DNA of 64,000 nucleotides from Entomobacter blattae (GTDB taxonomy: Bacteria; Pseudomonadota; Alphaproteobacteria; Acetobacterales; Acetobacteraceae). The stretch spans positions 1,405,001-1,469,000 of the forward strand of contig NZ_CP060244.1 of NCBI RefSeq assembly GCF_014672835.1, read 5' to 3'. Below the pieces are notes generated by a model. It saw only the letters and a list, made by a program, of their open reading frames with translations. It made no database searches and had not been told where the DNA came from. The position numbers and the translations under genes are program-made. Below are positions 1 to 64,000 of this stretch, piece by piece. How positions within the stretch are numbered: the stretch's first letter is position 1; every line of letters starts with the position of its first letter.

Positions 1-1368
1 CAGTCGCCGAAAAATTATTTTTTCCTCCTATAATAATTTGTTTTCCATTTGATAAATTATTATTTGCATAGGCGTGTAAAATATTCCCATTATTAAAAAT
101 TGTTTGGGTATCTTCACCGGCAAAAATATCTGCTGTATCTGTAGTGTTATTACCTAAGCTTATAGATAGAATACCTTTTGTTCCTATGACTGAAATATTA
201 CCTGCTATGTTAGATATACTATTTTTGAACGGACTATCACTTCCATAAATTATATCATTACCATTGCTATTTATTATTTGATCATTCTTCATGAATTTAA
301 TGGAGTTCTTTGAGTTTGTTATTGTATTTACTGTATCAGAATAATTTTTGTAGATATAATTTCCATCATCAATAATTTGGATTGGGGTAGTGATCTTTGG
401 ATTAAAGTTTTGAGATGAGTCATATAAAAAGTTGGGTGAGAAATGTCTTCTGAAAGATTTGCAGTTCCACTGGTTGAAGCTTCTATTTCTCCATAGTACA
501 TTCCTAAAGACCAATTTTTTAAATTTAAATAGTTCTGAGTTGTATTAGTATCAATTCCTCGCACAATTTGTTGGATAGCTCTCCATAAAGCAGCATTAAA
601 GTTGATTTGAATATTATGTAGCTGCTCAGTCTCTTCTGAAAGATATAAAGGCGGTACAGATATATCAGAATCTTGTAATAACTTGGATGAGCCTTTTATA
701 GAGCGATAACTTAAGGATGAAGGATTATAAATTCCTCCATTGTGATTTGGATAGACTGTTGTGTAAATACTCTGTTCTCCTCTGGAATCAAATAATGGTA
801 TTTGTATAAATATGCCAAAGGAAGGTAGTTGTGAATTATAGTAAGGGCTTTTAGGAGAGTTAAAGTTGGCAGTAATGCTATTTGAAACTTGGTATGAAAT
901 ACCGAAGTTTGTTCCTTTTGCTGTTAAACGCTCAGATACATTAAAAATTATAGGTTTATCAAAAGTATATATTTTATTTTTCCAGCTTGCATCAAAGGTT
1001 TGTAATTGGATATCATGAAGATGGCCTCCGGTATTACTGATTTCGTAAGTGTAATCTCCTTTTTGACCATAAACTGAAAAACGAGAAGTTACGGGATAGT
1101 TATTTTGGTCATAAACATTTGTTGCCCATGTGTATCTGGGGATACCCAGCATAGGAGATCTATAATCGATGTCATTGATAGTTGGGACTGCTGGATCAAA
1201 TATTCCACTAGGTGGGGTACCCCACATTGTTAGATTCCAGTCTGTATCTAGTGTGCCGTCAACATCTGGAAGAACCTTGTTAAATTCTTCGGAACCGTTA
1301 ACTATATTGCCAGTATTGAACTGAATTTTAGGGCCTGTTTTACTAATATCCGTAAAAATTTGTTCCAT
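1..1368 (-). pseudogene. Beta-rich secreted repeat protein, N-terminal part, frameshifted and cut by the window edge
   Basis: I do not recognise a named family. The first reading frame gives about 314 coherent residues from the ATG at 1368 and then loses sense. From about position 430 down to position 1 a second frame is open without a stop. Joining the frames with one extra base gives a smooth junction (HPNFLYDSS in place of HPTFYMTHL). The break lies at a run of five A on the plus strand at 426-430, so it is either a real frameshift or a homopolymer sequencing error. The downstream part has Asn/Gly-rich short beta-strand repeats such as NGNDIIYG and IFAGEDTQTIF. The latter resembles LFAGKETGTF in the protein at 15991-17061, so the two may belong to one secreted adhesin or beta-helix family. 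There is no N-terminal signal peptide. An AGGACG sequence precedes the start. The 3' end lies outside the window. Confidence 0.6.
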
Positions 1369-1445
1369 ATATTTACGTCCTATAAAATAACATTATTGTT
1401 GTTCAGAAGTGATAATATTAATGTAACAATGTAGTCGTATATTGC

Positions 1446-2140
1446 CTATCGTAAAGTAAAAAACCGGGTATCTAGATAATTTGTTGGTGTAATATTCTCA
1501 TCAATAATTTTCCCCCTATTCCATCTATTTTGCCAGTGAGTGAGGTAGTTTTTTGCGAGTTGTGGGGAATGGGAGATGACGAGGGCGTTCTCGCTGTTAC
1601 GCCTTTCGGCAGACTGTGTGTAGTTGAAGGGGTAGTTTCTACGGTTTCTTCATCAGCGATGATGACCTTGTCGTGCTGGATGGCAAAATCGCTATCCGTG
1701 CGGATGAGAATGCCTGCTTCTTTGAGTGCGGTAAGGGCTTTGGTACTGTAGCGATCCCTGTTGCCCTTTTCGTCAACCACCATCCTGACATCCACTCCGC
1801 ACGCTTTGGCATTGATCAGGGCCGTGGTGATGTTGGGTGCGGTAAAGGAATAGGCCATAATCCGCAACGAGGACTGGGCATTGTTGATGACAGAAAGTAC
1901 GAGTGCTTCAGCGCTGCCTTCGGGTGAGAAGCCCGCCTGTAGGGTAGGCGCAGGAAGGACAGGGGAGTTTGCAGATGAAGGGGGATGAGGAGAGGGGGAG
2001 GCAGCCTGATCCTGCACAAGGGTAATGGGGGCAGGAGTGGTTTCAAAAGCCTGTTTGAGTCTTGGCCAATAAGGGTAAAGGCTTAAAATAATGATAAAAG
2101 CTGACAATACTCCATAAACTGTATTCCTGTTCCAGTTCAT
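1446..2140 (-). pseudogene. Phospholipase-D-family nuclease at the end of the T4SS operon, frameshifted
   Basis: The N-terminus has one membrane segment (about residues 8-24) and a Pro/Ser-rich linker. A PLD-type domain follows, of the kind seen in plasmid-encoded Nuc endonucleases next to T4SS genes. The first half of the HKD motif is clear (QHDKVIIAD, about residue 154). After TVETT the frame changes: the continuous frame ends at 1472 in nonsense, while the neighbouring frame gives FNYTQSAERRNSENALVI, the expected continuation, and ends at the TAG at 1446-1448. The break is at a run of four G on the plus strand (1629-1632), consistent with loss of one base. If real, the mutation removes the C-terminal strand of the active site. 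The start overlaps the virB11 stop by four bases (ATGA type), so the gene belongs to the virB operon. A known role would be processing DNA or phospholipid during conjugation; none can be shown here. Confidence 0.75.
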
Positions 2141-3216
2141 GACGTTATGCCCCTCTTGCCTTTGGGGTCATAGAGAATTTTTTTGACTTCCCAGTTTTTC
2201 ATGAAGACAACCACATCAAGGGTCTGCTCTATCTTCCTGCGAATGGTCTCAAATTCCATACCCTGGCCCACCGCACTCTGCTTGACGAGATCAGCAATAC
2301 GGGAGGAGGTTGTGAGCGCACTGTCGGCATGGGTGGAGAAGATACCCCCTGGATGACCCGTATTAGCCCCGGCCAGATAATCCCATGCCGCTTCATCGCG
2401 CAGCTCGGCCATGATGATCCGATCGGGTGTCAGTCTTGTGCAGGCACGCAGGGCTTCACTAACGGTAATCCGACCCACGTCACCCTTTTGCTCATACATC
2501 AGGAAGCCTGCTTCTCCCGCATTGGGGGCGGTGATCTCATGAATATCTTCGAGGATGATAAGACGCTCATGGGAAGGGACTTCCAAAAGCAGGGAACGGG
2601 TGAGGGTGGACTTGCCAGAGCCGGTGGACCCGGCGACTGCAATATTCTGGTGGTTTTGAACGGCTAGGGTAAAGAAGGTTGGCAAATCCCCTTTATCAAG
2701 CAGTTTAAGCATCTCCATTTCAAAGGGGAAAAGCTCGCCTTTCTGGTTTTGCCTTTTGTGGCTGAAGCCTGCAAAGCGCTTTTCCTGTTCAAGCTGGGCC
2801 AGAGTTTTGGTCACGGGCAAATGCTTGCGAAAGGAGAGAAGCACAGTGCCCGGTAGCGTTGCCGGAGGCCAGCAGATGATCCCTCGGGTGCCGTCAGGCA
2901 ACAGCACATCATTAATGGGCTTTCTGCCCTTGCCATTAAAGGCGAGCAGGGCGTTGGTCAAAGTGTGCAGCATGGGTTCTGTTATGGCAGGATCAGGAAA
3001 GAATGTCTTGCCTGTGGTGGTGTCACAGACCACTTCGCCAAAACGGTTGATCCTGATCTCAAAGATGTCTGGATCACCAAGATAGCGATCCAGAGGGGAG
3101 AGCACCTGTCTTGCAGCATAATCGCGCCGTGGTGTTGGGTTTGGGCTAGGAGTAGGGGATTGGCCCTGACGTAGCTCTTGACTGTGATCCTGACTCGGAC
3201 TTAGGTTCTGGCTCAT
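2137..3216 (-). CDS. virB11: VirB11-family T4SS ATPase
   Basis: This is the hexameric cytoplasmic ATPase that powers pilus assembly and substrate passage in type IV secretion systems. The 359-residue length is typical. After a Gln/Ser/Pro-rich N-terminus (residues 1-30), the N-terminal domain has PDGTRG (about 109). The RecA-like domain shows Walker [10 protein letters not shown] (196-204), the Asp-box segment IILEDIHE, the [11 protein letters not shown] segment and the STHADSA His box. All expected catalytic elements are present, so the enzyme should be active. The ATG overlaps the end of virB10 by four bases and the stop overlaps the nuclease start, which suggests translational coupling along the operon. 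Confidence 0.95.
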
Positions 3217-4409
3217 GGGGCACTTCCATAAGCCAGTGAGTAAACCGATGAGAAGTCGAGGTCACGAGCCACATAGATGGAAACCACATCACCTTGCTGG
3301 TCATAAAGGGTGGGGGGAATATTGACCGTGTTCTGCAACACAGTATTGCCCATCTGGCTGGTCTGTTGCTGGGTATTGGAGGTGGAGATATTGGCCGTGT
3401 TGTGTTTTTGCGTGAGATTTGACAGCGTGCCAATAGTAGACTGGCTTAGGTCAGAGAACAGGCTGATCATCATTGCATCGCCAAAGCGGTCGAAGAAATG
3501 GGTATCGACCTGTCCCTCGATGCCAGCACTGCCCAATCGGTTGGTGCCGGGGCTATCAAGATTGACCACCACACCATCAGGATTGCGCAGACGTGTCCAC
3601 AAGACAAAGATACGCTCCTGTCCGTGAGCAAGACCAGAAGAGACCTCCCCATCCACCACAGCCCCTTTGTCAATCAGACGGACTGTGCCATCAGCTGAAA
3701 ACACATCCCGGCTGACCCGGCACGAGACCAGCCCTGCTACAGTGGTATCGAGCTCTGTTAATGTCCCACAGGTGATCATTGTTCCCTTGGGCACCATAAA
3801 GCGTGGATGGGCCATAACAGAAGCCAGAGCTGGGGCACGATGATCGCCTGAAAGTCTTCTGCTCAAGGCAGAACTTTCTTCAGACCTGCGTTCAGGCATC
3901 GGTTTTTTCTCGGCACTTCCTGTATCACTACCAGAACCTATGGAACCTCCAAACCCACTTTCCAGCCTGCGCTGCAAGGCCAGCTCTTCAGGAGTGGGAC
4001 TATGCTTTTTAGGGCCTGACTGTGCAGCCAGAGGAGAGGCATTTGATGTTATCCCATGGGTTGCGTCAGGAGGTGGAAGCACCGTGAGAGCCTGTTTTTT
4101 GGGCTCTGGTCTGGGAGTTGTGGCTAACGTAAACTGGTGTTTGGGGACAGGAGCAGGAACAGGCCTGTTCTTTTGACTGTTCTCATGGGAGGAGATCCAG
4201 TTCTCATAGCCCAGATAGCCGAAAAACCCAAGGCAGCTCACGCCAGATAAAAAGAACAGGGCTTTTAGTCCTACGGCCCTTTTCTTGCGATCTGGTGTAA
4301 GAGGCAGTCTTGAGTCAATGGGCTCGTCATTCTGTCTGGTGCTGCCTTCAGGAGAGGGGCTGGAAGAGGGGGACTGGTAGAATGTATCGGTGTCAATGGT
4401 TTTAGGCAT
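3213..4409 (-). CDS. virB10: VirB10 T4SS core-complex protein
   Basis: VirB10 spans both membranes and links the inner-membrane ATPases to the outer-membrane pore. This 398-residue protein has the expected plan: a short cytoplasmic N-terminus, one membrane segment (about residues 45-66, [20 protein letters not shown]), a long Pro-rich periplasmic stretch, and the C-terminal TrbI/VirB10 beta-barrel domain from about residue 200 ([18 protein letters not shown], then [15 protein letters not shown]). The stop region overlaps the virB11 start and the start directly adjoins the virB9 stop. Three conserved Cys-containing positions are not needed for the call. Confidence 0.95.
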
Positions 4410-5387
4410 TTACTTATCCTCCTGTGCAGGGTTGGCGATACGCCGGACATAGGGGCTGGTTGTACCTGTGGGACGGCCAGCAAAAATAGCCCTTGGGTTG
4501 TAGGCGGTATTCCTGATGCCTATAACCTTATCCCCGGAGCGGATCACCCATTTTTCAGCCACCATCTGGGCCACTATGATGTTGTGGTTTTCTCCACTTA
4601 CAGAGCTGTTGACCACACTTTCCTTACCGTCCTGTCCCATGACAAACAGGGTGGGCAGGTCTATTTTTTCAGGGAATTTGAAGTAGGTCAATTCTCCATT
4701 ATCCCATACATTGACTGGCTTGATACTGTCTGCATCATCGCCTATCGCCATGGTGTAATTCAGGTTTTTGCGCCCAGAGATATAAGGGTTGGCAAAGGCA
4801 CTCTGGATGGAGTGTTCCTGTACTTCTCTGGCTTCCTGCTTCTCGTCATCATCAGGATATTTGTAGGTCAGCTCTAATGTGGCCTGCCTGAGTTGCCATG
4901 GGCTTCTGATAAAGCCTTTTTTACCATCTTTACCTTCACTCTTTGAGGAAAGTTCCCCGATGTAGTGCAGCATGATGTGGTAGGTGTGTTTATCGGTAAT
5001 AATGGTGAGATTGGTATCGGCATTTTCAGCAACGGGTTTGACAAAAAAGTGGTTTTTGACATGGGCAAAATCCCAGGCTTTTGAATCCCCAAAGGCATGG
5101 GCCAGATAGGTTTCCTGTGGAGAGACGGTAATATGGGTGGTCACTCCCACCACACTATCAATCACCACCGTATCCTGCGGGTTATACAGGGCTGACTTGA
5201 TCCGGTAATCGTAAGGGGAAACCTGTTTGCGTTCCAGCCCATGGCTGGGGATGGAATAAAGAGAGAACAGGAAGGAAGAGGTCAGGGCAGCAGTCCATAA
5301 GAGGAGATACTGGTTTTCTCCGCTACGGCCCTCTCTGCCTTTACCAATTTTGTTCCTTGAAGAATGGGAAAAGGGTTTCATGATCAT
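4410..5387 (-). CDS. virB9: VirB9 T4SS outer-membrane core protein
   Basis: VirB9 forms the outer-membrane ring of the T4SS core with VirB7 and VirB10. The 325-residue protein starts with a basic stretch and a hydrophobic segment (about residues 26-48) that ends near SIPSHGLE and probably acts as a signal peptide. Family features follow: the GDSKAWDF motif (about residues 98-105), FVKPV, and TNLTIITDKHTYHI. The C-terminal domain (about 200-320, including YTYFKFP-like TYFKFPEKIDLPTLF) is the VirB7-contact region. The start overlaps the virB8 stop by four bases. A second in-frame Met two codons later (MKPFSHSS) is an equally likely start. Confidence 0.93.
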   Translation of the reverse strand: MIMKPFSHSSRNKIGKGREGRSGENQYLLLWTAALTSSFLFSLYSIPSHGLERKQVSPYDYRIKSALYNPQDTVVIDSVVGVTTHITVSPQETYLAHAFGDSKAWDFAHVKNHFFVKPVAENADTNLTIITDKHTYHIMLHYIGELSSKSEGKDGKKGFIRSPWQLRQATLELTYKYPDDDEKQEAREVQEHSIQSAFANPYISGRKNLNYTMAIGDDADSIKPVNVWDNGELTYFKFPEKIDLPTLFVMGQDGKESVVNSSVSGENHNIIVAQMVAEKWVIRSGDKVIGIRNTAYNPRAIFAGRPTGTTSPYVRRIANPAQEDK

Positions 5388-6079
5388 TCTCCTGCATTGG
5401 CAGCTTCTGGCTGCGCTTTAAAGGAGGTCACCTGAAAGCCAAGAGGGTTCAGGAAACGCTGTGAGGCTGTAAGCACCGTCTTCTGGTAGGAATAGGCTAC
5501 TGTGGCGATCCAGTGCTTTTTCTCTTCAGGGATAGAACGGTTGGCGTATTTGTCCTGTGTGGTATAGCGGACAGTAGCGATCTGGTTCTCACGATCCAGA
5601 ATGACAGAGACCAGATGAACCGTGCGGATCATGCTGTCCTGTAATTTCCTGTCCATGGCCTCATTACCGGAAAAGAGTTTGGCATAGTCACCAGCCACAA
5701 CAGGCGAAGACATGACAGAGACAGCGTCATAATCCTGTTGAAGGGTATAATAGTCGTAGCCTTCATGATGGAGCACATATTGGCCCACCCAATATTGATC
5801 AATGACCTCGCCATAGGTTTTCTGCTCGGTCAGCAGGGAGACAGTGTTGATCTCTCCTGTATCCATGTTAATGGTCAGGATATGTTCAGGGATGGGCTGG
5901 GCGTAGCGGTGAATGGTATAGCCCAGTCCTGCCACACAGAACAGGCCAAGACAGAGTGAGAGGGTGGAGACCCTGCGTGAGAAATTGCGGCTGGAGATCA
6001 GTTCGGCCAAGAGGTCACGTTCCAGTCCAAGGGCTTTACTCTGATGGGCTGCAAGAGCCGTTTTAGTTAAGAATTTCAT
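5384..6079 (-). CDS. virB8: VirB8 T4SS inner-membrane assembly factor
   Basis: VirB8 is a bitopic inner-membrane protein that nucleates T4SS assembly. The 231-residue protein has a cytoplasmic N-terminus, one membrane segment (about residues 38-58, LSLCLGLFCVAGLGYTI) and a periplasmic NTF2-like domain. Signature pieces are EVIDQYWVGQYVLHHEGYDYY, shown here only by its ends EVIDQYW and GYDYY, then VRYTT and the C-terminal NPLGFQVTSF. The start lies 17 bases inside the end of the virB7 gene, another tight overlap in the operon. Confidence 0.93.
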   Translation of the reverse strand: MKFLTKTALAAHQSKALGLERDLLAELISSRNFSRRVSTLSLCLGLFCVAGLGYTIHRYAQPIPEHILTINMDTGEINTVSLLTEQKTYGEVIDQYWVGQYVLHHEGYDYYTLQQDYDAVSVMSSPVVAGDYAKLFSGNEAMDRKLQDSMIRTVHLVSVILDRENQIATVRYTTQDKYANRSIPEEKKHWIATVAYSYQKTVLTASQRFLNPLGFQVTSFKAQPEAANAGE

Positions 6080-6608
6080 GAATGTCTTCTCCAGAAAAAT
6101 TCAGGGTGAGAGGGGGTGTAAGGGATGCTGACACTGCGGGTGCTGGTATTTTGTTCTCTACTGCCTGCTTGATCAGAACTTCAGTGTTGGAAGGGGAAGT
6201 CTCCTGTCTGACAACAACCGAGGGCTGTTCAGAGGGCTGAACAGGTTTTGGGATTAAAGCCTGTGCTGTTTGGTCAGGGGCAGGAAGGGGAGTAGAAATA
6301 ACAGTATTTATTTCAGGATTATTATTCCTGTTATTATTAAAATTATTTCTATTGGAAACAGCAGATATTTTCTTATGTTTACGCTCAATTTTCCTGTGTT
6401 CAACAGGGGGAGCTAAAACAATGGGATTGCCAGCATGGATTTGTGGCATATAAGGGCTGATCTCATCGGGAACAGTCCTGTTGACAGCTACATCACCGTC
6501 AAAGTCTGGCTCTGGAGGCAGTGTTTTGCCACAGGCCGCAAGAGTAATCAGTAAGGGAAGGGCCCAGGGGAAGGTATAGAAATATTTAGGGCAGAAAAAG
6601 GGGTTCAT
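6063..6608 (-). CDS. virB7: VirB7-like T4SS lipoprotein
   Basis: The protein (181 residues) has a lipoprotein signal: a hydrophobic segment at about residues 13-25 followed by the lipobox LAAC at 23-26. That fits the VirB7 role of anchoring VirB9 in the outer membrane, and it lies directly before virB8. It is much longer than classical VirB7 (about 50 residues). The extra part is Pro/Gln-rich and has an Asn tract (NNFNNNRNNN, about residues 88-97) encoded by AT-rich triplets. The last residues (TLNFSGEDIHEILN) resemble the C-terminal tail that in larger VirB7 or TraN-like proteins contacts VirB9. Assignment rests on position and lipobox, not on strong sequence similarity. GGAG lies before the start. 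Transcription from here runs away from the DUF1778/GNAT module. Confidence 0.7.
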   Translation of the reverse strand: MNPFFCPKYFYTFPWALPLLITLAACGKTLPPEPDFDGDVAVNRTVPDEISPYMPQIHAGNPIVLAPPVEHRKIERKHKKISAVSNRNNFNNNRNNNPEINTVISTPLPAPDQTAQALIPKPVQPSEQPSVVVRQETSPSNTEVLIKQAVENKIPAPAVSASLTPPLTLNFSGEDIHEILN

Positions 6609-6732
6609 GGTTATCTCCGCAACAATAACAATGAACCATTATTAATATAAAAAATGATAAAAAACAAAAACTATTTAACAAACAAATTATAAAATAAAAC
6701 AAAAAATATAAAAATAATATCCTTGTATTTGA

Positions 6733-6747
6733 ATACACATTGTGTAT
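6733..6747. promoter_or_regulatory. Perfect palindrome, probable operator of the DUF1778/GNAT module
   Basis: Two 7-base arms (ATACACA and TGTGTAT) surround a single T, 38 bases before the GTG of the antitoxin. DUF1778 antitoxins are ribbon-helix-helix DNA-binding proteins that repress their own operon at such sites. The site lies in AT-rich DNA between the divergent virB7 and antitoxin genes, so it could affect both directions. Operator function is inferred. Confidence 0.55.
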
Positions 6748-6784
6748 CTAATAAATAAGAAAGGTAAAAATAAGGAGATTTATA

Positions 6785-7051
6785 GTGTCTGCGAACAGAT
6801 CAGCGATCAATATAAAGATGCTTGAAGAAACGCGTCAATTAATTGATGCGGCAGCACAAATTACAGGAAAAACCAGAACGGAGTTTATAACAGAATCATC
6901 AAGGCGGTCTGCTGAAGATACGTTACTGGAGCAGACATATATAAGAGTTAGTCCAGAATCTTATGCGCATTTCCTGTCTGTTCTTGATGAACCTCCTTCA
7001 GGAGAGGGGTATGAAAGACTTATGAAAGTTAAAACACCGTGGGAGGAATGA
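6785..7051 (+). CDS. DUF1778 (TacA-type) antitoxin
   Basis: An 88-residue protein with an N-terminal ribbon-helix-helix domain (INIKMLEETRQLIDAAA, then TGKTRTEFITESS, about residues 8-40) and a C-terminal helix-rich toxin-binding tail. This is the layout of TacA/AtaR antitoxins, which neutralise GNAT toxins and repress the operon. The start is GTG at 6785, supported by AAGGAG seven bases upstream. The stop overlaps the toxin start (ATGA). The module lies on the strand opposite to the virB operon, between virB7 and the small gene at 7518-7709, and probably acts as a maintenance cassette for the region. Confidence 0.88.
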   Translation: MSANRSAINIKMLEETRQLIDAAAQITGKTRTEFITESSRRSAEDTLLEQTYIRVSPESYAHFLSVLDEPPSGEGYERLMKVKTPWEE

Positions 7052-7527
7052 GGCCTGTTCCGCTCAGTCCTCATCATGACCTGGAAGACTTCAACTCTGG
7101 GGATTTATCTCTTGATGAATGGCTCAGGAGAAAAGCTTTAAAAAATCAGGTAACAGGGGCTTTACGAACGTTTGTTTATTTGGAGAGTAATAGGGTTAAG
7201 GGCTATTATGCTCTGGCATCAGGAGCTCTTGATCAGGCAGGAGCTCCGGGTTCAATTAGAAGAAATATGCCAGACCCTATTCCTGTGGCAGTTTTGGCTC
7301 GACTGGCTGTTGATAGCAGTTTACAGGGGCAAGGATTAGGGGCATCCCTTTTAAAGGATGTCGTGTTACGTCTCACTGAAGCAGCAGAGATAGTGGGTAT
7401 TCGTGGAATACTGGTACACGCTGTTTCAGATCGGGCAAAAAGTTTTTATAAGAAATATGGTTTTATTGATACAATAGGCGATCCCTACCGTTTGGTCTTT
7501 TCATTAAAGCAAAAACGTCAAACCTGA
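7048..7527 (+). CDS. GNAT-family toxin (TacT/AtaT-type acetyltransferase)
   Basis: A GCN5-type N-acetyltransferase of about 159 residues paired with the DUF1778 antitoxin. TacT-like toxins acetylate the amino group of aminoacyl-tRNA and block translation. The acetyl-CoA binding motif A is clear: LARLAVDSSLQGQGLGASLL (about residues 91-110), with the Q/RxxGxG/A pattern as QGQGLG. A C-terminal FYKKYGFI segment carries the conserved Tyr used by this family. The ATG at 7048 overlaps the antitoxin stop; a GTG at 7039 is an alternative start. The 3' end overlaps by ten bases the converging gene at 7518-7709. Confidence 0.88.
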   Translation: MRPVPLSPHHDLEDFNSGDLSLDEWLRRKALKNQVTGALRTFVYLESNRVKGYYALASGALDQAGAPGSIRRNMPDPIPVAVLARLAVDSSLQGQGLGASLLKDVVLRLTEAAEIVGIRGILVHAVSDRAKSFYKKYGFIDTIGDPYRLVFSLKQKRQT

Positions 7528-7709
7528 TAGTTTTTAGATGTGTTTCTCTCATCTATAACGATGGTGTTGAAAGTTGCCTGCTTGCGTGGTTCTCCTTTAA
7601 TGAACCATATGACGGTTTTTATAGTTTTCATTGAAAAATAGGTAATGATAATAGCGTGATCTAAAGCCACGATCGGTTGTGAATTTAGAAAGTTAACGAT
7701 AGTATCCAT
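7518..7709 (-). CDS. Small T4SS-operon protein of unknown function (63 residues)
   Basis: I do not recognise a family. The ATG at 7707-7709 overlaps the end of the upstream small gene (stop at 7693-7695), so the pair looks translationally coupled and part of the virB operon between virB6 and virB7. The protein has a hydrophobic stretch (IVALDHAIIITYFSM, about residues 13-27) followed by KTIKTVIWFIKG, consistent with a small membrane-associated protein. A longer frame extends upstream to 7829, but the coupled start is preferred because it leaves the upstream gene intact. Its 3' end overlaps the GNAT gene on the other strand. Confidence 0.5.
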   Translation of the reverse strand: MDTIVNFLNSQPIVALDHAIIITYFSMKTIKTVIWFIKGEPRKQATFNTIVIDERNTSKNYQV

Positions 7710-7887
7710 TGGGTGGTCTCCCTTCTTGTAGTCGTTTGAGAAGCTTCTGTGTGGCTTTGATCTCGCTCTGTGCTTCAAGAACCTTGTTCTTTTTTCCGAG
7801 AGAAAAATAGGTTTCCTTACACTTTTCAAGAAAGAGAAGATGGGCTTTTAATCCATCTTCTGATGTTGCTTTCTGCCTGTTCATCAT
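7693..7887 (-). CDS. Small T4SS-operon protein of unknown function (64 residues)
   Basis: No family recognised. The protein is Lys/Glu-rich and probably helical (LLFLEKCKETYFSLGKK, then AQSEIKATQKLLKRLQE). Its ATGATG start overlaps the TGA of a copied virB6 tail inside the left 99-bp repeat, exactly as the truncated copy at 8569-8679 overlaps the real virB6 stop. This indicates that the gene originally followed virB6 directly and was separated from it when the ccdAB segment and the repeat appeared. This copy is the complete one. Confidence 0.5.
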   Translation of the reverse strand: MMNRQKATSEDGLKAHLLFLEKCKETYFSLGKKNKVLEAQSEIKATQKLLKRLQEGRPPNGYYR

Positions 7888-7920
7888 TTTGCAGAGCTTC
7901 TGGTATAGCCTTTAATGGCA
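7822..7920. repeat. Left copy of the 99-bp direct repeat flanking ccdAB
   Basis: The 99 bases align without gaps to 8614-8712 with seven differences (about 93 percent identity). The copy contains, on the minus strand, the last codons of virB6 (IKGYTRSSAK then stop) and the first 22 or so codons of the downstream small gene. Similarity ends at about 7920, so this is a virB6 3'-end remnant and not a second virB6 gene. Confidence 0.9.
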
Positions 7921-8064
7921 TTTAGGCAGCAAAATGGAGAAAATCGTGTTGCCCTGTGAAGAAATAAAAGGCCTTTAATAAAAATATTATAGGCATTGAG
8001 CTATGCTTTTGTATGCGCATGTTATATACATATTTTTTATAGAGAAAATTTATGGAGTATAAAA

Positions 8065-8304
8065 ATGCCACGTATAACTTCTGGTTCAAGGCAGGCTGCA
8101 AATGTAACTTTACCTGTCCGGCTTTTAAAAGAAGCAAAGCAATTGGGGATTAATTTATCTCGTGCTTGTGAAAATGGTTTGGCACAGGAGGTTTCCAGGT
8201 TGCGTCGTCAGCAATGGTTGCAGCATAACGCACCCGCCATTAAGGACTGGAACGAAAAGGTTGACAAAGAAGGACTTCCACTAGACGAGTATAGGCAGTT
8301 TTAA
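8065..8304 (+). CDS. ccdA: CcdA-family antitoxin
   Basis: A 79-residue protein with an N-terminal ribbon-helix-helix fold (ANVTLPVRLLKEAKQLGINL) and the C-terminal tail typical of CcdA (WNEKVDKEGLPLDEYRQF). The tail wraps the CcdB toxin and releases it from gyrase. The ATG at 8065 is chosen because GGAG lies eight bases upstream and the protein then begins like CcdA; a longer frame from 7996 has no ribosome binding site. The stop shares one base with the ccdB start (TAATG), so the two are translated together. Confidence 0.9.
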   Translation: MPRITSGSRQAANVTLPVRLLKEAKQLGINLSRACENGLAQEVSRLRRQQWLQHNAPAIKDWNEKVDKEGLPLDEYRQF

Positions 8305-8606
8305 TGGCTCGTTTTGATGTTTATGTTCTTTTGCAGCCCAAGAGTGTCGATTACGTTCTTAATGTCCAGTCTGATCTTTTAGAACAGCTTAACACCAGAA
8401 TGGTTGTGCCTTTACTTTCTAAAAACTCTCTTAAGCCTATTCGTGACCTCAATCCTGTTTTTACTATTGAGGGCAAGGAGTATATGATGATGACTCAAGC
8501 TATGGCGAGTATTTCACAAAAAGAGCTCAAGCAGAAAGTATGCTCCTTGGAAAATAAGAGAGATGAAATTATTCATGCTCTTGATATTTTATTGACAGGT
8601 TTTTAG
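8304..8606 (+). CDS. ccdB: CcdB-family gyrase toxin
   Basis: A 100-residue protein matching CcdB along its length: FDVYVLL at the start, NVQSDLLEQLNTRMVVPL, FTIEGKEYMMMTQAMASI, and a C-terminal helix. CcdB traps DNA gyrase and breaks DNA unless held by CcdA. In F-plasmid CcdB the last three residues Trp-Gly-Ile are needed for gyrase poisoning; here they are Thr-Gly-Phe. Only the Gly is kept, so toxicity or target may differ. Such endings may also be normal in this branch of the family; I cannot compare here. The gene points against the virB operon and ends just before the right 99-bp repeat. Confidence 0.88.
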   Translation: MARFDVYVLLQPKSVDYVLNVQSDLLEQLNTRMVVPLLSKNSLKPIRDLNPVFTIEGKEYMMMTQAMASISQKELKQKVCSLENKRDEIIHALDILLTGF

Positions 8607-8679
8607 ATAAGGGCTTTTCAAGAAAGAGAAGATAGGCTTTTAACCCATCTTCTGATGTTGCTTTCTGCCTGTTCATCAT
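8569..8679 (-). pseudogene. Truncated copy of the small gene at 7693-7887
   Basis: Starting at the ATGATG that overlaps the virB6 stop, this frame has the first 22 residues of the 64-residue protein (MMNRQKATSEDGLKAYLLFLEK minus the last two, with one change). It then runs into ccdB antisense sequence and stops at 8569-8571 after 36 codons. It is the broken end of the original gene order, cut where the ccdAB segment joins. Confidence 0.7.
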
Positions 8680-8712
8680 TTTGCAGACCCTCTTGCATAG
8701 CCTTTAATGGCG
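8614..8712. repeat. Right copy of the 99-bp direct repeat flanking ccdAB
   Basis: This copy contains the true virB6 3' end (ending at 8676) and the start of the truncated small gene. It lies eight bases after the ccdB stop. Together with 7822-7920 it brackets a 693-bp segment holding only ccdAB. The length is far beyond a normal insertion-sequence target duplication, so homologous exchange with a related T4SS locus or a tandem duplication is more likely. Confidence 0.9.
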
Positions 8713-9704
8713 TTTGTAGCGGCTTTGGCAGCCCCTGCACCACCACTGGCAGCCGCTGTTGCGGCATCAGCGACCTTACTGCCAAGCCCAGCACCTGCGT
8801 CAGAAGAAGGAGCCGAAAGGGCTTTACCACTTCCTCCGCCACCACTATTCAGAGCACGGGTAATGTCTGGAATATGTCCTGCTACGCCGCTACCCCAATG
8901 GGCTGCAATGGAAGGTATTTTCATAATGATAAAGAATGACATCGCAGCCAGAAGCCCCAGAGAGGCTGTAGCGTTCAAGGCAGGAAAATTCCCTTCAGTA
9001 ACTGACTTAACTCCGTTTAAGCCGTTCTTAAAAAATTGCATGATCATACCGTAAGACATGGCACAGATCACGACGACGATAGCGTGATTAACGACAGTTC
9101 CCATCCATTTTTCAAAAAGGCCTTTGGTGGGTTTGAACAACAGACAGAAAATAAAAGCGGGCCCAAAACAGATTGCAATGCCAAGCAGAAATTTGGACAT
9201 GGCTAAAATACCCGCCATCATGGCGCAGAGAAGAACGGAGAGCACTAACACGTTAAAGGCACAGATCATCAGGACAATTCCTCCTCCAGAAAAGAAGCTG
9301 CTATGATCCCACATACCAAAAGAGGACTTGATTGCCAGTTCAAGACACTGGTCTATGGTATTGGCTACACTACCGGAAGAAGAAGCACTTCCTGTAACCA
9401 GAGCCTGTGAAACCTGATCAGGAAGGGTAACGGCTAAATGGGCAAGGGTTGTCTGATAAAACCCACCCACACCGGCAATCCCCACAATCAGGGCTGTTCT
9501 GATATAACGTTGGAAGAATTGACCTAAAGAGCCCCCACCATCGGCATAAAGAAGTTGCATTCCTTCCATGAGAAACATCATGGTCATGGCTATACCAACA
9601 ACAGGAGTTGCCATTTGTGCTACTAAGGCAACTTGGGTAGAAACGTAATTCAGGATAACGTTATCCATAGTGTTGAAGAACTGTGTTGTAATCTGAAAAG
9701 TCAT
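8676..9704 (-). CDS. virB6: VirB6/TrbL-family T4SS inner-membrane channel protein
   Basis: A 342-residue polytopic membrane protein. Hydrophobic segments lie near residues 28-48, 72-92, 145-175, 180-200, 215-235 and 260-282, which fits VirB6, the inner-membrane channel component. The C-terminus is Gly/Ala/Ser-rich and low in complexity (about residues 290-335), as in many VirB6 proteins. The start overlaps the stop of the EexN-like lipoprotein gene by four bases. Its 3' end lies in the right 99-bp repeat. Confidence 0.88.
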   Translation of the reverse strand: MTFQITTQFFNTMDNVILNYVSTQVALVAQMATPVVGIAMTMMFLMEGMQLLYADGGGSLGQFFQRYIRTALIVGIAGVGGFYQTTLAHLAVTLPDQVSQALVTGSASSSGSVANTIDQCLELAIKSSFGMWDHSSFFSGGGIVLMICAFNVLVLSVLLCAMMAGILAMSKFLLGIAICFGPAFIFCLLFKPTKGLFEKWMGTVVNHAIVVVICAMSYGMIMQFFKNGLNGVKSVTEGNFPALNATASLGLLAAMSFFIIMKIPSIAAHWGSGVAGHIPDITRALNSGGGGSGKALSAPSSDAGAGLGSKVADAATAAASGGAGAAKAATNAIKGYARGSAK

Positions 9705-10033
9705 TTATCAGGTTCCTTATTTTCTGTGCTGTCATTTTTCTTTTCAGTCCATGCCCAGGGATGTTTTGGATCAAAACCTTTTGTAATATCAGGGGAGTTA
9801 ACGGGCTCGTCTTTCTTGCCAATGGCCCAAACCTGTGTTTGGGCGCTCATGGCGTTCTGGCAATCAAGTGAAACCTCAAGATTGGCATCCTTCTTGCACT
9901 CAACGATCCGTTTTACCCGTTCCTCGGTGTGGGCAATATACCATTCCCTGGTCTGCGCCTTTTTCTCGCAGGCGGAGAGGAGGAGGGGGATTGTGAAGAG
10001 GGAGAGGGCGCATGTTCTGGTGATTTTCTTCAT
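9701..10033 (-). CDS. EexN-family lipoprotein (possible entry exclusion)
   Basis: A 110-residue protein with a lipoprotein signal (hydrophobic residues 9-20, lipobox LLSAC with Cys at 22). The mature part has REWYIAHTEERVKRIVEC then DCQNAMSA, the Cys-containing pattern of EexN-type entry exclusion lipoproteins encoded next to virB5 and virB6. These reduce redundant transfer between cells that carry the same system. The C-terminal IGKKDEPVNSPDITKGFD resembles the end of VirB5 (IGNKDDPITSPDITQGF), which suggests the tail was copied between neighbours or is selected in both. Confidence 0.7.
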   Translation of the reverse strand: MKKITRTCALSLFTIPLLLSACEKKAQTREWYIAHTEERVKRIVECKKDANLEVSLDCQNAMSAQTQVWAIGKKDEPVNSPDITKGFDPKHPWAWTEKKNDSTENKEPDK

Positions 10034-10035
10034 GA

Positions 10036-10767
10036 TCAGAATCCTTGTGTAATATCGGGTGAGGTGATGGGATCGTCCTTATTGCCAATCGCCATTCTCA
10101 ATACTGCCCGGTTTCGCTCCATTTCCAAAACATCAAGTTGGGCTTTCTGTAACATTGCCATGAGCTGTATCTTGGCGGTCTCACCCTGTATCGTGCCCTG
10201 CATGGCGTTAATGCGTGTCTGAAGATCAAGAACCTCTTTGGGAGTAGAGGCAAACTGCAACTGTTCTGCCAGATCCTGTATATTATTCAGTTCGGCCATG
10301 TGGTTGTTATACGCCTTGAGGGCGACTGCCCGGTCATAGGCCCCTTTTTCGTCAAGTTCCTTCTGGATGGTATCAAGAGCCTGCATGGGAGAGAGGCTGT
10401 TAATCCGCTCCTGCATGGTCTGCATCATGTCATTGACCGTGCCGGAATAGTCCGAACTGCCATTGAAGGCATCAAGGTAAACCTTGCGCCAGTCTTCTGG
10501 CAGGTTCGCCTCGATCTTTTCGGCAGCCTGAGGCAGCAGGGTTGAGAAGACCGTATTGCCATTCAGTGATTTATACATGTTCATTGTGGTTTCCAGCTGC
10601 TGCTGCATGTTGGTAAGCTGGCTTTTGGCGGTAGAGACCTGCTGGAGAAGCTGCTCAATGGATGAGGGGTCTTTGACCACCACCTGTGCAGTTGCAGGAG
10701 AGGTTACAGCCCCATAGCCGAGTACGGAAATGGTCGTCAGAGAGAGAGCGAGAAGGTTTTTACGCAT
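10036..10767 (-). CDS. virB5: VirB5-family T4SS minor pilin
   Basis: VirB5 caps the T-pilus tip and helps recognise the recipient. From the ATG at 10767 the protein begins with a good signal peptide (MRKNLLALSLTTISVLG, cleavage probably after TAQ) and has AGGA eight bases upstream. A second possible start at 10803 overlaps the stop of the 53-residue gene (ATGA) and would add 12 residues before the signal peptide. The mature protein is helical, with SIEQLLQQVSTAKSQLTNMQQQLET and later PKEVLDLQTRINAMQGTIQG (each fragment typical of VirB5/TrbJ coiled coils). The C-terminus repeats the motif seen in the EexN-like neighbour. Confidence 0.85.
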   Translation of the reverse strand: MRKNLLALSLTTISVLGYGAVTSPATAQVVVKDPSSIEQLLQQVSTAKSQLTNMQQQLETTMNMYKSLNGNTVFSTLLPQAAEKIEANLPEDWRKVYLDAFNGSSDYSGTVNDMMQTMQERINSLSPMQALDTIQKELDEKGAYDRAVALKAYNNHMAELNNIQDLAEQLQFASTPKEVLDLQTRINAMQGTIQGETAKIQLMAMLQKAQLDVLEMERNRAVLRMAIGNKDDPITSPDITQGF

Positions 10768-10799
10768 GGCGTGTCCTGTAAGAATGGAAAGAAGATGGG

Positions 10800-10961
10800 T
10801 CATTGGAGAAACTCCTGAACAATAAGGGCGATACCGCTTAACAAAATCAGTTCAGGCAGGAAGGCATAAAGAAGGGTGCGGATTAGTATTTTCAGGCTTG
10901 TTCGACTCCTTATTTCTTCAGGGACAAGAGGTTTTGGTGGTTTGCGCTCAGAGGCTTTCAT
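10800..10961 (-). CDS. Small membrane protein in the virB operon (53 residues)
   Basis: No family recognised. The gene fills the gap between virB4 and virB5. Its ATG overlaps the virB4 stop by four bases, and its TGA overlaps an ATG that is in frame with virB5. A basic Pro-rich N-terminus (KASERKPPKPLVPEE) is followed by one clear hydrophobic segment (LLYAFLPELILLSGIALIV, about residues 31-49). Both overlaps and the membrane segment argue that this is a real T4SS-associated gene. Confidence 0.6.
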   Translation of the reverse strand: MKASERKPPKPLVPEEIRSRTSLKILIRTLLYAFLPELILLSGIALIVQEFLQ

Positions 10962-13573
10962 GGGCGTTTTTCCTCAAGCCTTTTCCAGAAGAGGGGCAGC
11001 CAGACTTTGGGGTCTGCACTCCCACACTGTTCAATCAGGGTGCGGATGATCTCGGCATTGTCTGGTGTGCCAGACAGAATGGCGATGTCATCGTCCATAT
11101 CCTCAAGACGCATGGAGGCCATGGCCGTCTCATCACCCTGCTTGATCAGGAACTGGCGGGACTGTGGGCTGATCTGCACCAGCTCTTCATATTCTGAAGG
11201 GGTCAGTTTCAGGCCGTCAATATAGTCTTCTGGCGCAGCACCCCGGTTGGAAAGCAGGATTTTGGTGGCCACTGACTGGACAATGGTCTTGCCAATCCGG
11301 CTTTCAAGCGCATCGTTCGGCTCTTGTGTAGCAAAAACATAGAGGCAGTCCTTCTTGCGGTCTGTTTTTAATCCCCGCTTGATCTCATAGTCGATGGTGG
11401 GGTCATCCAGATACTGGGCGAACTCGTCGAGCACGATCATCGCATGCCTCTTGCCATCTATGCTGGAGCGTATACGGTAAAGCAGATAGAAGAGCAGGGG
11501 TGTTCTGGCTGTTGGGGCTTCAACGTCTTTGGGCGTAATGAAGTCGGAGAGGTCAAAGCCGTAAATATCATTCCGGGAGAGGTCGATACTGTCTGTATCA
11601 TTGTCAAACAGCCAGCCATGCTGCCCCTCCCTGCACCATGGGGCCAACAGCTCATGCAGGCTGCTGCTTCCCTCTTCAACGGCCAGAAGCTGGACAAAAT
11701 GGGTCAGGGTGCGCCCCTCTTGGGGGAAGATGCTCTCTTTACCCATCATGGCCTCTACGGCCTGACCAATCACCTCTTCCTGTCTATGGCTGATCTCATT
11801 TTTTAATGATATTTCAGCCAGTAGTCTGATCAGGCGTTTGACAAAGGCCTTATTGGCGGTCGTGCCGTCCATCTGTAAAGGTTGCCAGCCTGTCGGCACG
11901 CCATCTTTCAGTTCCAGATAATGGCCTCCAAGGGCAAGGATAAGAGGGGCAAGTCCCTGATCCTTGTCATAAATGAACATGCGGGGAGAAAACTTGGTGG
12001 CATTGGCGAGCAGGGCTGATAGAAGGGTGGATTTGCCTGTGCCCGTCTCGCCCAGTATCAGGGTATGGCCTGCCGGCCTCTTGCCTTTGGCGTTCTCTTC
12101 TTCGGGGGTGGGGTGGAAGTTGAAATAATACGGACTGCCAATCCGTGTTCTGAACATCATCACCGCATCACCCCACGGGTTCCCGGAAGCCTTGCCTCTC
12201 GCATAAGAATGGAAGCTGTTAAAATCAAGGAAGTTCAGGGAGTTGATGGGAGCCGGGCGTGGGCGGTAAGTGGAATTGCCGGGCAGGGTGGCAAAGAAGG
12301 CCGCCTCACTGGCCTGGGCCACAGGCTGGGCAATGACCCCGCAGCTGTTAAGAAGCACACGGGCGGTGCGGGCTAAATCCTGTGCCTGTTTCTGGGTTTT
12401 GGCAAACACATGCAGCGTAAAATGATGTTGGCCAAGCAGGATACGCCGAGAAGCCACCGCATCTTCTCCCTCCCTGATCCCATTGATCTGGGAGAGTGCA
12501 GGATCGTTCGTGTCTTCCAGTTTGCGTCGTTGCAGGCTTAACAGCCATTTCGCAGATGGCAGGGAAAGGGTGGAAAAGCTTTGCGTTGTCAGAAACTCAA
12601 AATCGGCTTCCAGTAGCAGGTTAAACTGGCCTGCTTCTGTGTGTTCCTCATATTCCCTGATCTCAAGACCGGAAGAGAAAATGCTCTCATTTTCGAGCCT
12701 GATCTGGAACGCATCGCCCCACAGGCTGAAGACAGGCCGTGTATGGCAGAGATAATCACGGATTGCCCCTTGCACAACAGGAACCGGAGCCCAGTCATGA
12801 TTGACAAGAAAGGAGAGGAACTCAAGACCAGAAGAGAAAGCCAATCCTGTTTCTTCAGGGGTGATAGGATGCTCAATGATATGATTATCCAAAAGGTCGT
12901 TATCCATAACATCCTTTTGCTCTTCATCAAGAGTATCGGTCTCATCTTCTTCTACAAGATCATGGTTGGAAAGATTGATATGCTTGCCTGCCCTGTCCCG
13001 ATAGTAGATACCGAGCTGTTCAATCCCATAGGGTTTCATATGGCCCATGATCTGGCTTGAAATATCTTCCAAAGCCTTGATCGCCTCTTCCTGAAGATGG
13101 GCGATTTCTTCCTGTGTTTTCTTCTCAAACAGGCCAAGGCGTTTTTGCACCCGGTCAGCAATCGGATCGTAAATCAGGGTCAGGTAGAAACTGTTACCCC
13201 ATAATTTACGGTTGAGAAAACCTTTCTGGTAGTTATGGTCAAAATGGCGGGGAAAGAAGCCCTCCAGCCTTTCTTCAGGCGTATAATCAATCTCGTAATG
13301 GTGGTGATGGGTATAAAACTCCAGATGATCAGAGCCGATGCTTTTCAGGAGCTGGTTAAGGTCTTCTGTCCAGCCGCCCAAAGTGGCATCAGACTGGCAT
13401 TCAGGTGACCTGCCAGTGAGTTTGAAAATGGTCAGGAAGCGGCCCTGATCGGTGCTGATAATGGTATCTGTGACATGATGGAGATAGGGAATATAGGAAG
13501 AGACAACAGGCTCTTTGGTAAAGAGCCTGTCTGCTGCTGTCTCCCTTTTTGTTCTGTAAAAGGACAGTGTCAT
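10958..13573 (-). CDS. virB4: VirB4 T4SS ATPase
   Basis: VirB4 is the large ATPase at the cytoplasmic base of the T4SS and works with VirB11. From the ATG at 13573 the protein has 871 residues. The N-terminal domain begins MTLSFYRTKRETAADR, and the C-terminal ATPase domain shows Walker A (LGETGTGKSTLLSALL), a Walker B region (MIVLDEFAQYL) and the later FATQEPNDA segment. A longer frame upstream lies inside virB3 and is rejected; the chosen ATG overlaps the end of virB3. All ATPase motifs are intact. Confidence 0.93.
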   Translation of the reverse strand: MTLSFYRTKRETAADRLFTKEPVVSSYIPYLHHVTDTIISTDQGRFLTIFKLTGRSPECQSDATLGGWTEDLNQLLKSIGSDHLEFYTHHHHYEIDYTPEERLEGFFPRHFDHNYQKGFLNRKLWGNSFYLTLIYDPIADRVQKRLGLFEKKTQEEIAHLQEEAIKALEDISSQIMGHMKPYGIEQLGIYYRDRAGKHINLSNHDLVEEDETDTLDEEQKDVMDNDLLDNHIIEHPITPEETGLAFSSGLEFLSFLVNHDWAPVPVVQGAIRDYLCHTRPVFSLWGDAFQIRLENESIFSSGLEIREYEEHTEAGQFNLLLEADFEFLTTQSFSTLSLPSAKWLLSLQRRKLEDTNDPALSQINGIREGEDAVASRRILLGQHHFTLHVFAKTQKQAQDLARTARVLLNSCGVIAQPVAQASEAAFFATLPGNSTYRPRPAPINSLNFLDFNSFHSYARGKASGNPWGDAVMMFRTRIGSPYYFNFHPTPEEENAKGKRPAGHTLILGETGTGKSTLLSALLANATKFSPRMFIYDKDQGLAPLILALGGHYLELKDGVPTGWQPLQMDGTTANKAFVKRLIRLLAEISLKNEISHRQEEVIGQAVEAMMGKESIFPQEGRTLTHFVQLLAVEEGSSSLHELLAPWCREGQHGWLFDNDTDSIDLSRNDIYGFDLSDFITPKDVEAPTARTPLLFYLLYRIRSSIDGKRHAMIVLDEFAQYLDDPTIDYEIKRGLKTDRKKDCLYVFATQEPNDALESRIGKTIVQSVATKILLSNRGAAPEDYIDGLKLTPSEYEELVQISPQSRQFLIKQGDETAMASMRLEDMDDDIAILSGTPDNAEIIRTLIEQCGSADPKVWLPLFWKRLEEKRP

Positions 13574-13917
13574 GAGGATGACTCTCCTGTTTTTGTTTTT
13601 CTGTAGGGAAGATAAGGGCTGCCATAAGGGGCAGGGGCATAGCTTGTTCCACGCCATAGTCTGTGGAACGGGTTTTTCCAGCTATTAAAGAGCTTTGTTT
13701 TAAGGAATAAAAACAGAACCCTGAATATCCGGTCATCATGTTTGGACAGGGCATAGGCGGTGCCAAAAAGCACAGCAAAAATCACCAGAGCCCATATATG
13801 GATCAGCATGAACAGGCAGGCTGATACCATCAGAATGCCGATGGCTATATCCCTTGGCACTCCGAAGAAAGTGGGGAGCCGTGTAATGCCTTTAAGCAGC
13901 ATATGGGAATGGGGCAT
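13570..13917 (-). CDS. virB3: VirB3 T4SS inner-membrane protein
   Basis: VirB3 is a small inner-membrane component that associates with VirB4. The 115-residue protein has LLKGITRLPTFFGVP near the start, which matches the VirB3 pattern, then two hydrophobic segments (about residues 24-44 and 45-58) and a basic C-terminal tail. The start at 13917 has AAGGAG ten bases upstream and lies 12 bases after the virB2 stop. Confidence 0.85.
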   Translation of the reverse strand: MPHSHMLLKGITRLPTFFGVPRDIAIGILMVSACLFMLIHIWALVIFAVLFGTAYALSKHDDRIFRVLFLFLKTKLFNSWKNPFHRLWRGTSYAPAPYGSPYLPYRKTKTGESSS

Positions 13918-13928
13918 GGAGATTCTCC

Positions 13929-14261
13929 TTATGCACCAAGGCCAAAGAGGCCCGCAATATAAGACGCTGCTCCGATAATGATGAGGCCTACAGCAGGCTT
14001 GACGATGGAAGAGTAAGACAGAAAGCTGAACAGAACTCCTACACCAAGGCAGATAATACCAATCACCGCAGCAATCGGAGCGATAGTGAGCAACCATGAC
14101 TGGATAGAGGTTAAAGCCGAGGTACCATTGCTTAGGCCGCCAGCTGCAAAGCACAGGTCTGGCAGGTGTAGCAGGCCGATCACCAGAAAGGCAGCAAAGA
14201 AGAACTGCATAAAAAGAGAGGAAGAACAAAAAAAGAACAAGGATTTAGGGAAGGGTTTCAT
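13929..14261 (-). CDS. virB2: VirB2 major pilin
   Basis: The T-pilus subunit. From the ATG at 14261 the protein has 110 residues: a long signal peptide with a hydrophobic core (SLFMQFFFAAFLVIGLLHL) and cleavage probably after CFAA, then two hydrophobic helices (WLLTIAPIAAVIGIICLGVG and PAVGLIIIGAASYIAGLFG) joined by a short polar loop. This is the VirB2 plan. The start lies 17 bases inside the end of the 109-residue gene. Confidence 0.85.
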   Translation of the reverse strand: MKPFPKSLFFFCSSSLFMQFFFAAFLVIGLLHLPDLCFAAGGLSNGTSALTSIQSWLLTIAPIAAVIGIICLGVGVLFSFLSYSSIVKPAVGLIIIGAASYIAGLFGLGA

Positions 14262-14574
14262 AAAGAAGAGTTCCTTTAAGAGAGATGGAGAAGGAGGAAA
14301 GGGAGAGATGTTCAGCAAGCCAATGAAGGGCCCTGTGGGCTGATCGCCAAGACTTGGGTTTGCTGATATTCTGCCTGCGACAGATGACGAGATAGCGGGT
14401 ACTGTCCGTGCTGTTATTGTCCAGAAAGACAGGGACAAACACGCCATGGGTTTTCAATAGGGAAACCAGTCTGATATTTCTGGTGTGAAAATCCCGTAGC
14501 AGACGAACTTCATCGACAAGAACAGCATGGATAGGTTCAGAAGGCAGAAGAGGAGAAGACAGTAAATCAGTCAT
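14245..14574 (-). CDS. Unknown 109-residue protein between virB1 and virB2
   Basis: I do not recognise this protein. The ATG overlaps the virB1 stop (ATGACTGA) and the end overlaps the virB2 start, so it is embedded in the operon. It has no signal peptide or membrane segment. It is mixed alpha/beta in character (PIHAVLVDEVRLLRDFHTRN, then VFVPVFLDNNSTDSTRYLVI). The position suggests a cytoplasmic T4SS accessory or regulator, but this is inference. Confidence 0.55.
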   Translation of the reverse strand: MTDLLSSPLLPSEPIHAVLVDEVRLLRDFHTRNIRLVSLLKTHGVFVPVFLDNNSTDSTRYLVICRRQNISKPKSWRSAHRALHWLAEHLSLSSFSISLKGTLLYETLP

Positions 14575-15400
14575 GATCTTTTCCCTCTTCTTTGGCTGAA
14601 GGGGAGGCTATCTGCTTGACTGATGCAGGCGGTGTAACGACCTTTGAGGTAAACGCGTCATTATCATCGCTACTGGCAAAAACATCATGTCCCCCCTTTT
14701 GGGCTGACCTGTCCTGATGATCTGTCGTAACAGAGACTGTATCACCGTCACGCTCGGGAACACCGTCTGTATCATGGCGGGGTGAGGCGAGTAAGGCAGG
14801 AACCATAAGGGTTGAACTGGAGACATTGGCAGCAGCCAGTTGCACCAGTTTGCCCACATAGCCATTGGTAAAGCCCTTGCTGGTATTGCCTGTATTATAA
14901 CAGGAGAGGGCCTTGCGAAGCGCCTTTTGACCCACAGAGCCAGTCTCTGAAACCGCGCGGTTGTAACATTGGGCCAGAATTTTTGTCCCCCCACGGATAT
15001 TCTCGCAGGATTTAAAGACAGAAGTCCGGTCTAATCCAAGGCTGCGAAAGTTTGCTGAATTAACCTGCATATAGCCCGCATCAAAATTCAGCCTGTGAGT
15101 GGAAAGCCAGTCAAAGGTGGACTGGGCTTCCTGCATGTTCTGGGGCTGGCGTGGCAGTTTATAACGGCCATTGACGTGCACGGCATACTGGTTATCCCCG
15201 GACTCAGCCTTGATCAGATAGGCCGTAGTCAAGGGATGCACACCCACACTACAGTTCCTGGCTTTTTGTAAGACATTTAAAGAGATGATCTCGCGGGAAT
15301 GGGCTTTGCTTCCTGATGCAGGGAATAAAAGCCCGATAATGGCCAGCATCGACAGGGTCAGTGTCGGAAGCCTCATGCCGTTTATAGGTATTTTTGTCAT
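14567..15400 (-). CDS. virB1: VirB1 lytic transglycosylase
   Basis: VirB1 cuts peptidoglycan so the T4SS can cross the wall. The 277-residue protein has a signal peptide (hydrophobic at about 13-28) and an SLT domain. The catalytic Glu is probably E66 in IKAESGDNQYAV, followed by FDAGYMQVNSANF and later ALSCYNTGNTSKGFTNGYVGK (shown in part), all typical of the fold. The C-terminal 90 residues are low-complexity and Ser/Asp-rich. It is the first gene of the operon, so the promoter should lie in 15401-15513. Confidence 0.9.
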   Translation of the reverse strand: MTKIPINGMRLPTLTLSMLAIIGLLFPASGSKAHSREIISLNVLQKARNCSVGVHPLTTAYLIKAESGDNQYAVHVNGRYKLPRQPQNMQEAQSTFDWLSTHRLNFDAGYMQVNSANFRSLGLDRTSVFKSCENIRGGTKILAQCYNRAVSETGSVGQKALRKALSCYNTGNTSKGFTNGYVGKLVQLAAANVSSSTLMVPALLASPRHDTDGVPERDGDTVSVTTDHQDRSAQKGGHDVFASSDDNDAFTSKVVTPPASVKQIASPSAKEEGKDHD

Positions 15401-15460
15401 GGGAGTTATCCTGAGTGATAAAAGAAAATTGTTTTTTCAGGATTAATTCTATAATAATAA

Positions 15461-15484
15461 ATTTTATTTTGTCAAAAATAAAAT
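15461..15484. promoter_or_regulatory. AT-rich inverted repeat between divergent virB1 and trbM-like genes
   Basis: Two perfect 10-base arms (ATTTTATTTT and AAAATAAAAT) with a 4-base loop lie in the 113-bp gap from which virB1 and the trbM-like gene diverge. This could be an operator for both or a cruciform-prone spacer. A second dyad (ATACAT-ATC-ATGTAT) lies near 15917, before the secreted protein gene. Function is inferred from position only. Confidence 0.35.
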
Positions 15485-15513
15485 GAATTTATTAATCATG
15501 GAAAATACAAAAA

Positions 15514-15840
15514 ATGAGAAACTTATATATCCATCTCTATACAGTCGCTCTTTCAGTCTTCCTTGTTGGGGTGATGTTTATCTTTACCTCTCAGGCCCAT
15601 TCTGAAGACCCCTGTGCGGCCTTTCTCTGTATGGCTGGTAAAGCACAGGGCAGCCCATCAGGCGGGTGCCAGATGCCAGAAGAAAGCTTTTATAATATAA
15701 GGATATATACGGCATCTGGCTTTAATCATCATCTCACGGCGGAGGCCAGAAGGCGGTATCTTTTATCCTGTCATGGGGTGGGAATTAATCAGGCCATTCT
15801 GGACGAAATTATCGAGAAGTTTGGCTATGATTACGATTAA
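15514..15840 (+). CDS. TrbM-like conjugation-associated protein
   Basis: A 108-residue exported protein with a signal peptide (hydrophobic residues about 9-26, cleavage near SQAHS). The mature start DPCAAFLCMAGKAQG with its paired Cys, and a later Cys in YLLSCHG, match the TrbM/KikA family found beside conjugative pilus genes. TrbM is a periplasmic accessory protein whose role is poorly defined. It diverges from virB1 and is likely regulated with it. The ATG at 15514 is taken because the signal peptide begins there. Confidence 0.7.
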   Translation: MRNLYIHLYTVALSVFLVGVMFIFTSQAHSEDPCAAFLCMAGKAQGSPSGGCQMPEESFYNIRIYTASGFNHHLTAEARRRYLLSCHGVGINQAILDEIIEKFGYDYD

Positions 15841-15990
15841 TTAAAAAATATATTTATTTATTCAGAAAAATAAATTATATAACAAATATTGTTTATTAAA
15901 ACAAATAAGCATAAATACATATCATGTATATAAAGGTTATATGCATGACAAAAAACTTTCATTTATAGAAATTTATATGAGGATATGATT

Positions 15991-17061
15991 ATGACAGATA
16001 TTCGTTACCTTGATGGCAATTCTGGTGAGCTGGTTATCCGTTCAGGGGGAACTTCCTTTGAAGAATATGATGGGACAGCCGGCAACAGGGTTTCTCTGGA
16101 TTTCAGGGTTTCATCTGCACCGAATGTTACTGTGTCAGGACTGGGTTCTGACTCATTTATCATGGCTGCCAATAACGGCAACTACAATGTAACAGGTCTT
16201 TCCATTGATAATCGCATACCAGTCTTTGTTGATAATTCTGTTCAGAATGCTATCTTCACTCTTCAGGATGCTTTACTGGTCATGAATGGGGAGGGTGGGC
16301 GTGCCAATGCTACTGTCTATGATCGGGGAAATAGCCAGATTTGGGCTGGGAGTGGCACCATCAACCACACATTACAAAGCACAGCCACAGGTTCACAGCT
16401 ATTTGCAGGGAAAGAAACAGGCACGTTTAACCTTTCTGGTAGTGGACAGGCACCAGTCGATGTGATCCTGAATGCTGTCAAATCTGAAAGTGACAATTAC
16501 ACGGTCAATGTCAACAACAGTGCAGGGGCTACCCTGTTTGCATCTACTGGTCAGTTCTCTTTTACTGGCAGGAATACGGATCTGGTGCTCAATGACAACT
16601 CTGTTCAGCAGGGTGCATCTTCACAGTTAAATCTTTTGGGTGATGATACGCTTTGGTCTGGATCAGGAATTGTGTCAGCACTTTTATCTGGTAAGAATAA
16701 CACCATTGCTGTGAGTGGATCGGGAGCCATCAGCCTGACTGGTAATGGGGCTTCTGATGGGACGGTTTCGATCTTTACAGCTTCAGATGCTGGAACAGGC
16801 AAGGTCAGTTATGTGCAGGGGATAGAGCAGGCCAGTATTGATCTGAAGAACGCTTTTGATATTACCCTTGGGACAGGCAATGCTGTTATCAGTGACTTTA
16901 TCGGAAGCAGCAGTTTACAGAGTCTGCATCTGGCAGAAGGGCAGAGTGTAACAGGAGTTACTCATGCCAATGGCAATAGTGTGTTCAGTCTTTCAACTGG
17001 GAACACAGTTACCTTCCTCAACAATGCCACAGTCGATCAGAATATCTTTGCTGTTGCCTAA
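15991..17061 (+). CDS. Beta-repeat secreted protein of unknown function
   Basis: A 356-residue protein made almost wholly of short Gly/Asn/Ser-rich beta strands (SQIWAGSGTINHTLQS, LFAGKETGTFNLSGSG, DDTLWSGSGIVSALLSG). This suggests a parallel beta-helix or adhesin-like passenger. It has no Cys and no N-terminal signal peptide, so it may leave the cell by a type I-like route or be a substrate of another system. The ATG at 15991 is preferred over 15985 because GAGG lies eight bases upstream. The style resembles the broken protein at 1-1368. A strong terminator follows at 17088. Confidence 0.7.
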   Translation: MTDIRYLDGNSGELVIRSGGTSFEEYDGTAGNRVSLDFRVSSAPNVTVSGLGSDSFIMAANNGNYNVTGLSIDNRIPVFVDNSVQNAIFTLQDALLVMNGEGGRANATVYDRGNSQIWAGSGTINHTLQSTATGSQLFAGKETGTFNLSGSGQAPVDVILNAVKSESDNYTVNVNNSAGATLFASTGQFSFTGRNTDLVLNDNSVQQGASSQLNLLGDDTLWSGSGIVSALLSGKNNTIAVSGSGAISLTGNGASDGTVSIFTASDAGTGKVSYVQGIEQASIDLKNAFDITLGTGNAVISDFIGSSSLQSLHLAEGQSVTGVTHANGNSVFSLSTGNTVTFLNNATVDQNIFAVA

Positions 17062-17087
17062 TTCTCCAACTTAAACCTACAAGCAGG

Positions 17088-17114
17088 GAAAGGCCGCATA
17101 CCATGCGGCCTTTC
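17088..17114. terminator. Strong intrinsic terminator after the secreted protein gene
   Basis: A perfect 12-bp stem (GAAAGGCCGCAT / ATGCGGCCTTTC) with a 3-base loop lies 26 bases after the stop of the secreted protein gene. The T tract after it is weak on the plus strand (TTGTGTGTT). The structure is symmetrical and could also serve the converging RelBE-type operon. Confidence 0.75.
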
Positions 17115-17134
17115 TTGTGTGTTACGTGTAGACT

Positions 17135-17386
17135 TTATCTTCTGTGTCCCGTCTTCAGAATAAGGATGCAGAGCTTTTTGTCCTGAATATCAGCAATGAT
17201 ACGAAAGTCTCCCACTCTGTAAGACCAAAGTTCACCTAAATGGCCGCGAAGAGCTTTACCAAGGTTACGAGGGTCTTCTAAAGTGACAACGCGTTCTTCC
17301 AAAAAGTTCATAAGCCTTTTGGCCACTGGTTTATCCAGCTTACTGAATTCTTTACTAGCTGTTTCAGAAAATCTTATTTCCCACAT
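17135..17386 (-). CDS. RelE/ParE-superfamily toxin
   Basis: An 83-residue protein with the RelE layout: WEIRFSETASKEFSKLDKP at the start, LRGHLGELWSYRVGDFRIIADI in the middle (shown in part as LGELWSYRVGDFRII), and ILILKTGHRR at the end. The basic residues in YRVGDFR and the C-terminal GHRR match RelE toxins that cut mRNA on the ribosome. It lies eight bases after the antitoxin gene and is the second gene of the pair. Confidence 0.9.
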   Translation of the reverse strand: MWEIRFSETASKEFSKLDKPVAKRLMNFLEERVVTLEDPRNLGKALRGHLGELWSYRVGDFRIIADIQDKKLCILILKTGHRR

Positions 17387-17394
17387 AATGACAC

Positions 17395-17616
17395 TTATAG
17401 ATCAAGAGTCTTTTTAAGGTCTGAAGAGGAAATGGTTTTTTCTTTTCCTTTTCGGATTTTTTCCAGAACATCGGCAGCGAGATAATAATCTTCCAGCTCA
17501 TCCAAACCGTTTTCAATTAGTTGGGCAATATAATAGGTTTTGGTTCGGCCTGTCTGTTTTGCCAGAAAGTCAAGCCGCTCTTCAATATTTTGGTTAAGGC
17601 GAACTGTGGTTGTCAT
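17395..17616 (-). CDS. RelB-type ribbon-helix-helix antitoxin
   Basis: A 73-residue protein with an N-terminal ribbon-helix-helix domain (TTVRLNQNIEERLDFLAKQ, then TGRTKTYYIAQLIENG) and an acidic C-terminal tail that would bind the RelE toxin. The ATG at 17616 is chosen because a ribbon strand begins directly after it; the upstream frame from 17673 runs through the promoter palindrome. Confidence 0.9.
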   Translation of the reverse strand: MTTTVRLNQNIEERLDFLAKQTGRTKTYYIAQLIENGLDELEDYYLAADVLEKIRKGKEKTISSSDLKKTLDL

Positions 17617-17648
17617 GATGCTTTCTTTCAGAGAAGAATATCTTAATA

Positions 17649-17662
17649 TATTACATGTAATA
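17649..17662. promoter_or_regulatory. Perfect 14-bp palindrome before the RelBE-type operon
   Basis: TATTACATGTAATA reads the same on both strands and lies 32 bases upstream of the antitoxin start, in AT-rich promoter-like DNA. Autorepression by the ribbon-helix-helix antitoxin at such a site is standard for this class; binding here is inferred. Confidence 0.55.
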
Positions 17663-17673
17663 CATATAATCAA

Positions 17674-18892
17674 TTGTTAAAGAATGTGGATTTCTCAAAT
17701 GAGAACCCCACAACAAAGCTTCTATGGATTTGATGGATTTTTACAGAGTAAAACTCCACAGCCTCCACAACTCCACAGACCACAACAGCCTGATTTTTTA
17801 TTTGTTTTTTTAAGGGAAAAAGAAAACAGATTTATTTAAATAGCTTGGTAACGTAATTGTGATTACACCAAACTCTATTATAAGCCATTGAAATATAATG
17901 ATAAATGGTGCCCATACTCGGCATCCGTAATCGGCATTTGATACCGCCTTTATGATACCGCGCATTTGGGTTGTTGACTCTTCAAACATTTCACAAAGAG
18001 ACTTAAGGAGAGATAGAGGAGAACTCCACCCTCTAACCCTTCAATGCTTTAGAATATTAGCCCCAGAAGAATATTAGCGCCCCAGAAAGAGGGAATGGGA
18101 AAAGTGCGAGGTAAACCCCGTACTATTATATTGGGGGAGATGAAAACTACCCATCATATTGCAGAGATAAAGTTCCGTAAAAACAATGCCGCAAATGAGT
18201 ATGATAACAAATGCTTTAACCATTTTATAACCTGTATCGACTTTATAATCTGTATCGACATAATCTGTATCGACATAATCTGTATCGACGAAAAATTAAT
18301 TTTTAAGATATAACAGAATTGACCATAGCCAAAATTTTGGCATTTTTATGCCTGTGTTTGTGCCTGTAATGGCAATTCAAAATGTTCTATTAAGGGAAAG
18401 CCTATTTATTAAATAAAAATAATTTATATAGGAGATCCATTATTTTTTACCATTGCGCTGGCATTTCAGTATAAAATGGACAGAAGATCAATTTAGTATC
18501 AAAAGATAACAAAGCCTTTATCTGCCTTCTTCTTGGCTCTTTTTACGGGAGAATCGAGTGATACTTTATTGGAAAGCACATATAACTTTGTAATCCTATA
18601 TCTCTTATAGGAAGTTGGGTATTTTTATAAACTGGCTTGGCCTAGAGGGTGTCTTTTTTACAAAGTAGGGTATGGAGTGTTTCTTATACAGAAAATGCCA
18701 GACCCCCCAGGACAGCAGCAAAATGCCAAGACAGTATCAGTAGAAAAGGGGGTACGGACTGCGAAAAAATATCCCTCCCAGGTTGTTACTACCAGGCTGT
18801 TAACTTTCAGGCTGTTAAATAATCCGTTTTTTAACGAAATACTCTGAAAGTTTTCTCCGTTAAAACTTCTCTCTTTCAGAAAGGATGTGAGC
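17674..18892. other. Long gene-poor gap at the right edge of the accessory region
   Basis: About 1.2 kb without a convincing gene. It holds CTCCACA-rich direct repeats near 17755-17790, a 17-base direct repeat (AGAATATTAGC with CCCAGAA) at about 18049-18085, the 15-bp repeats at 18227-18289, and three degenerate copies of CAGGCTGTTA near 18779-18820. A 72-codon frame at 18095-18313 consists mainly of the 15-bp repeat and is not credible. The gap separates T4SS-related genes from chromosome-type genes and is the natural place to look for an element end. I found no integrase or tRNA. Confidence 0.6.
18227..18289 (+). repeat. Four copies of a 15-bp repeat (ATAAYCTGTATCGAC)
   Basis: Units lie at 18227-18241, 18245-18259, 18260-18274 and 18275-18289. 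The last three are identical and directly adjoining; the first has one change and a 3-base spacer. The array lies in the gap next to the accessory region. Spacing shorter than two DNA turns and the direct orientation are iteron-like, but no replication gene is nearby. Confidence 0.85.
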
Positions 18893-20101
18893 ATGAAAAA
18901 GATCACGTTAGGCGTTGGCGTTATAGGTAGTGGTTTTATGGGGAAAATTCATGCTTGGGCATTTGGAAGTGTTGGGCGTATTTTTGCGCTGCAACAAAAA
19001 CCAGTTCTGAGTATGATGGCAGATATTTCTGCCGCAGCGGCGGCCAGGGCTGCCAACCAACTCAGTTTTGAACGCTCTACAGGAGATTGGAGAGAGCTCG
19101 TCCATAGCCCTGATGTTGATATTGTCTCCATAGCTACTCCTAATATCTACCATGCCCCCATGGCATTAGAGGCCATAAAGGCGGGGAAGTATGTTTATTG
19201 TGAAAAGCCCATGGCCACCACATTACGAGATGCCCTGGAGATGACCCGCTTGGCAGAGGAAGAAGGGGTCATTACCATTGTAGGGTTTAATTACCTGCGT
19301 AACCCCATGATCCGTCTTGCACGTGATATTATCGAAAGTGGCGAGATAGGGGAGCCGACAGGCTATCGTGGGGTTCACTCCGAGGGGTTTATGGCTGATA
19401 AAAACCAGCCCTATACATGGCGGTGTGAAAAAAAGAACGCCGGGGGTGCTACAAGCGAGATAGGCTCGCATGTTTTGGCAACAGCACGCTATCTTTTGGG
19501 GGATATCGATGAGGTTTGCGGCCAGATGGATACCATTTATCACACGCGTCCTGCGGCAGATGGCTCGCAAAGGGAAGTTAATATTGATGACCAGATGAAT
19601 TGCCTGGTTAAATTCAAAAAATATGGCTTTACTGGAACCCTTACCGCTTCTTGGCTTGCTACGGGTAGGGCTATGCACCATGGTTTTGAGCTTAGTGGCA
19701 GCAAGGGCTCCATGGTTTTTGACCAATCCCGTTTTAATGAGTTACAGCTTTATAAGGCAGATCAAAGAGGGGGGCGTAAAGGGTTTACCCGGATTGAGCT
19801 TGGCCCCGAGCATGGTGATTATGGGGCGTTTTGTCTCGCCTCTGGCCACCAACTCGGCTTTAATGACCTTAAGATTTTGGAGGTTAAAAAGCTTCTGGAT
19901 TGTATTGCCACTGGCCGGCAAACCGATTTAAGTTTTAGAGACGCCCTACAGGTTACCCGTGTTTCTGAAGCGATTGCACGCTCTTCTGAAGAAGGATGCT
20001 GGGTGGAGATGACCGAAATTGAGGATCTGCCCTCCCTACAGAGAAGAAAACCCAAAATCTCGAGTGGGAACATAAAGGCTGTTTTAGAAAAGCCTGTATA
20101 G
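18893..20101 (+). CDS. Gfo/Idh/MocA-family NAD(P)-dependent dehydrogenase
   Basis: A 402-residue oxidoreductase of the glucose-fructose oxidoreductase / inositol dehydrogenase family. The N-terminal Rossmann fold has GVIGSGFMGKIHAWAF (about residues 8-23). The catalytic EKP motif is present (YCEKPMATT, about 104-112). The C-terminal domain carries the GGATSEIGSH segment with the catalytic-type His. The start ATG at 18893 has AAGGA seven bases upstream; a GTG two codons earlier is an alternative. The substrate, probably a sugar or cyclitol, cannot be named. It converges with an operon holding a second member of this family and a transporter. Confidence 0.9.
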   Translation: MKKITLGVGVIGSGFMGKIHAWAFGSVGRIFALQQKPVLSMMADISAAAAARAANQLSFERSTGDWRELVHSPDVDIVSIATPNIYHAPMALEAIKAGKYVYCEKPMATTLRDALEMTRLAEEEGVITIVGFNYLRNPMIRLARDIIESGEIGEPTGYRGVHSEGFMADKNQPYTWRCEKKNAGGATSEIGSHVLATARYLLGDIDEVCGQMDTIYHTRPAADGSQREVNIDDQMNCLVKFKKYGFTGTLTASWLATGRAMHHGFELSGSKGSMVFDQSRFNELQLYKADQRGGRKGFTRIELGPEHGDYGAFCLASGHQLGFNDLKILEVKKLLDCIATGRQTDLSFRDALQVTRVSEAIARSSEEGCWVEMTEIEDLPSLQRRKPKISSGNIKAVLEKPV

Positions 20102-21010
20102 CCTCCCGTATGGGTAACCTCCCGTAAGGATGCGGGGGCTTTATGAAAGCCGAAATGGACGGGTTCAGCTTTACAAGGTGGAAATTTCCCCTCGCCTCTC
20201 TCTCTGCCCCCCCTCTGGCCCTCCATGACCAAACTAGAGTGTCCTTCTTTCCTGTAACCTTTGATATGATTGACCGGATTGATATTGTCAGGGGGGAAGA
20301 ATAGGGGGGTGCCCTTCTTCATTTTTTAGGCATCGTTAAGGTTAAGATATTAGGCATAGTCAGGTTAAGACAGATATCTCCCCGTAAGTATAAAAGGTTA
20401 AATCTTATACTTACGGGGGATATGTTTTTTACAGCCCTCTTCCTGAATAGTTTGGCTACGGAAATGTTATGTAGGTTCCTTGCCCTTAAAAGATTGTTCT
20501 TAATAGGGGTGTAGGTGAAGCTGGTCTTTGTCATATCTTTGTCAGAGGGCGGCTTGATAAAACACATCATAGGCAACCACCACTCGCCGGTCTTTTATGG
20601 CTCCTTAAGGGTTTTGGGGTGGAAAGGTGAGGATAACGTTTGGTATTAAAGGGGCTTCAGTTTTCTTTAGCAATTCCATAGGGTGGCAACTCCATAGGGT
20701 CATGGAGAGTGGCCGAATACACACCTTTCTAATCCTGCCTGAGCTTATAGTGTGGGGTCTTACATTGCCCTGAGCATTAAGGGATGGCAGAGGTTGTATG
20801 TCTGTTGGGTAGTAAGCTACCCAAAAAGCCTTAAAATATCAGGGCGTTTTCCCCCTCCTTTTGTGACGATTTTTCTAGCCTACCAACAAGCCCATATTCT
20901 ACTCGGTGATCTGGGGAAGAAAACCCCAGTTTTTTATGAATTGTCTTATTATTTTACGAATTCTTTTGTTATTAAGTCATGGTAGTGATTGGTAAGAAGG
21001 GGGGGAGGTG
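20102..21010. other. Gap between converging Gfo-family gene and MHS transporter
   Basis: No convincing gene. It contains a strong terminator at 20374-20430, two imperfect copies of TTAGGCAT-GT-AGGTTAAGA just before it (about 20328-20369), two copies of CAAYTCCATAGGGT at about 20670-20700, and an 8-bp hairpin (TTGGGTAG / CTACCCAA) near 20807-20826. Frames in the gap are short and lack ribosome binding sites. Confidence 0.55.
20374..20430 (+). terminator. Very strong intrinsic terminator
   Basis: A stem of 19 base pairs with one bulged T (ATATC, CCCC, GTAAGTATAA pairing with the mirror arm), an 11-base loop and a G followed by six T on the plus strand. It lies 270 bases after the Gfo-family gene, which is unusually far, so the transcript either has a long 3' end or an unannotated small RNA lies between them. 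Confidence 0.85.
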
Positions 21011-22393
21011 TTAGATGACATCTTTTGGGTCCAGCAGATCTCTATTGGCGAATTCTGGCAAGAATAGTGTTGCGATGTAGGAGATGGCCCCCATAACCAT
21101 AACATAACACCCCAGCCAGAGCCATGCTCCTGTACCCGCGCTCATGGTATGAGAAACAGAGTGGTCAATTGTCCATTTAATAATGAGCGAACCCACCAAA
21201 GGGGTAATGCCCCCGGCCACAACAGCAGAAAGCTCGCGGGCAAAAGAGACACCCAGGTAACGATGCCCAGAGCCAAACATTTCGGCCATCATGGCACCTT
21301 GGGCCCCAAAACAGCCCCATGCCCCACACCCTAACCCCACTGACAGGGCAATCACTGAGAGAATAGGATTTCCTAAGGTAAAACTATACCATACTGGTAT
21401 GGCAGAGAAAAACAACACGAGGGAGAAGAAGCGGTAGGTGAATACCCTACCCCATTTATCGCTCATCAGCCCGGCTATGGGCACAATAATGGCCCCTACA
21501 AAAGCTGCAATCATCAAGGCCAGTGGGCCAAAATAAGTGCCCATTCCGACCGTGTTAATCATAAAACTTAAAGCGAGAACCTGATAAATGGAAGATCCAC
21601 CATTATCCCCATAGCGTAACCCAATAGCGACCAGAATGGGTTTCCAAGAGCGTCGAACAAGTTCAGGAACAAAGATTCTCTCGGTTTTTCCTTTTGCTTT
21701 AATGGCTTCAAAAGCCGGTGACTCTTTAAGTTTTATGCGCATGAGCAAGGCAACACCTACAACAAAAATACTGCTCAGAAAAGGGATGCGCCATAAAAAG
21801 GAATTTTGGGTAATATCGCCATTGTAAATCACAAGAAAATAAACAATAGCTGCCAGAACCGTGCCCAGCTGAATGCCCATATAAGGGAGAGAGGCACTCA
21901 GCCCCCTTCGGCCAATGGGGGCTATTTCTGTCATCATAACGGAAGCACCTGCCTGCTCGGCTCCAGCGCCAAAACCTTGCACAAGCCGCAGAAAAATCAG
22001 CAGGGCAGGGGCCCATAGGCCAATAGTCTGGTAAGTGGGAATGGCCCCAATGAGGGTGCTGGCAATACCCATCATGGTTACGGTTATGAGCAGCACTTTC
22101 TTTCGGCCGATGTGATCTCCCAATGCGCCAAAGATAATACCACCAATGGGCCTTACAGCAAACCCAAGGAAATAAGTGCCAAAGCTTTTAATAATCGCCA
22201 TGGCCGGAGAACTGCTGGGGAAAAACAGAGGACCAAACACAAGGGCAGAAGCCAGACTATAAAGAGCAAAATCATAATATTCCAAAGCACTGCCTAAAGA
22301 GAGGCTCCAAGAGGCTCTAGAGACTTCCTGCATTGTAAGATGCGGTGTATCATTACCGTTTTCTGTTGGCATAGGTTCAGTTTGTTTTATCAT
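21011..22393 (-). CDS. MHS-family metabolite:proton symporter (MFS)
   Basis: A 460-residue transporter with 12 predicted membrane helices. MHS-family markers are present: ALEYYDFALY in helix 1, FAVRPIGGIIFGALGDHIGRKK in loop 2-3 (shown in part as GDHIGRKK), and QGFGAGAEQAGA in helix 4. The family includes shikimate, proline/betaine and dicarboxylate symporters. It follows the dehydrogenase at 22446-23525 with a 52-bp gap on the same strand, so it probably imports the substrate of that enzyme. The substrate is unknown. Confidence 0.9.
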   Translation of the reverse strand: MIKQTEPMPTENGNDTPHLTMQEVSRASWSLSLGSALEYYDFALYSLASALVFGPLFFPSSSPAMAIIKSFGTYFLGFAVRPIGGIIFGALGDHIGRKKVLLITVTMMGIASTLIGAIPTYQTIGLWAPALLIFLRLVQGFGAGAEQAGASVMMTEIAPIGRRGLSASLPYMGIQLGTVLAAIVYFLVIYNGDITQNSFLWRIPFLSSIFVVGVALLMRIKLKESPAFEAIKAKGKTERIFVPELVRRSWKPILVAIGLRYGDNGGSSIYQVLALSFMINTVGMGTYFGPLALMIAAFVGAIIVPIAGLMSDKWGRVFTYRFFSLVLFFSAIPVWYSFTLGNPILSVIALSVGLGCGAWGCFGAQGAMMAEMFGSGHRYLGVSFARELSAVVAGGITPLVGSLIIKWTIDHSVSHTMSAGTGAWLWLGCYVMVMGAISYIATLFLPEFANRDLLDPKDVI

Positions 22394-22445
22394 AATACCA
22401 CCCTTTCAGAGGAAATATGGTATGGAATATGAGAGGTATGGAAAA

Positions 22446-23525
22446 TTAAAGCGGAAATTTTAGCGGGCGGTTTTCTTTTTGGCAGCGATAAATGGCGGTG
22501 AAAAGCTCTACAACTTTTCGGCCATCATGCCCATCAACAATAGGGCGCCGGTCATGCTCAATAGCCTCTACAAAATCTGCAATTTGTTTTTGATGGAAAT
22601 AGTAGGAAGGGTCGATAGAGTCAAAATGGGCCTGATCTTCCTCTTTCCATTTTGCCAGGTTGGTTTCCTCTCCTGGAATGGTCCATAAGTCGTTAAAAGC
22701 GGCTTCTTTTAAGGGGTTCATACCGGCAATAAACATATTGCCACCATCGGTTTGTACCCCAACCGAGGCGCCTTTTTTGCCAAAAACATGCACTTTTCCA
22801 TATAAAGCAGGATTTTGAGAATTACTGGCGAGAATATTGCCCAAGGCACCGTTTTTGAATTTAATAATGGCTAGGGCTGTATCGTCTACTTCAATATAAG
22901 GGTGGTTAAGGTTCGCCCATGTTCCGTAAAGTTCCTCAATATCACCCATATACCATAAGAGCATATCCAGCTGATGAGGGAGCTGGTTAACCAGCACGCC
23001 GCCGCCTTCTTTATCCCAGGTGCCTCGCCATGGGTCACTCTCGTAATAGTCCTTTCCGCGCCAGCCTAGCCACGTAACAACTCCTAAAATCGGATTGCCG
23101 ATTTTTCCCTCCGTAATGGCATTTTTCATCCGCATGGCAGAAGGGTAGTAGCGCCGCTGGGAAATGACACCCACTTTGCGTTTATAACGTTCTGCCGCCT
23201 GAAGGATGGCATCGCAATCTTCCAAGGAGGAGGCAAGGGGTTTTTCCACAAGGATATGGCAGCCCATTTCCAAAGCAGGTACTGCCACTTCAGCATGACG
23301 AGGATGGGGGGTGCAAATAGAGACGATATCGGCCTTGGTCGTTTCTATCATTTTTTGCACGGAGTCAAACCCCTGGAGAGAATAGGGGGCCGCAAATTGT
23401 TGGGCCTTTTCTCGGGATGTTCCACAAACAGCGACCAATTCTGTACCAGGGGTATGTTTAAAGGCATCAGCATGAATAGTACTGACCTTGCCTGTACCAA
23501 TAAGGGCAACTTTAAGTGTTTTCAT
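22446..23525 (-). CDS. Gfo/Idh/MocA-family dehydrogenase
   Basis: A 359-residue oxidoreductase. The Rossmann start is KVALIGTGKVSTIHADAF, the EKP motif lies in HILVEKPLASS (about residues 94-104), and the C-terminal domain has GGGVLVNQLPHQLDMLLWY (about 172-190) with the His typical of sugar dehydrogenases of this family. It differs clearly from the family member at 18893-20101. With the downstream symporter it forms a two-gene operon for uptake and oxidation of an unidentified polyol, cyclitol or sugar acid. Confidence 0.9.
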   Translation of the reverse strand: MKTLKVALIGTGKVSTIHADAFKHTPGTELVAVCGTSREKAQQFAAPYSLQGFDSVQKMIETTKADIVSICTPHPRHAEVAVPALEMGCHILVEKPLASSLEDCDAILQAAERYKRKVGVISQRRYYPSAMRMKNAITEGKIGNPILGVVTWLGWRGKDYYESDPWRGTWDKEGGGVLVNQLPHQLDMLLWYMGDIEELYGTWANLNHPYIEVDDTALAIIKFKNGALGNILASNSQNPALYGKVHVFGKKGASVGVQTDGGNMFIAGMNPLKEAAFNDLWTIPGEETNLAKWKEEDQAHFDSIDPSYYFHQKQIADFVEAIEHDRRPIVDGHDGRKVVELFTAIYRCQKENRPLKFPL

Positions 23526-23916
23526 GAATGGATACCATTATATGATTAATTAACCAGGGCTAGGATAGAAGTTTTTGTGGTAAAGACAAAAAAATAATTT
23601 GTGATTGCACAAAAACCGCTTGGGAAAAAACGGGATTTTCCCTACCTCATAGCCCCCAAATCTCCCTGTTTACGGTCCTTGGAACGGGAGAGGAAAAAGA
23701 AATCATTATGGCTAAGATAAAGAGAAACGTACAATAAAGCCTACAAAAACAAAGCCTACAAAAACTCCACCTTTCGATTAAACCGAAGGTGGAGAAATAC
23801 TTTTGGTATTCTTTAAATTCTCAAATTTACTATGGCCCAAGCCATAAAGAATTATTTAGGGGAGAGCTTTTTGGGGGAAACTCCTTAAAAGGCCCATAGC
23901 AAAACCGGTGAAGGGA
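23526..23916. other. Intergenic region with small tandem duplication and terminator
   Basis: No gene seen. It should contain the promoter of the Gfo-MHS operon near 23530-23600, where AT-rich sequence occurs. Two adjoining copies of AAAGCCTACAAAAAC lie at about 23737-23766, and the terminator hairpin at 23760-23794 follows. Confidence 0.5.
23760..23794 (-). terminator. Intrinsic terminator for the 71-residue gene
   Basis: On the minus strand the arms CTCCACCTTCG and CGAAAGGTGGAG pair (one bulged A) around a 7-base loop and are followed by five T. It lies about 125 bases downstream of the stop of the gene at 23917-24132. Confidence 0.7.
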
Positions 23917-24132
23917 TTATTTTCCATCAACGGCTAAGGCTACTTCCTTAATGAGCGTAAGGATATATTCGCGGCTAATATCTTGGGGGGATTTCCCTTC
24001 TACACCAGAGATCTGGTTGGCCAGCATAAGGATAAGGTCTTCACGGGAGAAGCTTTTTTGCTGTGCCTGTGCTGCAGCAGCTTGAGGGGCAGGTTTTTGG
24101 TTTGCTGAATTCATGATGCTGTTAATGTCCAT
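23917..24132 (-). CDS. Small conserved-looking protein of unknown function (71 residues)
   Basis: I do not recognise a family. The N-terminus is Ala/Gln-rich (QKPAPQAAAAQAQQKSF), then a compact helical domain follows (REDLILMLANQISGVEG, YILTLIKEVALAVDG). It has no membrane segment or signal peptide. It stands alone with its own terminator, and good codon use supports a real gene. Confidence 0.65.
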   Translation of the reverse strand: MDINSIMNSANQKPAPQAAAAQAQQKSFSREDLILMLANQISGVEGKSPQDISREYILTLIKEVALAVDGK

Positions 24133-24248
24133 TTAAAAAGTCCTACTATAAGGAATATGTTTTTTAACCGATATTGAGTAAATGAAGTATAGGGCAATAA
24201 GTTGTCAAGAATAAGTCTATTTTTTTAATAAAAAAGCAACATGATGGG

Positions 24249-24980
24249 CTATTCCTTTGCAGGGGGCTGGTTTTCTACAAGAAGGCTGCAAAGCAAGGTG
24301 ATCAAGGGGGGGATGGTAAAGCAAAGCGGGCCAAGAAGAGCCACACCATACGCTCCTGCTGCACAGCCCAGGGCAAAAGCCACCAAGGCGGGAACAAAAA
24401 GAGAGAGGCGTTTACGAAGAACTTGCCGTATTTCATCCTTTTTCGGACCAGAGGTTGTCTGGTTAGAAATCGTCTGGCGAGAGTTCGTATGGCTATGGAT
24501 TAGATCTGCGATATCCACCATAATCTGGGTGGTGGTGCCTGTCATAAGGGTAGAAGGTGGATGGCTTGCGAGGTGCACTTTATGCCCGGCATTTTGAATG
24601 GCCATGGCAATGACCAATAACAAGCCGCACAGGGTAAGGGCAAGGCTGTTATGCCCATTTTCGAAGGGGCCGTATGTTATGGCTAGGCCCCCTCCCATGG
24701 CTAAAAAGGCGGTTTGTACTAAGAGTAGAACCCTTAAAGGGGCTCTATGGCTTTTAAGAAAAGCTCTTGCCCATAGGCCAAGGCAAAGTATGGTAAGGCA
24801 AAATACGGGCAAGGCAAGAATTTTTACCACTCCCCCGGATGCCCCATGAACAAAGGATGCGCCAAGGGTAACAAAATTTCCTGTTACATGGGCGGTAAAC
24901 AGGCCTTCAAGGAAAAGGAAGCCTGCCGTATCAATATAACCGCCAAGGAAGCTCAGGCAAAGGGCAAGAAGACGTTGCAT
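24249..24980 (-). CDS. DUF1275 (YoaK-family) membrane protein
   Basis: A 243-residue membrane protein with six likely helices. The family signature at the start is clear: LSFLGGYIDTAGFLFLEGLF then AHVTGNF (residues about 8-36), as in YoaK/DUF1275 proteins. A polar Ser/Thr/Asn-rich loop of about 35 residues (about 158-195) separates helices 5 and 6. The biochemical role of the family is not established. Confidence 0.85.
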   Translation of the reverse strand: MQRLLALCLSFLGGYIDTAGFLFLEGLFTAHVTGNFVTLGASFVHGASGGVVKILALPVFCLTILCLGLWARAFLKSHRAPLRVLLLVQTAFLAMGGGLAITYGPFENGHNSLALTLCGLLLVIAMAIQNAGHKVHLASHPPSTLMTGTTTQIMVDIADLIHSHTNSRQTISNQTTSGPKKDEIRQVLRKRLSLFVPALVAFALGCAAGAYGVALLGPLCFTIPPLITLLCSLLVENQPPAKE

Positions 24981-25221
24981 GGGGGTAGGGTTGTACCTTT
25001 TAGATGGAGTGAATTATGAGATAGAGTGGATTAGATCGTAAGAGAGAGGTTGATAGTGAGATATACGGTGATAGTGAGAGAGTGTGATGGAAGTGAGAGA
25101 GAAGATCATGGAAGAAAAAACGCGGGTCTTAAGCCATAGAGTTTGACGTTAACAGGTATGGTTTTTTAACAGGTCTGTAAAGGGGCGGTTCCTAAGCAAA
25201 ATCCTTTAAAAGTGAAATCCT

Positions 25222-26583
25222 TTAAAGGGGGGAGGCGGGCATTTTGGCTTCTTTTATAACCTCGCCCTGGCGCTTGGTCAGTTTTTCGAGACTGAAATCA
25301 GCACGGACTTCTTGAAAAAGCCGATACCAGTTTAGTTCGGCCTTCAGGCGGGTAAAGATACTGCCCAGGCCAATGGCTGAACGGTCTATCAGCACAAATT
25401 CGCGGGGGGGCTTTACTCCACCTGTGCGCTGAAGGCCCGCATGGACTTTTTCGGCAATAGTGCGGCCGTAGGTTGGGTCGTCATTCTCCTGGATACGTCT
25501 GGTGCGGTCTTGCAAGAGGGGCTCGTAAATAAAGCGAGCCCATTCGTTGAGCACCTGCATGGTCTCGTGGGTAATATCGGCAAACCCCCAGGATTGATAG
25601 GCCTCATAGGCCAGGTCGTCATTATTGGTTTCGATTGCGTGATGCAAGTCGATCACTCCTTGCACAAAGGAGGGGGGGAAAATACGGATTGAGCCAAAAT
25701 CTAGAAGGTTAACGCCTTGATCTTCACGGATGAGAAAATTGCCCATATGAGGGTCACCATGAATAACCCCATAGCGGTAAAAGGGAATATACCAGCCCAT
25801 AAACAGCGCCTTGGCAATGGCGTTGCGTTCCTCCTGTGGGGGATTGCTGTCGATAACATTCTGTAAAAGTTGGCCGTTAAGCCATGTCATGGTTAACAGG
25901 CGGGAGGTTGTCAAGTCTTCAAGAGGGGTGGGCAGGGTAATATCGGGGCGATCTTTAAGCATCAGCTGATAGAGGCGTAAATTGGCTGCCTCCCTGAGAT
26001 AATCTAGCTCCTCACGTAGGCGCTCAGCCAGTTCCTTATAGACCTCTTCTTGTTTTATGGCATTATCCAGCCGGTGGTAAAGGGCCATAGCCAGCTTTAA
26101 CTGGCGCAGGTCAGCCTCTACGGTAGAGGTCATGTCAGGATATTGGAGCTTGCAGGCAACAGCGGTCCCATCATGCAAGATGGCTCGGTGCACCTGGCCT
26201 AGGCTGGCTGCGGCGGCGGCTTCATGGTCAAAACTTTTAAAACGGCTTTGCCAATTCGCACCCAGCTCATTACTCATCCGCCGACGCACAAAGCTCCACC
26301 CCATGGAAGGGGCGTTGGATTGGAGCTGGGCCAGTTCCTTGGCATATTCCTCTGGCAAGGCATCGGGGATGGTGGAGAGAAGCTGGGCCACCTTCATAAG
26401 GGGGCCTTTTAAGCCACCCAGAATGGTTTTCAGCTCCTCGGCATGGGCAGTTTTGTTGGTTTGAAAGCCCAGCTTCTCACCCGCAAGGCGCGCAGCGATA
26501 CTGCTAACCGCCCCAGAAGTTCGGGCAAAGCGGCGAATCTCTCCTAAAAACCCTTTGTTATCGAGGTTTTTTTCCTTAGACAT
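25222..26583 (-). CDS. ABC1/UbiB-family atypical kinase
   Basis: A 453-residue protein of the AarF/UbiB/ADCK group, needed in many bacteria for ubiquinone synthesis. The family hallmarks are present: the KxGQ-like motif as KGPLMKVAQ (residues 59-67), the Ala-rich loop SLGQVHRA (127-134), the catalytic GDPHMGNF and the metal-binding LLDFGS. The Gly/Pro difference in the first motif is seen in part of the family. There are no membrane helices at the C-terminus, unlike E. coli UbiB. The start shares one base with the stop of the oligopeptidase gene, so the two are coupled. Confidence 0.88.
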   Translation of the reverse strand: MSKEKNLDNKGFLGEIRRFARTSGAVSSIAARLAGEKLGFQTNKTAHAEELKTILGGLKGPLMKVAQLLSTIPDALPEEYAKELAQLQSNAPSMGWSFVRRRMSNELGANWQSRFKSFDHEAAAAASLGQVHRAILHDGTAVACKLQYPDMTSTVEADLRQLKLAMALYHRLDNAIKQEEVYKELAERLREELDYLREAANLRLYQLMLKDRPDITLPTPLEDLTTSRLLTMTWLNGQLLQNVIDSNPPQEERNAIAKALFMGWYIPFYRYGVIHGDPHMGNFLIREDQGVNLLDFGSIRIFPPSFVQGVIDLHHAIETNNDDLAYEAYQSWGFADITHETMQVLNEWARFIYEPLLQDRTRRIQENDDPTYGRTIAEKVHAGLQRTGGVKPPREFVLIDRSAIGLGSIFTRLKAELNWYRLFQEVRADFSLEKLTKRQGEVIKEAKMPASPL

Positions 26584-28394
26584 TAAAGCTGCTCCAGCTG
26601 GGTAATCAGGTCATCAATAACAGAAAGGCCTCTAGACCAGAAGGCCGGGTTGCTTGTATCGAGCCCAAAGGGGGCTAAAAGGTCTTTATGGCGTTTGGTG
26701 CCGCCGGCCTTAAGCATTTCGATATATTTATCTGCAAAACCCTCTAGCCCAGACTGATAGGTTTTATAAAGGGCATTCACCAGACAATCGCCAAAGGCAT
26801 AGGCGTAAACATAGAACGGGCTATGGATGAAATGCGGGATATAGCTCCAGAATACGTCGTATTCGGGGGTGAAATTAAAAATGGGCCCAAGGCTTTCCTT
26901 TTGGATTTCACGCCAGATCTGCCCAATTTCCTCGGGGAGAAGTTCGCGTTCTTGGCGTTGGGTATGAACGCGCATTTCAAATGTGTAAAAGGCCGTTTGG
27001 CGAACAACCGTATTGAGCATGTCTTCAACTTTGGAAGCCAGCATGATTTTACGTCGCTCTGGCTTTTGCTCGGCTTCCAGTAGGGATTGGAATGTTAACA
27101 TCTCACCAAAGACACTGGCTGTTTCAGCCAATGTTAAGGGCGTGTTGGCCATAAGATACCCCTGTTCTGCGGCCAAAACCTGGTGAAGTCCATGGCCGAG
27201 CTCGTGGGCAAGGGTCATCACATCGCGGGTTTTTCCGTGATAATTCAGCAAGATATAGGGGTGCACCGAAGGCACGGTGGGGTGGGCAAAAGCGCCTGAG
27301 TTTTTCCCTTCCATAGGGGGGACATCAATCCAGGGTTTGGAGAGGAACTCCCCTGCCAGCTCTCCCATGCGGGGATCAAAACGGGTATAGGCCGAATGGA
27401 CAATGGTTTTGGCCTCCTCCCAGGGGATAAGCCGATCGCTATCTTCAGGTAGGGGGGCGTTACGGTCCCAGTGTTCAAGCTGTTTTAGGCCGAGCCATTG
27501 GGCCTTAAGCGTATAATAGCGGTGCGACAGGCGTGGGTAATGGCTGGCTACGCTAGAGATTAAGGCATCAACCACCTCATCTTCCACCATATTCGAGCAG
27601 TTGCGAGAAGAAGCAGGGGTAGGGTAGTGGCGCCACTGGTCGGTAATGTGCTTGTCTTTGGCAAGGGTATTGGTAATCAGGCTGAGTAGCTTAATGTTGT
27701 CTTGCAGGGTTTTTCCGATCGCCTTGCCGGCCTCTTCACGTTTCGTACGCTCTTTATGAGAGAGTAGATTAAAGGCTTCACCCAACGTTAAGACTTTGCC
27801 CCCTACCTCTACCCGCAGGGCTGTCATGGTTTCATCAAACAACCTATTCCAGGCGCTCGCACCTGTAACAGATTTTTCGTGGGCAAAACGCTCCAGCTCA
27901 TCAGAGAGCTGATGGGGGCGAAAAACCCTTAAGTCCCTTAAGAAAGGAGACCAATGGCGCAGGTGGGGATCTTGAAGTTTTTCCTCTAATATTGCTTCAT
28001 CCATCTGGTTAAGCTCAAGGGTAAAGAATAGAAGGGCCGAACTGATAGAGGTGATTTTTTCACTGATCGTCTGCATAAACTGGCCGATGGCAGGATCAGT
28101 GGCGTTTGTTGAAAATTGCAGCTGGGCAAAGGAATAGAGCTTGCCCATCAATTCATCAATTGCCTGATAGTCTTCAATGGCACCAGCAAGGGCTTGCCCG
28201 CTCAGTGTTGCGAGTGTTCCTTTAAAACGATGGGCAAAATGGTCTGCCTTGTCTTTTAGCGTTGCCAGGTCGTGGGTGACCTGGGGGCTATCCTGGGCTG
28301 GGTAAAGGTCTGTCAGGTCCCAGCGGGGCAAGGGGGTGGAAGGGGCAGAACCATCAGGCATAAAACGGGATCCTTGTGTAGGGGTTGATGTCAT
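26583..28394 (-). CDS. pepF: M3-family oligoendopeptidase (PepF type)
   Basis: A 603-residue cytoplasmic zinc peptidase that trims short peptides. The zinc motif HELGH lies at residues 397-401 in TLAHELGHGLHQ, and the third ligand region ETASVFGEML follows about 30 residues later. The length matches M3B oligoendopeptidase F. It is directly coupled to the downstream UbiB-like gene (stop and start share a base). The start lies 1.5 kb from uvrB, in the long repeat-containing gap. Confidence 0.9.
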   Translation of the reverse strand: MTSTPTQGSRFMPDGSAPSTPLPRWDLTDLYPAQDSPQVTHDLATLKDKADHFAHRFKGTLATLSGQALAGAIEDYQAIDELMGKLYSFAQLQFSTNATDPAIGQFMQTISEKITSISSALLFFTLELNQMDEAILEEKLQDPHLRHWSPFLRDLRVFRPHQLSDELERFAHEKSVTGASAWNRLFDETMTALRVEVGGKVLTLGEAFNLLSHKERTKREEAGKAIGKTLQDNIKLLSLITNTLAKDKHITDQWRHYPTPASSRNCSNMVEDEVVDALISSVASHYPRLSHRYYTLKAQWLGLKQLEHWDRNAPLPEDSDRLIPWEEAKTIVHSAYTRFDPRMGELAGEFLSKPWIDVPPMEGKNSGAFAHPTVPSVHPYILLNYHGKTRDVMTLAHELGHGLHQVLAAEQGYLMANTPLTLAETASVFGEMLTFQSLLEAEQKPERRKIMLASKVEDMLNTVVRQTAFYTFEMRVHTQRQERELLPEEIGQIWREIQKESLGPIFNFTPEYDVFWSYIPHFIHSPFYVYAYAFGDCLVNALYKTYQSGLEGFADKYIEMLKAGGTKRHKDLLAPFGLDTSNPAFWSRGLSVIDDLITQLEQL

Positions 28395-28680
28395 CTTATC
28401 TTACAATATAGGCAAAGCTGCAAAATGTTAAATAAGAAGTCAACGGATCAGCATGGATTGAGGGAAGGAAAGTCAGAAAGAAAGGAAAACCAGAAAGAAA
28501 AGATGAGGGGGTGGAGTGAGGTCATCGTCTTTACTATTTACTATAATAGGCCAGGTATATAGGTCAGGTTACTATAGCAGGTCAGGCCACCCAGAATGGT
28601 TTTCAGTAAGAAAAATGAGGAAAATGGGCTCTTTTTGGTTTTGTGCGGCATGGTTCTTCTCCTTCCTCATCGATATTTCT

Positions 28681-28800
28681 GAAAGACTTCGGACTCTTGA
28701 AAGACTCTGGATTCCTGAAAGATTTCGGATTCTTGAAAGATTTTGGGCCCCTAGAAAACTCTAGGCTCTTGAAAAGCTCCCGGCCTTTGAAAGAAAAAGG
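28681..28800 (+). repeat. Degenerate 18-bp tandem array, six to seven units
   Basis: Units start at 28681, 28699, 28717, 28735, 28753, 28771 and (partial) 28789. The approximate consensus is GAAAGAYTYYGGRYTCTT. Read in one frame it would give a hexapeptide repeat (LLKDFG type), but there is no gene around it. The unit resembles that of the array at 48466-48627 in length and in its AAGA-YT---GG core. Confidence 0.85.
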
Positions 28801-29604
28801 CTTAGTGTCTCACAAAGGCGGGGCTTCGGTGAGTGGACATTAGGAGCACATCATGGTCATTGAAAGGTAGATTGGCTGGAGTGAAGAAGGAGAGAGGCGC
28901 AAGGGGTATGAAGTGGGAAGCTGACTTACCAAGCTGACTTAAAGGAATAAAGAAGTGAGAAAAAGAAATAGGGAAGTGCGAAAAGAGATTGAGAATAGGG
29001 AAGTAAAAAAAGCGGTTTAGAAAAACGATGACGCATCAAGAACGTATAAATAAAGATAAATAAAAAACGCATAAAGGGATAGGGTGAGAAGAAAATAGCC
29101 GCCAGATTACAGAAGACCAGATTACAGAAGAATAGAAGCGTAGAGACAGATTTGAGTTGAGAGTGTTTTTATCAGCTCAAAGAGTCAGAGAGGGTTTTTT
29201 CAAATGGGTCTTTTCAGGTAGCGGGCCCATTTGGGAATAAATCTGTCTGAGAGGGCTGTTGGATAAGGCAACGCCTGTAGAATATACAGATGTTGTGAGT
29301 TGATCAGCACTGATGACCAGAAAATTTGAGGCACAGTGGGGCATGATGATGTACTATAAATTTCAAGATTAGGGCCCTTTTCCGATCCGTGCTGTTTTTG
29401 TTACTTTGGACCTTAGTGATTCGGGATCTTAGTGACTCTGGGCCTTAAATGCCTCTGCATCTTAAATCTGCACCTTAAAGTTGGGTGTTAAATTTCTCTC
29501 AAGGCTTTAAAAGCGCAAAGCATGCAGGGGAGGTTTATAAAAGGAAGGATGATAATGGACAGGGAAAAGGGCGTATGGGGCTTATGGTGGGTGTCAGGTA
29601 GGAT

Positions 29605-29778
29605 GCCAGGTTGTTGGGTGCCAGTGAGGTGCCAGGTGAGGTGCTTGGCGCTGACCATGGTGGGTATGTCGCTCGTATGAGGGCAGCTGTTAAGGCGCTT
29701 TCCCACGACAGGCCCGCTGATAAGCCTGTTGATTTTGAAGCTGTGATTTGCCAGGTTGTTGAGTGCCAGTGAGGTGCC
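29605..29778 (+). repeat. 29-bp direct repeat upstream of uvrB
   Basis: Copies at 29605-29633 and 29750-29778 differ at one base and are separated by 116 bases. Each copy itself contains two shorter GTGCC-AGTGAGGTGCC elements, so the region grew by repeated local duplication. Confidence 0.8.
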
Positions 29779-29918
29779 CTGGGGGGTAGGATGTCAATGG
29801 CTTTGAGTAGGATAGGGTTTTTCCAGCGGATCAGTTGGGAAGGGGGTGGCTCTAGCAATCATGGGGGGAATGGAGATGGTGCTGCTCGTTATCTTGCTGA
29901 AAAAGGAGAGAATAAAAA

Positions 29919-32237
29919 ATGCTAACAGGAGAAAGAGCTGCTGCTGTGACAAGGCAAGGGACGCAAAAGCGCAAAAAGGTAAAACCATCAGCTGCGGGCA
30001 ATCCCGCTTCTCTCGCCTTTAAGCCGCAACATCAGCCACCACGGCCTAAAACCCGGCGGCTAGAGGTGGTCTCTCCTTATGAGCCGGCTGGCGATCAGCC
30101 AGAGGCCATAGATTTTCTGGCAGAAGGGGTTTTGCGGGGAGAGAGAGACCAGGTTCTGTTGGGGGTTACGGGGTCTGGTAAGACCTTTACCATGGCCAAG
30201 GTGATAGAAAAGGTGCAAAAGCCCACCCTTATTCTGGCCCCCAATAAAACCTTGGCAGCCCAGCTTTACGAGGAAATGCGCCAGTTCTTTCCCCATAATG
30301 CGGTGGAATATTTTGTAAGCTACTATGACTATTACCAGCCAGAAGCCTATGTGCCGCGTTCTGATACCTATATTGAGAAGGATAGCCAGATTAACGAGCA
30401 GATAGATCGCATGCGCCATGCCGCTACCCAGGCTCTGCTGGAGCGCAATGATGTGGTGATTGTGGCTTCTGTTTCCTGTATTTACGGTATTGGCTCGGTT
30501 GAAACCTACTCGCGTATGGTAGTGGGGCTCAAGGTGGGCCAGGAGGCTGATCGTGATGGGCTAATCCGTGCCCTGGTGGAGCAGCAATATCGTCGAAATG
30601 ATATCGATTTTCAGCGTGGAGCCTTTCGGGTGCGCGGCGAGGTGGTCGATCTGTTTCCCGTCCAGAATGAAAGCCGGGCATGGCGCATAGTCTTTTTTGG
30701 CGATGAAGTTGAGCGCATCCAGGAATTTGATCCCCTGACCGGGGAAGTTACGGGTGAACTGAACGAAATTAATATTTACGCCAATAGCCATTATGTGACT
30801 CCAAGGCCTACCCTTCAGCAGGCGGTTATTGGCATTAAAAAAGAGCTAAAAGAACAGCTCCAGGTTTTTAGGGAGGAAGGCAAGCTGCTGGAAGAGGAGC
30901 GTTTGTCCCAGCGCACGGCTTTTGATCTGGAGATGATTGAAACTACGGGCGTTTGTAAGGGAATTGAAAATTATTCCCGCTACCTTTCAGGGCGTAGGGC
31001 CGGGGAGCCGCCGCCGACCTTGTTTGAGTATTTGCCCGAGGATGCTTTGTTGATTGTTGATGAAAGCCATGTGACCGTGCCCCAGATTGGGGGCATGGAA
31101 CGGGGAGACTTTGCGCGGAAGTCGGTTCTCGCTGAATTTGGCTTCCGCCTGCCTTCCTGTGTGGATAATCGCCCCTTAACCTTTGATGAATGGGAGCGCT
31201 TTCGCCCGCAAAGCATCTTTGTGAGTGCGACCCCCGGCCCATGGGAGATGGAGCGTACACAAGGGGTGTATGCTGAGCAGGTTATTCGCCCAACAGGGTT
31301 GGTAGACCCTATGACCGATATCCGCCCTGTTGAACATCAGGTTGATGACCTGCTGGCGGAATGCCGTGAGGTGGTGGCCAAGGGCGGCCGTGTGTTGGTG
31401 ACCACGCTTACTAAAAAAATGGCTGAGGAATTAACCGATTATATGAATGAAGCGGGCATTAAGGTCAAATATCTTCATTCTGATATCGACACCCTTGAGC
31501 GTATTGAAATTATCCGTGACTTGCGCCTGGGCGTATTTGATGTCTTGGTCGGGATCAATCTGCTGCGTGAAGGGTTGGATATTCCCGAATGTTGCCTTGT
31601 GGCCATTCTTGATGCCGATAAGGAAGGGTTCTTGCGGTCGCGCACCTCTTTGGTGCAAACCATTGGCCGTGCTGCACGCAATGTGGATGGCCGCGTTATT
31701 CTGTATGCCGATCATAAGACAGAGAGCCTGACATACGCGATTGAGGAGACCGCGCGCAGACGGAAAAAACAAATGCAGTGGAACGAGGAACACGGTATAA
31801 CCCCGCGTACGGTGCGTAAAAATATCGGCACCATTGTGGCCTCTGTCTATGAGCAGGACTATGTAACGGTTCCAGTTAGCAAAACCCTGCGAGAGGAATT
31901 GACAGGCCAGAACCTGCAGGCTGTGATTCGGGGGATGGAAAAGGAAATGCGGGCAGCTGCCGCCGAACTGGAATTTGAAAAGGCCGCCCAGCTACGAGAT
32001 GAGATCAAACGCCTGGAAGCTGAGGATCTGGGCCTGGAGGTGGGGGATCTCCCCGCAGATGAAACGGTGCGAACCCGTGCAGGGGTCAAGCCAGCAGGGC
32101 GTACACCTGCCAAACTCGCGGGGAAGAGGGCTGCGGGCAAGGATCTGGCGCATCACATTTTTCAGCCAGAAAAGAAGGAAGCCTTGCCCAAAATGGGGAA
32201 AAAACGGCCCAACCCAAAAGGCAAAAGGGCTGGCTGA
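29919..32237 (+). CDS. uvrB: UvrABC system protein B
   Basis: UvrB is the damage-verifying helicase of nucleotide excision repair. This 772-residue protein has a basic N-terminal extension of about 45 residues, then Walker A GVTGSGKT (82-89), the beta-hairpin region [18 protein letters not shown] (helicase motif II), SATPG, the motif VI region QTIGRAARN and the C-terminal UVR motif ([18 protein letters not shown]). It ends in a Lys/Pro-rich tail of about 75 residues. AAGGAG lies a little far (about 11 bases) upstream. A 186-bp fragment of this gene occurs inverted at 36114-36299. Confidence 0.97.
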
Positions 32238-32333
32238 ACAGGCTCCAGCAGCTTTAAGATTAGCTCTTTAATCCCAGCCTCTTTAGGGTATGGCATTGCC
32301 TCATATCCGGCACTTCCTCATATCCTCATAAGC

Positions 32334-32555
32334 CGGTGTAAGGGCTCCACAATCGAGCTCCAATGCCGTAACGTTCACTATATGATTGAGGATTCGGGGT
32401 ATTTCTGCAAACATAACCCGAATCCACTTTGCCCGCTTGGGAATGTCTAAAGACAGCAACTTCTCTACCGCCAATACAAAAGCATGCTCTTCAGCCATGG
32501 GAGAGACGTACTCTAATCTATCAAAATAGGGAAGCACCTTCTGGTAGGTCTTATA
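32334..32555 (-). pseudogene. Fragment of nuoD (NADH dehydrogenase subunit D)
   Basis: About 74 codons match the NuoD interior: [55 protein letters not shown] and DCGALTP appear in the right order and spacing. Similarity starts and stops abruptly inside a frame that runs from 32573 to 32301. A working NuoD has about 400 residues, so this is a broken copy. No other nuo gene is nearby; a full nuo operon may lie elsewhere. Confidence 0.8.
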
Positions 32556-33024
32556 ACTGGGTAACACTAACAATTACTCTATCAGCTTCTCAGTTCGCCT
32601 ATGGAGGAGGCCAGTATGGGGAATGGCACGATCGACCACTCTCCATCCATTCCAAGGACAAGGCGTAATGCCTCATGGCAGAGGGATGTTGCTTATAACT
32701 GCCATGTGAGCAGCTATAGCGGATACAGGGCCATAACGGATACCCGCCCGTTAAAATACGGGCATACCCGCCCGAACGCTCCGCATAGCCTTACATCCTG
32801 CATATTTTTCAGAAATAACCGAAAAAACTTTCGGAACTATTTTCTCATTTTTAACAAAACTCATTTTTAACAAAAAAGGTTATTTTCGTTTTGTTCTTTA
32901 GATGATATGGAACAGCCAGCCACAGGGCTATTCTATAGGGGTTATTCCACGGAGACTATCCCACGAGATTATCCCATAGAGACTATCTCACAGGGGCTAT
33001 TATTGTTTTTGAGAGGCATCGGAT
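32556..33024. other. Gap with degenerate repeats before the aldose epimerase gene
   Basis: No gene seen. Near 32577-32665 one plus-strand frame reads SASQFAYGGGQYGEWHDRPL, which could be another gene fragment that I cannot name. Two copies of ATACCCGCCCG lie at 32740-32775. A run of about four degenerate 14-bp units (GAGACTATCCCAC type) fills about 32934-32999. Confidence 0.45.
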
Positions 33025-33909
33025 ATGCTAGAGCTGAAATCAGGGGGAAGTGTTCTCTCGCTTTTGCCAGAGTTGGGCGGGGCCATAACGTTTTGGAAAT
33101 ATGATGGGGACGATGTCTTTTACCCAACCATTGATCCACGGCTTAAAGCCTTTAAGGGCAAGGCTGTTTCAGCTTACCCGCTTGTGCCTTTTTCGAACCG
33201 TATTGCCAATGGCAGCTTTACCTTTATGGGCACGTCTTATAAGCTGGCGCCCAATTTTGGGGAGGAACCACATACCATTCATGGTAATGGATGGATGCGG
33301 CCTTGGGATCTCTTTATGGTTGAGGATCACTCAGCAACTCTGATGCTAGACTATCAGGCCCCTGAAGGCCAGGAAACAGAATGGCCTTTTTCTTATCGGG
33401 CCGAACTGGTTTATACCCTCCATGATAATGAGCTGAAAATTTCTCTTGTTCTAAAAAATACCGACAATGTGGAGCAGCCGGTAGGGATTGGGTTTCATCC
33501 GTGTTTCCCCCGTGGAAAGGATTTACATTTGGGCTTTGTCGCCCAAGGGGTTTGGAGCCGTACACCTCAGGGTCTGCCCGATAAAAGGGTAAAGGTGGAA
33601 GGCCCCCTCTCTTTTGAGCCCATGCGCCCTATCGGCAATGCAGCGCTGGATCATTGTTACGATGGGCGTAATACCGGCATTTTTATGCGTTGGCCAAGTA
33701 TTCATCGCAGTTTAACCATTTCGGTTAAAGGGCCTATGACGCATCTGATGGTCTACACGCCCGAAAACAGTCCTTATATTACTGTCGAGCCTATTAGCCA
33801 TATGCCCGATGCCATTAACCACCCTGAAGTTGCAGGCCGAGGGCTTGTTGTTTTACCCCCAGGGGGAGAAGTGCGCGGCCAGATTACGTTTTCCCTTTCA
33901 ACATTTTAA
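33025..33909 (+). CDS. Aldose 1-epimerase family protein
   Basis: A 294-residue mutarotase-like protein that would interconvert alpha and beta anomers of a sugar. It shows PLVPFSNRIANGSF (about residues 52-65), HGNGWMRPW with the conserved His (about 93-101), GFHPCFPR (about 155-162) and VEPISHMPDA with the Glu region near the C-terminus. The family His and Glu residues are present. GAGAGG precedes the ATG by about nine bases. It could be the YihR/YeaD branch rather than GalM; the substrate is uncertain. Confidence 0.88.
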   Translation: MLELKSGGSVLSLLPELGGAITFWKYDGDDVFYPTIDPRLKAFKGKAVSAYPLVPFSNRIANGSFTFMGTSYKLAPNFGEEPHTIHGNGWMRPWDLFMVEDHSATLMLDYQAPEGQETEWPFSYRAELVYTLHDNELKISLVLKNTDNVEQPVGIGFHPCFPRGKDLHLGFVAQGVWSRTPQGLPDKRVKVEGPLSFEPMRPIGNAALDHCYDGRNTGIFMRWPSIHRSLTISVKGPMTHLMVYTPENSPYITVEPISHMPDAINHPEVAGRGLVVLPPGGEVRGQITFSLSTF

Positions 33910-34012
33910 GAAGAAGTTGCCCTCTTTAATCCCAAACAGGCCAAGCCAAGAGGGCTTTAGGGAGGGCTTTAAGCCCTGATGTGTAGAAAGGTTTAAGGGG
34001 GGCAAAGTTTTT

Positions 34013-34516
34013 ATGACACCTATGATTTCTGTTCGTCGCTATATTAGCCCACAGGGGATTAAAACCCTCAGGGAAGAGCTCAATACACTTTTGCAGCAAG
34101 AAAGGCCACGGATTGTGGAGATTGTCTCCTGGGCTGCAGGAAATGGGGATCGTTCTGAAAATGGAGATTACCAGTACGGCAAAAAACGCCTTAGGGAGAT
34201 CGATCACCGTGTGCATTTCCTTCTTCACCGTATAGAAGAAGCCATTGTGGTAGATCCCAGCCAGCAGGTACAAAGAGATAGGGTGTTTTTTGGCGCTAGG
34301 GTAACCTATATAACCCAAGATGATGTTGAACACACCGTTTGTATTTTAGGGATGGATGAAGCCGATGTTGCCCGTGGGGAAATTAGCGTGGCATCACCGG
34401 TTGCACGGGCCCTTTTGGGGAAAAGAAAAGGCGATGAAGTGTTGGTCAATACCCCCCAGGGGCAGGATGAAATAGAAATATTGGCTATTGCCTACCCCGT
34501 GTCAGTTGAGCTTTAG
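34013..34516 (+). CDS. greB: Transcription elongation factor GreB
   Basis: GreB rescues backtracked RNA polymerase by stimulating transcript cleavage. The 167-residue protein has the N-terminal coiled coil with the GreB-type tip (GDRSENGDYQYGKKRL, about residues 44-59), in which the acidic loop residues D and E are present, and a C-terminal FKBP-like domain ending ILAIAYP. The AAGGGGGG sequence upstream serves as ribosome binding site. The microsatellite begins four bases after the stop. Confidence 0.92.
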   Translation: MTPMISVRRYISPQGIKTLREELNTLLQQERPRIVEIVSWAAGNGDRSENGDYQYGKKRLREIDHRVHFLLHRIEEAIVVDPSQQVQRDRVFFGARVTYITQDDVEHTVCILGMDEADVARGEISVASPVARALLGKRKGDEVLVNTPQGQDEIEILAIAYPVSVEL

Positions 34517-34520
34517 TTTT

Positions 34521-34591
34521 GCCTATGCCTATGCCTATGCCTATGCCTATGCCTATGCCTATGCCTATGCCTATGCCTATGCCTATGCCTA
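34521..34591 (+). repeat. Hexanucleotide microsatellite, nearly 12 copies of GCCTAT
   Basis: A perfect array of GCCTAT (71 bases, 11.8 copies) lies between greB and gshB. Such perfect arrays gain and lose units during replication. It is six bases long per unit, so it would not change a reading frame; an effect through transcript length or structure is possible. A frame reading Met-Pro repeats through it (34519-34743) is an artefact of the array. Confidence 0.97.
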
Positions 34592-34760
34592 CATCCTGGT
34601 TGGGCCTATGGTTTGATTGGGTCCGTAGAGGGGTGACTCAAGAAGAGAGAGGGCAAAAAATAGTGTGCGGAGGTATAGGTGTTGTAGCGGTGTGGGAAAA
34701 AATGGATTATGGAATGAAGACCATTTTGGTTTTGACTTATTGAAGGTGGATGAAATAGCG

Positions 34761-35753
34761 ATGCCGTCTCTAAAAATTGCCGTTCAGATGGACCCTCTTG
34801 AGCAGGTGAATCCTAAGGGAGATTCCACTTTTGCCTTGATGTTAGAGGCGCAGGCGCGGGGTCATACGCTTTATGAGTATCATGTTAATTCCCTACGGTA
34901 CGAAACCCACCCCGAAAGTAAGGGCTTTGCCTTGTTGTGTCAGGCCCGTCAGGTGCAAGTGTTTCGCGAAGGTGCCCAACATGAGGGTGCCCAACATGCC
35001 CAATTTTCTCCTTATGAAACCCTGGATTTGGGCCAGACCGATGTCGTGTTGATGCGCCAGGATCCTCCCTTTGATATGGGCTATATTTCGGCCACCTATA
35101 TGCTGGAACGTATTCATGGCATAGGGGAGGGCAAAACCCTTATTGTGAACAACCCCCGGGCCGTGCGTGATGCACCGGAAAAGCTGGTGGCCATGAATTT
35201 TCCAGCCCTGATGCCACCCACCCTGGTCACCTGGAGTAGTGAAGCCATTAAGGCTTTTCGGGCAGAGCATGGCGATATTATCCTTAAACCTCTCTATGGG
35301 AATGGAGGCGTGGGGATTTTTCGCCTTTCTGCCCAGGATGAAAATTTAAGTTCGTTATTGGAATTTTATTTTTCCACCTCGCGCGAGCCATTAATGGTCC
35401 AGCGTTTTGTGCCTGCCGTTAAAGCGGGTGATAAGCGTATTATTCTTGTAGATGGAGAAGTGGCAGGTGCCATTAACCGTATGCCTCAGGAAGGTGAGAT
35501 TCGCTCAAACATGCATGTGGGTGGGGTAGCCCAACCCATTGGCTTAACAGAGCGTGATAAGGAAATTTGTACAGCCATTGGGCCTTTTTTAAAGCGCGAA
35601 GGGCTGATTTTTGTAGGGATAGATGTGATCGGCGAATGGCTGACGGAAATTAACGTGACCTCTCCCACCGGGATTCAGGAGCTGGATCGGTTTAACCATA
35701 CCAACACAGCAGCTTTGGTATGGCAGGCTATAGAAAGTAAGTTTCCGTCATAA
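34761..35753 (+). CDS. gshB: Glutathione synthetase
   Basis: GshB joins gamma-glutamylcysteine and glycine with ATP. The 330-residue protein begins LKIAVQMDPLEQVNPKGDS, the family N-terminus, and has the ATP-grasp core (DIILKPLYGNGGVGIF, about residues 173-188) and the C-terminal NVTSPTGIQELDRF. The ATG at 34761 fits the usual N-terminus; a GTG five codons upstream (34746) is possible. A 15-bp tandem duplication (EGAQHEGAQHAQ, about residues 69-80) adds residues in the segment that varies in the family. The stop is followed directly by the RND-pump fragment. Confidence 0.93.
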   Translation: MPSLKIAVQMDPLEQVNPKGDSTFALMLEAQARGHTLYEYHVNSLRYETHPESKGFALLCQARQVQVFREGAQHEGAQHAQFSPYETLDLGQTDVVLMRQDPPFDMGYISATYMLERIHGIGEGKTLIVNNPRAVRDAPEKLVAMNFPALMPPTLVTWSSEAIKAFRAEHGDIILKPLYGNGGVGIFRLSAQDENLSSLLEFYFSTSREPLMVQRFVPAVKAGDKRIILVDGEVAGAINRMPQEGEIRSNMHVGGVAQPIGLTERDKEICTAIGPFLKREGLIFVGIDVIGEWLTEINVTSPTGIQELDRFNHTNTAALVWQAIESKFPS

Positions 35754-35779
35754 GTCTTCCTGTGGCCGGACAGAAAACC

Positions 35780-36004
35780 TCACAGAAAATCTCTTGCCGT
35801 ACGAAGATCGGCATTCTGGGCCTCGATGGGCTGCATGACATCGCCAACATTGAGCTGGTAATTATTCATCTTGTCGGGATCAAGCCACACACGCATAGCA
35901 TATTCGGACGAAAACAGAAGGTAGTCGCCAATACCGTTCAAACGAGTTACGGGATTTTGTACATCCGTAGCCATAAGGTCGCCCAAGGAGGCTATTTTAT
36001 CCTT
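35780..36004 (-). pseudogene. Fragment of an RND (HAE1/AcrB-type) efflux transporter
   Basis: The frame reads DVQNPVTRLNGIGDYLLF, EYAMRVWLDPDKMNNYQLN and DVMQPIEAQNADL in order, which is the first periplasmic PN2/PC region of AcrB/MexF-type pumps (about 65 residues out of more than 1000). It is cut at both ends, reads toward gshB and has no start signal. The rest of the pump is not in the window. Confidence 0.85.
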
Positions 36005-36113
36005 AGGGATCCTTCCACTTTGGGTCCTGTATTGTTTGGCCCTGCCTTGTTCTACACAAATGTTTACACAAATTTAAGGGGTATTTAGGTTTAAGGATTG
36101 TGTAGGTAACAGC

Positions 36114-36299
36114 TACGCCCAGGCGCAAGTCACGGATAATTTCAATACGCTCAAGGGTGTCGATATCAGAATGAAGATATTTGACCTTAATGCCCGCTTC
36201 ATTCATATAATCGGTTAATTCCTCAGCCATTTTTTTGGTAAGTGTGGTCACCAACACACGGCCGCCCTTGGCCACCACCCCACGGCATTCCGCCAGCAG
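36114..36299 (-). pseudogene. Inverted 186-bp copy of an internal part of uvrB
   Basis: The reverse complement of this segment matches uvrB 31350-31535 over 186 bases with only a few mismatches; differences include C/T changes near the GTGGTCACC and CCACCACC blocks. It encodes the segment from [17 protein letters not shown] to IIRDLRLGV (helicase motif region). Flanking sequence on both sides is unrelated to uvrB. High identity points to a recent copy or to gene conversion. Between 36300 and 36530 only an unassigned 29-codon frame and AT-rich sequence remain. Confidence 0.93.
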
Positions 36300-36530
36300 C
36301 TTTTCCCTACCCCTAACGCCTCTTATCCTTGCTGCCCTTCATCATGGGTAATGAATTTTATGGGGTTGAACGCTGGGGGCCAATGTTCGAAGGCCTTGCC
36401 CGAGAGTTATTCTCTTCAGAGGGCTATCCTTGATAGGGCATGAAATATATCAAGGCATAAAGGAGAGAGCCTGAAGAGAGAACGATTTTTTTCGTTTTTG
36501 CTTTTTTGCTCTTATTCTCGTTTTTACCCT

Positions 36531-36956
36531 TTAGCCTTGGTTAAGCTCCTGATTGAATTGTTCATCCAGCTCGTTTTTAAGGGTTTCTTCCATGCGCTCG
36601 CGGGTGAGCTGTTCCTCTACGGAGTCTTTTACGGCATCAATTTCTTTGAGCTCACCATCATCGCCCATTACCATTTTCTTGGGGATAATCTTGCCAATCA
36701 CATGAGAAGGAGGCTTTCCTCCCTGGGGAGAGAAAATTCCTTGGGGAGAGAAAATTTTTCCTGCCACTTGGCCTTCCTGCTCCTGAAGGGCAGAGTCGGG
36801 GGAAGGGGGGATTTTGTCGGGTGGACCAAACTTGTTATCCAGCCAAAGCTTCAGTTCTGTCCATTTCCCATGGAGGAATCCGCGGAAATAGAGATACATG
36901 GTGGCACCCCATGCAAAAATGGTACAGACGATAAGAAAAAGGGTAAACCACGACAT
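36531..36956 (-). CDS. Membrane-anchored protein of unknown function (141 residues)
   Basis: I do not recognise a family. The N-terminus is a membrane segment (WFTLFLIVCTIFAWGATMYL, residues 3-22). The rest is hydrophilic with a coiled-coil-like acidic C-terminus (VEEQLTRERMEETLKNELDE). A tandem duplication of 21 bases gives IFSPQGIFSPQG at about residues 68-79, with DNA units GGAGAGAAAATT repeated. The protein probably stays anchored in the inner membrane. Confidence 0.7.
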   Translation of the reverse strand: MSWFTLFLIVCTIFAWGATMYLYFRGFLHGKWTELKLWLDNKFGPPDKIPPSPDSALQEQEGQVAGKIFSPQGIFSPQGGKPPSHVIGKIIPKKMVMGDDGELKEIDAVKDSVEEQLTRERMEETLKNELDEQFNQELNQG

Positions 36957-37258
36957 TTTTTATTAATGTTATCCTTTAATAAGAGGCAGCGAGGAAAGAA
37001 AGACTAAAAGCTTATAGAGCCTTTAGGCCGCTTTTATGGTGTAGATATGGTAAGGGTTGGGAATTTTTCCAATTTATGTTAGAAAAACGCACAATTTCTG
37101 TTATAGCGGTCGCTGTAATGGATAGTGCTGTTATAGATATTGGCATTCCCGTTGGCGATAGCTGTTGGGTGTGAGTATTAAAAATAGGATGTTAAACCTT
37201 TTTCTCTAGAATGAAGAGGAAAAGAGTGCCTAAACGTAGAAAAACTTAACATTTTGGT
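36957..37258. other. Short intergenic region
   Basis: No gene or clear signal seen. The 302 bases are AT-rich and hold the divergent upstream regions of the 141-residue protein and the methyltransferase gene. Two copies of GTTATAG- with GTGCTGTTATAGATATT near 37098-37140 form a loose repeat. Confidence 0.5.
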
Positions 37259-37933
37259 ATGTATCGCATGACACAAGAAAATGTTCCACCTTCTCCACGG
37301 GCAGTGCTTGATGCTGCTGCCGTTAAAACCGCGTATAAGCGCTGGGCCAATATGTATGATGCCGTGTTTGGGGGAATCTCCATGTTTGGTCGGAAGCAGG
37401 CCGTGCATGTGACAAACCACCTTCCCGGCAAGACTGTGCTTGAAGTGGGTGTGGGAACAGGCCTGGCGTTACCCTTTTATCGAAAAGATCTTACCATTAC
37501 CGGCATAGACCTTTCAGGAGAAATGCTTGATAAGGCCCGTGAACGGGTAAAAGAGCAGAAACTGGAGAATATTGCAGCCCTCCATGAAATGGATGCCGAA
37601 CAAACCAGCTTTGAAGATAATGCGTTTGATATTGCAGTGGCTATGTTTGTGGCTTCAGTTGTTCCCCATCCGCGCCAGTTGCTGGCTGAACTTAAAAGGG
37701 TGGTTAAACCGGGTGGGCATATTTTGTTTGTTAATCATTTTATTGCCAAGAAAGGGATAAGGCTGTTTATTGAAAAAAATATCGCCTGGGCTTCCCATTC
37801 CCTTGGGTGGCACCCCGATTTTGCCATGGAGTCTCTTTTGCCGGAAGAAGATATGCAAAGGGCTGTTATAAGACCTGTGCCCCCTGCAGGGCTGTTTACC
37901 TTAATAACTTTGGAAAATGTTAAGACCAAATAA
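37259..37933 (+). CDS. pmtA: Phosphatidylethanolamine N-methyltransferase (PmtA type)
   Basis: PmtA methylates phosphatidylethanolamine with S-adenosylmethionine to give phosphatidylcholine. The 224-residue protein has the class I methyltransferase motif (LEVGVGTGLALPFY, about residues 61-74), ITGIDLSGEMLDKARERV, and FVASVVPHPRQLLAELKRV followed by KPGGHILFVNHF. These are typical of Rhodobacter/Acetobacter-type PmtA enzymes. The ATG at 37259 has no strong ribosome binding site; the next Met (37268) is equally possible. Phosphatidylcholine is common in acetic acid bacteria. Confidence 0.85.
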   Translation: MYRMTQENVPPSPRAVLDAAAVKTAYKRWANMYDAVFGGISMFGRKQAVHVTNHLPGKTVLEVGVGTGLALPFYRKDLTITGIDLSGEMLDKARERVKEQKLENIAALHEMDAEQTSFEDNAFDIAVAMFVASVVPHPRQLLAELKRVVKPGGHILFVNHFIAKKGIRLFIEKNIAWASHSLGWHPDFAMESLLPEEDMQRAVIRPVPPAGLFTLITLENVKTK

Positions 37934-38093
37934 AAAGGCCACTTTGCGCGCCTAAAAGAAGAGGAAGAACATAACATGGGGGTTCATTCCCCAAATAGTC
38001 TTTTCATATTTCAGCAATGACTTAATACAAAAATATGCTATATCTGAAAACAGAAAAACAATAAATTTTAAGTGAAGACTATAAGGCCTGATA

Positions 38094-39533
38094 ATGATGA
38101 AACACGGGTATGCCCCCATAGCTCCAACCTGGTTAGGAAGAGGCAGCTCTTATAACCTTGATGCCAATCTGGGGAGTGCCTTTTTGGTTTTTTCCGTGAT
38201 CTGCGCCTTTCTGGGCGGCAGTCTTCCCCTCATCTTTCATGAGTCTGTGGGGGGTGCCCATTCCCAGGGCGCTCTAGAAAGCCTTATACATTTTTGGCAT
38301 CCCATGGGGTTACTTTATCTTGGTCTGACGCCAGCCTTATTGCAGGGGTTTGGCTTATGGCTCTTGCCTGTATTGGTGCGCAGCCAGAGCATGGCGTTTT
38401 CAGCATTAAACCGGCTTTCTTTTGGTTTTATGCTCGGAAGTGGTGGCGCATATTTTCTCGGTTTTTTCCCCTACTGGGCGTTTGATGCCATAGTGGTCAG
38501 CCTGTTTCTTTGGTCAGCCTCGGTTTTTTGTTACGCTCTGTCGGTTTTTATCACAGTGTTGAATATGCGCCCCTTGGGGATGACCCTTTCTGAAATTCCG
38601 GTTTTTGTATGGGCGCAGTGGCTGGCCTCTCTCGTTTTAGGCATTTCAATCCCTGTCTTTGTGGCCGCCCAAAGCCTTGTGCTTTGGCAAACTCCTTCCC
38701 TAAGCATGGGGATAGATAAGTTTCAGGTGTTGATGAGCCATTATACCTATCCAGTTATGATTTTTCTGCTTTTGCCTGTGTTGGGCATCTCGGTGCATGT
38801 GGTGCAGACATTCTGCGGAGTTCTGAAAGCGCGGGGCGTTATTTTAGCGGCTTTTCTTGTCTTGGCCTTTTTGGGAAGCTTTGGGTGGGTCAACTGGGTT
38901 TTTCATACGGGTTATCTTTCTACAGTGCATAAGGACCTGTTCTTTGCAGCCTCTGGTTATGTCATGCTAGGGGCTACAGGTGCTGTCATTTACGCCATGG
39001 CCTTAACCTTGCTGTGGAAAAAACCTGTTTTGCATGTGCCCTTGCTATGGGTTATTGGCGTTATGGCGATGATTGTCCTCGCATGGCCCATTTTTGTTCT
39101 GGCGGGTAAACAACAACAGGTTCATTCTGTTTTGGCCTACTCCTCTGTTTTTGCAGCCTTTGCAGGGTTTTATTTATGGATTGGAAAAATCAGGGGAAGA
39201 AACTTTTCTGGTCTTTTAGCCATTTTACATTTCAGTCTCACCTTAACGGGCGTTTTGGTGAATTTTGAAGATCAGCTCACGTGTATTACCAACGCTTCTG
39301 CACCTTTTGCGACCCAAACTCCTATGCTCTTTGCAAATTTTTGTATTGGCAAGCTCATATCAGATAGCGCGTTTGGTTTGTCGCTACTGGTCTTTGCCTT
39401 CATTGTCTTGCAATGTATTTGGGGAAAGAAGAGGATAACAGAGAAAAACTATTGGGTTAGTCCTCTTCCTACTGGAGAATGGTGTGTCTCAACACCTTTT
39501 CGTGGGTCCCTACAGGAATGGGATAGGAAATAA
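38094..39533 (+). CDS. Heme-copper oxidase subunit I homolog lacking the heme a3/CuB ligands
   Basis: About 479 residues with about 12 membrane helices. Alignment by eye with CtaD is clear at several blocks: WHPMGLLYLGLTPALLQGFG against the helix II region, SMAFSALNRLSF, TVLNMRPLGMTLSEIPVFVW, and VHSVLAYSSVFAAFAGFYLW against helix X. The two low-spin heme ligands appear kept (H69 and H344). The binuclear-centre ligands do not: the HPEVY block reads YPVMI (Tyr at 219, Ile at 223), the HH pair reads near WVFH without a clear pair, and the heme a3 His is Gln342. The protein is therefore unlikely to reduce oxygen as a normal oxidase. It lies 1 bp before ctaB and looks like a relic or repurposed member of the aa3 oxidase operon. 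My alignment is manual and offsets by one or two residues are possible. Confidence 0.8.
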   Translation: MMKHGYAPIAPTWLGRGSSYNLDANLGSAFLVFSVICAFLGGSLPLIFHESVGGAHSQGALESLIHFWHPMGLLYLGLTPALLQGFGLWLLPVLVRSQSMAFSALNRLSFGFMLGSGGAYFLGFFPYWAFDAIVVSLFLWSASVFCYALSVFITVLNMRPLGMTLSEIPVFVWAQWLASLVLGISIPVFVAAQSLVLWQTPSLSMGIDKFQVLMSHYTYPVMIFLLLPVLGISVHVVQTFCGVLKARGVILAAFLVLAFLGSFGWVNWVFHTGYLSTVHKDLFFAASGYVMLGATGAVIYAMALTLLWKKPVLHVPLLWVIGVMAMIVLAWPIFVLAGKQQQVHSVLAYSSVFAAFAGFYLWIGKIRGRNFSGLLAILHFSLTLTGVLVNFEDQLTCITNASAPFATQTPMLFANFCIGKLISDSAFGLSLLVFAFIVLQCIWGKKRITEKNYWVSPLPTGEWCVSTPFRGSLQEWDRK

Positions 39534-40523
39534 ATGGTCCCTCCTGATAATATCTCGGTGCCGGTTGCAGACTCTCTTCCATTTCGTTCGCGTTTTTCCT
39601 ATGAGCGGGTGGGGTCTGAGGTACGGGACTGGATTGCCTTGCTCAAGCCCCGGGTGATTTCACTTGTGGTCTTTACAGGGGTGATAGGGATTTACCTTGC
39701 TCCTGAACGGCCATCAACAGCCATTTGCCTCATTAGCATTCTGTGTCTTTGTATGGCCTCGGGGGCAGCAGGGGCGATCAATATGTGGTATGATCGAGAT
39801 ATTGATATAAAAATGCGGCGCACTCTAACCCGTCCCTTGCCCTCAGGCCGATTAGGGGTGGAAGATACCCTGGTTTATGGGTGTGTTCTCTCGGTTTTTT
39901 CTGTTCTGCTCATGTGGGTTGCTACTAACCTATGGGCTGCAGGGTTGCTGGCTTTTTCCATATTTTTTTATACGGTCATTTATACAAGCTGGCTTAAACG
40001 GAGCACCCCACAAAATATTGTTATTGGGGGGGCAGCAGGGGCATTCCCTCCTCTGATTGGCTGGGTCGCGGCTTGTGGGCAGATAAGTTGGTTTCCTGTT
40101 ATTTTATTTGCCATTATCTTTTTATGGACTCCCCCCCATTTTTGGTCTCTGTCTTTATATGCTTGTAAAGACTATACCCGTGCTGGTGTGCCCATGTTGC
40201 CTGTGGTCAGGGGGCAAAGATATACCCGGTTGTCTATTTTAGCCTATACCTTTCTTTTATTGGGTGTAACCCTTATTCCTGCCTTTTTGGGGCAGGCGGG
40301 GACTCTTTATTTTTTCTCTGCCCTTATTCTGGGCCTTGGTTTTATAGGCCATGCCCTAAGGCTGGTGAGGGATGGAAAAGGGCCTGAAGGCCTCAGCCAT
40401 ACGGGGGATAAACCCGCGAGAAAGGCTTTTCGGTACTCATTATTTTATCTTTTTATGTTGTTTGTCAGCTTGGTGGGAGATCATTTCTGGTTTCTGACAT
40501 TAGGCTTGTCAAAGCTCTTCTAA
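39534..40523 (+). CDS. ctaB: Protoheme IX farnesyltransferase (heme O synthase)
   Basis: CtaB/CyoE attaches a farnesyl group to heme B to make heme O, which the cytochrome bo3 quinol oxidase of acetic acid bacteria needs. The 329-residue membrane protein has two Asp-rich prenyltransferase motifs: NMWYDRDIDIKMRRTLTRP (about residues 82-100) and YACKDYTRAGVPMLPVV (about 206-222). The start is 1 base after the stop of the CtaD-like gene, and a coxF-like gene follows. A degenerate copy of the 5' part occurs at 41331-41502. Confidence 0.94.
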   Translation: MVPPDNISVPVADSLPFRSRFSYERVGSEVRDWIALLKPRVISLVVFTGVIGIYLAPERPSTAICLISILCLCMASGAAGAINMWYDRDIDIKMRRTLTRPLPSGRLGVEDTLVYGCVLSVFSVLLMWVATNLWAAGLLAFSIFFYTVIYTSWLKRSTPQNIVIGGAAGAFPPLIGWVAACGQISWFPVILFAIIFLWTPPHFWSLSLYACKDYTRAGVPMLPVVRGQRYTRLSILAYTFLLLGVTLIPAFLGQAGTLYFFSALILGLGFIGHALRLVRDGKGPEGLSHTGDKPARKAFRYSLFYLFMLFVSLVGDHFWFLTLGLSKLF

Positions 40524-40538
40524 CTAAGGCTAGATGTT

Positions 40539-40679
40539 GTGGAAGATAAAAATCTCATACTGACTCCTCAGGAGCAGGCAGAATATGCCATACGGCGAAA
40601 AAGACGCAGCTGGATGTTGGCCTTTGTTTATTGTTTTATTGCAGCGGTGTTTTTTATCATGGCTCTTGTTAAGCTTTAG
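40539..40679 (+). CDS. CoxF-like small membrane protein (46 residues)
   Basis: From the GTG at 40539 the frame gives 46 residues: a polar start with LTPQEQAEYAIRRKRRSW and one membrane helix ending MALVKL. The pattern (LTPEQ, Arg-rich stretch, single helix, TIVKL-like end) matches CoxF/small cytochrome oxidase accessory proteins found right after ctaB in alphaproteobacterial cta operons. It starts 15 bases after the ctaB stop. Its presence supports the view that this cluster is the remains of ctaD-ctaB-coxF. The start codon is uncertain. Confidence 0.6.
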   Translation: MEDKNLILTPQEQAEYAIRRKRRSWMLAFVYCFIAAVFFIMALVKL

Positions 40680-40742
40680 TCAATAGTGCAGCTGTAGACA
40701 TTATGCCCCCTGTTCCTGTCCTGTTTCTGTTTTAGGTTTTGG

Positions 40743-41300
40743 TTAAACAGGGGATAGCGCCAATTCTTCTATGAGTTTAAGGGCTTCTTCTTGTGGGTTA
40801 AGCAAGGTTGGGTCTCTTGAGAAGTTTCCGGTAATTTGGCCCTGCTGTTGGTTGATATGTTGTTGGGTGCGAAAATCCTTACGGGCTTTTTCTGTTCGTC
40901 TTCCCTGGCGGATCAGTAAGCCTGCCAAGACAATGGCCAGGCTTACTGACCAGACCTACAATGACCAACGAAAACAGAAAATTCTACTTTTTATCGGAAG
41001 CTGTAAAGTCGGAGAAGTCATCTTTAGGCACCACCAACAGCAAAATCCACCCTTGCGTATCAACCCTTGGGTATCAGAGGGAAGGGCCGCTGCAATCATA
41101 ATATAACGCTTATCGTCTTCCTCTCCTGAACGCTCTCATCCTTTAAAACACCACCCCATTTCATTAAAAAATTCCTGTAAGATCTGTGCCTTGAGTGAAT
41201 AATATTTTGAACGAGTATCCACTTTTTTAATCTCGCGCACCCCATAATTATTCACACGAAAATCATCGTAAGCGCGCATTAACACTGGAGTATGTTACCG
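40743..41300 (-). pseudogene. Decayed coding remnant(s), family not recognised
   Basis: Several minus-strand pieces read as protein but are broken. Near 41125-41290: YDDFRVNNYGVREIKKVD, SKYYSLKAQILQEFFNEMGW, then a stop and a further KRYIMIAAALPSDTQG. Within 40993-41050 an adjoining frame gives LLLVVPKDDFSDFTASDKK then a stop, with a 13-base duplication (GATACCCAAGGGTT/GATACGCAAGGGTGG) breaking the frame. A last piece (40743-40928) encodes a membrane helix (SLAIVLAGLLI) and a Gln-rich tail ending at 40743, with an upstream stop. The order suggests one or two decayed genes whose product I cannot name. Confidence 0.5.
41121..41221 (-). repeat. Left arm of a roughly 100-bp inverted repeat
   Basis: The reverse complement matches 41564-41668 at about 90 percent identity, with a 40-base identical core around AGATCTTACAGGAATTTTTT. 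The arms flank the ctaB fragment. The left arm lies in the decayed coding sequence at 40743-41300, so the right arm is a copied piece of it. Confidence 0.88.
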
Positions 41301-41330
41301 TATCGGTACTGTATTCGGTACCGTATTGGT

Positions 41331-41502
41331 GGGGCCTGAGTTACGGGAGTGGATTGCCTTGCTCAAGCCCCGTGTGATTTCGCTTGTGGTTTTTACAGGG
41401 GCTAATAGGGATTGACTTTGCCCTTGAGGCCATCAACGGCCCTTTGCCTGATTAGTCTCCTGTATCTTTGTATGGCTTCTCGGGGGCAGTAGGGGCAATC
41501 AA
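41331..41502 (+). pseudogene. Degenerate 5' copy of ctaB
   Basis: This 172-base stretch matches ctaB 39611-39784 at roughly 85 percent identity (both contain GGATTGCCTTGCTCAAGCCCC and TTTGTATGG). Indels and a stop (near 41405) break the frame. It has no start and lies between the inverted-repeat arms. Three degenerate 11-12-base units (TACCGTATCGG type) come directly before it. It is a fragment, not a second heme O synthase. Confidence 0.9.
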
Positions 41503-41563
41503 TAAATATAATGACGGAATGAATGAGAGACCTCCTCATCAGTGGAGGGGTCCTATGGAGAGT

Positions 41564-41668
41564 GATGGGTATTCGTTTAAGATATTATTCGCTCAAGGCA
41601 CCAGATCTTACAGGAATTTTTTAATGAAATGGGGTGGTGTTTTAAAGGGTGAGAGCATTCTGGAGAGG
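41564..41668 (+). repeat. Right arm of the inverted repeat
   Basis: This is the partner of 41121-41221. On the plus strand it contains LKAPDLTGIF-type reading frame remains that stop quickly. With the left arm it can form a large hairpin around about 340 bases that include the ctaB fragment. Confidence 0.88.
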
Positions 41669-41851
41669 TAAAGAACCTTAATTGCCCCTAAAGAATGAAC
41701 CTGTTGTTGTTTACCTGCCAAAACAAAAATGGGCCATACGAGGACAATCATCGCCATTATGAACTGCTCCCCCTATATGAGCTGCCTCTATATGAACTGA
41801 AGGCAACCCGCCATTGCCCGTTATTGTGAGATCGCCTAAAGTTCCCCTTTC

Positions 41852-42850
41852 TTATGAACGTGTTTGCTGGATTGCACTGAGTAGCCAATAGCCATTTTGC
41901 TGGGAGCGTACAAAGGTCCATATTTCCGTTACGCTAACCCTCTGATCAGGGTCTCCTTCGACAACGCGGCCAGTCATATCGGTGGTCACGTCGACCATGG
42001 AGTATTTCATGGAAACGGTTGCATATTGCATACTGTTTTCCTGCCATGCCTCAGAAAGATCGCCTTGCTCGAAGCGGATATCGGACACAGTATTTTGTAA
42101 GCCTCGACTGCTGAGGTCTGTCAGTTGTTGATTAAAATAGCTTACCATTTCCGGGGTCGCGAAGCGCTGCAGGGCTGCAATATTTTTTTGGCTCCAAGCG
42201 GTTTGAATATTTATAAGGGCCTTCTGGAAGCTCATATAATCATCATGGGTTAGGTTCACAGGGGTATTCTGGTTGGAAGAGGCATAAGAATAAGCAGGAA
42301 GGATAGCCTCTGCCTTGGGTTCTGGGGTGGGGGAAAAGGGAATGGTATTTTTTTGAGGGGGGAAGAGCTTGCTATAGAGCCAGCGGATCACAAAAAATAA
42401 GAGGATCAGCTGGAAAATAATTCCCAGAAAACTGCCCACACCGTGAAAATTCAATAAGCCATGGCCACTGAGAAGGCCAAAGAGACCCGCCCCTAAGAGC
42501 CCACCAAAAAAACCAGTGGCGAAGGGATGAGAACGATAAATGGGCTGGCGTGTGACAGGTTGCGGCGCATAAGGAGGTACGGCCCTATTGGAGAAATTGG
42601 GCATTTGGTTAGGCGTTTGCGGCGTAATGGTGTGGGTAAAAGGGGTGGCCGTATAGGGGGCCGTACGGGTAGGGGGTGGGGCGATATAGGTTCGTGAGCC
42701 TCTGCTTCCTACTGAGCCACCACGCCCAGCACGAGCCATAAGGTCATCCAAGGGCAAAACGGCAGTGGCAGCAAACCCTGTTATCAGGGCCAGGGCTAGA
42801 GGAGAAGCCTTTATTTTGGGGGAATGGAGGAAGGCCTTCTTCATTTTCAA
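41852..42850 (-). CDS. Tim44-domain protein
   Basis: A 332-residue protein with a signal-like or membrane segment at residues 15-35, a Pro/Thr-rich middle, a Gly-rich hydrophobic region (about 110-160, HPFATGFFGGLLGAGLFGLL then a helix), and a C-terminal Tim44-like domain (DYMSFQKALINIQTAWSQKN, MVSYFNQQLTDLSS, then VTEIWTFVRSQQNGYWLLSAIQQ, each part of the Tim44/TIM44-like fold). Bacterial members are membrane-linked and their role is not settled. The ATG overlaps the pmbA stop by four bases. Confidence 0.85.
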   Translation of the reverse strand: MKMKKAFLHSPKIKASPLALALITGFAATAVLPLDDLMARAGRGGSVGSRGSRTYIAPPPTRTAPYTATPFTHTITPQTPNQMPNFSNRAVPPYAPQPVTRQPIYRSHPFATGFFGGLLGAGLFGLLSGHGLLNFHGVGSFLGIIFQLILLFFVIRWLYSKLFPPQKNTIPFSPTPEPKAEAILPAYSYASSNQNTPVNLTHDDYMSFQKALINIQTAWSQKNIAALQRFATPEMVSYFNQQLTDLSSRGLQNTVSDIRFEQGDLSEAWQENSMQYATVSMKYSMVDVTTDMTGRVVEGDPDQRVSVTEIWTFVRSQQNGYWLLSAIQQTRS

Positions 42851-44181
42851 GCTCCGGCAACCGTCATGGAATGAACGCGTAATGTGGGGCTGTTTACACC
42901 GTACCGAAATTCAAGGTCGTTCGCGAGCCCTATATTGGCAAACATATCGTTGAGGTTTCCTGCAATGGTAAATTCAGCAACAGGTTCAGCCAGCTGCCCA
43001 TTGCGGATCATAAAACCAGAAGCCCCACGGCTATAATCGCCCGTAAGGCCGTTAATGGCAGAGCCCATCATTTCTGTAATGTAGATCCCCTCTTTAATAT
43101 CGGCCATAAGATCTGTGCGGCTATGAGAGCCGTTTTTAAAATAAAGGTTGGTATGGGTAGGCGTTGGCGGGGAGGACGGTGAACGGCTGGCCCGCCCATT
43201 AGTGGGCAGGTTAAGCTGGTTGGCACTGCGTATATCAAGCAGCCAGTGCTGTAAAGTTCCCTCTTCTACCAAGGTGAGGGGGGCAGCTTTGACCCCTTCT
43301 GCATCAAACGGGCGCGAACGAAGACCTTTTTTGCAGGTGGGGTCATCCATAATGGTTACTTCCTTTGGAAAAATGGTTCTTCCTAAGGCCTGTTTTAAAA
43401 ATGACGTACCCCTGGCGATGGCATTTCCCTTAATGGCAGAGGCAAAATGGCCCAACAGGCTGCCGGCAATGCGTGGGTCAAACACGATCGGCAAGTTGGC
43501 TGTGCGCGGTTTTTTAGGGTTGAGCCTGGCCAAGGCCCTTTGGGCAGCCTGAAGGCCAAGGCTCTTGGCGGTATCAAGGTCTCGATAAAAGGTGGTTGTA
43601 TGGGTGGCATAGTCCCGCTGCATGGTCGGGCCTTGGCCTGCGACAACGCTAATGCCTGCTGAAAAGGAGGAATGTTGATATTCCCCTTTAAAGCCGTTAC
43701 TGGTCAGCAAAATAATATGGCTTTTGCCATAAGCTGCTGATGAACCATTGCTATTGGTAATCCCTTTTTGGGCCAGGGCCTGTTCTTCCATTTCGGTGAT
43801 ATAGGCCAAGATATTGTCATTCGTTGGCAGGGTCGGATCAAATAATTCAAGATTTTTAGAAAGGCGCTGCGGTGAGGACGCTTCAAGCAGGTCAGAAAAC
43901 TTATCTTCTGGTAACACTTTAGCCATGGCTAGGGCTTGGCTGGCCAGGCGTGGGAATTCATCGGGTTTGAGCTCAGTTGTAGAGATAATAGCTGATTTTT
44001 TACCCAGAAACACCCGCAAGCCAATTTCATTTTGCTCGGAGCTCTCCGTCTCTTCCATTTTTCCGTTTCGGATCTGATACGAGACAGACTGGGTCTGGAT
44101 AAAGAGGATATCAGCACGGTCAGCCCCTTCTTTCTGGGCTGTTTTTAAGAGGTCTGCCAAAAGAGATAGAGAAGTATTCAT
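42847..44181 (-). CDS. pmbA: TldD/PmbA-family metalloprotease homolog (PmbA/TldE)
   Basis: A 444-residue protein matching PmbA/TldE: the N-terminal AENQ-like segment VSYQIRNGKMEETESSE (about residues 33-49) and the C-terminal EGIYITEMMGSAIN with GDYSRGASGFMIRNG (about residues 360-400). PmbA works with TldD; PmbA itself lacks the zinc HExxxH motif found in TldD, and I see none here, as expected. The start overlaps the M16 peptidase stop by four bases. Together they form a Tim44-like, pmbA, M16 peptidase operon. Confidence 0.92.
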   Translation of the reverse strand: MNTSLSLLADLLKTAQKEGADRADILFIQTQSVSYQIRNGKMEETESSEQNEIGLRVFLGKKSAIISTTELKPDEFPRLASQALAMAKVLPEDKFSDLLEASSPQRLSKNLELFDPTLPTNDNILAYITEMEEQALAQKGITNSNGSSAAYGKSHIILLTSNGFKGEYQHSSFSAGISVVAGQGPTMQRDYATHTTTFYRDLDTAKSLGLQAAQRALARLNPKKPRTANLPIVFDPRIAGSLLGHFASAIKGNAIARGTSFLKQALGRTIFPKEVTIMDDPTCKKGLRSRPFDAEGVKAAPLTLVEEGTLQHWLLDIRSANQLNLPTNGRASRSPSSPPTPTHTNLYFKNGSHSRTDLMADIKEGIYITEMMGSAINGLTGDYSRGASGFMIRNGQLAEPVAEFTIAGNLNDMFANIGLANDLEFRYGVNSPTLRVHSMTVAGA

Positions 44182-45446
44182 GCAGCCAACCTTTCTGCAA
44201 CGTGGTCTAGCTTAGGCATGTTATGGATATCGCCGATAGAGGCAAGGGTTGGCGGTTGGCTGAAAATGCGGTGGGCCATGCGGCAAATATCTTCAGAACT
44301 GACCGCGTTAATCTTTTCGACAGTTTCTTGTGTGGGGATAGGCCTGCCAAAAATATGGAGTTGTCGGGCAAGCTGCTCGCATCGACTGCCTGTGCTTTCC
44401 AAGGACATTAACAGAGAGGATTTTAACTGAGCCCGGGCCCGTTCAAGCTCATGAGGTTGGATATGGCGCTGGATTTTTTTGAGTTCTTCTACTGTAACAG
44501 GCACAAGTTCCTGGGTCTGTTCAGGGCCAGTTCCGGCATAAATGCCAAAAAGGCCGCCCTCATCAAAAGGCATATTGAAGGAATAAACAGAATAGACCAA
44601 CCCGCGTTTTTCTCGTATTTCCTGAAAGAGCCGCGACGACATACCACCACCAAGAATGGTGGAAAGCAGCACCTGGCTATAATAATCCTTATCCTTATAG
44701 CCAACAGAGGGAAACCCCATAACCATATGAACCTGATCGAGCTCCCGGAAGATACGGGTTTCTCCCCCCTTATAAAGGGCTTTTTCAACCTGAGTGGCGG
44801 AACGGGGAGGCAGATCTTTGAAGTGTTTTTCTACCCAGTTGACCACGTTCTCATGGGAAAGATTGCCTGCAGCGGTAATCACTACCTTATCGGCAGCATA
44901 GTGGTTATGCATGTAATTTATAAGGGTTTCGCGTGACATGGTGCTTACATGGTGCGTTGTGCCCAAGGTAGGCCTTCCCATTGGCTGGTTGGGAAAGGCT
45001 GTATCTTGGAAGTGGTCAAACACAATGTCATCTGGTGTGTCGTTGGCCTGGCCAATCTCTTGCAGGATAACCCCGCGTTCCCGCTCCATTTCTTCAGGCA
45101 GAAAGGTGCTGTGGGTTAAAATATCGCCAATAATATCAATGCCCAGTTCCAAGTCTTCTTTTAACAGTTTAACATAATAGGCGGTTTGCTCACGGGCTGT
45201 ATAGGCATTAATGTGGCCGCCTACCATTTCAATTTTCTCAGCAATATCCACTGCAGAAAGCGTTTGTGTTCCCTTAAAGGCCATATGCTCTAAAAAGTGA
45301 GAGACTCCATTTTCTGCTTCGGTTTCATGGCGGGTCCCTGCCGCAACATAAGCCCCGAAAGAGACAGATTCTACCCTGTCCATTTTTTCTGTAGCCACAG
45401 TCAGGCCGGAGGGGAGTTTGGTAATCTGGATGGGAGAGTCTGACAT
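44178..45446 (-). CDS. M16-family zinc peptidase
   Basis: A 422-residue peptidase of the pitrilysin/processing-peptidase type. The inverted zinc motif HFLEH lies at residues 50-54 (SHFLEHMAFKGT), followed by EIGQANDTPDDIVF with the third Glu ligand region, and the C-terminal RGLVYSVYSFNMPFDEGGLF substrate loop. It is the single-chain bacterial form related to mitochondrial MPP. It is coupled to pmbA. Confidence 0.93.
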   Translation of the reverse strand: MSDSPIQITKLPSGLTVATEKMDRVESVSFGAYVAAGTRHETEAENGVSHFLEHMAFKGTQTLSAVDIAEKIEMVGGHINAYTAREQTAYYVKLLKEDLELGIDIIGDILTHSTFLPEEMERERGVILQEIGQANDTPDDIVFDHFQDTAFPNQPMGRPTLGTTHHVSTMSRETLINYMHNHYAADKVVITAAGNLSHENVVNWVEKHFKDLPPRSATQVEKALYKGGETRIFRELDQVHMVMGFPSVGYKDKDYYSQVLLSTILGGGMSSRLFQEIREKRGLVYSVYSFNMPFDEGGLFGIYAGTGPEQTQELVPVTVEELKKIQRHIQPHELERARAQLKSSLLMSLESTGSRCEQLARQLHIFGRPIPTQETVEKINAVSSEDICRMAHRIFSQPPTLASIGDIHNMPKLDHVAERLAA

Positions 45447-45542
45447 GATATTCCTGTTAGATAAAGCGTGTTAAAAGCCAGAAAAGCCACCTGCCAGACA
45501 GCAGGAAAGCCTGGAGGTAATATAGGGAGTGGCAAGCTTCAA

Positions 45543-45578
45543 TTGAAGCCCCAGTTGAAGCCCCAGTTAAAGCTCCTG
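45543..45578 (+). repeat. Three 12-bp tandem units before the M16 peptidase gene
   Basis: TTGAAGCCCCAG, TTGAAGCCCCAG and TTAAAGCTCCTG adjoin in the 184-base gap between thrC and the M16 peptidase. Looser copies extend to about 45610. This is one of several small arrays in the intergenic DNA of this window. Confidence 0.85.
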
Positions 45579-45630
45579 TTGGAACCCTGTTTTGAAACCC
45601 CTGTGAAGCCCATAGCAGCACCCCTGATGG

Positions 45631-47031
45631 TTAACCCCAATTCCTGTTTATAGCATTGCGGATTGCGGATTGGATTTCGGCCAGGTTGTTAGGCAATGTC
45701 AGGGAGTGTTCTTGCTTTGTCATAAGGCTTGCCAAATGGTGGGGAAGTTTTGGACGAATAGAGCAGGCTTTTTCCATGGCATCGGGGAATTTGGCGGGGT
45801 GGGCTGTAGCCATGCAAATCATGGGAATACCTGGCTGGAGAAATTTTTGCCCAGCGGCAATGCCAATAATGCTGTGAGGGTCAGCCAGGTAATGGCTTTG
45901 CTCATAGACTTTTCTTATCTGTTGGCTGGTTTCCTCATCATTAAGGGAAAGGCCAGTAAATTTTTCGCCGATCGCCTGCCAAATGGGTGGGGGGACCGCC
46001 ATGGTGCCATTTTTGCGGAAGGTTGTCATCAGGGTTTGGCACTGTTCGGCATCCCGATTGAGATATTCAAAAAGTAGGCGTTCAAAGTTTGAGGAAATCT
46101 GAATATCCATGGACGGCGAAAGGCTGGGCTGAACCTCTTGAATGCTCATATCGTTGGCAGTGATAAAGCGGGTGAGAATATCGTTTTTATTGGAACCGAT
46201 ACAGAATTTATCCACAGGAAGCCCCATTTTCCCGGCTGCCCAACCGGCGAGAATATTGCCAAAATTACCCGTTGGTACGGCAAAAGAGACCGCCCTGTGG
46301 GGAGCCCCCAGCCATAGGGCGGAATAGATATAATAGGGGATTTGGGCTGCAATTCTGGCCCAGTTAATGGAATTTACAGCTGAAAGATGCACCTCGTTGC
46401 GAAAGGTCTGGTCAGCAAACATGGCTTTGACAAGATCCTGGCAGTCATCAAATGTGCCCTCAACGGCGATATTGGTAATATTTTGGTCAGTGACGGTGGT
46501 CATCTGCCGACGCTGAACCTCTGAAACACGCCCAGAAGGGTGGAGGATAACAACTGTAATCCGTTTGCTTCCCCGTAAGGCCTCTATGGCTGCTGAGCCC
46601 GTATCACCCGATGTTGCGCCCACAATGGTAATGGTGCGGTCTTCTTTTTCAAGGACATACTCAAAAAGTTGTCCCAATATCTGCATGGCCAGGTCTTTAA
46701 AAGCCAGGGTGGGGCCATGAAAAAGCTCTTGAACAAACAGGCCATGGGTGAGCTCCTGAAAAGGGACAATGGCCTTGTGGTTAAAGCGCTTGTAAGCGGT
46801 TGAACAGAGCTTTTTCAGGGTTTTAATATCAATATCGTCGCCTGCAAATAAGGAAAGGATAAGGGCCGTTAAGTCCGGATAGCTCAAGCTCCGAAGCTCT
46901 TCCCAGTCGCGCAGTTTAAGTTTTGGCCAGGTTTCTGGCATGTAAAGGCCACCATCATCTGCAAGCCCCGTCAACAAGACAGAGGAAAACGAGAGGGTTG
47001 GGGCTTCTCCGCGGGTGGAAAGGTATTTCAT
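45631..47031 (-). CDS. thrC: Threonine synthase
   Basis: ThrC converts O-phosphohomoserine to threonine with pyridoxal phosphate. The 466-residue protein begins MKYLSTRGEAP, a typical ThrC start, with the PLP Lys in HGPTLAFKDLAMQ (K112), the glycine-rich PLP-phosphate loop VGATSGDTGSAA and the SNKNDIL substrate loop. The length fits the fungal/proteobacterial type 1 form. It stands alone between the M16 peptidase and MRJP-family genes, both on the same strand. Confidence 0.95.
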   Translation of the reverse strand: MKYLSTRGEAPTLSFSSVLLTGLADDGGLYMPETWPKLKLRDWEELRSLSYPDLTALILSLFAGDDIDIKTLKKLCSTAYKRFNHKAIVPFQELTHGLFVQELFHGPTLAFKDLAMQILGQLFEYVLEKEDRTITIVGATSGDTGSAAIEALRGSKRITVVILHPSGRVSEVQRRQMTTVTDQNITNIAVEGTFDDCQDLVKAMFADQTFRNEVHLSAVNSINWARIAAQIPYYIYSALWLGAPHRAVSFAVPTGNFGNILAGWAAGKMGLPVDKFCIGSNKNDILTRFITANDMSIQEVQPSLSPSMDIQISSNFERLLFEYLNRDAEQCQTLMTTFRKNGTMAVPPPIWQAIGEKFTGLSLNDEETSQQIRKVYEQSHYLADPHSIIGIAAGQKFLQPGIPMICMATAHPAKFPDAMEKACSIRPKLPHHLASLMTKQEHSLTLPNNLAEIQSAIRNAINRNWG

Positions 47032-47132
47032 GATAGGCTACTTTGTTTTTAAAATTGCGGGGTTATGGGTTCAAAATTTAGGGGCATGGAGGCAGGCCGT
47101 CAAGCGCTCCCATAAAGGTAAGAAAGGGCAGC

Positions 47133-48746
47133 CTAAGGTAATATGGGGGTGGCGGCGTTGGTGAGTGGAACGGTTAGGGCATACAGGCTGCTGGTAAAGG
47201 GTTTGGCTTCATGAGCGGGATGGGTCAGGGTATAGCCATCAAGAGTGGTGGCAGGAATATAAATAATCTTGCCGGAAACAAAAAGATGGCCAGGCCATTG
47301 GAGTTGGGCATTGGTGGCAATGGTGGTCAACTTTCTGTCTGGTGTCAGGCGAATAATGCTTTTATTGGCAATGTCGGAAAAATAGAGAGTTCCATCAGGG
47401 GCAATTGTCATCCCCCCATTTGAGGGCACATTGTACCACAACATCATGCTTTCGCTCAGTTCTATGGGGGTAACCTTGGGGTCATCAATCATGGCGCGAC
47501 GAATTAAGAAGAGAGGGCCTGTACCGGGTAGATAATAGAGGATGGTTTCATCTGGGCTAAGCTCTAGGGCATTGGTGTTTTTTAAGAACCGATAAGGTGG
47601 CAAAGGCTGGACAGCCTTGTTGTTAACAATCAGAGCCCGCATGCCAGTTAAGCTTGGATGACGCTCCAGCAGGCGGCGCGTTTCTCCATCTTGCAGGTTG
47701 ACAACAAGCAGGGCTGGGCAGCCGGCATCGGCAATATAGGCTTTGTTGTCGGCAATCCGAATCTGGCTTAAGAGGCTGCCTTTATGAAGGGCCTTTACAG
47801 GGATAGGGATAACACGTGTTACCTGGTCGGTCAGCGTGTTAATTTCAATCAGCTTGGCCCCTTTGGGTTTCCCCTCGGATTTTCCGGCGTTATTGCTGTT
47901 GATATTTTTTGGTGCCTTCTCTTCTGGAATTTTTCTTTCGGCCCCTTTTTCCTCAGAGCTTTTCCCATTTGCTTCTTTTTCCTCGGGAGAGGGCCCTTCC
48001 GGGGGGGGATCAGAAGGGGAGTCGGACGGTTTCTCGGCTCGTTCCTTTTCTATAGCAGGGGCAGGTAGGCCCGCATCGAGCACCCATAAGGATGATGTTC
48101 CCGCTTTGGTGTATAATCCGTTTAGGTTTAGGAAGTGCTGATAAACCTGAGGGGTATTTTCCTCATTGGGTTTTAAGGGCTGGTTCCAGTTTTCATTGGG
48201 GTAAGGCTTGATATCTCCATTTTGGGAAAGCAGAATAAGGAAGGGAGAGTCCTTCCGAAACAGATGGGAAACCTGAAGGAAAAAACTGTTATTCTTAAAT
48301 GGAATAACGCTATCCCATGCGATGGCTTTTTTCTGGGTGAGTAAAGTCAAGGGAGAGGAGGGCTGTGCGTTTGGTGTAGCGGTCTTATCAACAGGGGCAG
48401 AAGAGGCAGCTTCCCAAGGCAGAAAAAAGGACGTGAGCAGCACAACCGTACCGGTAAGGGTTTTAGCAAGACCCAAGGGTTTTGTAAGATTGAGGACTTT
48501 GGTAAGACCCAGAATTTTTGAAAGACTCAAGGTTTCGGCAAGATTCAGAATTTTTACAAGACTAAGGGCTTTGGTAAGGTTTAAGGTTTTGACAAGTCCT
48601 AAGGTTTTGACAAGGCTTTGGCCAGGGAGAGAAGTTTTTGGAAGATTCTTCAGACAATTCATATATTTATGGCAACATTTGCAACGTTTACGAATGGTAG
48701 GAAAAAGCATGAACAAAAAAAGCACGAACAAACCTGGCGATGCCAA
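47133..48746 (-). CDS. Major royal jelly protein (MRJP/Yellow)-family beta-propeller protein with repeat-expanded N-terminus
   Basis: The C-terminal region (from about residue 230) matches bacterial MRJP/Yellow-family proteins: SSLWVLDAGLP, KLIEINTLTDQVTRVIPIP, AYIADAGCPALLVVNLQDGE then RRLLERHPS, NALELSPDETILYYLPGTG and LYFSDIANKSIIRLTPD. The family has a six-bladed propeller; its bacterial role is not established. A hydrophobic signal-like segment (GTVVLLTSFFLPWEAASS, about residues 96-113) probably directs export. The N-terminal part before it is mostly nine hexapeptide repeats (LVKTLG, LVKTLN, LTKALS type, about residues 41-95), encoded by the 18-bp array. A Glu/Pro/Lys-rich linker (about 232-295) lies within the protein. 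The start is uncertain; ATGs at 48746, 48710 and 48662 are all possible and none has a good ribosome binding site. Confidence 0.85.
   Translation of the reverse strand: MASPGLFVLFLFMLFPTIRKRCKCCHKYMNCLKNLPKTSLPGQSLVKTLGLVKTLNLTKALSLVKILNLAETLSLSKILGLTKVLNLTKPLGLAKTLTGTVVLLTSFFLPWEAASSAPVDKTATPNAQPSSPLTLLTQKKAIAWDSVIPFKNNSFFLQVSHLFRKDSPFLILLSQNGDIKPYPNENWNQPLKPNEENTPQVYQHFLNLNGLYTKAGTSSLWVLDAGLPAPAIEKERAEKPSDSPSDPPPEGPSPEEKEANGKSSEEKGAERKIPEEKAPKNINSNNAGKSEGKPKGAKLIEINTLTDQVTRVIPIPVKALHKGSLLSQIRIADNKAYIADAGCPALLVVNLQDGETRRLLERHPSLTGMRALIVNNKAVQPLPPYRFLKNTNALELSPDETILYYLPGTGPLFLIRRAMIDDPKVTPIELSESMMLWYNVPSNGGMTIAPDGTLYFSDIANKSIIRLTPDRKLTTIATNAQLQWPGHLFVSGKIIYIPATTLDGYTLTHPAHEAKPFTSSLYALTVPLTNAATPILP
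48466..48627 (+). repeat. 18-bp tandem array of nine units inside the MRJP-family gene
   Basis: Nine adjoining units of exactly 18 bases (162 bases) run from 48466 to 48627, e.g. GAAAGACTCAAGGTTTCG and GTAAGATTGAGGACTTTG. On the minus strand they encode hexapeptides of the form L-x-K-x-L-x before the signal-like segment. The units keep the reading frame and the Leu/Lys pattern while other positions vary, which suggests some constraint or recent expansion with drift. Confidence 0.92.
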
Positions 48747-49135
48747 GATGTTCTTGTTGAGTGTTTCTCCCTATGGTTTTGGCAATCATAAGTAACCCGA
48801 CAGGGGCTGGCAAGGTTTTTGCATCGATTTATCGTTCTGAATTTATCTTTCCTGGGCTTATCTTTCTGAATTTATCTTTTACGGGAACCAGGTAAGGATG
48901 ACGTCGAAACATTTTGGGGTTTATCTTTTCTCAAGGGCATTGGTCTGAAGGGCATGGGAAATCTTAAGGGTATCGGAAAAAATATTATATAAGACTACAC
49001 GCAGAAATGTAATGGGACAATATTGCCCTTATTTTATATTTTTCTTATCTTAGTTAAAAGCCTTGAATGCTTGTTTTGTTTTAGAGGGTTCATCTCCTCA
49101 AGACAGAACAGGAAGAGAGAGGGTGAGGTATGTTG
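48747..49135. other. Intergenic region with a 15-bp-type repeat
   Basis: No gene seen. Alternating units of TTTATCTTTCTGAA and TTATCTTTCCTGGGC type fill 48828-48885. The stretch 48960-49080 is AT-rich and probably holds the promoter of the TPR protein gene. The divergent MRJP-family gene starts on the other side. Confidence 0.5.
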
Positions 49136-51094
49136 ATGCAACATAATAACGTTTCCCGACATTCTTTGTTAGAGCAGGCTGAACAAGCCCTTTATGATGG
49201 GAATGCCGAGCTGGCTGAAGAGTGTTTTAAGGAATTTGCCCGCTTTTTTCCGCAAAAGGGAGAAGGCTGGTGCGGTCTTGCCTGGCTTGCCTTACAAGCA
49301 GGCCAAAACGAAATGGCCGTAGCCCTGGCCTCTCGCGCAGTAGAGCGTGACCCACAATCTGCCTATTATATTGTGCTGGGCCAGGCTCTGGAACGCGTGG
49401 GCCATGTTCAGGAAGCGGAGGCCGCTTTTGTTCTGGCAACAACCGATGACCCCCAGAATGCCGAGGCTTTTTTTTCTTATGGTTTATTTCTCTTTGCTCA
49501 GGGCCGTGTGAGTGAGGCAGAAAAAATGTTACGCCATGCGGTTAACCTTGCCCCACAGGAAAAGCGCTACTGCCAGGGTTTGGCCCGTTTTTACCTTGAT
49601 ACCCATCAGGTTGCCCCCGCGTTGGAGATTTGGGAGCATGCCGTAAAACGTTTTCCGGAAGATGTTTCCCTCCAGCAGGAATATGCCACCTTGTTGGGGG
49701 CTTTAGGGCGCACTCAGGAAGCTCTGGAAGGGTTACACAGGGTGGTCAAATTGCTGCCAGAGGATGCCGCAGCCCTTTCCAACCTTGGGGCAGGCCTTTT
49801 TGCAGCCAATTTGCACGAGGAAGCGCGCAATGTTCTGGAACGGTCATTGCAGATTAAACCCAATTCACCAGAAGCTCTTTCCAATCTGGGTTTGGTTTTT
49901 ATGGCCCAAGGGTATCTGCCTGAAGCAGGAATGATGTTTGAGAGAGCGGCTAAGCTGGCACCGGGTGATGAAAAGATCCTGCTGAATTATGCAACCCTGC
50001 TGACCGATATGGGGCAAAAGCCAAAGGCCACCCAGATTTATACCCATATTCTGGAGCGGTTTAAGGAGACAGAAAACCCCATTGCCCATCAGGCCCAATT
50101 TAATCTTTCCACCATTACTCTTTCTGAAGGGAAAATGGCGCAAGGCTGGTCTGGTTTTGATGCGCGCCGCTTCCTTCTAGGGAGTGCCCCCCAGAGTGTG
50201 CCCCTGCCCGAATGGGATGGCAGTGCTGATGAGACCGCAACCATATTGATTATCCCTGAGCAGGGACTTGGCGATTTTATTCAGTTTTTACGGTATATTC
50301 CCTATGCCAGTAAACGGGTAAGGCTGATTGTAGAAGTGCCATCGGCATTACTGGGCCTGGTTCGCTCTTCTACGGCCCTTAAGGCCCAGTTATGGAAATC
50401 GTGTCAGTTTATTGAGCAGGGAAGTTACCGCTATGGGGCTACAGCGCGGGTAAACTTATTGAGCTTGCCTTATGTGCTCAAACGGTTTTCCGTTCCCGAT
50501 TTTTTCCCCTATCTTGGCAATGCTAAGGCCTTGGGGCAGGAATGGGACTCGGGCATGGGGGGCTATTCTGCCAGTAGGGTAAGCCGCCGCTCCATGCGGT
50601 TAAGGCAGCGCTTGCGGGTCGGTATTGTATGGGCAGGTAGTAGCACGTATCGATTTGATCGGCGACGTTCCATTGCTTTTGAGCAGTTTATTCCATTGCT
50701 GAAAGAGCAAAATGCTGTGGAGTGGTGGTCTTTACAATATGGAGTGGGCGCAGATTTTTTTGCTCAGCATGCTCCTGATGTGGCCATCAAACCCCTCCAG
50801 TCTCGGACCATGGCCCAAACAGCAGAAATCATGACCGGGCTGGATCTGATTATTTCTGTTGATACAGCCCTTGTACATCTGGCAGGGGCTATGGGCCTGC
50901 CAACATGGTTGCTTAATCGCTTTGGGGGAGATTGGCGGTGGTCGGCTCCATTCTGGAATGCAGATGGTAGTAGCGTATGGTATTCTTCTCTGAGGCACTT
51001 TACCCAGATGACTTACCAGCCTCCAGAAAAGGCGTGGACTGAGCTTTTAAAAACTCTTTCAAATTCTTTAACAGAAAGGGTTGGCAATTTTTAG
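49136..51094 (+). CDS. TPR protein with C-terminal glycosyltransferase-like domain
   Basis: About 652 residues. The first 310 residues are TPR repeats (for example AEACFVLATTDDPQNAEAFF-type helices; LSNLGAGLFAANLHEEARNVL; LSNLGLVFMAQGYLPEAGMMF). The C-terminal half has IIPEQGLGDFIQFLRYIPYA, VGIVWAGSS and VDTALVHLAGAMGLPTWLL, typical of the TPR-linked glycosyltransferase-9/GT41-like domain. Such proteins are often surface-glycan or flagellin-related, but no flagellar or glycan genes are nearby, so the role is open. The ATG at 49136 is preferred over 49130 because GAGG lies seven bases upstream. Confidence 0.85.
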   Translation: MQHNNVSRHSLLEQAEQALYDGNAELAEECFKEFARFFPQKGEGWCGLAWLALQAGQNEMAVALASRAVERDPQSAYYIVLGQALERVGHVQEAEAAFVLATTDDPQNAEAFFSYGLFLFAQGRVSEAEKMLRHAVNLAPQEKRYCQGLARFYLDTHQVAPALEIWEHAVKRFPEDVSLQQEYATLLGALGRTQEALEGLHRVVKLLPEDAAALSNLGAGLFAANLHEEARNVLERSLQIKPNSPEALSNLGLVFMAQGYLPEAGMMFERAAKLAPGDEKILLNYATLLTDMGQKPKATQIYTHILERFKETENPIAHQAQFNLSTITLSEGKMAQGWSGFDARRFLLGSAPQSVPLPEWDGSADETATILIIPEQGLGDFIQFLRYIPYASKRVRLIVEVPSALLGLVRSSTALKAQLWKSCQFIEQGSYRYGATARVNLLSLPYVLKRFSVPDFFPYLGNAKALGQEWDSGMGGYSASRVSRRSMRLRQRLRVGIVWAGSSTYRFDRRRSIAFEQFIPLLKEQNAVEWWSLQYGVGADFFAQHAPDVAIKPLQSRTMAQTAEIMTGLDLIISVDTALVHLAGAMGLPTWLLNRFGGDWRWSAPFWNADGSSVWYSSLRHFTQMTYQPPEKAWTELLKTLSNSLTERVGNF

Positions 51095-51165
51095 GTGTCT
51101 TTTACGCCTGTTAAAAATTGACGCTTGTAAAAAAAGAAAAGAGATCAGATGATCTGAAATATTTT

Positions 51166-51211
51166 CTACAACAGTATTCAACTACAACAGTATTCAACTA
51201 CAATAGTTCAA
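51166..51211 (+). repeat. 16-bp tandem duplication after the TPR gene
   Basis: Two perfect copies of CTACAACAGTATTCAA and a shortened third (CTACAATAGTTCAA) lie at 51166-51211. The TPR stop is followed by a possible hairpin (CAATTTTTA / TAAAAATTG) near 51085-51120. No gene is visible in 51095-51364 apart from frames through these repeats. Confidence 0.85.
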
Positions 51212-51364
51212 CAAACTTGACTCGACCTGAATATCCTCTTTATTCGAATTATCGACTTTCTCGAGAAGAGTTTCAGCCTGCCCACCCTCCATGGGGAAAA
51301 CATCTTGCAAATTTAGGGCGGGGCGATATCAGGCCTAATAGGAAAAATTTTATAGGAAAGATTT

Positions 51365-54300
51365 TTAGGAGGGTACGTTGTGAGGGGGGGTAGTTTCTGC
51401 CGGAGGTGTTGGCAGGGTTGCTTCAAACCACTCCTTACTGTTTCCTTCGGTTGTCTTTTTCTCGGCACGGTCTAGAATCTCTAAAATACAGGAGCGGATA
51501 TGCTCAAGCTTTTGGCTATCTGTAATTTTAAGCCCAAAAAGGTCTTTGACGTAAAACACGTCTACGGCGCGCACCCCATAGGTTGTGATATGCGCTGAAG
51601 CGATTTGAATGCCCTGCCGGCTGATGGCCTCTGTAACATCAAATAATAAACCAGGCCGATCGCGCCCATTCACTTCTATAATCGTATAGGTGTTAGAGGC
51701 GGAATTGTCGAAGACGACACGGGGGGGAACGAGAATGGCCCGCATACGTTTGCCCATATGCCCAACACCTGATTTTGCAATTTCACTGCGAATGTCAATT
51801 TTCTGGCTTAAGGCCTGTTCAATAAGGGTATGGAGTTTTTCCAGCCGGTAGCCATCCTCTAAAGGGGAATGTTCAATATTTTGTACCCAAAATGTATCAA
51901 GGGCCATGCCATTTGTCATGGTGTGGATACGGGCATCGACAATACTGGCCCCCACCAGGGCCAAGGCCCCTGAAATGCGGGAGAAGAGCCCGGAATGGTC
52001 AACCGTATAAATGGTAATTTCCGTTACCCCTCGTGCAGGAAGATGCTGGGCCTGAATGGTAAGGGGCTGCTTGTTATGTTCGGCCTCAATAATAATAGAG
52101 GCGTGACGCAGATGGGTTTCCTGATCGAAGGAGAGCCAATAACCCGCATAGCCTAAATTGAGGAAAGTAGAGATATCGCTCTCAGAAAAGCCTTTTTCAG
52201 CAAGGAGCTCTGCGGTGGATTGTTTAGCCTGGGTTACGCGTGTATCTCGCTCGGTCGTGGCCATACCGCCTGCCAGAATCTCTGCCACCCGGTTGTAGAG
52301 TTCTTTCAGCAAGGTGGCCTTCCACGCATTCCAAACTCGGAGGTTAACAGCCTTAATATCCACTACGGTGAGAATGAATAATAACCGTAATCGTTCTGGC
52401 GATTGAATGGTATCAACCAGGTCGAGCAGGGTTTTGGGGTCGTCAATATCGCGCTGAAAAGCCGTATGGCTTAGAAGCAGATGGTGGAGAACCAACCATG
52501 AGACGGTCTCTGTCTCCTCGGTGCTAAGGCCCAGCAGGGGGCAAATCTCCAGGGCCATTTCTGAGCCCAACACAGAATGATCTTGTTTATGGCCTTTCGC
52601 AATATCGTGCAAAAGAACGGCTACATATAAGGCTCGTCGGGATTGTGAGTTTTTAGCAAGTTCATGGGCAAGGGGGGTTTCTTCTGCCAGCTTGCCGTTT
52701 TCAAGCTGGTTAAGAATATGAAGAGCCTTGATAATATGTTCATCCACCGTATAGACATGGTAGGTGTCAAACTGCATTTGCCCTACGATATGGCTCCACC
52801 CGGGAATAAGCCTGCCGAGGACACCCGTTTCATTCAGAACATGCAGCCAGTAGGCATTTTCTGTCACTTTTTCTTTATGGGCGTTATCATTGAAAGGGGA
52901 AGCCCCATTTTGAGGATGATTCGGCTGGGGAGGGAAGTCGTGGGAGGAATTTTTGGCAATGGCCGGCATCTTCAAAGGGGGGCTGGTATGAGGGCGTTTA
53001 TAGGAGGGGTGTCCGCTACGCGCCTGTTCTGGCGCAGGCCCACATAAAAGGTTAATAAAGATCTCAGAAGCCTCTTCATTACCCCGTAAGGTCATGGCCC
53101 TTCTCTCCCAGCGGATAATTTCCTGCAGGGCCATAGGGTGGATCTCTCTTTTACGTTTTTGGGCACAGTTGAGCAGCCTGAGCATCATAATGGGGTTAGT
53201 ATCAAAAGAAATACCGTTTTTTTGCATAATCATGCCGTCAACCATCATGAAGCCAGCATCTTCTAGGGCTGGGTCAGAAAGGCCAGGCTGGGTTGTGGGG
53301 GTATAAACCTTACGGATAATGGCCGGCTCAATAACATGGGTCAGGCGCATAACCTCTCGGGCAGTTAGGAAGTAATGGCGCATGAAACGTTCTACCCCAA
53401 CCTGGCGTCCATGGCGGGTATACCCCATACGGCTGCCAACAACGGGCTGCATATCAAATGTTAGGCGCTCTTCGGCCGTACCGGCAACATAATGAAGGTG
53501 GAAGCGCACTGTCCATAAAAAATCCCAGGAGCGGCGTGCGCGCTTGGCTTCCTGGGCTGTTAGTAACCCTTCGGTCACCACCTTTGTTCCCAAGGAGTTT
53601 TCTGGGGGGTCTGTATCATACAGGTTGCGGCATAACCAATAAAGGGTTTGCATATCGCGCAAGCCACCACGCCCTTCCTTGACGTTGGGTTCTACCAGGT
53701 AGGGGTTATCGCCATAGCGTATATGACGCTGGTAGCGTTCAAGTTGTTTATCGCGGATAAAGTCGATTTCAGTAGGGTTGGAAGAGGTGTAATAGTCTTT
53801 GCGGAATTTTTCATAAAGGTTTTTATTGCCATATAAGAATCGCAAATCGAGCAGCGATGTCCTCACTGTGGTATCTCGGGCGGCTTCTTCGAGACATTCT
53901 TGGATAGAGCGAGTGGAATAGCCAATTTTAATGCCCAGATCCCATAAGATGTAAAGGGTGTTCTCAATCAGCTCTTTGGTTTGGGTACTGGGAGATTCTT
54001 CTGTTAGGAAGAGCAGGTCAATATCACTAAAAGGGGCCAGCATGCCGCGGCCATATCCCCCTATGGCGTGGATGCTGAGGGCCTCAAGGGCTGCGCTATC
54101 GTGATGAAAGGATGTGTTTTTTACAGAATAATCAAACAAGGTCTGTAAAAAATCATCCACCAGGCAGGCATGCAGCTTGGCTGCTTCTATGCCAGAGAGC
54201 TTGTGGGATTCGAAATTCACCCGAATGGTGTTATGAATCCGCGCCATATGCCTACGAAAAACCTGCAAGGTCTCTTCTCTGTTGGTCTGGCTATCAGTCA

Positions 54301-54379
54301 GATCAAGAGAATCCAGTTCCTCTTTCAGGGTGACGAGTGTTTGTTTCTGGTCATTGAGTTGAATAGTGGACTGGTGCAT
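51365..54379 (-). CDS. glnD: Bifunctional PII uridylyltransferase / uridylyl-removing enzyme
   Basis: GlnD senses glutamine and modifies PII proteins to control nitrogen metabolism. Domains in order: nucleotidyltransferase with GGYGRGMLAPFSDIDLL (about residues 107-123), HD domain (LLHDIAKGHKQDHS, about 589-602) and two ACT domains (about 790-870 and 895-970; VTEITIYTVDHSGLFSRISG and NGRDRPGLLFDVTEAI). At 1004 residues it is longer than usual because of a low-complexity insertion of roughly 65 residues (about 447-510, Pro/His/Asn/Ser-rich) between the transferase and HD parts. The catalytic residues are all present. It sits next to mutS, as often in alphaproteobacteria. Confidence 0.95.
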   Translation of the reverse strand: MHQSTIQLNDQKQTLVTLKEELDSLDLTDSQTNREETLQVFRRHMARIHNTIRVNFESHKLSGIEAAKLHACLVDDFLQTLFDYSVKNTSFHHDSAALEALSIHAIGGYGRGMLAPFSDIDLLFLTEESPSTQTKELIENTLYILWDLGIKIGYSTRSIQECLEEAARDTTVRTSLLDLRFLYGNKNLYEKFRKDYYTSSNPTEIDFIRDKQLERYQRHIRYGDNPYLVEPNVKEGRGGLRDMQTLYWLCRNLYDTDPPENSLGTKVVTEGLLTAQEAKRARRSWDFLWTVRFHLHYVAGTAEERLTFDMQPVVGSRMGYTRHGRQVGVERFMRHYFLTAREVMRLTHVIEPAIIRKVYTPTTQPGLSDPALEDAGFMMVDGMIMQKNGISFDTNPIMMLRLLNCAQKRKREIHPMALQEIIRWERRAMTLRGNEEASEIFINLLCGPAPEQARSGHPSYKRPHTSPPLKMPAIAKNSSHDFPPQPNHPQNGASPFNDNAHKEKVTENAYWLHVLNETGVLGRLIPGWSHIVGQMQFDTYHVYTVDEHIIKALHILNQLENGKLAEETPLAHELAKNSQSRRALYVAVLLHDIAKGHKQDHSVLGSEMALEICPLLGLSTEETETVSWLVLHHLLLSHTAFQRDIDDPKTLLDLVDTIQSPERLRLLFILTVVDIKAVNLRVWNAWKATLLKELYNRVAEILAGGMATTERDTRVTQAKQSTAELLAEKGFSESDISTFLNLGYAGYWLSFDQETHLRHASIIIEAEHNKQPLTIQAQHLPARGVTEITIYTVDHSGLFSRISGALALVGASIVDARIHTMTNGMALDTFWVQNIEHSPLEDGYRLEKLHTLIEQALSQKIDIRSEIAKSGVGHMGKRMRAILVPPRVVFDNSASNTYTIIEVNGRDRPGLLFDVTEAISRQGIQIASAHITTYGVRAVDVFYVKDLFGLKITDSQKLEHIRSCILEILDRAEKKTTEGNSKEWFEATLPTPPAETTPPHNVPS

Positions 54380-54542
54380 GATGAATTATATTGAGTAAAT
54401 GGAAAACACGGACAGGATTTTGTAAGGATTTATTTTAGTAAGGATTTTAGTGAAAAGGGGTTTTGAATACAGGGCAAAACCTTCTCCCCCTACCAAAGGG
54501 GGCTGCGGGGCGATGGTATCATTGGGGCCTGCCAACACACTA

Positions 54543-57320
54543 TCATAGCTCATTAAGTAACGTTTTAAGATGGTAAAGTTCTTCAAGGGCTTCTCGAGGT
54601 GTTAAAGAATCGGGATCAAGGGCGGCAACCTGTTGCCTGAGGACATCTTTTGTCCCTTCTTCTGTCCTTTCTTCTGGCCCTTCGGGGGTGTTGTTTGGGG
54701 CTTGCGGAAGAATAATCTTAAGAAGGGGTAAATCATCACTGTATATTTGGTACTCCTTTTCTAGTTTTGCAAGGAGTTTTTGCGCGCGTACTACTACAGG
54801 TTGTGGTACACCAGCTAGGCGGGCCACATGGATCCCCCAGCTTTTTTCGGCCCGCCCCTCTACTACTTCATGGAGGAAAACCACAGTATTCTTCCATTCT
54901 TGTACTTTCATGGTAAAGGGTTTCACCTGTTTAAGGCTGGCGGCAAGTTCAGGTAATTCGTGGAAATGGGTCGCAAAAATGGTGCGACAACCTACAATAT
55001 TATGGATGGTTTCCAGCACAGCATAGGCAATGGCTAGGCCATCAAGGGTGGCGGTGCCTCGGCCAATTTCATCAATCACTACAAACGAACGTTCAGTGGC
55101 TTGGTTAAGAATGGTGGCGGTTTCGGCCATTTCCATCATAAAGGTAGAACGTCCCCGCGCCAGATCGTCTGAAGCCCCGACTCGAGAAAAAATGCGGTCT
55201 ACTATACCCAATTCCACCTTTTGGGCCGGAACAGGCAGGCCAGCCTGAGCTAGAATAACGGCCAAGGCGGTTTGTCGTAAAAAGGTAGATTTGCCCGCCA
55301 TATTGGGCCCGGTGAGAAGCATAACATGTTGGGCGGCATTGAGGTTGCAGTCATTCGGGGCGAAACGTTCTGCCTTTTGTAAGGCTTGCTCTACAATAGG
55401 GTGCCGGGCCTTTTCGAGCACAAAGCGTGTGTCGTTATACATTTGTGGGCATGTCCAGCCCGGTTTAAGCGAAAGGCTTGCACAGGAATAAAGTACATCC
55501 AGTAAGGCAAGTTTTTCAATCGTATCGGGCAGGTTTTGGTGATAGATACTTTCTTCTACCAATTTTTCGAATAGGGCACTTTCATAGGCTTGGGCTTGTT
55601 CGGTGGCTTCAGCAATCTGCTGGCCAAGGGCAATAAGCCGCTCTGTTGAGAAGCGCGCTAAAGAGGCCGTGCCTTGCCTAAGGATAAGTTCGGGGCGCTC
55701 TTTAAGGTGGCGGGCAGCAGTGGCAGGGGCCTCAAGCACGTACCCCAACTGGGCATGATAGCGTATTTTTAGGGAAGAAAGGTTATAATGCTCGGCATAT
55801 TCAGCTTGGAGCTGGCCTAAAATCTGGCGGTTATTGTCACGTAGTTGTCGGTAATCGTCCAAGGTTTTGTCGTAGCCCTCGGCAATAATTCCCCCTTCAT
55901 CAAGGCGGGCAGGCAGGTTGCGGGCCAGGCTTTTTTCCAGTAGGCTGCTTAGGTCTTCGGCCTGGGTCAGGCTTAGGGCGATATCGGCCAGGATGGGCGG
56001 TGGCGGGGTGGTTTGAAAATGCACCTGAAGAAGAAGGGCGAGCGAGCGGCTCACCATAAGCCCATCGCGTATGGCGCCCAGATCACGGGGTTGTCCACGT
56101 CTGAGTGAAAGGCGGCTCAGGGCCCGGGCCATATCGGGCAGTGTTTTAAGCTTGCCCATGAGCTGTGGTAGGAGGTCTTGCTGCGCTGCCAGAGGCGTTG
56201 TCAGAGCCCCCCACCCTGCCTGACGGGCCCGGATGGCCTCAATATCCGTTATAGGAGAAGAAAGCCAGTTGGCAAGCAAGCGTGCACCAGCTGCCGTACG
56301 GGTGGCATTGACACAGGCAAAAAGGGTAAAGCGCGTTTCGCCCTCACGGGTTTGAAGAATATCCAGGCTGGCCCGTGTGGCAGGGTCTATGCCCATAATC
56401 GTTTTGTCTTTTTGAGACAGAGGGGTAAACAGCCGCGGTATTTTCCCTGCCTGGGTGCGTTTAATATAATCCACCACGCAGCCAGCGGCCATAATCTCCT
56501 CATGGGTAAAATCCCCAAAGGATTCCAGTGCCAGGACATTGAAATGCTCAGAAAGTTTCTGCCGAGCCTGTTCAAAGGAATAGGAGGAAGGCTCAAAGGG
56601 TGAAACAGAAAGGGAGTCTGACAAGGTAAGGGTAGGAGGGGCTAAAATCTCTGCCGGTGTGAGGCGGCCGAGCAGATCGTTAAGGTTTTTATAGGGGAGA
56701 GAGGTGGTCTCGAAACTGCCGGTGGAAATATCCGTCCATGCGGCTCCAATGGGGGTATCTTGCCTAAGGGTTGGGGGTGTTTTGCGGCTTGTGGGGCGCG
56801 TGGAGAAAATAGGGTAAAGTGCTAAGAGCAGGTTGGTTTGGGTGGGGTTAAGCAGTTCATCTTCAATAAGGGTGCCGGGGGTGACTATGCGTACCACATC
56901 GCGCTTAAGCGGACCCTTGGCTTTTGTTTTAACCCGTGAGAGGGCCGTTTCAACTTGTTCTACAATCGCAACGTGGAATTTTTTTTTCACCAGTTTAGGC
57001 AAATAAGAGGCGGCCTGTTCGGCGGGAAAGCCACACATGGGAATAGGCACACCTTGGTGTTGGCCTCGGTGTGTAAGGTTAATTTCCATAATGGGGGCGG
57101 CCAACTCGGCATCTGCAAAAAAAAGCTCGAAAAAATCACCCATTCTAAAAAATAACACGGTATCGGGGTATTGGGCCTTAATCTCAAACCATTGGGCCAT
57201 AGCTGGCGAGGCCCCATCCGGTGTAGGAATTACGGGAACTTCCAGCTGAGGGGAGGAAGAGGAAGGGGCGTTTTCGGTTTCTGGGTTTTGATCAAGCATG
57301 GGTGTTTGGAACAGATCCAT
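54543..57320 (-). CDS. mutS: DNA mismatch repair protein MutS
   Basis: MutS recognises mismatches. The 925-residue protein has the mismatch-binding Phe-x-Glu motif in RMGDFFELFFADA (about residue 60), the connector and core domains, and an ATPase domain with Walker A GPNMAGKSTFLRQ and DEIGRGTATLDGLAIA (Walker B and signature), followed by FATHFHEL. All key residues are intact. The long N-terminal segment before the mismatch motif is acidic and Ser/Pro-rich. It lies between murJ and glnD on the same strand. Confidence 0.97.
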   Translation of the reverse strand: MDLFQTPMLDQNPETENAPSSSSPQLEVPVIPTPDGASPAMAQWFEIKAQYPDTVLFFRMGDFFELFFADAELAAPIMEINLTHRGQHQGVPIPMCGFPAEQAASYLPKLVKKKFHVAIVEQVETALSRVKTKAKGPLKRDVVRIVTPGTLIEDELLNPTQTNLLLALYPIFSTRPTSRKTPPTLRQDTPIGAAWTDISTGSFETTSLPYKNLNDLLGRLTPAEILAPPTLTLSDSLSVSPFEPSSYSFEQARQKLSEHFNVLALESFGDFTHEEIMAAGCVVDYIKRTQAGKIPRLFTPLSQKDKTIMGIDPATRASLDILQTREGETRFTLFACVNATRTAAGARLLANWLSSPITDIEAIRARQAGWGALTTPLAAQQDLLPQLMGKLKTLPDMARALSRLSLRRGQPRDLGAIRDGLMVSRSLALLLQVHFQTTPPPPILADIALSLTQAEDLSSLLEKSLARNLPARLDEGGIIAEGYDKTLDDYRQLRDNNRQILGQLQAEYAEHYNLSSLKIRYHAQLGYVLEAPATAARHLKERPELILRQGTASLARFSTERLIALGQQIAEATEQAQAYESALFEKLVEESIYHQNLPDTIEKLALLDVLYSCASLSLKPGWTCPQMYNDTRFVLEKARHPIVEQALQKAERFAPNDCNLNAAQHVMLLTGPNMAGKSTFLRQTALAVILAQAGLPVPAQKVELGIVDRIFSRVGASDDLARGRSTFMMEMAETATILNQATERSFVVIDEIGRGTATLDGLAIAYAVLETIHNIVGCRTIFATHFHELPELAASLKQVKPFTMKVQEWKNTVVFLHEVVEGRAEKSWGIHVARLAGVPQPVVVRAQKLLAKLEKEYQIYSDDLPLLKIILPQAPNNTPEGPEERTEEGTKDVLRQQVAALDPDSLTPREALEELYHLKTLLNEL

Positions 57321-57367
57321 AGTAAAAATTTGCTTTGTGAGAGATCATACCGCGTTTTTGTTTTTTT

Positions 57368-58975
57368 TCACCTCTTTTTAACCTTATTAACGACTTTTTT
57401 ATAAAAGGTTTGAATTTTGATAACTCCTGCCCATTGTAAGATAATACCATATAGGAGGGCTCCTATAGCGATCATGCCGCCTAAAAGGGTAGCCCGTAAA
57501 AGGGAGTGGCCGGTTTTAAAGAGGGTGGCTGTTTCGTAAGAAAGAATGAAGAGCACAATTCCCATGGCCAAGCTGGCAGCTGCCATGAGCCCGAGCTTGC
57601 GAAGAAAGGGTTTATCGGGTGTGAGATGGTTTTTCCTGAGCAGAATACCTGCCAGGATAAAGCTATTGCCCCAGGCGGCAAGGCTGCTGGCCAAAGGGGG
57701 GCCAACATGGGCCAGAGGGCGCATGAATAAAAGGTTGAGGATAAGGTTAAGGGCCAATGTGGCCATTCCTACCTTAACAGGGGTTGCGGTATCTCCCCGG
57801 GCAAAAAATGCCGGAGAAAGTACTTTAATCATGACGAAAGCAGGGAGGCCTAGGGCATAAGCCTGTAAGGAATGCGAGGCTAGCAAGGCAGCATTGACGC
57901 TGAAAGCCCCATGCTGGAAAAGAACGGCCATGATGGGGAAGGCCAGAAAGATTAGCCCTGTGCAGGCGGGTAATGTCAGGCCCATGGCATAGAGCATGGC
58001 CGTATTCTGGGTCTGTAAGGCCTGTTTGGTGTTATTTTGGGCCAGTTCCTGCGTTAAGAGGGGCAATAAGGTTGTGCCCGCTGCTGCTCCCAATACTCCT
58101 AAAGGGAGTTGGTTAATCCGATCGGCAAAATACATATAGGACACACTGCCTGTGGGCAAAAGGGTGGCAATAATGGTATCGACTGTAAGGTTAAGCTGGG
58201 TAATGCCGCTGCCAATAAGGCCTGGCATCATTTTACGAAACAGCGTTTTCAGCTTTTCATTCAGAACTGGGAGTGTTGGCCATAAGGGCATGGCGGCTCG
58301 TTGAACAGCAAAGAGAAGAATGCCCAGCTGGATAACACCAGAAAACGTCACCCCCCAGGCTGCGGCCATAGCTACTCCGCCGACATAGGGCGAGAGAGAG
58401 ACAAGGGCGAATATGCCCACCACATTGAAGGAAACATAGGCTGCTGCCGCGATGCTGAAATAGTGCAGGCTGTTTAACACGCCAGAGACCAGCGCTGCGG
58501 CACAGATGAGAACAAGGTAGGGAAATGTTATGCGGCTGAGTTGTACGGCATAGCCAAACCGGCCGTTATCGCTTCCAAATCCTGGGGCGATGATCTGGAT
58601 AACCCCTGGCATAAAAATTTCGCCCAGGCAGCAGAATATGCCTAGGCAAAGGAGCAGCATGGTTAAGGATTGCCGTGCAAAGAGATGAGCACTTTCTTTT
58701 CCCTCCTTTTTGAGGATGGTCGAGAATAAAGGCACAAAGGCAGCGTTAAAGGCGCCCTCTCCAAAAAGCCTGCGGAACATATTAGGCAAGCGAAAAGCGA
58801 CCTGGAAGGCATCCTGCAAGGGCCCCACCCCTAAGAAGGCTGCCAGAAGTTGATCACGAACAAGCCCAAGTAGCCTGCTAAGCATAATCCAGCTGCTGAC
58901 GGAAAAAAAGCCTTTGAGCATAATGGTTGGCCTTAGAAGGATATGGCAGGTGAACCCTGCCAAAAAGGGCAGCAT
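57368..58975 (-). CDS. murJ: Lipid II flippase MurJ
   Basis: MurJ moves lipid II across the inner membrane for peptidoglycan synthesis. The 535-residue protein has 14 likely membrane helices, starting MLKGFFSVSSWIMLSRLLGLVRDQL around residues 19-43 (shown in part as SRLLGLVRDQL). LPNMFRRLFGEGAFNAAFVP and the FARGDTATPVKVG segment are typical. An N-terminal extension of about 18 residues precedes the usual MurJ start; an ATG about 18 codons in (58921) gives the expected N-terminus. A 37-base piece of the gene recurs at 59863-59899. Confidence 0.93.
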   Translation of the reverse strand: MLPFLAGFTCHILLRPTIMLKGFFSVSSWIMLSRLLGLVRDQLLAAFLGVGPLQDAFQVAFRLPNMFRRLFGEGAFNAAFVPLFSTILKKEGKESAHLFARQSLTMLLLCLGIFCCLGEIFMPGVIQIIAPGFGSDNGRFGYAVQLSRITFPYLVLICAAALVSGVLNSLHYFSIAAAAYVSFNVVGIFALVSLSPYVGGVAMAAAWGVTFSGVIQLGILLFAVQRAAMPLWPTLPVLNEKLKTLFRKMMPGLIGSGITQLNLTVDTIIATLLPTGSVSYMYFADRINQLPLGVLGAAAGTTLLPLLTQELAQNNTKQALQTQNTAMLYAMGLTLPACTGLIFLAFPIMAVLFQHGAFSVNAALLASHSLQAYALGLPAFVMIKVLSPAFFARGDTATPVKVGMATLALNLILNLLFMRPLAHVGPPLASSLAAWGNSFILAGILLRKNHLTPDKPFLRKLGLMAAASLAMGIVLFILSYETATLFKTGHSLLRATLLGGMIAIGALLYGIILQWAGVIKIQTFYKKVVNKVKKR

Positions 58976-59051
58976 AAACCTATAGCGGCTTTAAGGGGAG
59001 GGTAGCACGCTAAATTTGTAGACAAAACTGGTCAGGGGTTAAAATCAGGGG

Positions 59052-59543
59052 CTAAAAATCGTAGATGGTTTTTTCCAGGGCCATAACGCATCTTTTTGAA
59101 ACTGGCGGGGTGAGGCTTGTAAACCAAGTGGCAAGCTGGCCTTGGCGGTTGATGATGTATTTATAGAAATTCCACCGTGGAAGAGAAAGTAGGCCCCCTT
59201 GTTCTGCCAGCCATTGAAAAAGGGGGATGCGCCCATTCCCCTTGATAGGAGATTTGGCAGCCATGGGAAAGCTTACCCCGTAATTTTTATGGCAGAAGGC
59301 TGCAATCTCTTTATTATCAGCGGGTTCTTGATGGCCAAATTCGTTTGATGGAATTCCAATAACAATCAGGCCTTGTTTTTTATAGCGGCTCCATACAGCT
59401 TGTAGCCCTTCATATTGGGGGGTAAAGCCACATTTAGAGGCCGTATTGACCAGCAAAAGAGGATGATTTTTATAATCACCCAGAGTCAGGGAGCTGCCAT
59501 CTAGTGAGGGAAGAGAAAAATCATAGGCTGTTTTGGTTTGCAT
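59052..59543 (-). CDS. Glutathione peroxidase family protein
   Basis: A 163-residue thiol peroxidase that reduces hydroperoxides. The catalytic Cys is C38 in NTASKCGFTPQYEGL, and the partner Gln (FGHQEP) and Trp (WNFYKY) residues of the family are present. There is no selenocysteine. It was probably transcribed alone; murJ follows on the same strand. Together with gshB it fits a glutathione-based peroxide defence, although many such enzymes use thioredoxin. Confidence 0.93.
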   Translation of the reverse strand: MQTKTAYDFSLPSLDGSSLTLGDYKNHPLLLVNTASKCGFTPQYEGLQAVWSRYKKQGLIVIGIPSNEFGHQEPADNKEIAAFCHKNYGVSFPMAAKSPIKGNGRIPLFQWLAEQGGLLSLPRWNFYKYIINRQGQLATWFTSLTPPVSKRCVMALEKTIYDF

Positions 59544-59862
59544 GGTCTTTTTAATGAAAATGTTCTTAATGAGGTTGTTCGTAAAAAAGAAGAGATGAAA
59601 GCAAATGGTCCATTGGCCAGCCAGGCTTCAGGGATGAAAAGCCGTGCGGTCAAAGGGTAGTCCTGGTAGAGCCAATATAACGAAGTGCGCGGAATTTTAT
59701 AACATCAAGATGGTAGAGGGCTTCATGGTTGTTTTTTCTCGCATTGGCTCAAAAGCTCTTTTTGATATACAAAATTTTAAGAAGGGACAAAAGATTTTTT
59801 TAAAGACTTGTCAATTTTTAACGGCTTGTCAAAAAGAAGAAAACATTAAAGAAGAAGACACG

Positions 59863-59899
59863 ACTGGGAGTGTTGGCCATAAGGGCATGGCGGCTCGTT
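59863..59899 (+). repeat. 37-bp exact copy of part of murJ
   Basis: The 37 bases are identical to 58265-58301 inside murJ and have the same orientation. Flanks do not match. It joins directly to the dipeptidase fragment, so two unrelated pieces were joined here. Confidence 0.9.
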
Positions 59900-59902
59900 A
59901 TA

Positions 59903-59975
59903 GAGTTATTTGAAGCATGCGAAACATCCACCATAATACCCAGATTATTCATGTGCTGAATCACTTCTATGAGTG
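59903..59975 (-). pseudogene. Fragment of a membrane dipeptidase (M19 family)
   Basis: The minus strand reads EVIQHMNNLGIMVDVSHAS, which matches the core beta strand and zinc-ligand His region of M19 renal-dipeptidase-like enzymes (VREMNRLGMIVDVSHTS type). Only about 24 codons remain. The match is short, so it could be chance, but every residue pattern of the block is kept. Confidence 0.5.
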
Positions 59976-60105
59976 AGTGTAATAAGTCAGTCTGTATGAG
60001 TGTATAAGTTTGTATGAGTGTGCGTGTCAGTCAGTCTGTATGAATGCACGTGTCAGTCAGGAAATATGCAAATGTTAAGAGTAGGGCGCTCTTTGTCTAT
60101 TCTTC

Positions 60106-61116
60106 CTATTCTGCCTTTAGGGGACGAGCAAAAAGGGCTTTAATACTATCCTCAACGCTAATACCCCCGTTGAGCACTGCACAAATGGTTTGGGTAATAG
60201 GCATATCTACACCATATTGCAAAGCCATAAGTTGGAGGGCTGGGGCAGTATAGGCCCCTTCGGCAACAGTTGTATGCTGGGCGAGGTAATCTTGGGGGGT
60301 AATTCCTTGGCCAAGGGCAATGCCTAAGGAATAATTGCGAGATGATGGCCCTGTACAGGTTAATACCAGGTCGCCAATCCCAGCCAGGCCATAGAGGGTC
60401 TCTACACGCCCTTCCATGGCGATGGTGAGGGCTTTAAGCTCATTAATAGCGCGGCTAATCATGGCAGCCCGTGCGTTATCGCCCAGCTTGGCTCCATCCA
60501 GGATGCCTGCAGCAATGGCAAACACATTTTTGGCCGCCCCGCAAAGTTGCACGCCGTTGGGATCTGTACTGGTGTAGAGACGAAAAAACTCAGAAGACAG
60601 CGTATAGGCGATTTGGGCGGCAAAAGCACTATTGTGGTGGGCAATAACGCTGGCGGCTGGTAAGCCTTGGGCGATTTCGCGGGCAAAGTTAGGGCCAGAA
60701 AGCACGGCAGCAAGGGCTTTAGGGTGAATGCTACTGACAATTTTGGAAGGAAGATCCATAGAGGGATTTTCTATTCCCTTACAGCAGATAACATAGGGTT
60801 TCTCGTGTGGGAGATGGGGGAGGATACTGCGTAAAGCCTGTAAGGGCATAGTGAGAAGGTAAAGCTCTGCTTCTTGAACCTCAGCAAAATCGCTGGTGAC
60901 AGTTATGGCTTCTGGAAGGATAAATTCGGGCAAGCGTGGCATACGTCGCTCGACTTTAACGCTATTATTGTTGGCGGCCTTCATGAAGGGGGGCGGAGTG
61001 CGTGACCAGAGCTGGACTCTATTGCCTGCCCGCAAGGCCTGAAGGGCTAGGGAGACTCCCCATGAGCCGGCACCAATGACGGCAACAGTACCAAAGGTGG
61101 AAGAATGAGGGGCCAT
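60106..61116 (-). CDS. gpsA: Glycerol-3-phosphate dehydrogenase [NAD(P)+]
   Basis: GpsA makes glycerol-3-phosphate for phospholipid synthesis. The 336-residue protein has the dinucleotide fold VIGAGSWGVSLALQALRAGN (about residues 13-32), LSGPNFAREIAQGLPAA, NVFAIAAGILDGAKLGDNAR with the conserved catalytic Lys region, and GIGDLVLTCTG. It lies downstream of tsaD on the same strand, an order common in alphaproteobacteria, but 512 bases separate them. Confidence 0.96.
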   Translation of the reverse strand: MAPHSSTFGTVAVIGAGSWGVSLALQALRAGNRVQLWSRTPPPFMKAANNNSVKVERRMPRLPEFILPEAITVTSDFAEVQEAELYLLTMPLQALRSILPHLPHEKPYVICCKGIENPSMDLPSKIVSSIHPKALAAVLSGPNFAREIAQGLPAASVIAHHNSAFAAQIAYTLSSEFFRLYTSTDPNGVQLCGAAKNVFAIAAGILDGAKLGDNARAAMISRAINELKALTIAMEGRVETLYGLAGIGDLVLTCTGPSSRNYSLGIALGQGITPQDYLAQHTTVAEGAYTAPALQLMALQYGVDMPITQTICAVLNGGISVEDSIKALFARPLKAE

Positions 61117-61628
61117 GGGAATATTCCTTGGGTTAGGGAAAGGGGGGGAGGGAGAAAAGGAAAAGGGTTTTACAAAACCCCCTGTTTATAGGAGGAATTG
61201 GGCTTTAAGGGGAGAAATGCGAACAAGAGGAATCCTGCCAGGACAAGGGAAGACAGAAAAGGGGAGACAGGGAAGGGAAGAGGAGAAGGATTTTACAAAT
61301 GGTTTGCATCATGTTTCCACCTGGCTTGGCTAACCAAATTGTGGGCAGTTTTGGTAGCATCTGTAGTAGAATAAGTATCAAGCAGTCTTTGTGCAAAAGC
61401 ATCTGACTGTTTTTCTGAAAGGATGTTAAGTGTGAGACTGAAAGAATGTTCAGTATGAGAGTAATTAAGGATGTTAAGTGTGAAAGCAAGTGATGAAAAC
61501 AAAGAGCCATTACCAGTTTTGACCCCAGCTTTGGCCTTGGAGAAAGAGGGTAGAGAATAAAGAGATGAAGGGTTTCTGCAGAAAAGTGCGGAAGGAAGCA
61601 TAGAGAATAGAAGTGTAGAGAATAAAAG
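61117..61628. other. Gap between gpsA and tsaD with an 18-23-bp repeat
   Basis: No gene. Three copies of AAGGATGTTAAGTGTGAG (with variations) lie at 61420-61437, 61443-61460 and 61468-61485. Copies of AGAGAATA-AAG and AGAATAGAAG recur at 61551-61630 before the tsaD stop. Confidence 0.6.
61420..61485 (+). repeat. Triplicated 18-bp element in the gpsA-tsaD gap
   Basis: Units AAGGATGTTAAGTGTGAG (61420-61437), AAGAATGTTCAGTATGAG (61443-61460) and AAGGATGTTAAGTGTGAA (61468-61485) are separated by 5-7 bases. Units 1 and 3 differ only at the last base. Confidence 0.85.
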
Positions 61629-62798
61629 CTAGGCTGAAAAACGCTGGCGGAGTTCTTCTAGCGGCCATCGGGGGCGGGGGCGAGCGGCCATTCCATCCCG
61701 ATCGGCTAGCTTTATGCCTTTTTTTTGGGCTGCTTGCCATATCTCCTGGGCACACCATGCAACCATGACGGCATTGTCTGTGCACAACCGTAACGGGGGG
61801 GCCATAAAGGCCTTGTTGTGGCGTGCTGCCAGATCTGCCAGTGTGGCGCGTATGGCCATGTTCGCAGCCACCCCACCAGCGGTAACTAGGGCGGTGGCCT
61901 GGGGGAACAAGGCTAGGGCATGGGTTAGTCTGTCCTCAATGGTGTGGGTTACGGCATATTGGAAAGAGGCTGCAATATCAGCAGCCATTTGGCGGGGGAG
62001 GGGGTCATGACCATATGGCATGAGAAGATGGCTTACACTGGTTTTTAAACCTGAAAAGGAAAAATCACACCCAGCTCGTCCCACCATGGGGTGGGGGAGA
62101 GGATAGGCTTTGGGGTTTCCCTCTTTGGCCAAGGCTTCAAGAGCTGCACCACCTGGCCAACCTAATCCCAGCATTTTGGCAACTTTATCGAAAGCCTCAC
62201 CTGCGGCATCGTCAACCGTGCCGCCCAGTTTTCGATAGTCCCCTATTCCTTTCACGGCAATGCACTGGCAATGCCCACCAGATGCCAGAAACAGCAAGTA
62301 AGGAAAATCAACCCTGGGGGTATGCCTGAGGGTATGGGGCAAAGGCAGGCGCGGGGTAAGAGCGTGGGCTTCTATATGATTAATGGCGATAAAGGGTTTT
62401 TGCCATGCCATGGCCAGGCCCTTGCCCAGGGTGCTGCCGACAATGAGGCCACCGATTAACCCAGGGCCCGTGCTGGCAGCAATAGCAGTGAGCGATTCTA
62501 CCTTAAGGGCTGATGCCGCAAGGGTCTGTTCTAACATGCTCGGCAAAAGGGAGAGATGATTACGAGCTGCTATTTCTGGAATAACCCCTCCAAAGGGGGC
62601 ATGCTCCATTTGGGAAAAGACCTGTTCTGCCAGGATGGATCCAGCAGAATCCACAATAGCGCAGGCTGTCTCATCGCAGGATGTTTCAATGGCCAGAATA
62701 ATAGGGGCTACAGCCATAGGGGGAGAGGTAGATTGTGCAGAGGAGGAGGATGAGGGGGAAAGGGGAGTGGCATTTGGCATGGCTTTTTTGGGATCCAT
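61629..62798 (-). CDS. tsaD: tRNA N6-adenosine threonylcarbamoyltransferase TsaD
   Basis: TsaD adds the threonylcarbamoyl group at A37 of tRNAs that read ANN codons, with TsaB, TsaE and TsaC. The protein has the ASKHA ATPase fold with LAIETSCDETACAIV near the start, the metal-binding pair H141 and H145 in NHIEAH, the phosphate loop SGGHCQCI and CTDNAVMVAWC. Before the typical N-terminus there are about 27 Ser/Pro/Thr-rich residues; the Met at 62717 (residue 28, MAVAPIILAIETS) gives the normal start and is more likely the true one. Confidence 0.96.
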   Translation of the reverse strand: MDPKKAMPNATPLSPSSSSSAQSTSPPMAVAPIILAIETSCDETACAIVDSAGSILAEQVFSQMEHAPFGGVIPEIAARNHLSLLPSMLEQTLAASALKVESLTAIAASTGPGLIGGLIVGSTLGKGLAMAWQKPFIAINHIEAHALTPRLPLPHTLRHTPRVDFPYLLFLASGGHCQCIAVKGIGDYRKLGGTVDDAAGEAFDKVAKMLGLGWPGGAALEALAKEGNPKAYPLPHPMVGRAGCDFSFSGLKTSVSHLLMPYGHDPLPRQMAADIAASFQYAVTHTIEDRLTHALALFPQATALVTAGGVAANMAIRATLADLAARHNKAFMAPPLRLCTDNAVMVAWCAQEIWQAAQKKGIKLADRDGMAARPRPRWPLEELRQRFSA

Positions 62799-62940
62799 AT
62801 TTTATATAAGATGTATTTTTTATATAAAATTTATAAATTAAGGCCTTTTAGGAAGAACAGCGTTTGTTTTTTGGGTTTTGTTTACCCAATAGGTACTGTA
62901 TATAAATCCTTTTGAATTTTCTTTCTATTATAGCATAATC

Positions 62941-64000
62941 ATGTCCTCATCACCAATGTCTGCAAAAAAAATCTCTTCACAGGATCGTTTTCCTGAAAGC
63001 GAAGCGCTTCAAAAGGTGGCCGCTGCCGCTATGGAACGCCAGCTTAGGAAAGAGCGAGAGGTTGTTCAAGGCCATAATAAGAAGATTTTACCCTTAAAGG
63101 TAGGCACGCGTGCCTCGCCTTTAGCGTTGGTGCAGACCCGTAATTTTTTAACGATTCTTACACGATTTTGCCCGGTTTTACGCAATATGGGGGCTTTTGA
63201 AGAGCACCAGATTAAAACCACAGGCGATACTGTGCTTAACCGCCGTTTGGCAGAAATTGGGGGAAAAGGGCTTTTTGCTAAGGAGATTCACGAAGCGTTG
63301 CTGCGTGGAGAGGTGGATTTTGCCGTCCATAGCCTTAAGGATTTAGAAACTGAGTTGCCCGATGGGTTAGTGCTCGCTTGCACCATGAAGCGTGAAGATG
63401 TCAGGGATGCTCTTATTCTGGGGCCAGACCTGTATAATATGGATTTTGAAAACCCTTTTGCCGCTCTCCCGCAGGGGGCTGTGGTGGGTTCGTCTTCTGT
63501 TCGGCGGCAAGCCCAGCTTCTTCATGCCCGCCCGGATCTAAAATTCACCCTGATCAGGGGGAATGTGCAAACCAGGCTCGATAAGTTGGCCGGGCGAGAA
63601 TGCCAGGCCTCGCTATTGGCGATGGCCGGGTTGAAACGGCTTGGGCTGGAAAGTCGGGCAGATTTTCCACTTGATCCCACTCTTATGGTCCCTGCGGCAG
63701 GCCAGGGCATTGTTGGCATTACCGTCAGGGCCGATGATATTGAGCTGAGGGAGCTTCTGGCAGCGATTGAAGATTACGAATCCCGTGCGGTGATGACAGC
63801 AGAACGGGCTTTATTGGCCGAATTGGATGGGTCATGCCGCACTCCAATTGGGGGATATGCCCAGTTAATGCCGCTGGTTTCTGGTGGGGAGCCACATCTC
63901 CACCTGACTGGCCTTGTGGCCCGCGAGGATGGCAGCTTCCTTCTCAAACGTTCCATCAGTGGGGCTATTGAGGATGCAGAAAAAATGGGCCGACAGCTCG
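62941..64000 (+). CDS. hemC: Hydroxymethylbilane synthase (porphobilinogen deaminase), 3' end outside the window
   Basis: HemC joins four porphobilinogen units to hydroxymethylbilane in tetrapyrrole synthesis. The open frame continues to the window end (353 codons). It shows LKVGTRASPLALVQTR (about residues 55-70), GEVDFAVHSLKDLETELP, GSSSVRRQAQ, IRGNVQTRLDKL and AELDGSCRTPIGGYA, where C299 binds the dipyrromethane cofactor. About 54 extra residues precede the usual HemC start, with the ATG at 62941 preceded by no clear ribosome binding site, so the true start may be a later Met (the one at 63031, MERQLRKERE, is one option). Divergent from tsaD. Confidence 0.95.
   Translation, partial: MSSSPMSAKKISSQDRFPESEALQKVAAAAMERQLRKEREVVQGHNKKILPLKVGTRASPLALVQTRNFLTILTRFCPVLRNMGAFEEHQIKTTGDTVLNRRLAEIGGKGLFAKEIHEALLRGEVDFAVHSLKDLETELPDGLVLACTMKREDVRDALILGPDLYNMDFENPFAALPQGAVVGSSSVRRQAQLLHARPDLKFTLIRGNVQTRLDKLAGRECQASLLAMAGLKRLGLESRADFPLDPTLMVPAAGQGIVGITVRADDIELRELLAAIEDYESRAVMTAERALLAELDGSCRTPIGGYAQLMPLVSGGEPHLHLTGLVAREDGSFLLKRSISGAIEDAEKMGRQL

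Follow-up and report, generated by a model that had tools for sequence, protein, structure and literature searches.

A CtaD-like protein encoded beside ctaB in Entomobacter blattae and across Acetobacteraceae has lost the catalytic ligands of aa3 oxidase and keeps both low-spin heme ligands

We analyzed a stretch of 64,000 nucleotides from Entomobacter blattae, hereafter the window, in which a CtaD-like gene, ctaB and a small open reading frame follow one another on the same strand. As presented in Table 1, a methyltransferase gene precedes them and two gene fragments lie further downstream. The CtaD-like frame contained no internal stop in the list of open reading frames. The ctaB product scored over the heme O synthase cut-off (317.8 vs 210.3 bits), in agreement with an initial annotation of this DNA, which had considered ctaB to be retained. 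The small frame, named CoxF-like by that annotation, had no curated-family match in Pfam or NCBIfam. A profile made from nine seed sequences, the window's own frame included, gave 0 matches among 331 reverse-strand control peptides and detected the family downstream of ctaB in 57 of 58 ctaB neighbourhoods, the sole miss being genome G001. The same annotation had read the gene order as a mirror of the cta operon, and the intact operon order ctaB, CoxF-like gene, CtaG gene, present in genomes G037 and G030, bears this out.

Table 1. Features at the ctaB locus, with positions counted from the first letter of the window.
Feature	Length	Position	Strand	Remarks
CtaD-like gene	479 aa	38094..39533	+	open frame; 12 long predicted helices; no CuB/heme a3 ligands; H69 and H344 kept
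ctaB, heme O synthase	329 aa	39534..40523	+	follows the CtaD-like stop codon with no base in between
CoxF-like small ORF	46 aa	40539..40679	+	GTG start; alignable family defined in this analysis
Methyltransferase gene		37259..37933	+	constant upstream neighbour; match in 55/58 neighbourhoods, the window included
Partial ctaB copy, diverged, from its 5' part (39608-39783)		41328..41504	+	debris, outside the working unit
Fragment of the CtaD-like gene (39063-39128), copied in inverted orientation		41692..41757	-	debris

The CtaD-like protein scored 77.7 bits in the Pfam COX1 family, for which the cut-off is 34.8, and its best solved relatives by sequence (phmmer) were the CtaD subunits of Paracoccus (E 5e-23) and Rhodobacter (E 4e-22). 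The cut-off of the NCBIfam CtaD equivalog was not reached (98.9 vs 670.75 bits). An AlphaFold2 model with twelve long helices (pLDDT 80.2, pTM 0.85) overlaid on Rhodobacter CtaD (3fye_C) with Z 40.0 and an rmsd of 2.6 over 435 residues (Foldseek TM 0.80), and on Paracoccus CtaD also with Z 40; the model leans towards the normal CtaD fold because most of its 29 aligned input rows (the window protein, four degenerate relatives and 24 normal CtaDs from fetched loci) were normal CtaDs. By its 12-helix fold and sequence homology the protein belongs with subunit I (CtaD/COX1) of the A-family heme-copper oxidases, and the derivation from CtaD given in the initial annotation holds. The Pfam matches of the protein included no domain of a sensor or regulator.

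In family alignments, both low-spin heme ligand positions of the window protein were still histidine (H69 and H344). The heme a3 histidine was replaced by Q342, the histidine of the HPEVY motif by Y219 and its tyrosine, the cross-linked one, by I223; the initial annotation had arrived at the same residues. Gap-free family alignments, anchored on W265, placed N267/W268 at the HH pair. The phmmer alignment opens a 2-residue gap and sets F270/H271 opposite this pair, where one CuB histidine is arguable; we treated it as an alternative only, and the claim that the CuB/heme a3 ligands are gone stands. The Mg-site stretch ahead of H344 is deleted, and the K-channel lysine is also lost in comparison with normal CtaD. 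An active oxidase was rejected on the ligand substitutions. The nitric oxide reductase NorB was rejected since the high-spin heme and second-metal histidine positions are substituted in the window protein, and a NOR model was absent among its NCBIfam matches.

The window is part of a single 2.70-Mb contig, and the source genome (G000) also encodes heme A synthase CtaA and a CyoB over the NCBIfam CyoB cut-off. Another COX1-family frame, of 769 aa, had no NCBIfam match and reads by eye like a quinol NO reductase. The search for ctaC and ctaE gave one subunit II match and one subunit III match, both inside the cyo cluster, and a profile search of this genome gave no match for CtaG/Cox11 or Surf1. 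With subunits II and III confined to cyo and neither assembly factor matched, the CtaD-like protein as part of a complete COX was rejected for the source genome.

A first search of the family Acetobacteraceae covered 397 genomes, of which 340 had a match. Its top matches were short CtaD-like frames of four genera, and the first normal CtaD stood only at row 18; normal CtaDs measure 508-558 aa, longer than these frames. A profile of 25 short CtaD-like sequences (A1) matched more distant ones in further genera. Among 63 genomes picked by hand, not at random, from the searched set, 58 contained a true ctaB over the cut-off and five did not. In 54 of the 58, from 19 genera, ctaB was directly preceded by a degenerate CtaD-like open frame, which ended 48-105 bases before the ctaB match; conservation in other acetic acid bacteria, as considered in the initial annotation, is therefore wide. 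The 58 ctaB neighbourhoods (57 fetched and the window) included 55 with a CtaD-like frame upstream, the 55th being a normal CtaD, cut by the contig start, in G037. In G009 and G030 ctaB lies at a contig end, so the upstream gene could not be judged and both were left out of the 54. G009 carries a CtaD-type piece of 341 aa at the end of another contig; G030 has ctaB with an adjacent CtaG gene but no COX1-family match, so that absence from a draft genome may reflect an assembly gap.

The remaining genome, G001, has gshB (glutathione synthetase), the methyltransferase gene, ctaB, a Tim44-like gene and PmbA in the order of the window, with both the CtaD-like and CoxF-like genes missing; elsewhere in this genome a profile termed A3 found only frames of 984 aa and 676 aa. 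Since G001 keeps ctaB without them, both genes are dispensable there. As its neighbourhood is the only one seen without a CtaD-like gene and also the sole CoxF-like miss, the CoxF-like protein is possibly tied to the CtaD fold and may belong functionally to it rather than to ctaB. Neither A1 nor A3 matched a COX1-family gene in the five genomes that lack a true ctaB. The degenerate genes of G031, G045, G116 and G258 escaped profile A1 and were all found by wider profiles including A3, which makes a negative A1 result by itself weak evidence. A1 had matched 54 genomes, a set other than the 54 above; seven of these, in which the match was broken or of another kind (G007, G012, G018, G025, G063, G104 and G195), were left out of the ctaB survey, and several of them hold CtaD-type pieces on short contigs. 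The wider profile applied to the ctaB neighbourhoods left out sequence L126, translated in the wrong frame, the other oxidases L138, L141 and L144 and the normal L022, L028 and L030, and L021 (from G041), whose start position is uncertain, was trimmed to the C-terminal 445 aa. The A1 match in G060 continues about 11 codons past the stop codon.

The 54 degenerate rows were separated from 20 normal CtaD rows by one branch (SH-aLRT 99) in a quick tree that carries long-branch and composition warnings. CtaG/Cox11 was found in 0 of the 54 degenerate-gene genomes. A CoxB match over the cut-off was present elsewhere in 10 of them, indicating that the CtaD-like gene is kept with or without CoxB. The neighbours compared were ctaB and the CoxF-like, methyltransferase, gshB, Tim44-like and PmbA genes, with neither a redox partner nor a sensor or regulator among them.

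Pairwise identity among the 54 degenerate members ranged from 15% to 98%, with a median of 26%. Exactly four alignment columns were invariant across them, H69, W173, W265 (the anchor of the gap-free alignments, 54/54) and H344, and all four were again invariant in a separate alignment; the invariant residues of 27 diverse members, aligned separately, were M1, H69, W173, G231, W265 and H344. The 20 normal CtaDs possess 202 invariant columns, 12 of which are histidine, and four of the 202 remain invariant in the 54. Within those 12, the low-spin pair was kept in 54/54 members and the other ten in 0-20 of 54. The chance of finding both low-spin ligands among four random survivors of 202 is 3e-4, a coarse estimate since unequal constraint is left out of it. 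Besides H69 and H344, no histidine column of the 54-row alignment was invariant, the next best reaching 46/54 and 20/54. Without a third invariant histidine column, we rejected the possibility, raised by the initial annotation, that the lost ligands sit intact elsewhere in the protein. The degenerate group thus retains the low-spin bis-histidine position in 54/54 members, as a putative heme site. In normal CtaD, R54, R473 and R474 (Paracoccus numbering, placed by motif) contact the side chains of heme a, with R54 touching its formyl group. These positions were kept in 6/54, 0/54 and 0/54 degenerate members, respectively, so that the heme pocket, if used, would be changed.

Selection was estimated as dN/dS by the Nei-Gojobori method, with no codon-bias model, on 46 pairs that passed a ctaB-likeness filter. 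We observed a dN/dS of the CtaD-like gene below 1 in 46/46 pairs. It exceeded 0.2 in 27 of the 46, up to 0.69, with dS ranging from 0.32 to 1.80 among these 27. In the 17 pairs whose proteins are at least 75% identical, values were 0.074-0.226 for the CtaD-like gene compared to 0.006-0.105 over the ctaB stretch that was matched, and the CtaD-like gene evolved faster than ctaB in all 46 pairs. It is under constraint, weaker than that on ctaB in each pair. A relic or pseudogene was rejected on the open frames, the dN/dS values and the invariant ligands. The initial annotation had called the locus a relic and had also taken the intact frame as a sign of a kept role; 54 frames open upstream of ctaB and the dN/dS values support the second statement and contradict the first, and in the wider family they run against neutral decay.

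Heme A synthase (CtaA) was found in 31 of the 54 degenerate-gene genomes, and the remaining 23, from 12 genera, gave no match. A heme A requirement was therefore rejected as a general rule, and the a-type cytochrome offered as one role in the initial annotation is unlikely as a general one. The putative site, if filled, would as a rule hold heme b or o.

The loops were compared using helix ends taken from the AlphaFold2 model, and cytoplasmic and periplasmic sides were assigned from the oxidase topology. The cytoplasmic loops had the canonical median length in 5/5 cases (17, 23, 18, 17 and 19 residues), and the medians of the periplasmic loops were shorter in 5/6. From normal to degenerate proteins, the latter changed from 24 to 16.5 (I-II), 34 to 11 (III-IV), 25 to 14 (V-VI), 27 to 14 (IX-X) and 27 to 5 (XI-XII) and stayed about the same for VII-VIII (17 to 16.5); the XI-XII loop of the window protein itself still has 27 residues. 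The mean majority frequency was 0.36 in cytoplasmic loops, 0.32 in periplasmic loops and 0.39-0.49 in helix thirds, and agreement with the canonical residue was 0.40 in cytoplasmic vs 0.18 in periplasmic loops. The cytoplasmic loops are better conserved in their length than in their residues. A C-terminal NYWG...EW motif was present in closer members and absent from the most distant ones. Oxidases have a periplasmic cap that borders on the heme propionates and the Mg site as well as on subunit II, and their periplasmic loops seat electron entry; the part lost from the degenerate proteins is this cap. Overall, the window protein has the 12-helix fold and low-spin ligands in common with CtaD/COX1 of aa3 oxidase and differs from it by the loss of the CuB histidines, the cross-linked tyrosine, the heme a3 histidine, the K-channel lysine and the Mg site, by its cut-back periplasmic loops and by the absence of CtaG.

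The gene pair was already known. Passages of PMC10715153 describe a 'deranged COX1-like' gene beside ctaB in Acetobacter, said to lack all conserved cofactor-binding residues, and a part of PMC5158111 gives ctaB and ctaD of A. pasteurianus the neighbouring locus tags APT_01775 and APT_01774. The Acetobacter group shows the same gene pair and the same loss of catalytic ligands, and the window gene is a member of it by gene order and the one-branch split. In contrast to the group as described in those passages of PMC10715153, the low-spin ligands are kept here in 54/54 members, purifying selection is evident and there is no link to heme A synthase, and the group extends over 19 genera of the family where the published passages name Acetobacter only. 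The conserved putative heme site, the selection, the loop patterns and the spread are added by the present analysis, and the printed claim that all cofactor ligands are gone is corrected for the low-spin site in the 54. Among the titles and abstracts covered, which leave out most subscription literature, none concerned kept low-spin ligands in these genes, and those on essentiality or on oxidase homologues without a binuclear centre contained nothing of use.

The kept pair of histidines without an oxygen-reducing centre suggests a new job rather than decay. From the place beside ctaB, the bis-histidine site, the unchanged length of the cytoplasmic loops and the independence from heme A, CtaG and COX, we infer a partner of CtaB that binds heme. 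The reading that we favour, and to which we give just short of an even chance, is a converted oxidase subunit with one putative heme that acts as a heme O unit jointly with CtaB and the CoxF-like protein. Between helices II and X, the 12-helix membrane protein would carry a single low-spin heme, either b or o, held by two histidines, and it would lack both the O2-reducing centre and the site of electron entry from the CuA subunit. By analogy with Cox1-Cox10 in yeast, it might dock on CtaB via its cytoplasmic side, help CtaB assemble or stay active, and accept the heme that is to be delivered to cytochrome bo3/ba3. In yeast, multimerization of the heme O synthase Cox10 depends on Cox1 (PMC7140478), which links a subunit I polypeptide to the state of the heme O synthase as proposed here; the likeness is an analogy only, as yeast Cox1 is the oxidase subunit itself during assembly whereas the window protein would be a dedicated non-oxidase. 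A more specific version, in which this pseudo-oxidase is a dedicated heme O handler that receives heme from CtaB and passes it to bo3/ba3 with the CoxF-like protein, appears somewhat unlikely to us. Passages of published work give the setting: the cyo operons of Asaia have no adjoining heme O synthase gene in those of PMC4596401, no specific assembly protein except heme O synthase is known for the bo3 oxidase of E. coli according to those of PMC9145763, and those of a mitochondrial heme review and of a Paracoccus assembly paper treat the transfer of heme O/A from the synthase to the terminal oxidase as unsolved.

Several observations count against the heme O unit. Linkage alone could be inherited gene order, because the upstream methyltransferase and glutathione synthetase genes are equally constant, and in the G001 lineage ctaB persists with both the CtaD-like and the CoxF-like gene missing. 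The cytoplasmic loops lie below the helices in sequence conservation and little above the periplasmic loops, and the C-terminal motif is missing in distant members. In addition, the arginines of the heme a contact are mostly lost, and the gene evolves faster than ctaB in 46/46 pairs.

The linkage to ctaB and the kept cytoplasmic loop lengths would equally suit a heme-free scaffold whose sole task is to stabilise CtaB in the membrane, a role suggested for Acetobacter in the passages of PMC10715153; this leaves no evident reason for axial histidines in 54/54 members while ten others are kept in 0-20, and we regard it as unlikely. An independent membrane cytochrome b, whose heme would pass electrons from a quinol or a periplasmic donor to an unnamed partner with no role in heme O, agrees with the kept bis-histidine site and with 23/54 genomes in which heme A is not needed. 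Its periplasmic electron-entry loops, however, are cut back, the compared neighbours include no redox partner, and genomes without a true ctaB have no COX1-family match, which makes it distinctly unlikely.

A sensor of heme or redox state that controls CtaB or the supply of oxidase would account for one heme site, the missing catalytic centre and the linkage to heme O synthase, but neither the protein nor the compared neighbours contain a sensor or regulator domain, and we hold it to be very improbable. According to the published view of Matsutani 2014, ctaA and ctaB reportedly work as heme A and heme O synthases and ctaD is said to be dead by accumulated mutations. A decaying relic of a lost aa3 oxidase, kept only by its operon position, would fit that view as well as the lost catalytic ligands, the evolution faster than ctaB, the absence from the G001 locus and the overrun of the G060 stop codon by about 11 codons. 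It is hardly credible in the face of 54 open frames in 19 genera, a dN/dS below 1 in 46/46 pairs and four columns invariant at a median identity of 26%.

If the favoured reading of a converted subunit partnering CtaB is true, these bacteria would possess a natural protein resembling the part of an oxidase that accepts heme, with the catalytic part gone, and linked to ctaB throughout a bacterial family. The heme transfer step would then be testable, with G001 as a natural deletion usable as a control.

The degenerate CtaD-like protein encoded at window positions 38094-39533 has tryptophans at residues 173 and 265 (W173 and W265) that never vary in the 54 degenerate and the 20 normal CtaDs compared, a degree of conservation equal to that of the heme ligands. 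Around ctaB, a methyltransferase gene lies upstream of the CtaD-like gene in 55 of the 58 neighbourhoods (that of the window and those fetched). Another Acetobacteraceae genome (G001, locus L201) naturally lacks both the CtaD-like and the CoxF-like genes at ctaB; the flanking synteny is preserved.

The debris downstream of the CoxF-like ORF includes a partial copy of the 5' end of ctaB, an inverted piece of the CtaD-like gene and a 100-base inverted repeat. Part of this stretch recurs at C1:1282183-1282511 of the genome as a copy with 85% identity. The short ORF in the table matches the UvrB profile: its residues 2-54 align with positions 441-493 of the 653 in the profile, a central part of the protein, and it looks like an isolated uvrB fragment. 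An NCBIfam search with the 769-aa COX1-family ORF of the genome (L002) gave no match; inspected by eye, its sequence appears qNOR-like.

Features of the window and of the rest of the genome
Feature	Position	Strand	Remark
Short ORF	window 36003-36278	(-)	UvrB profile match
Methyltransferase gene	window 37259-37933		steady upstream neighbour of the CtaD-like gene
Debris stretch	window 40758-41850		between CoxF-like ORF and Tim44-like gene
COX1-family ORF (L002)	G000 (the window's own genome) C1:1244337-1245689		769 aa
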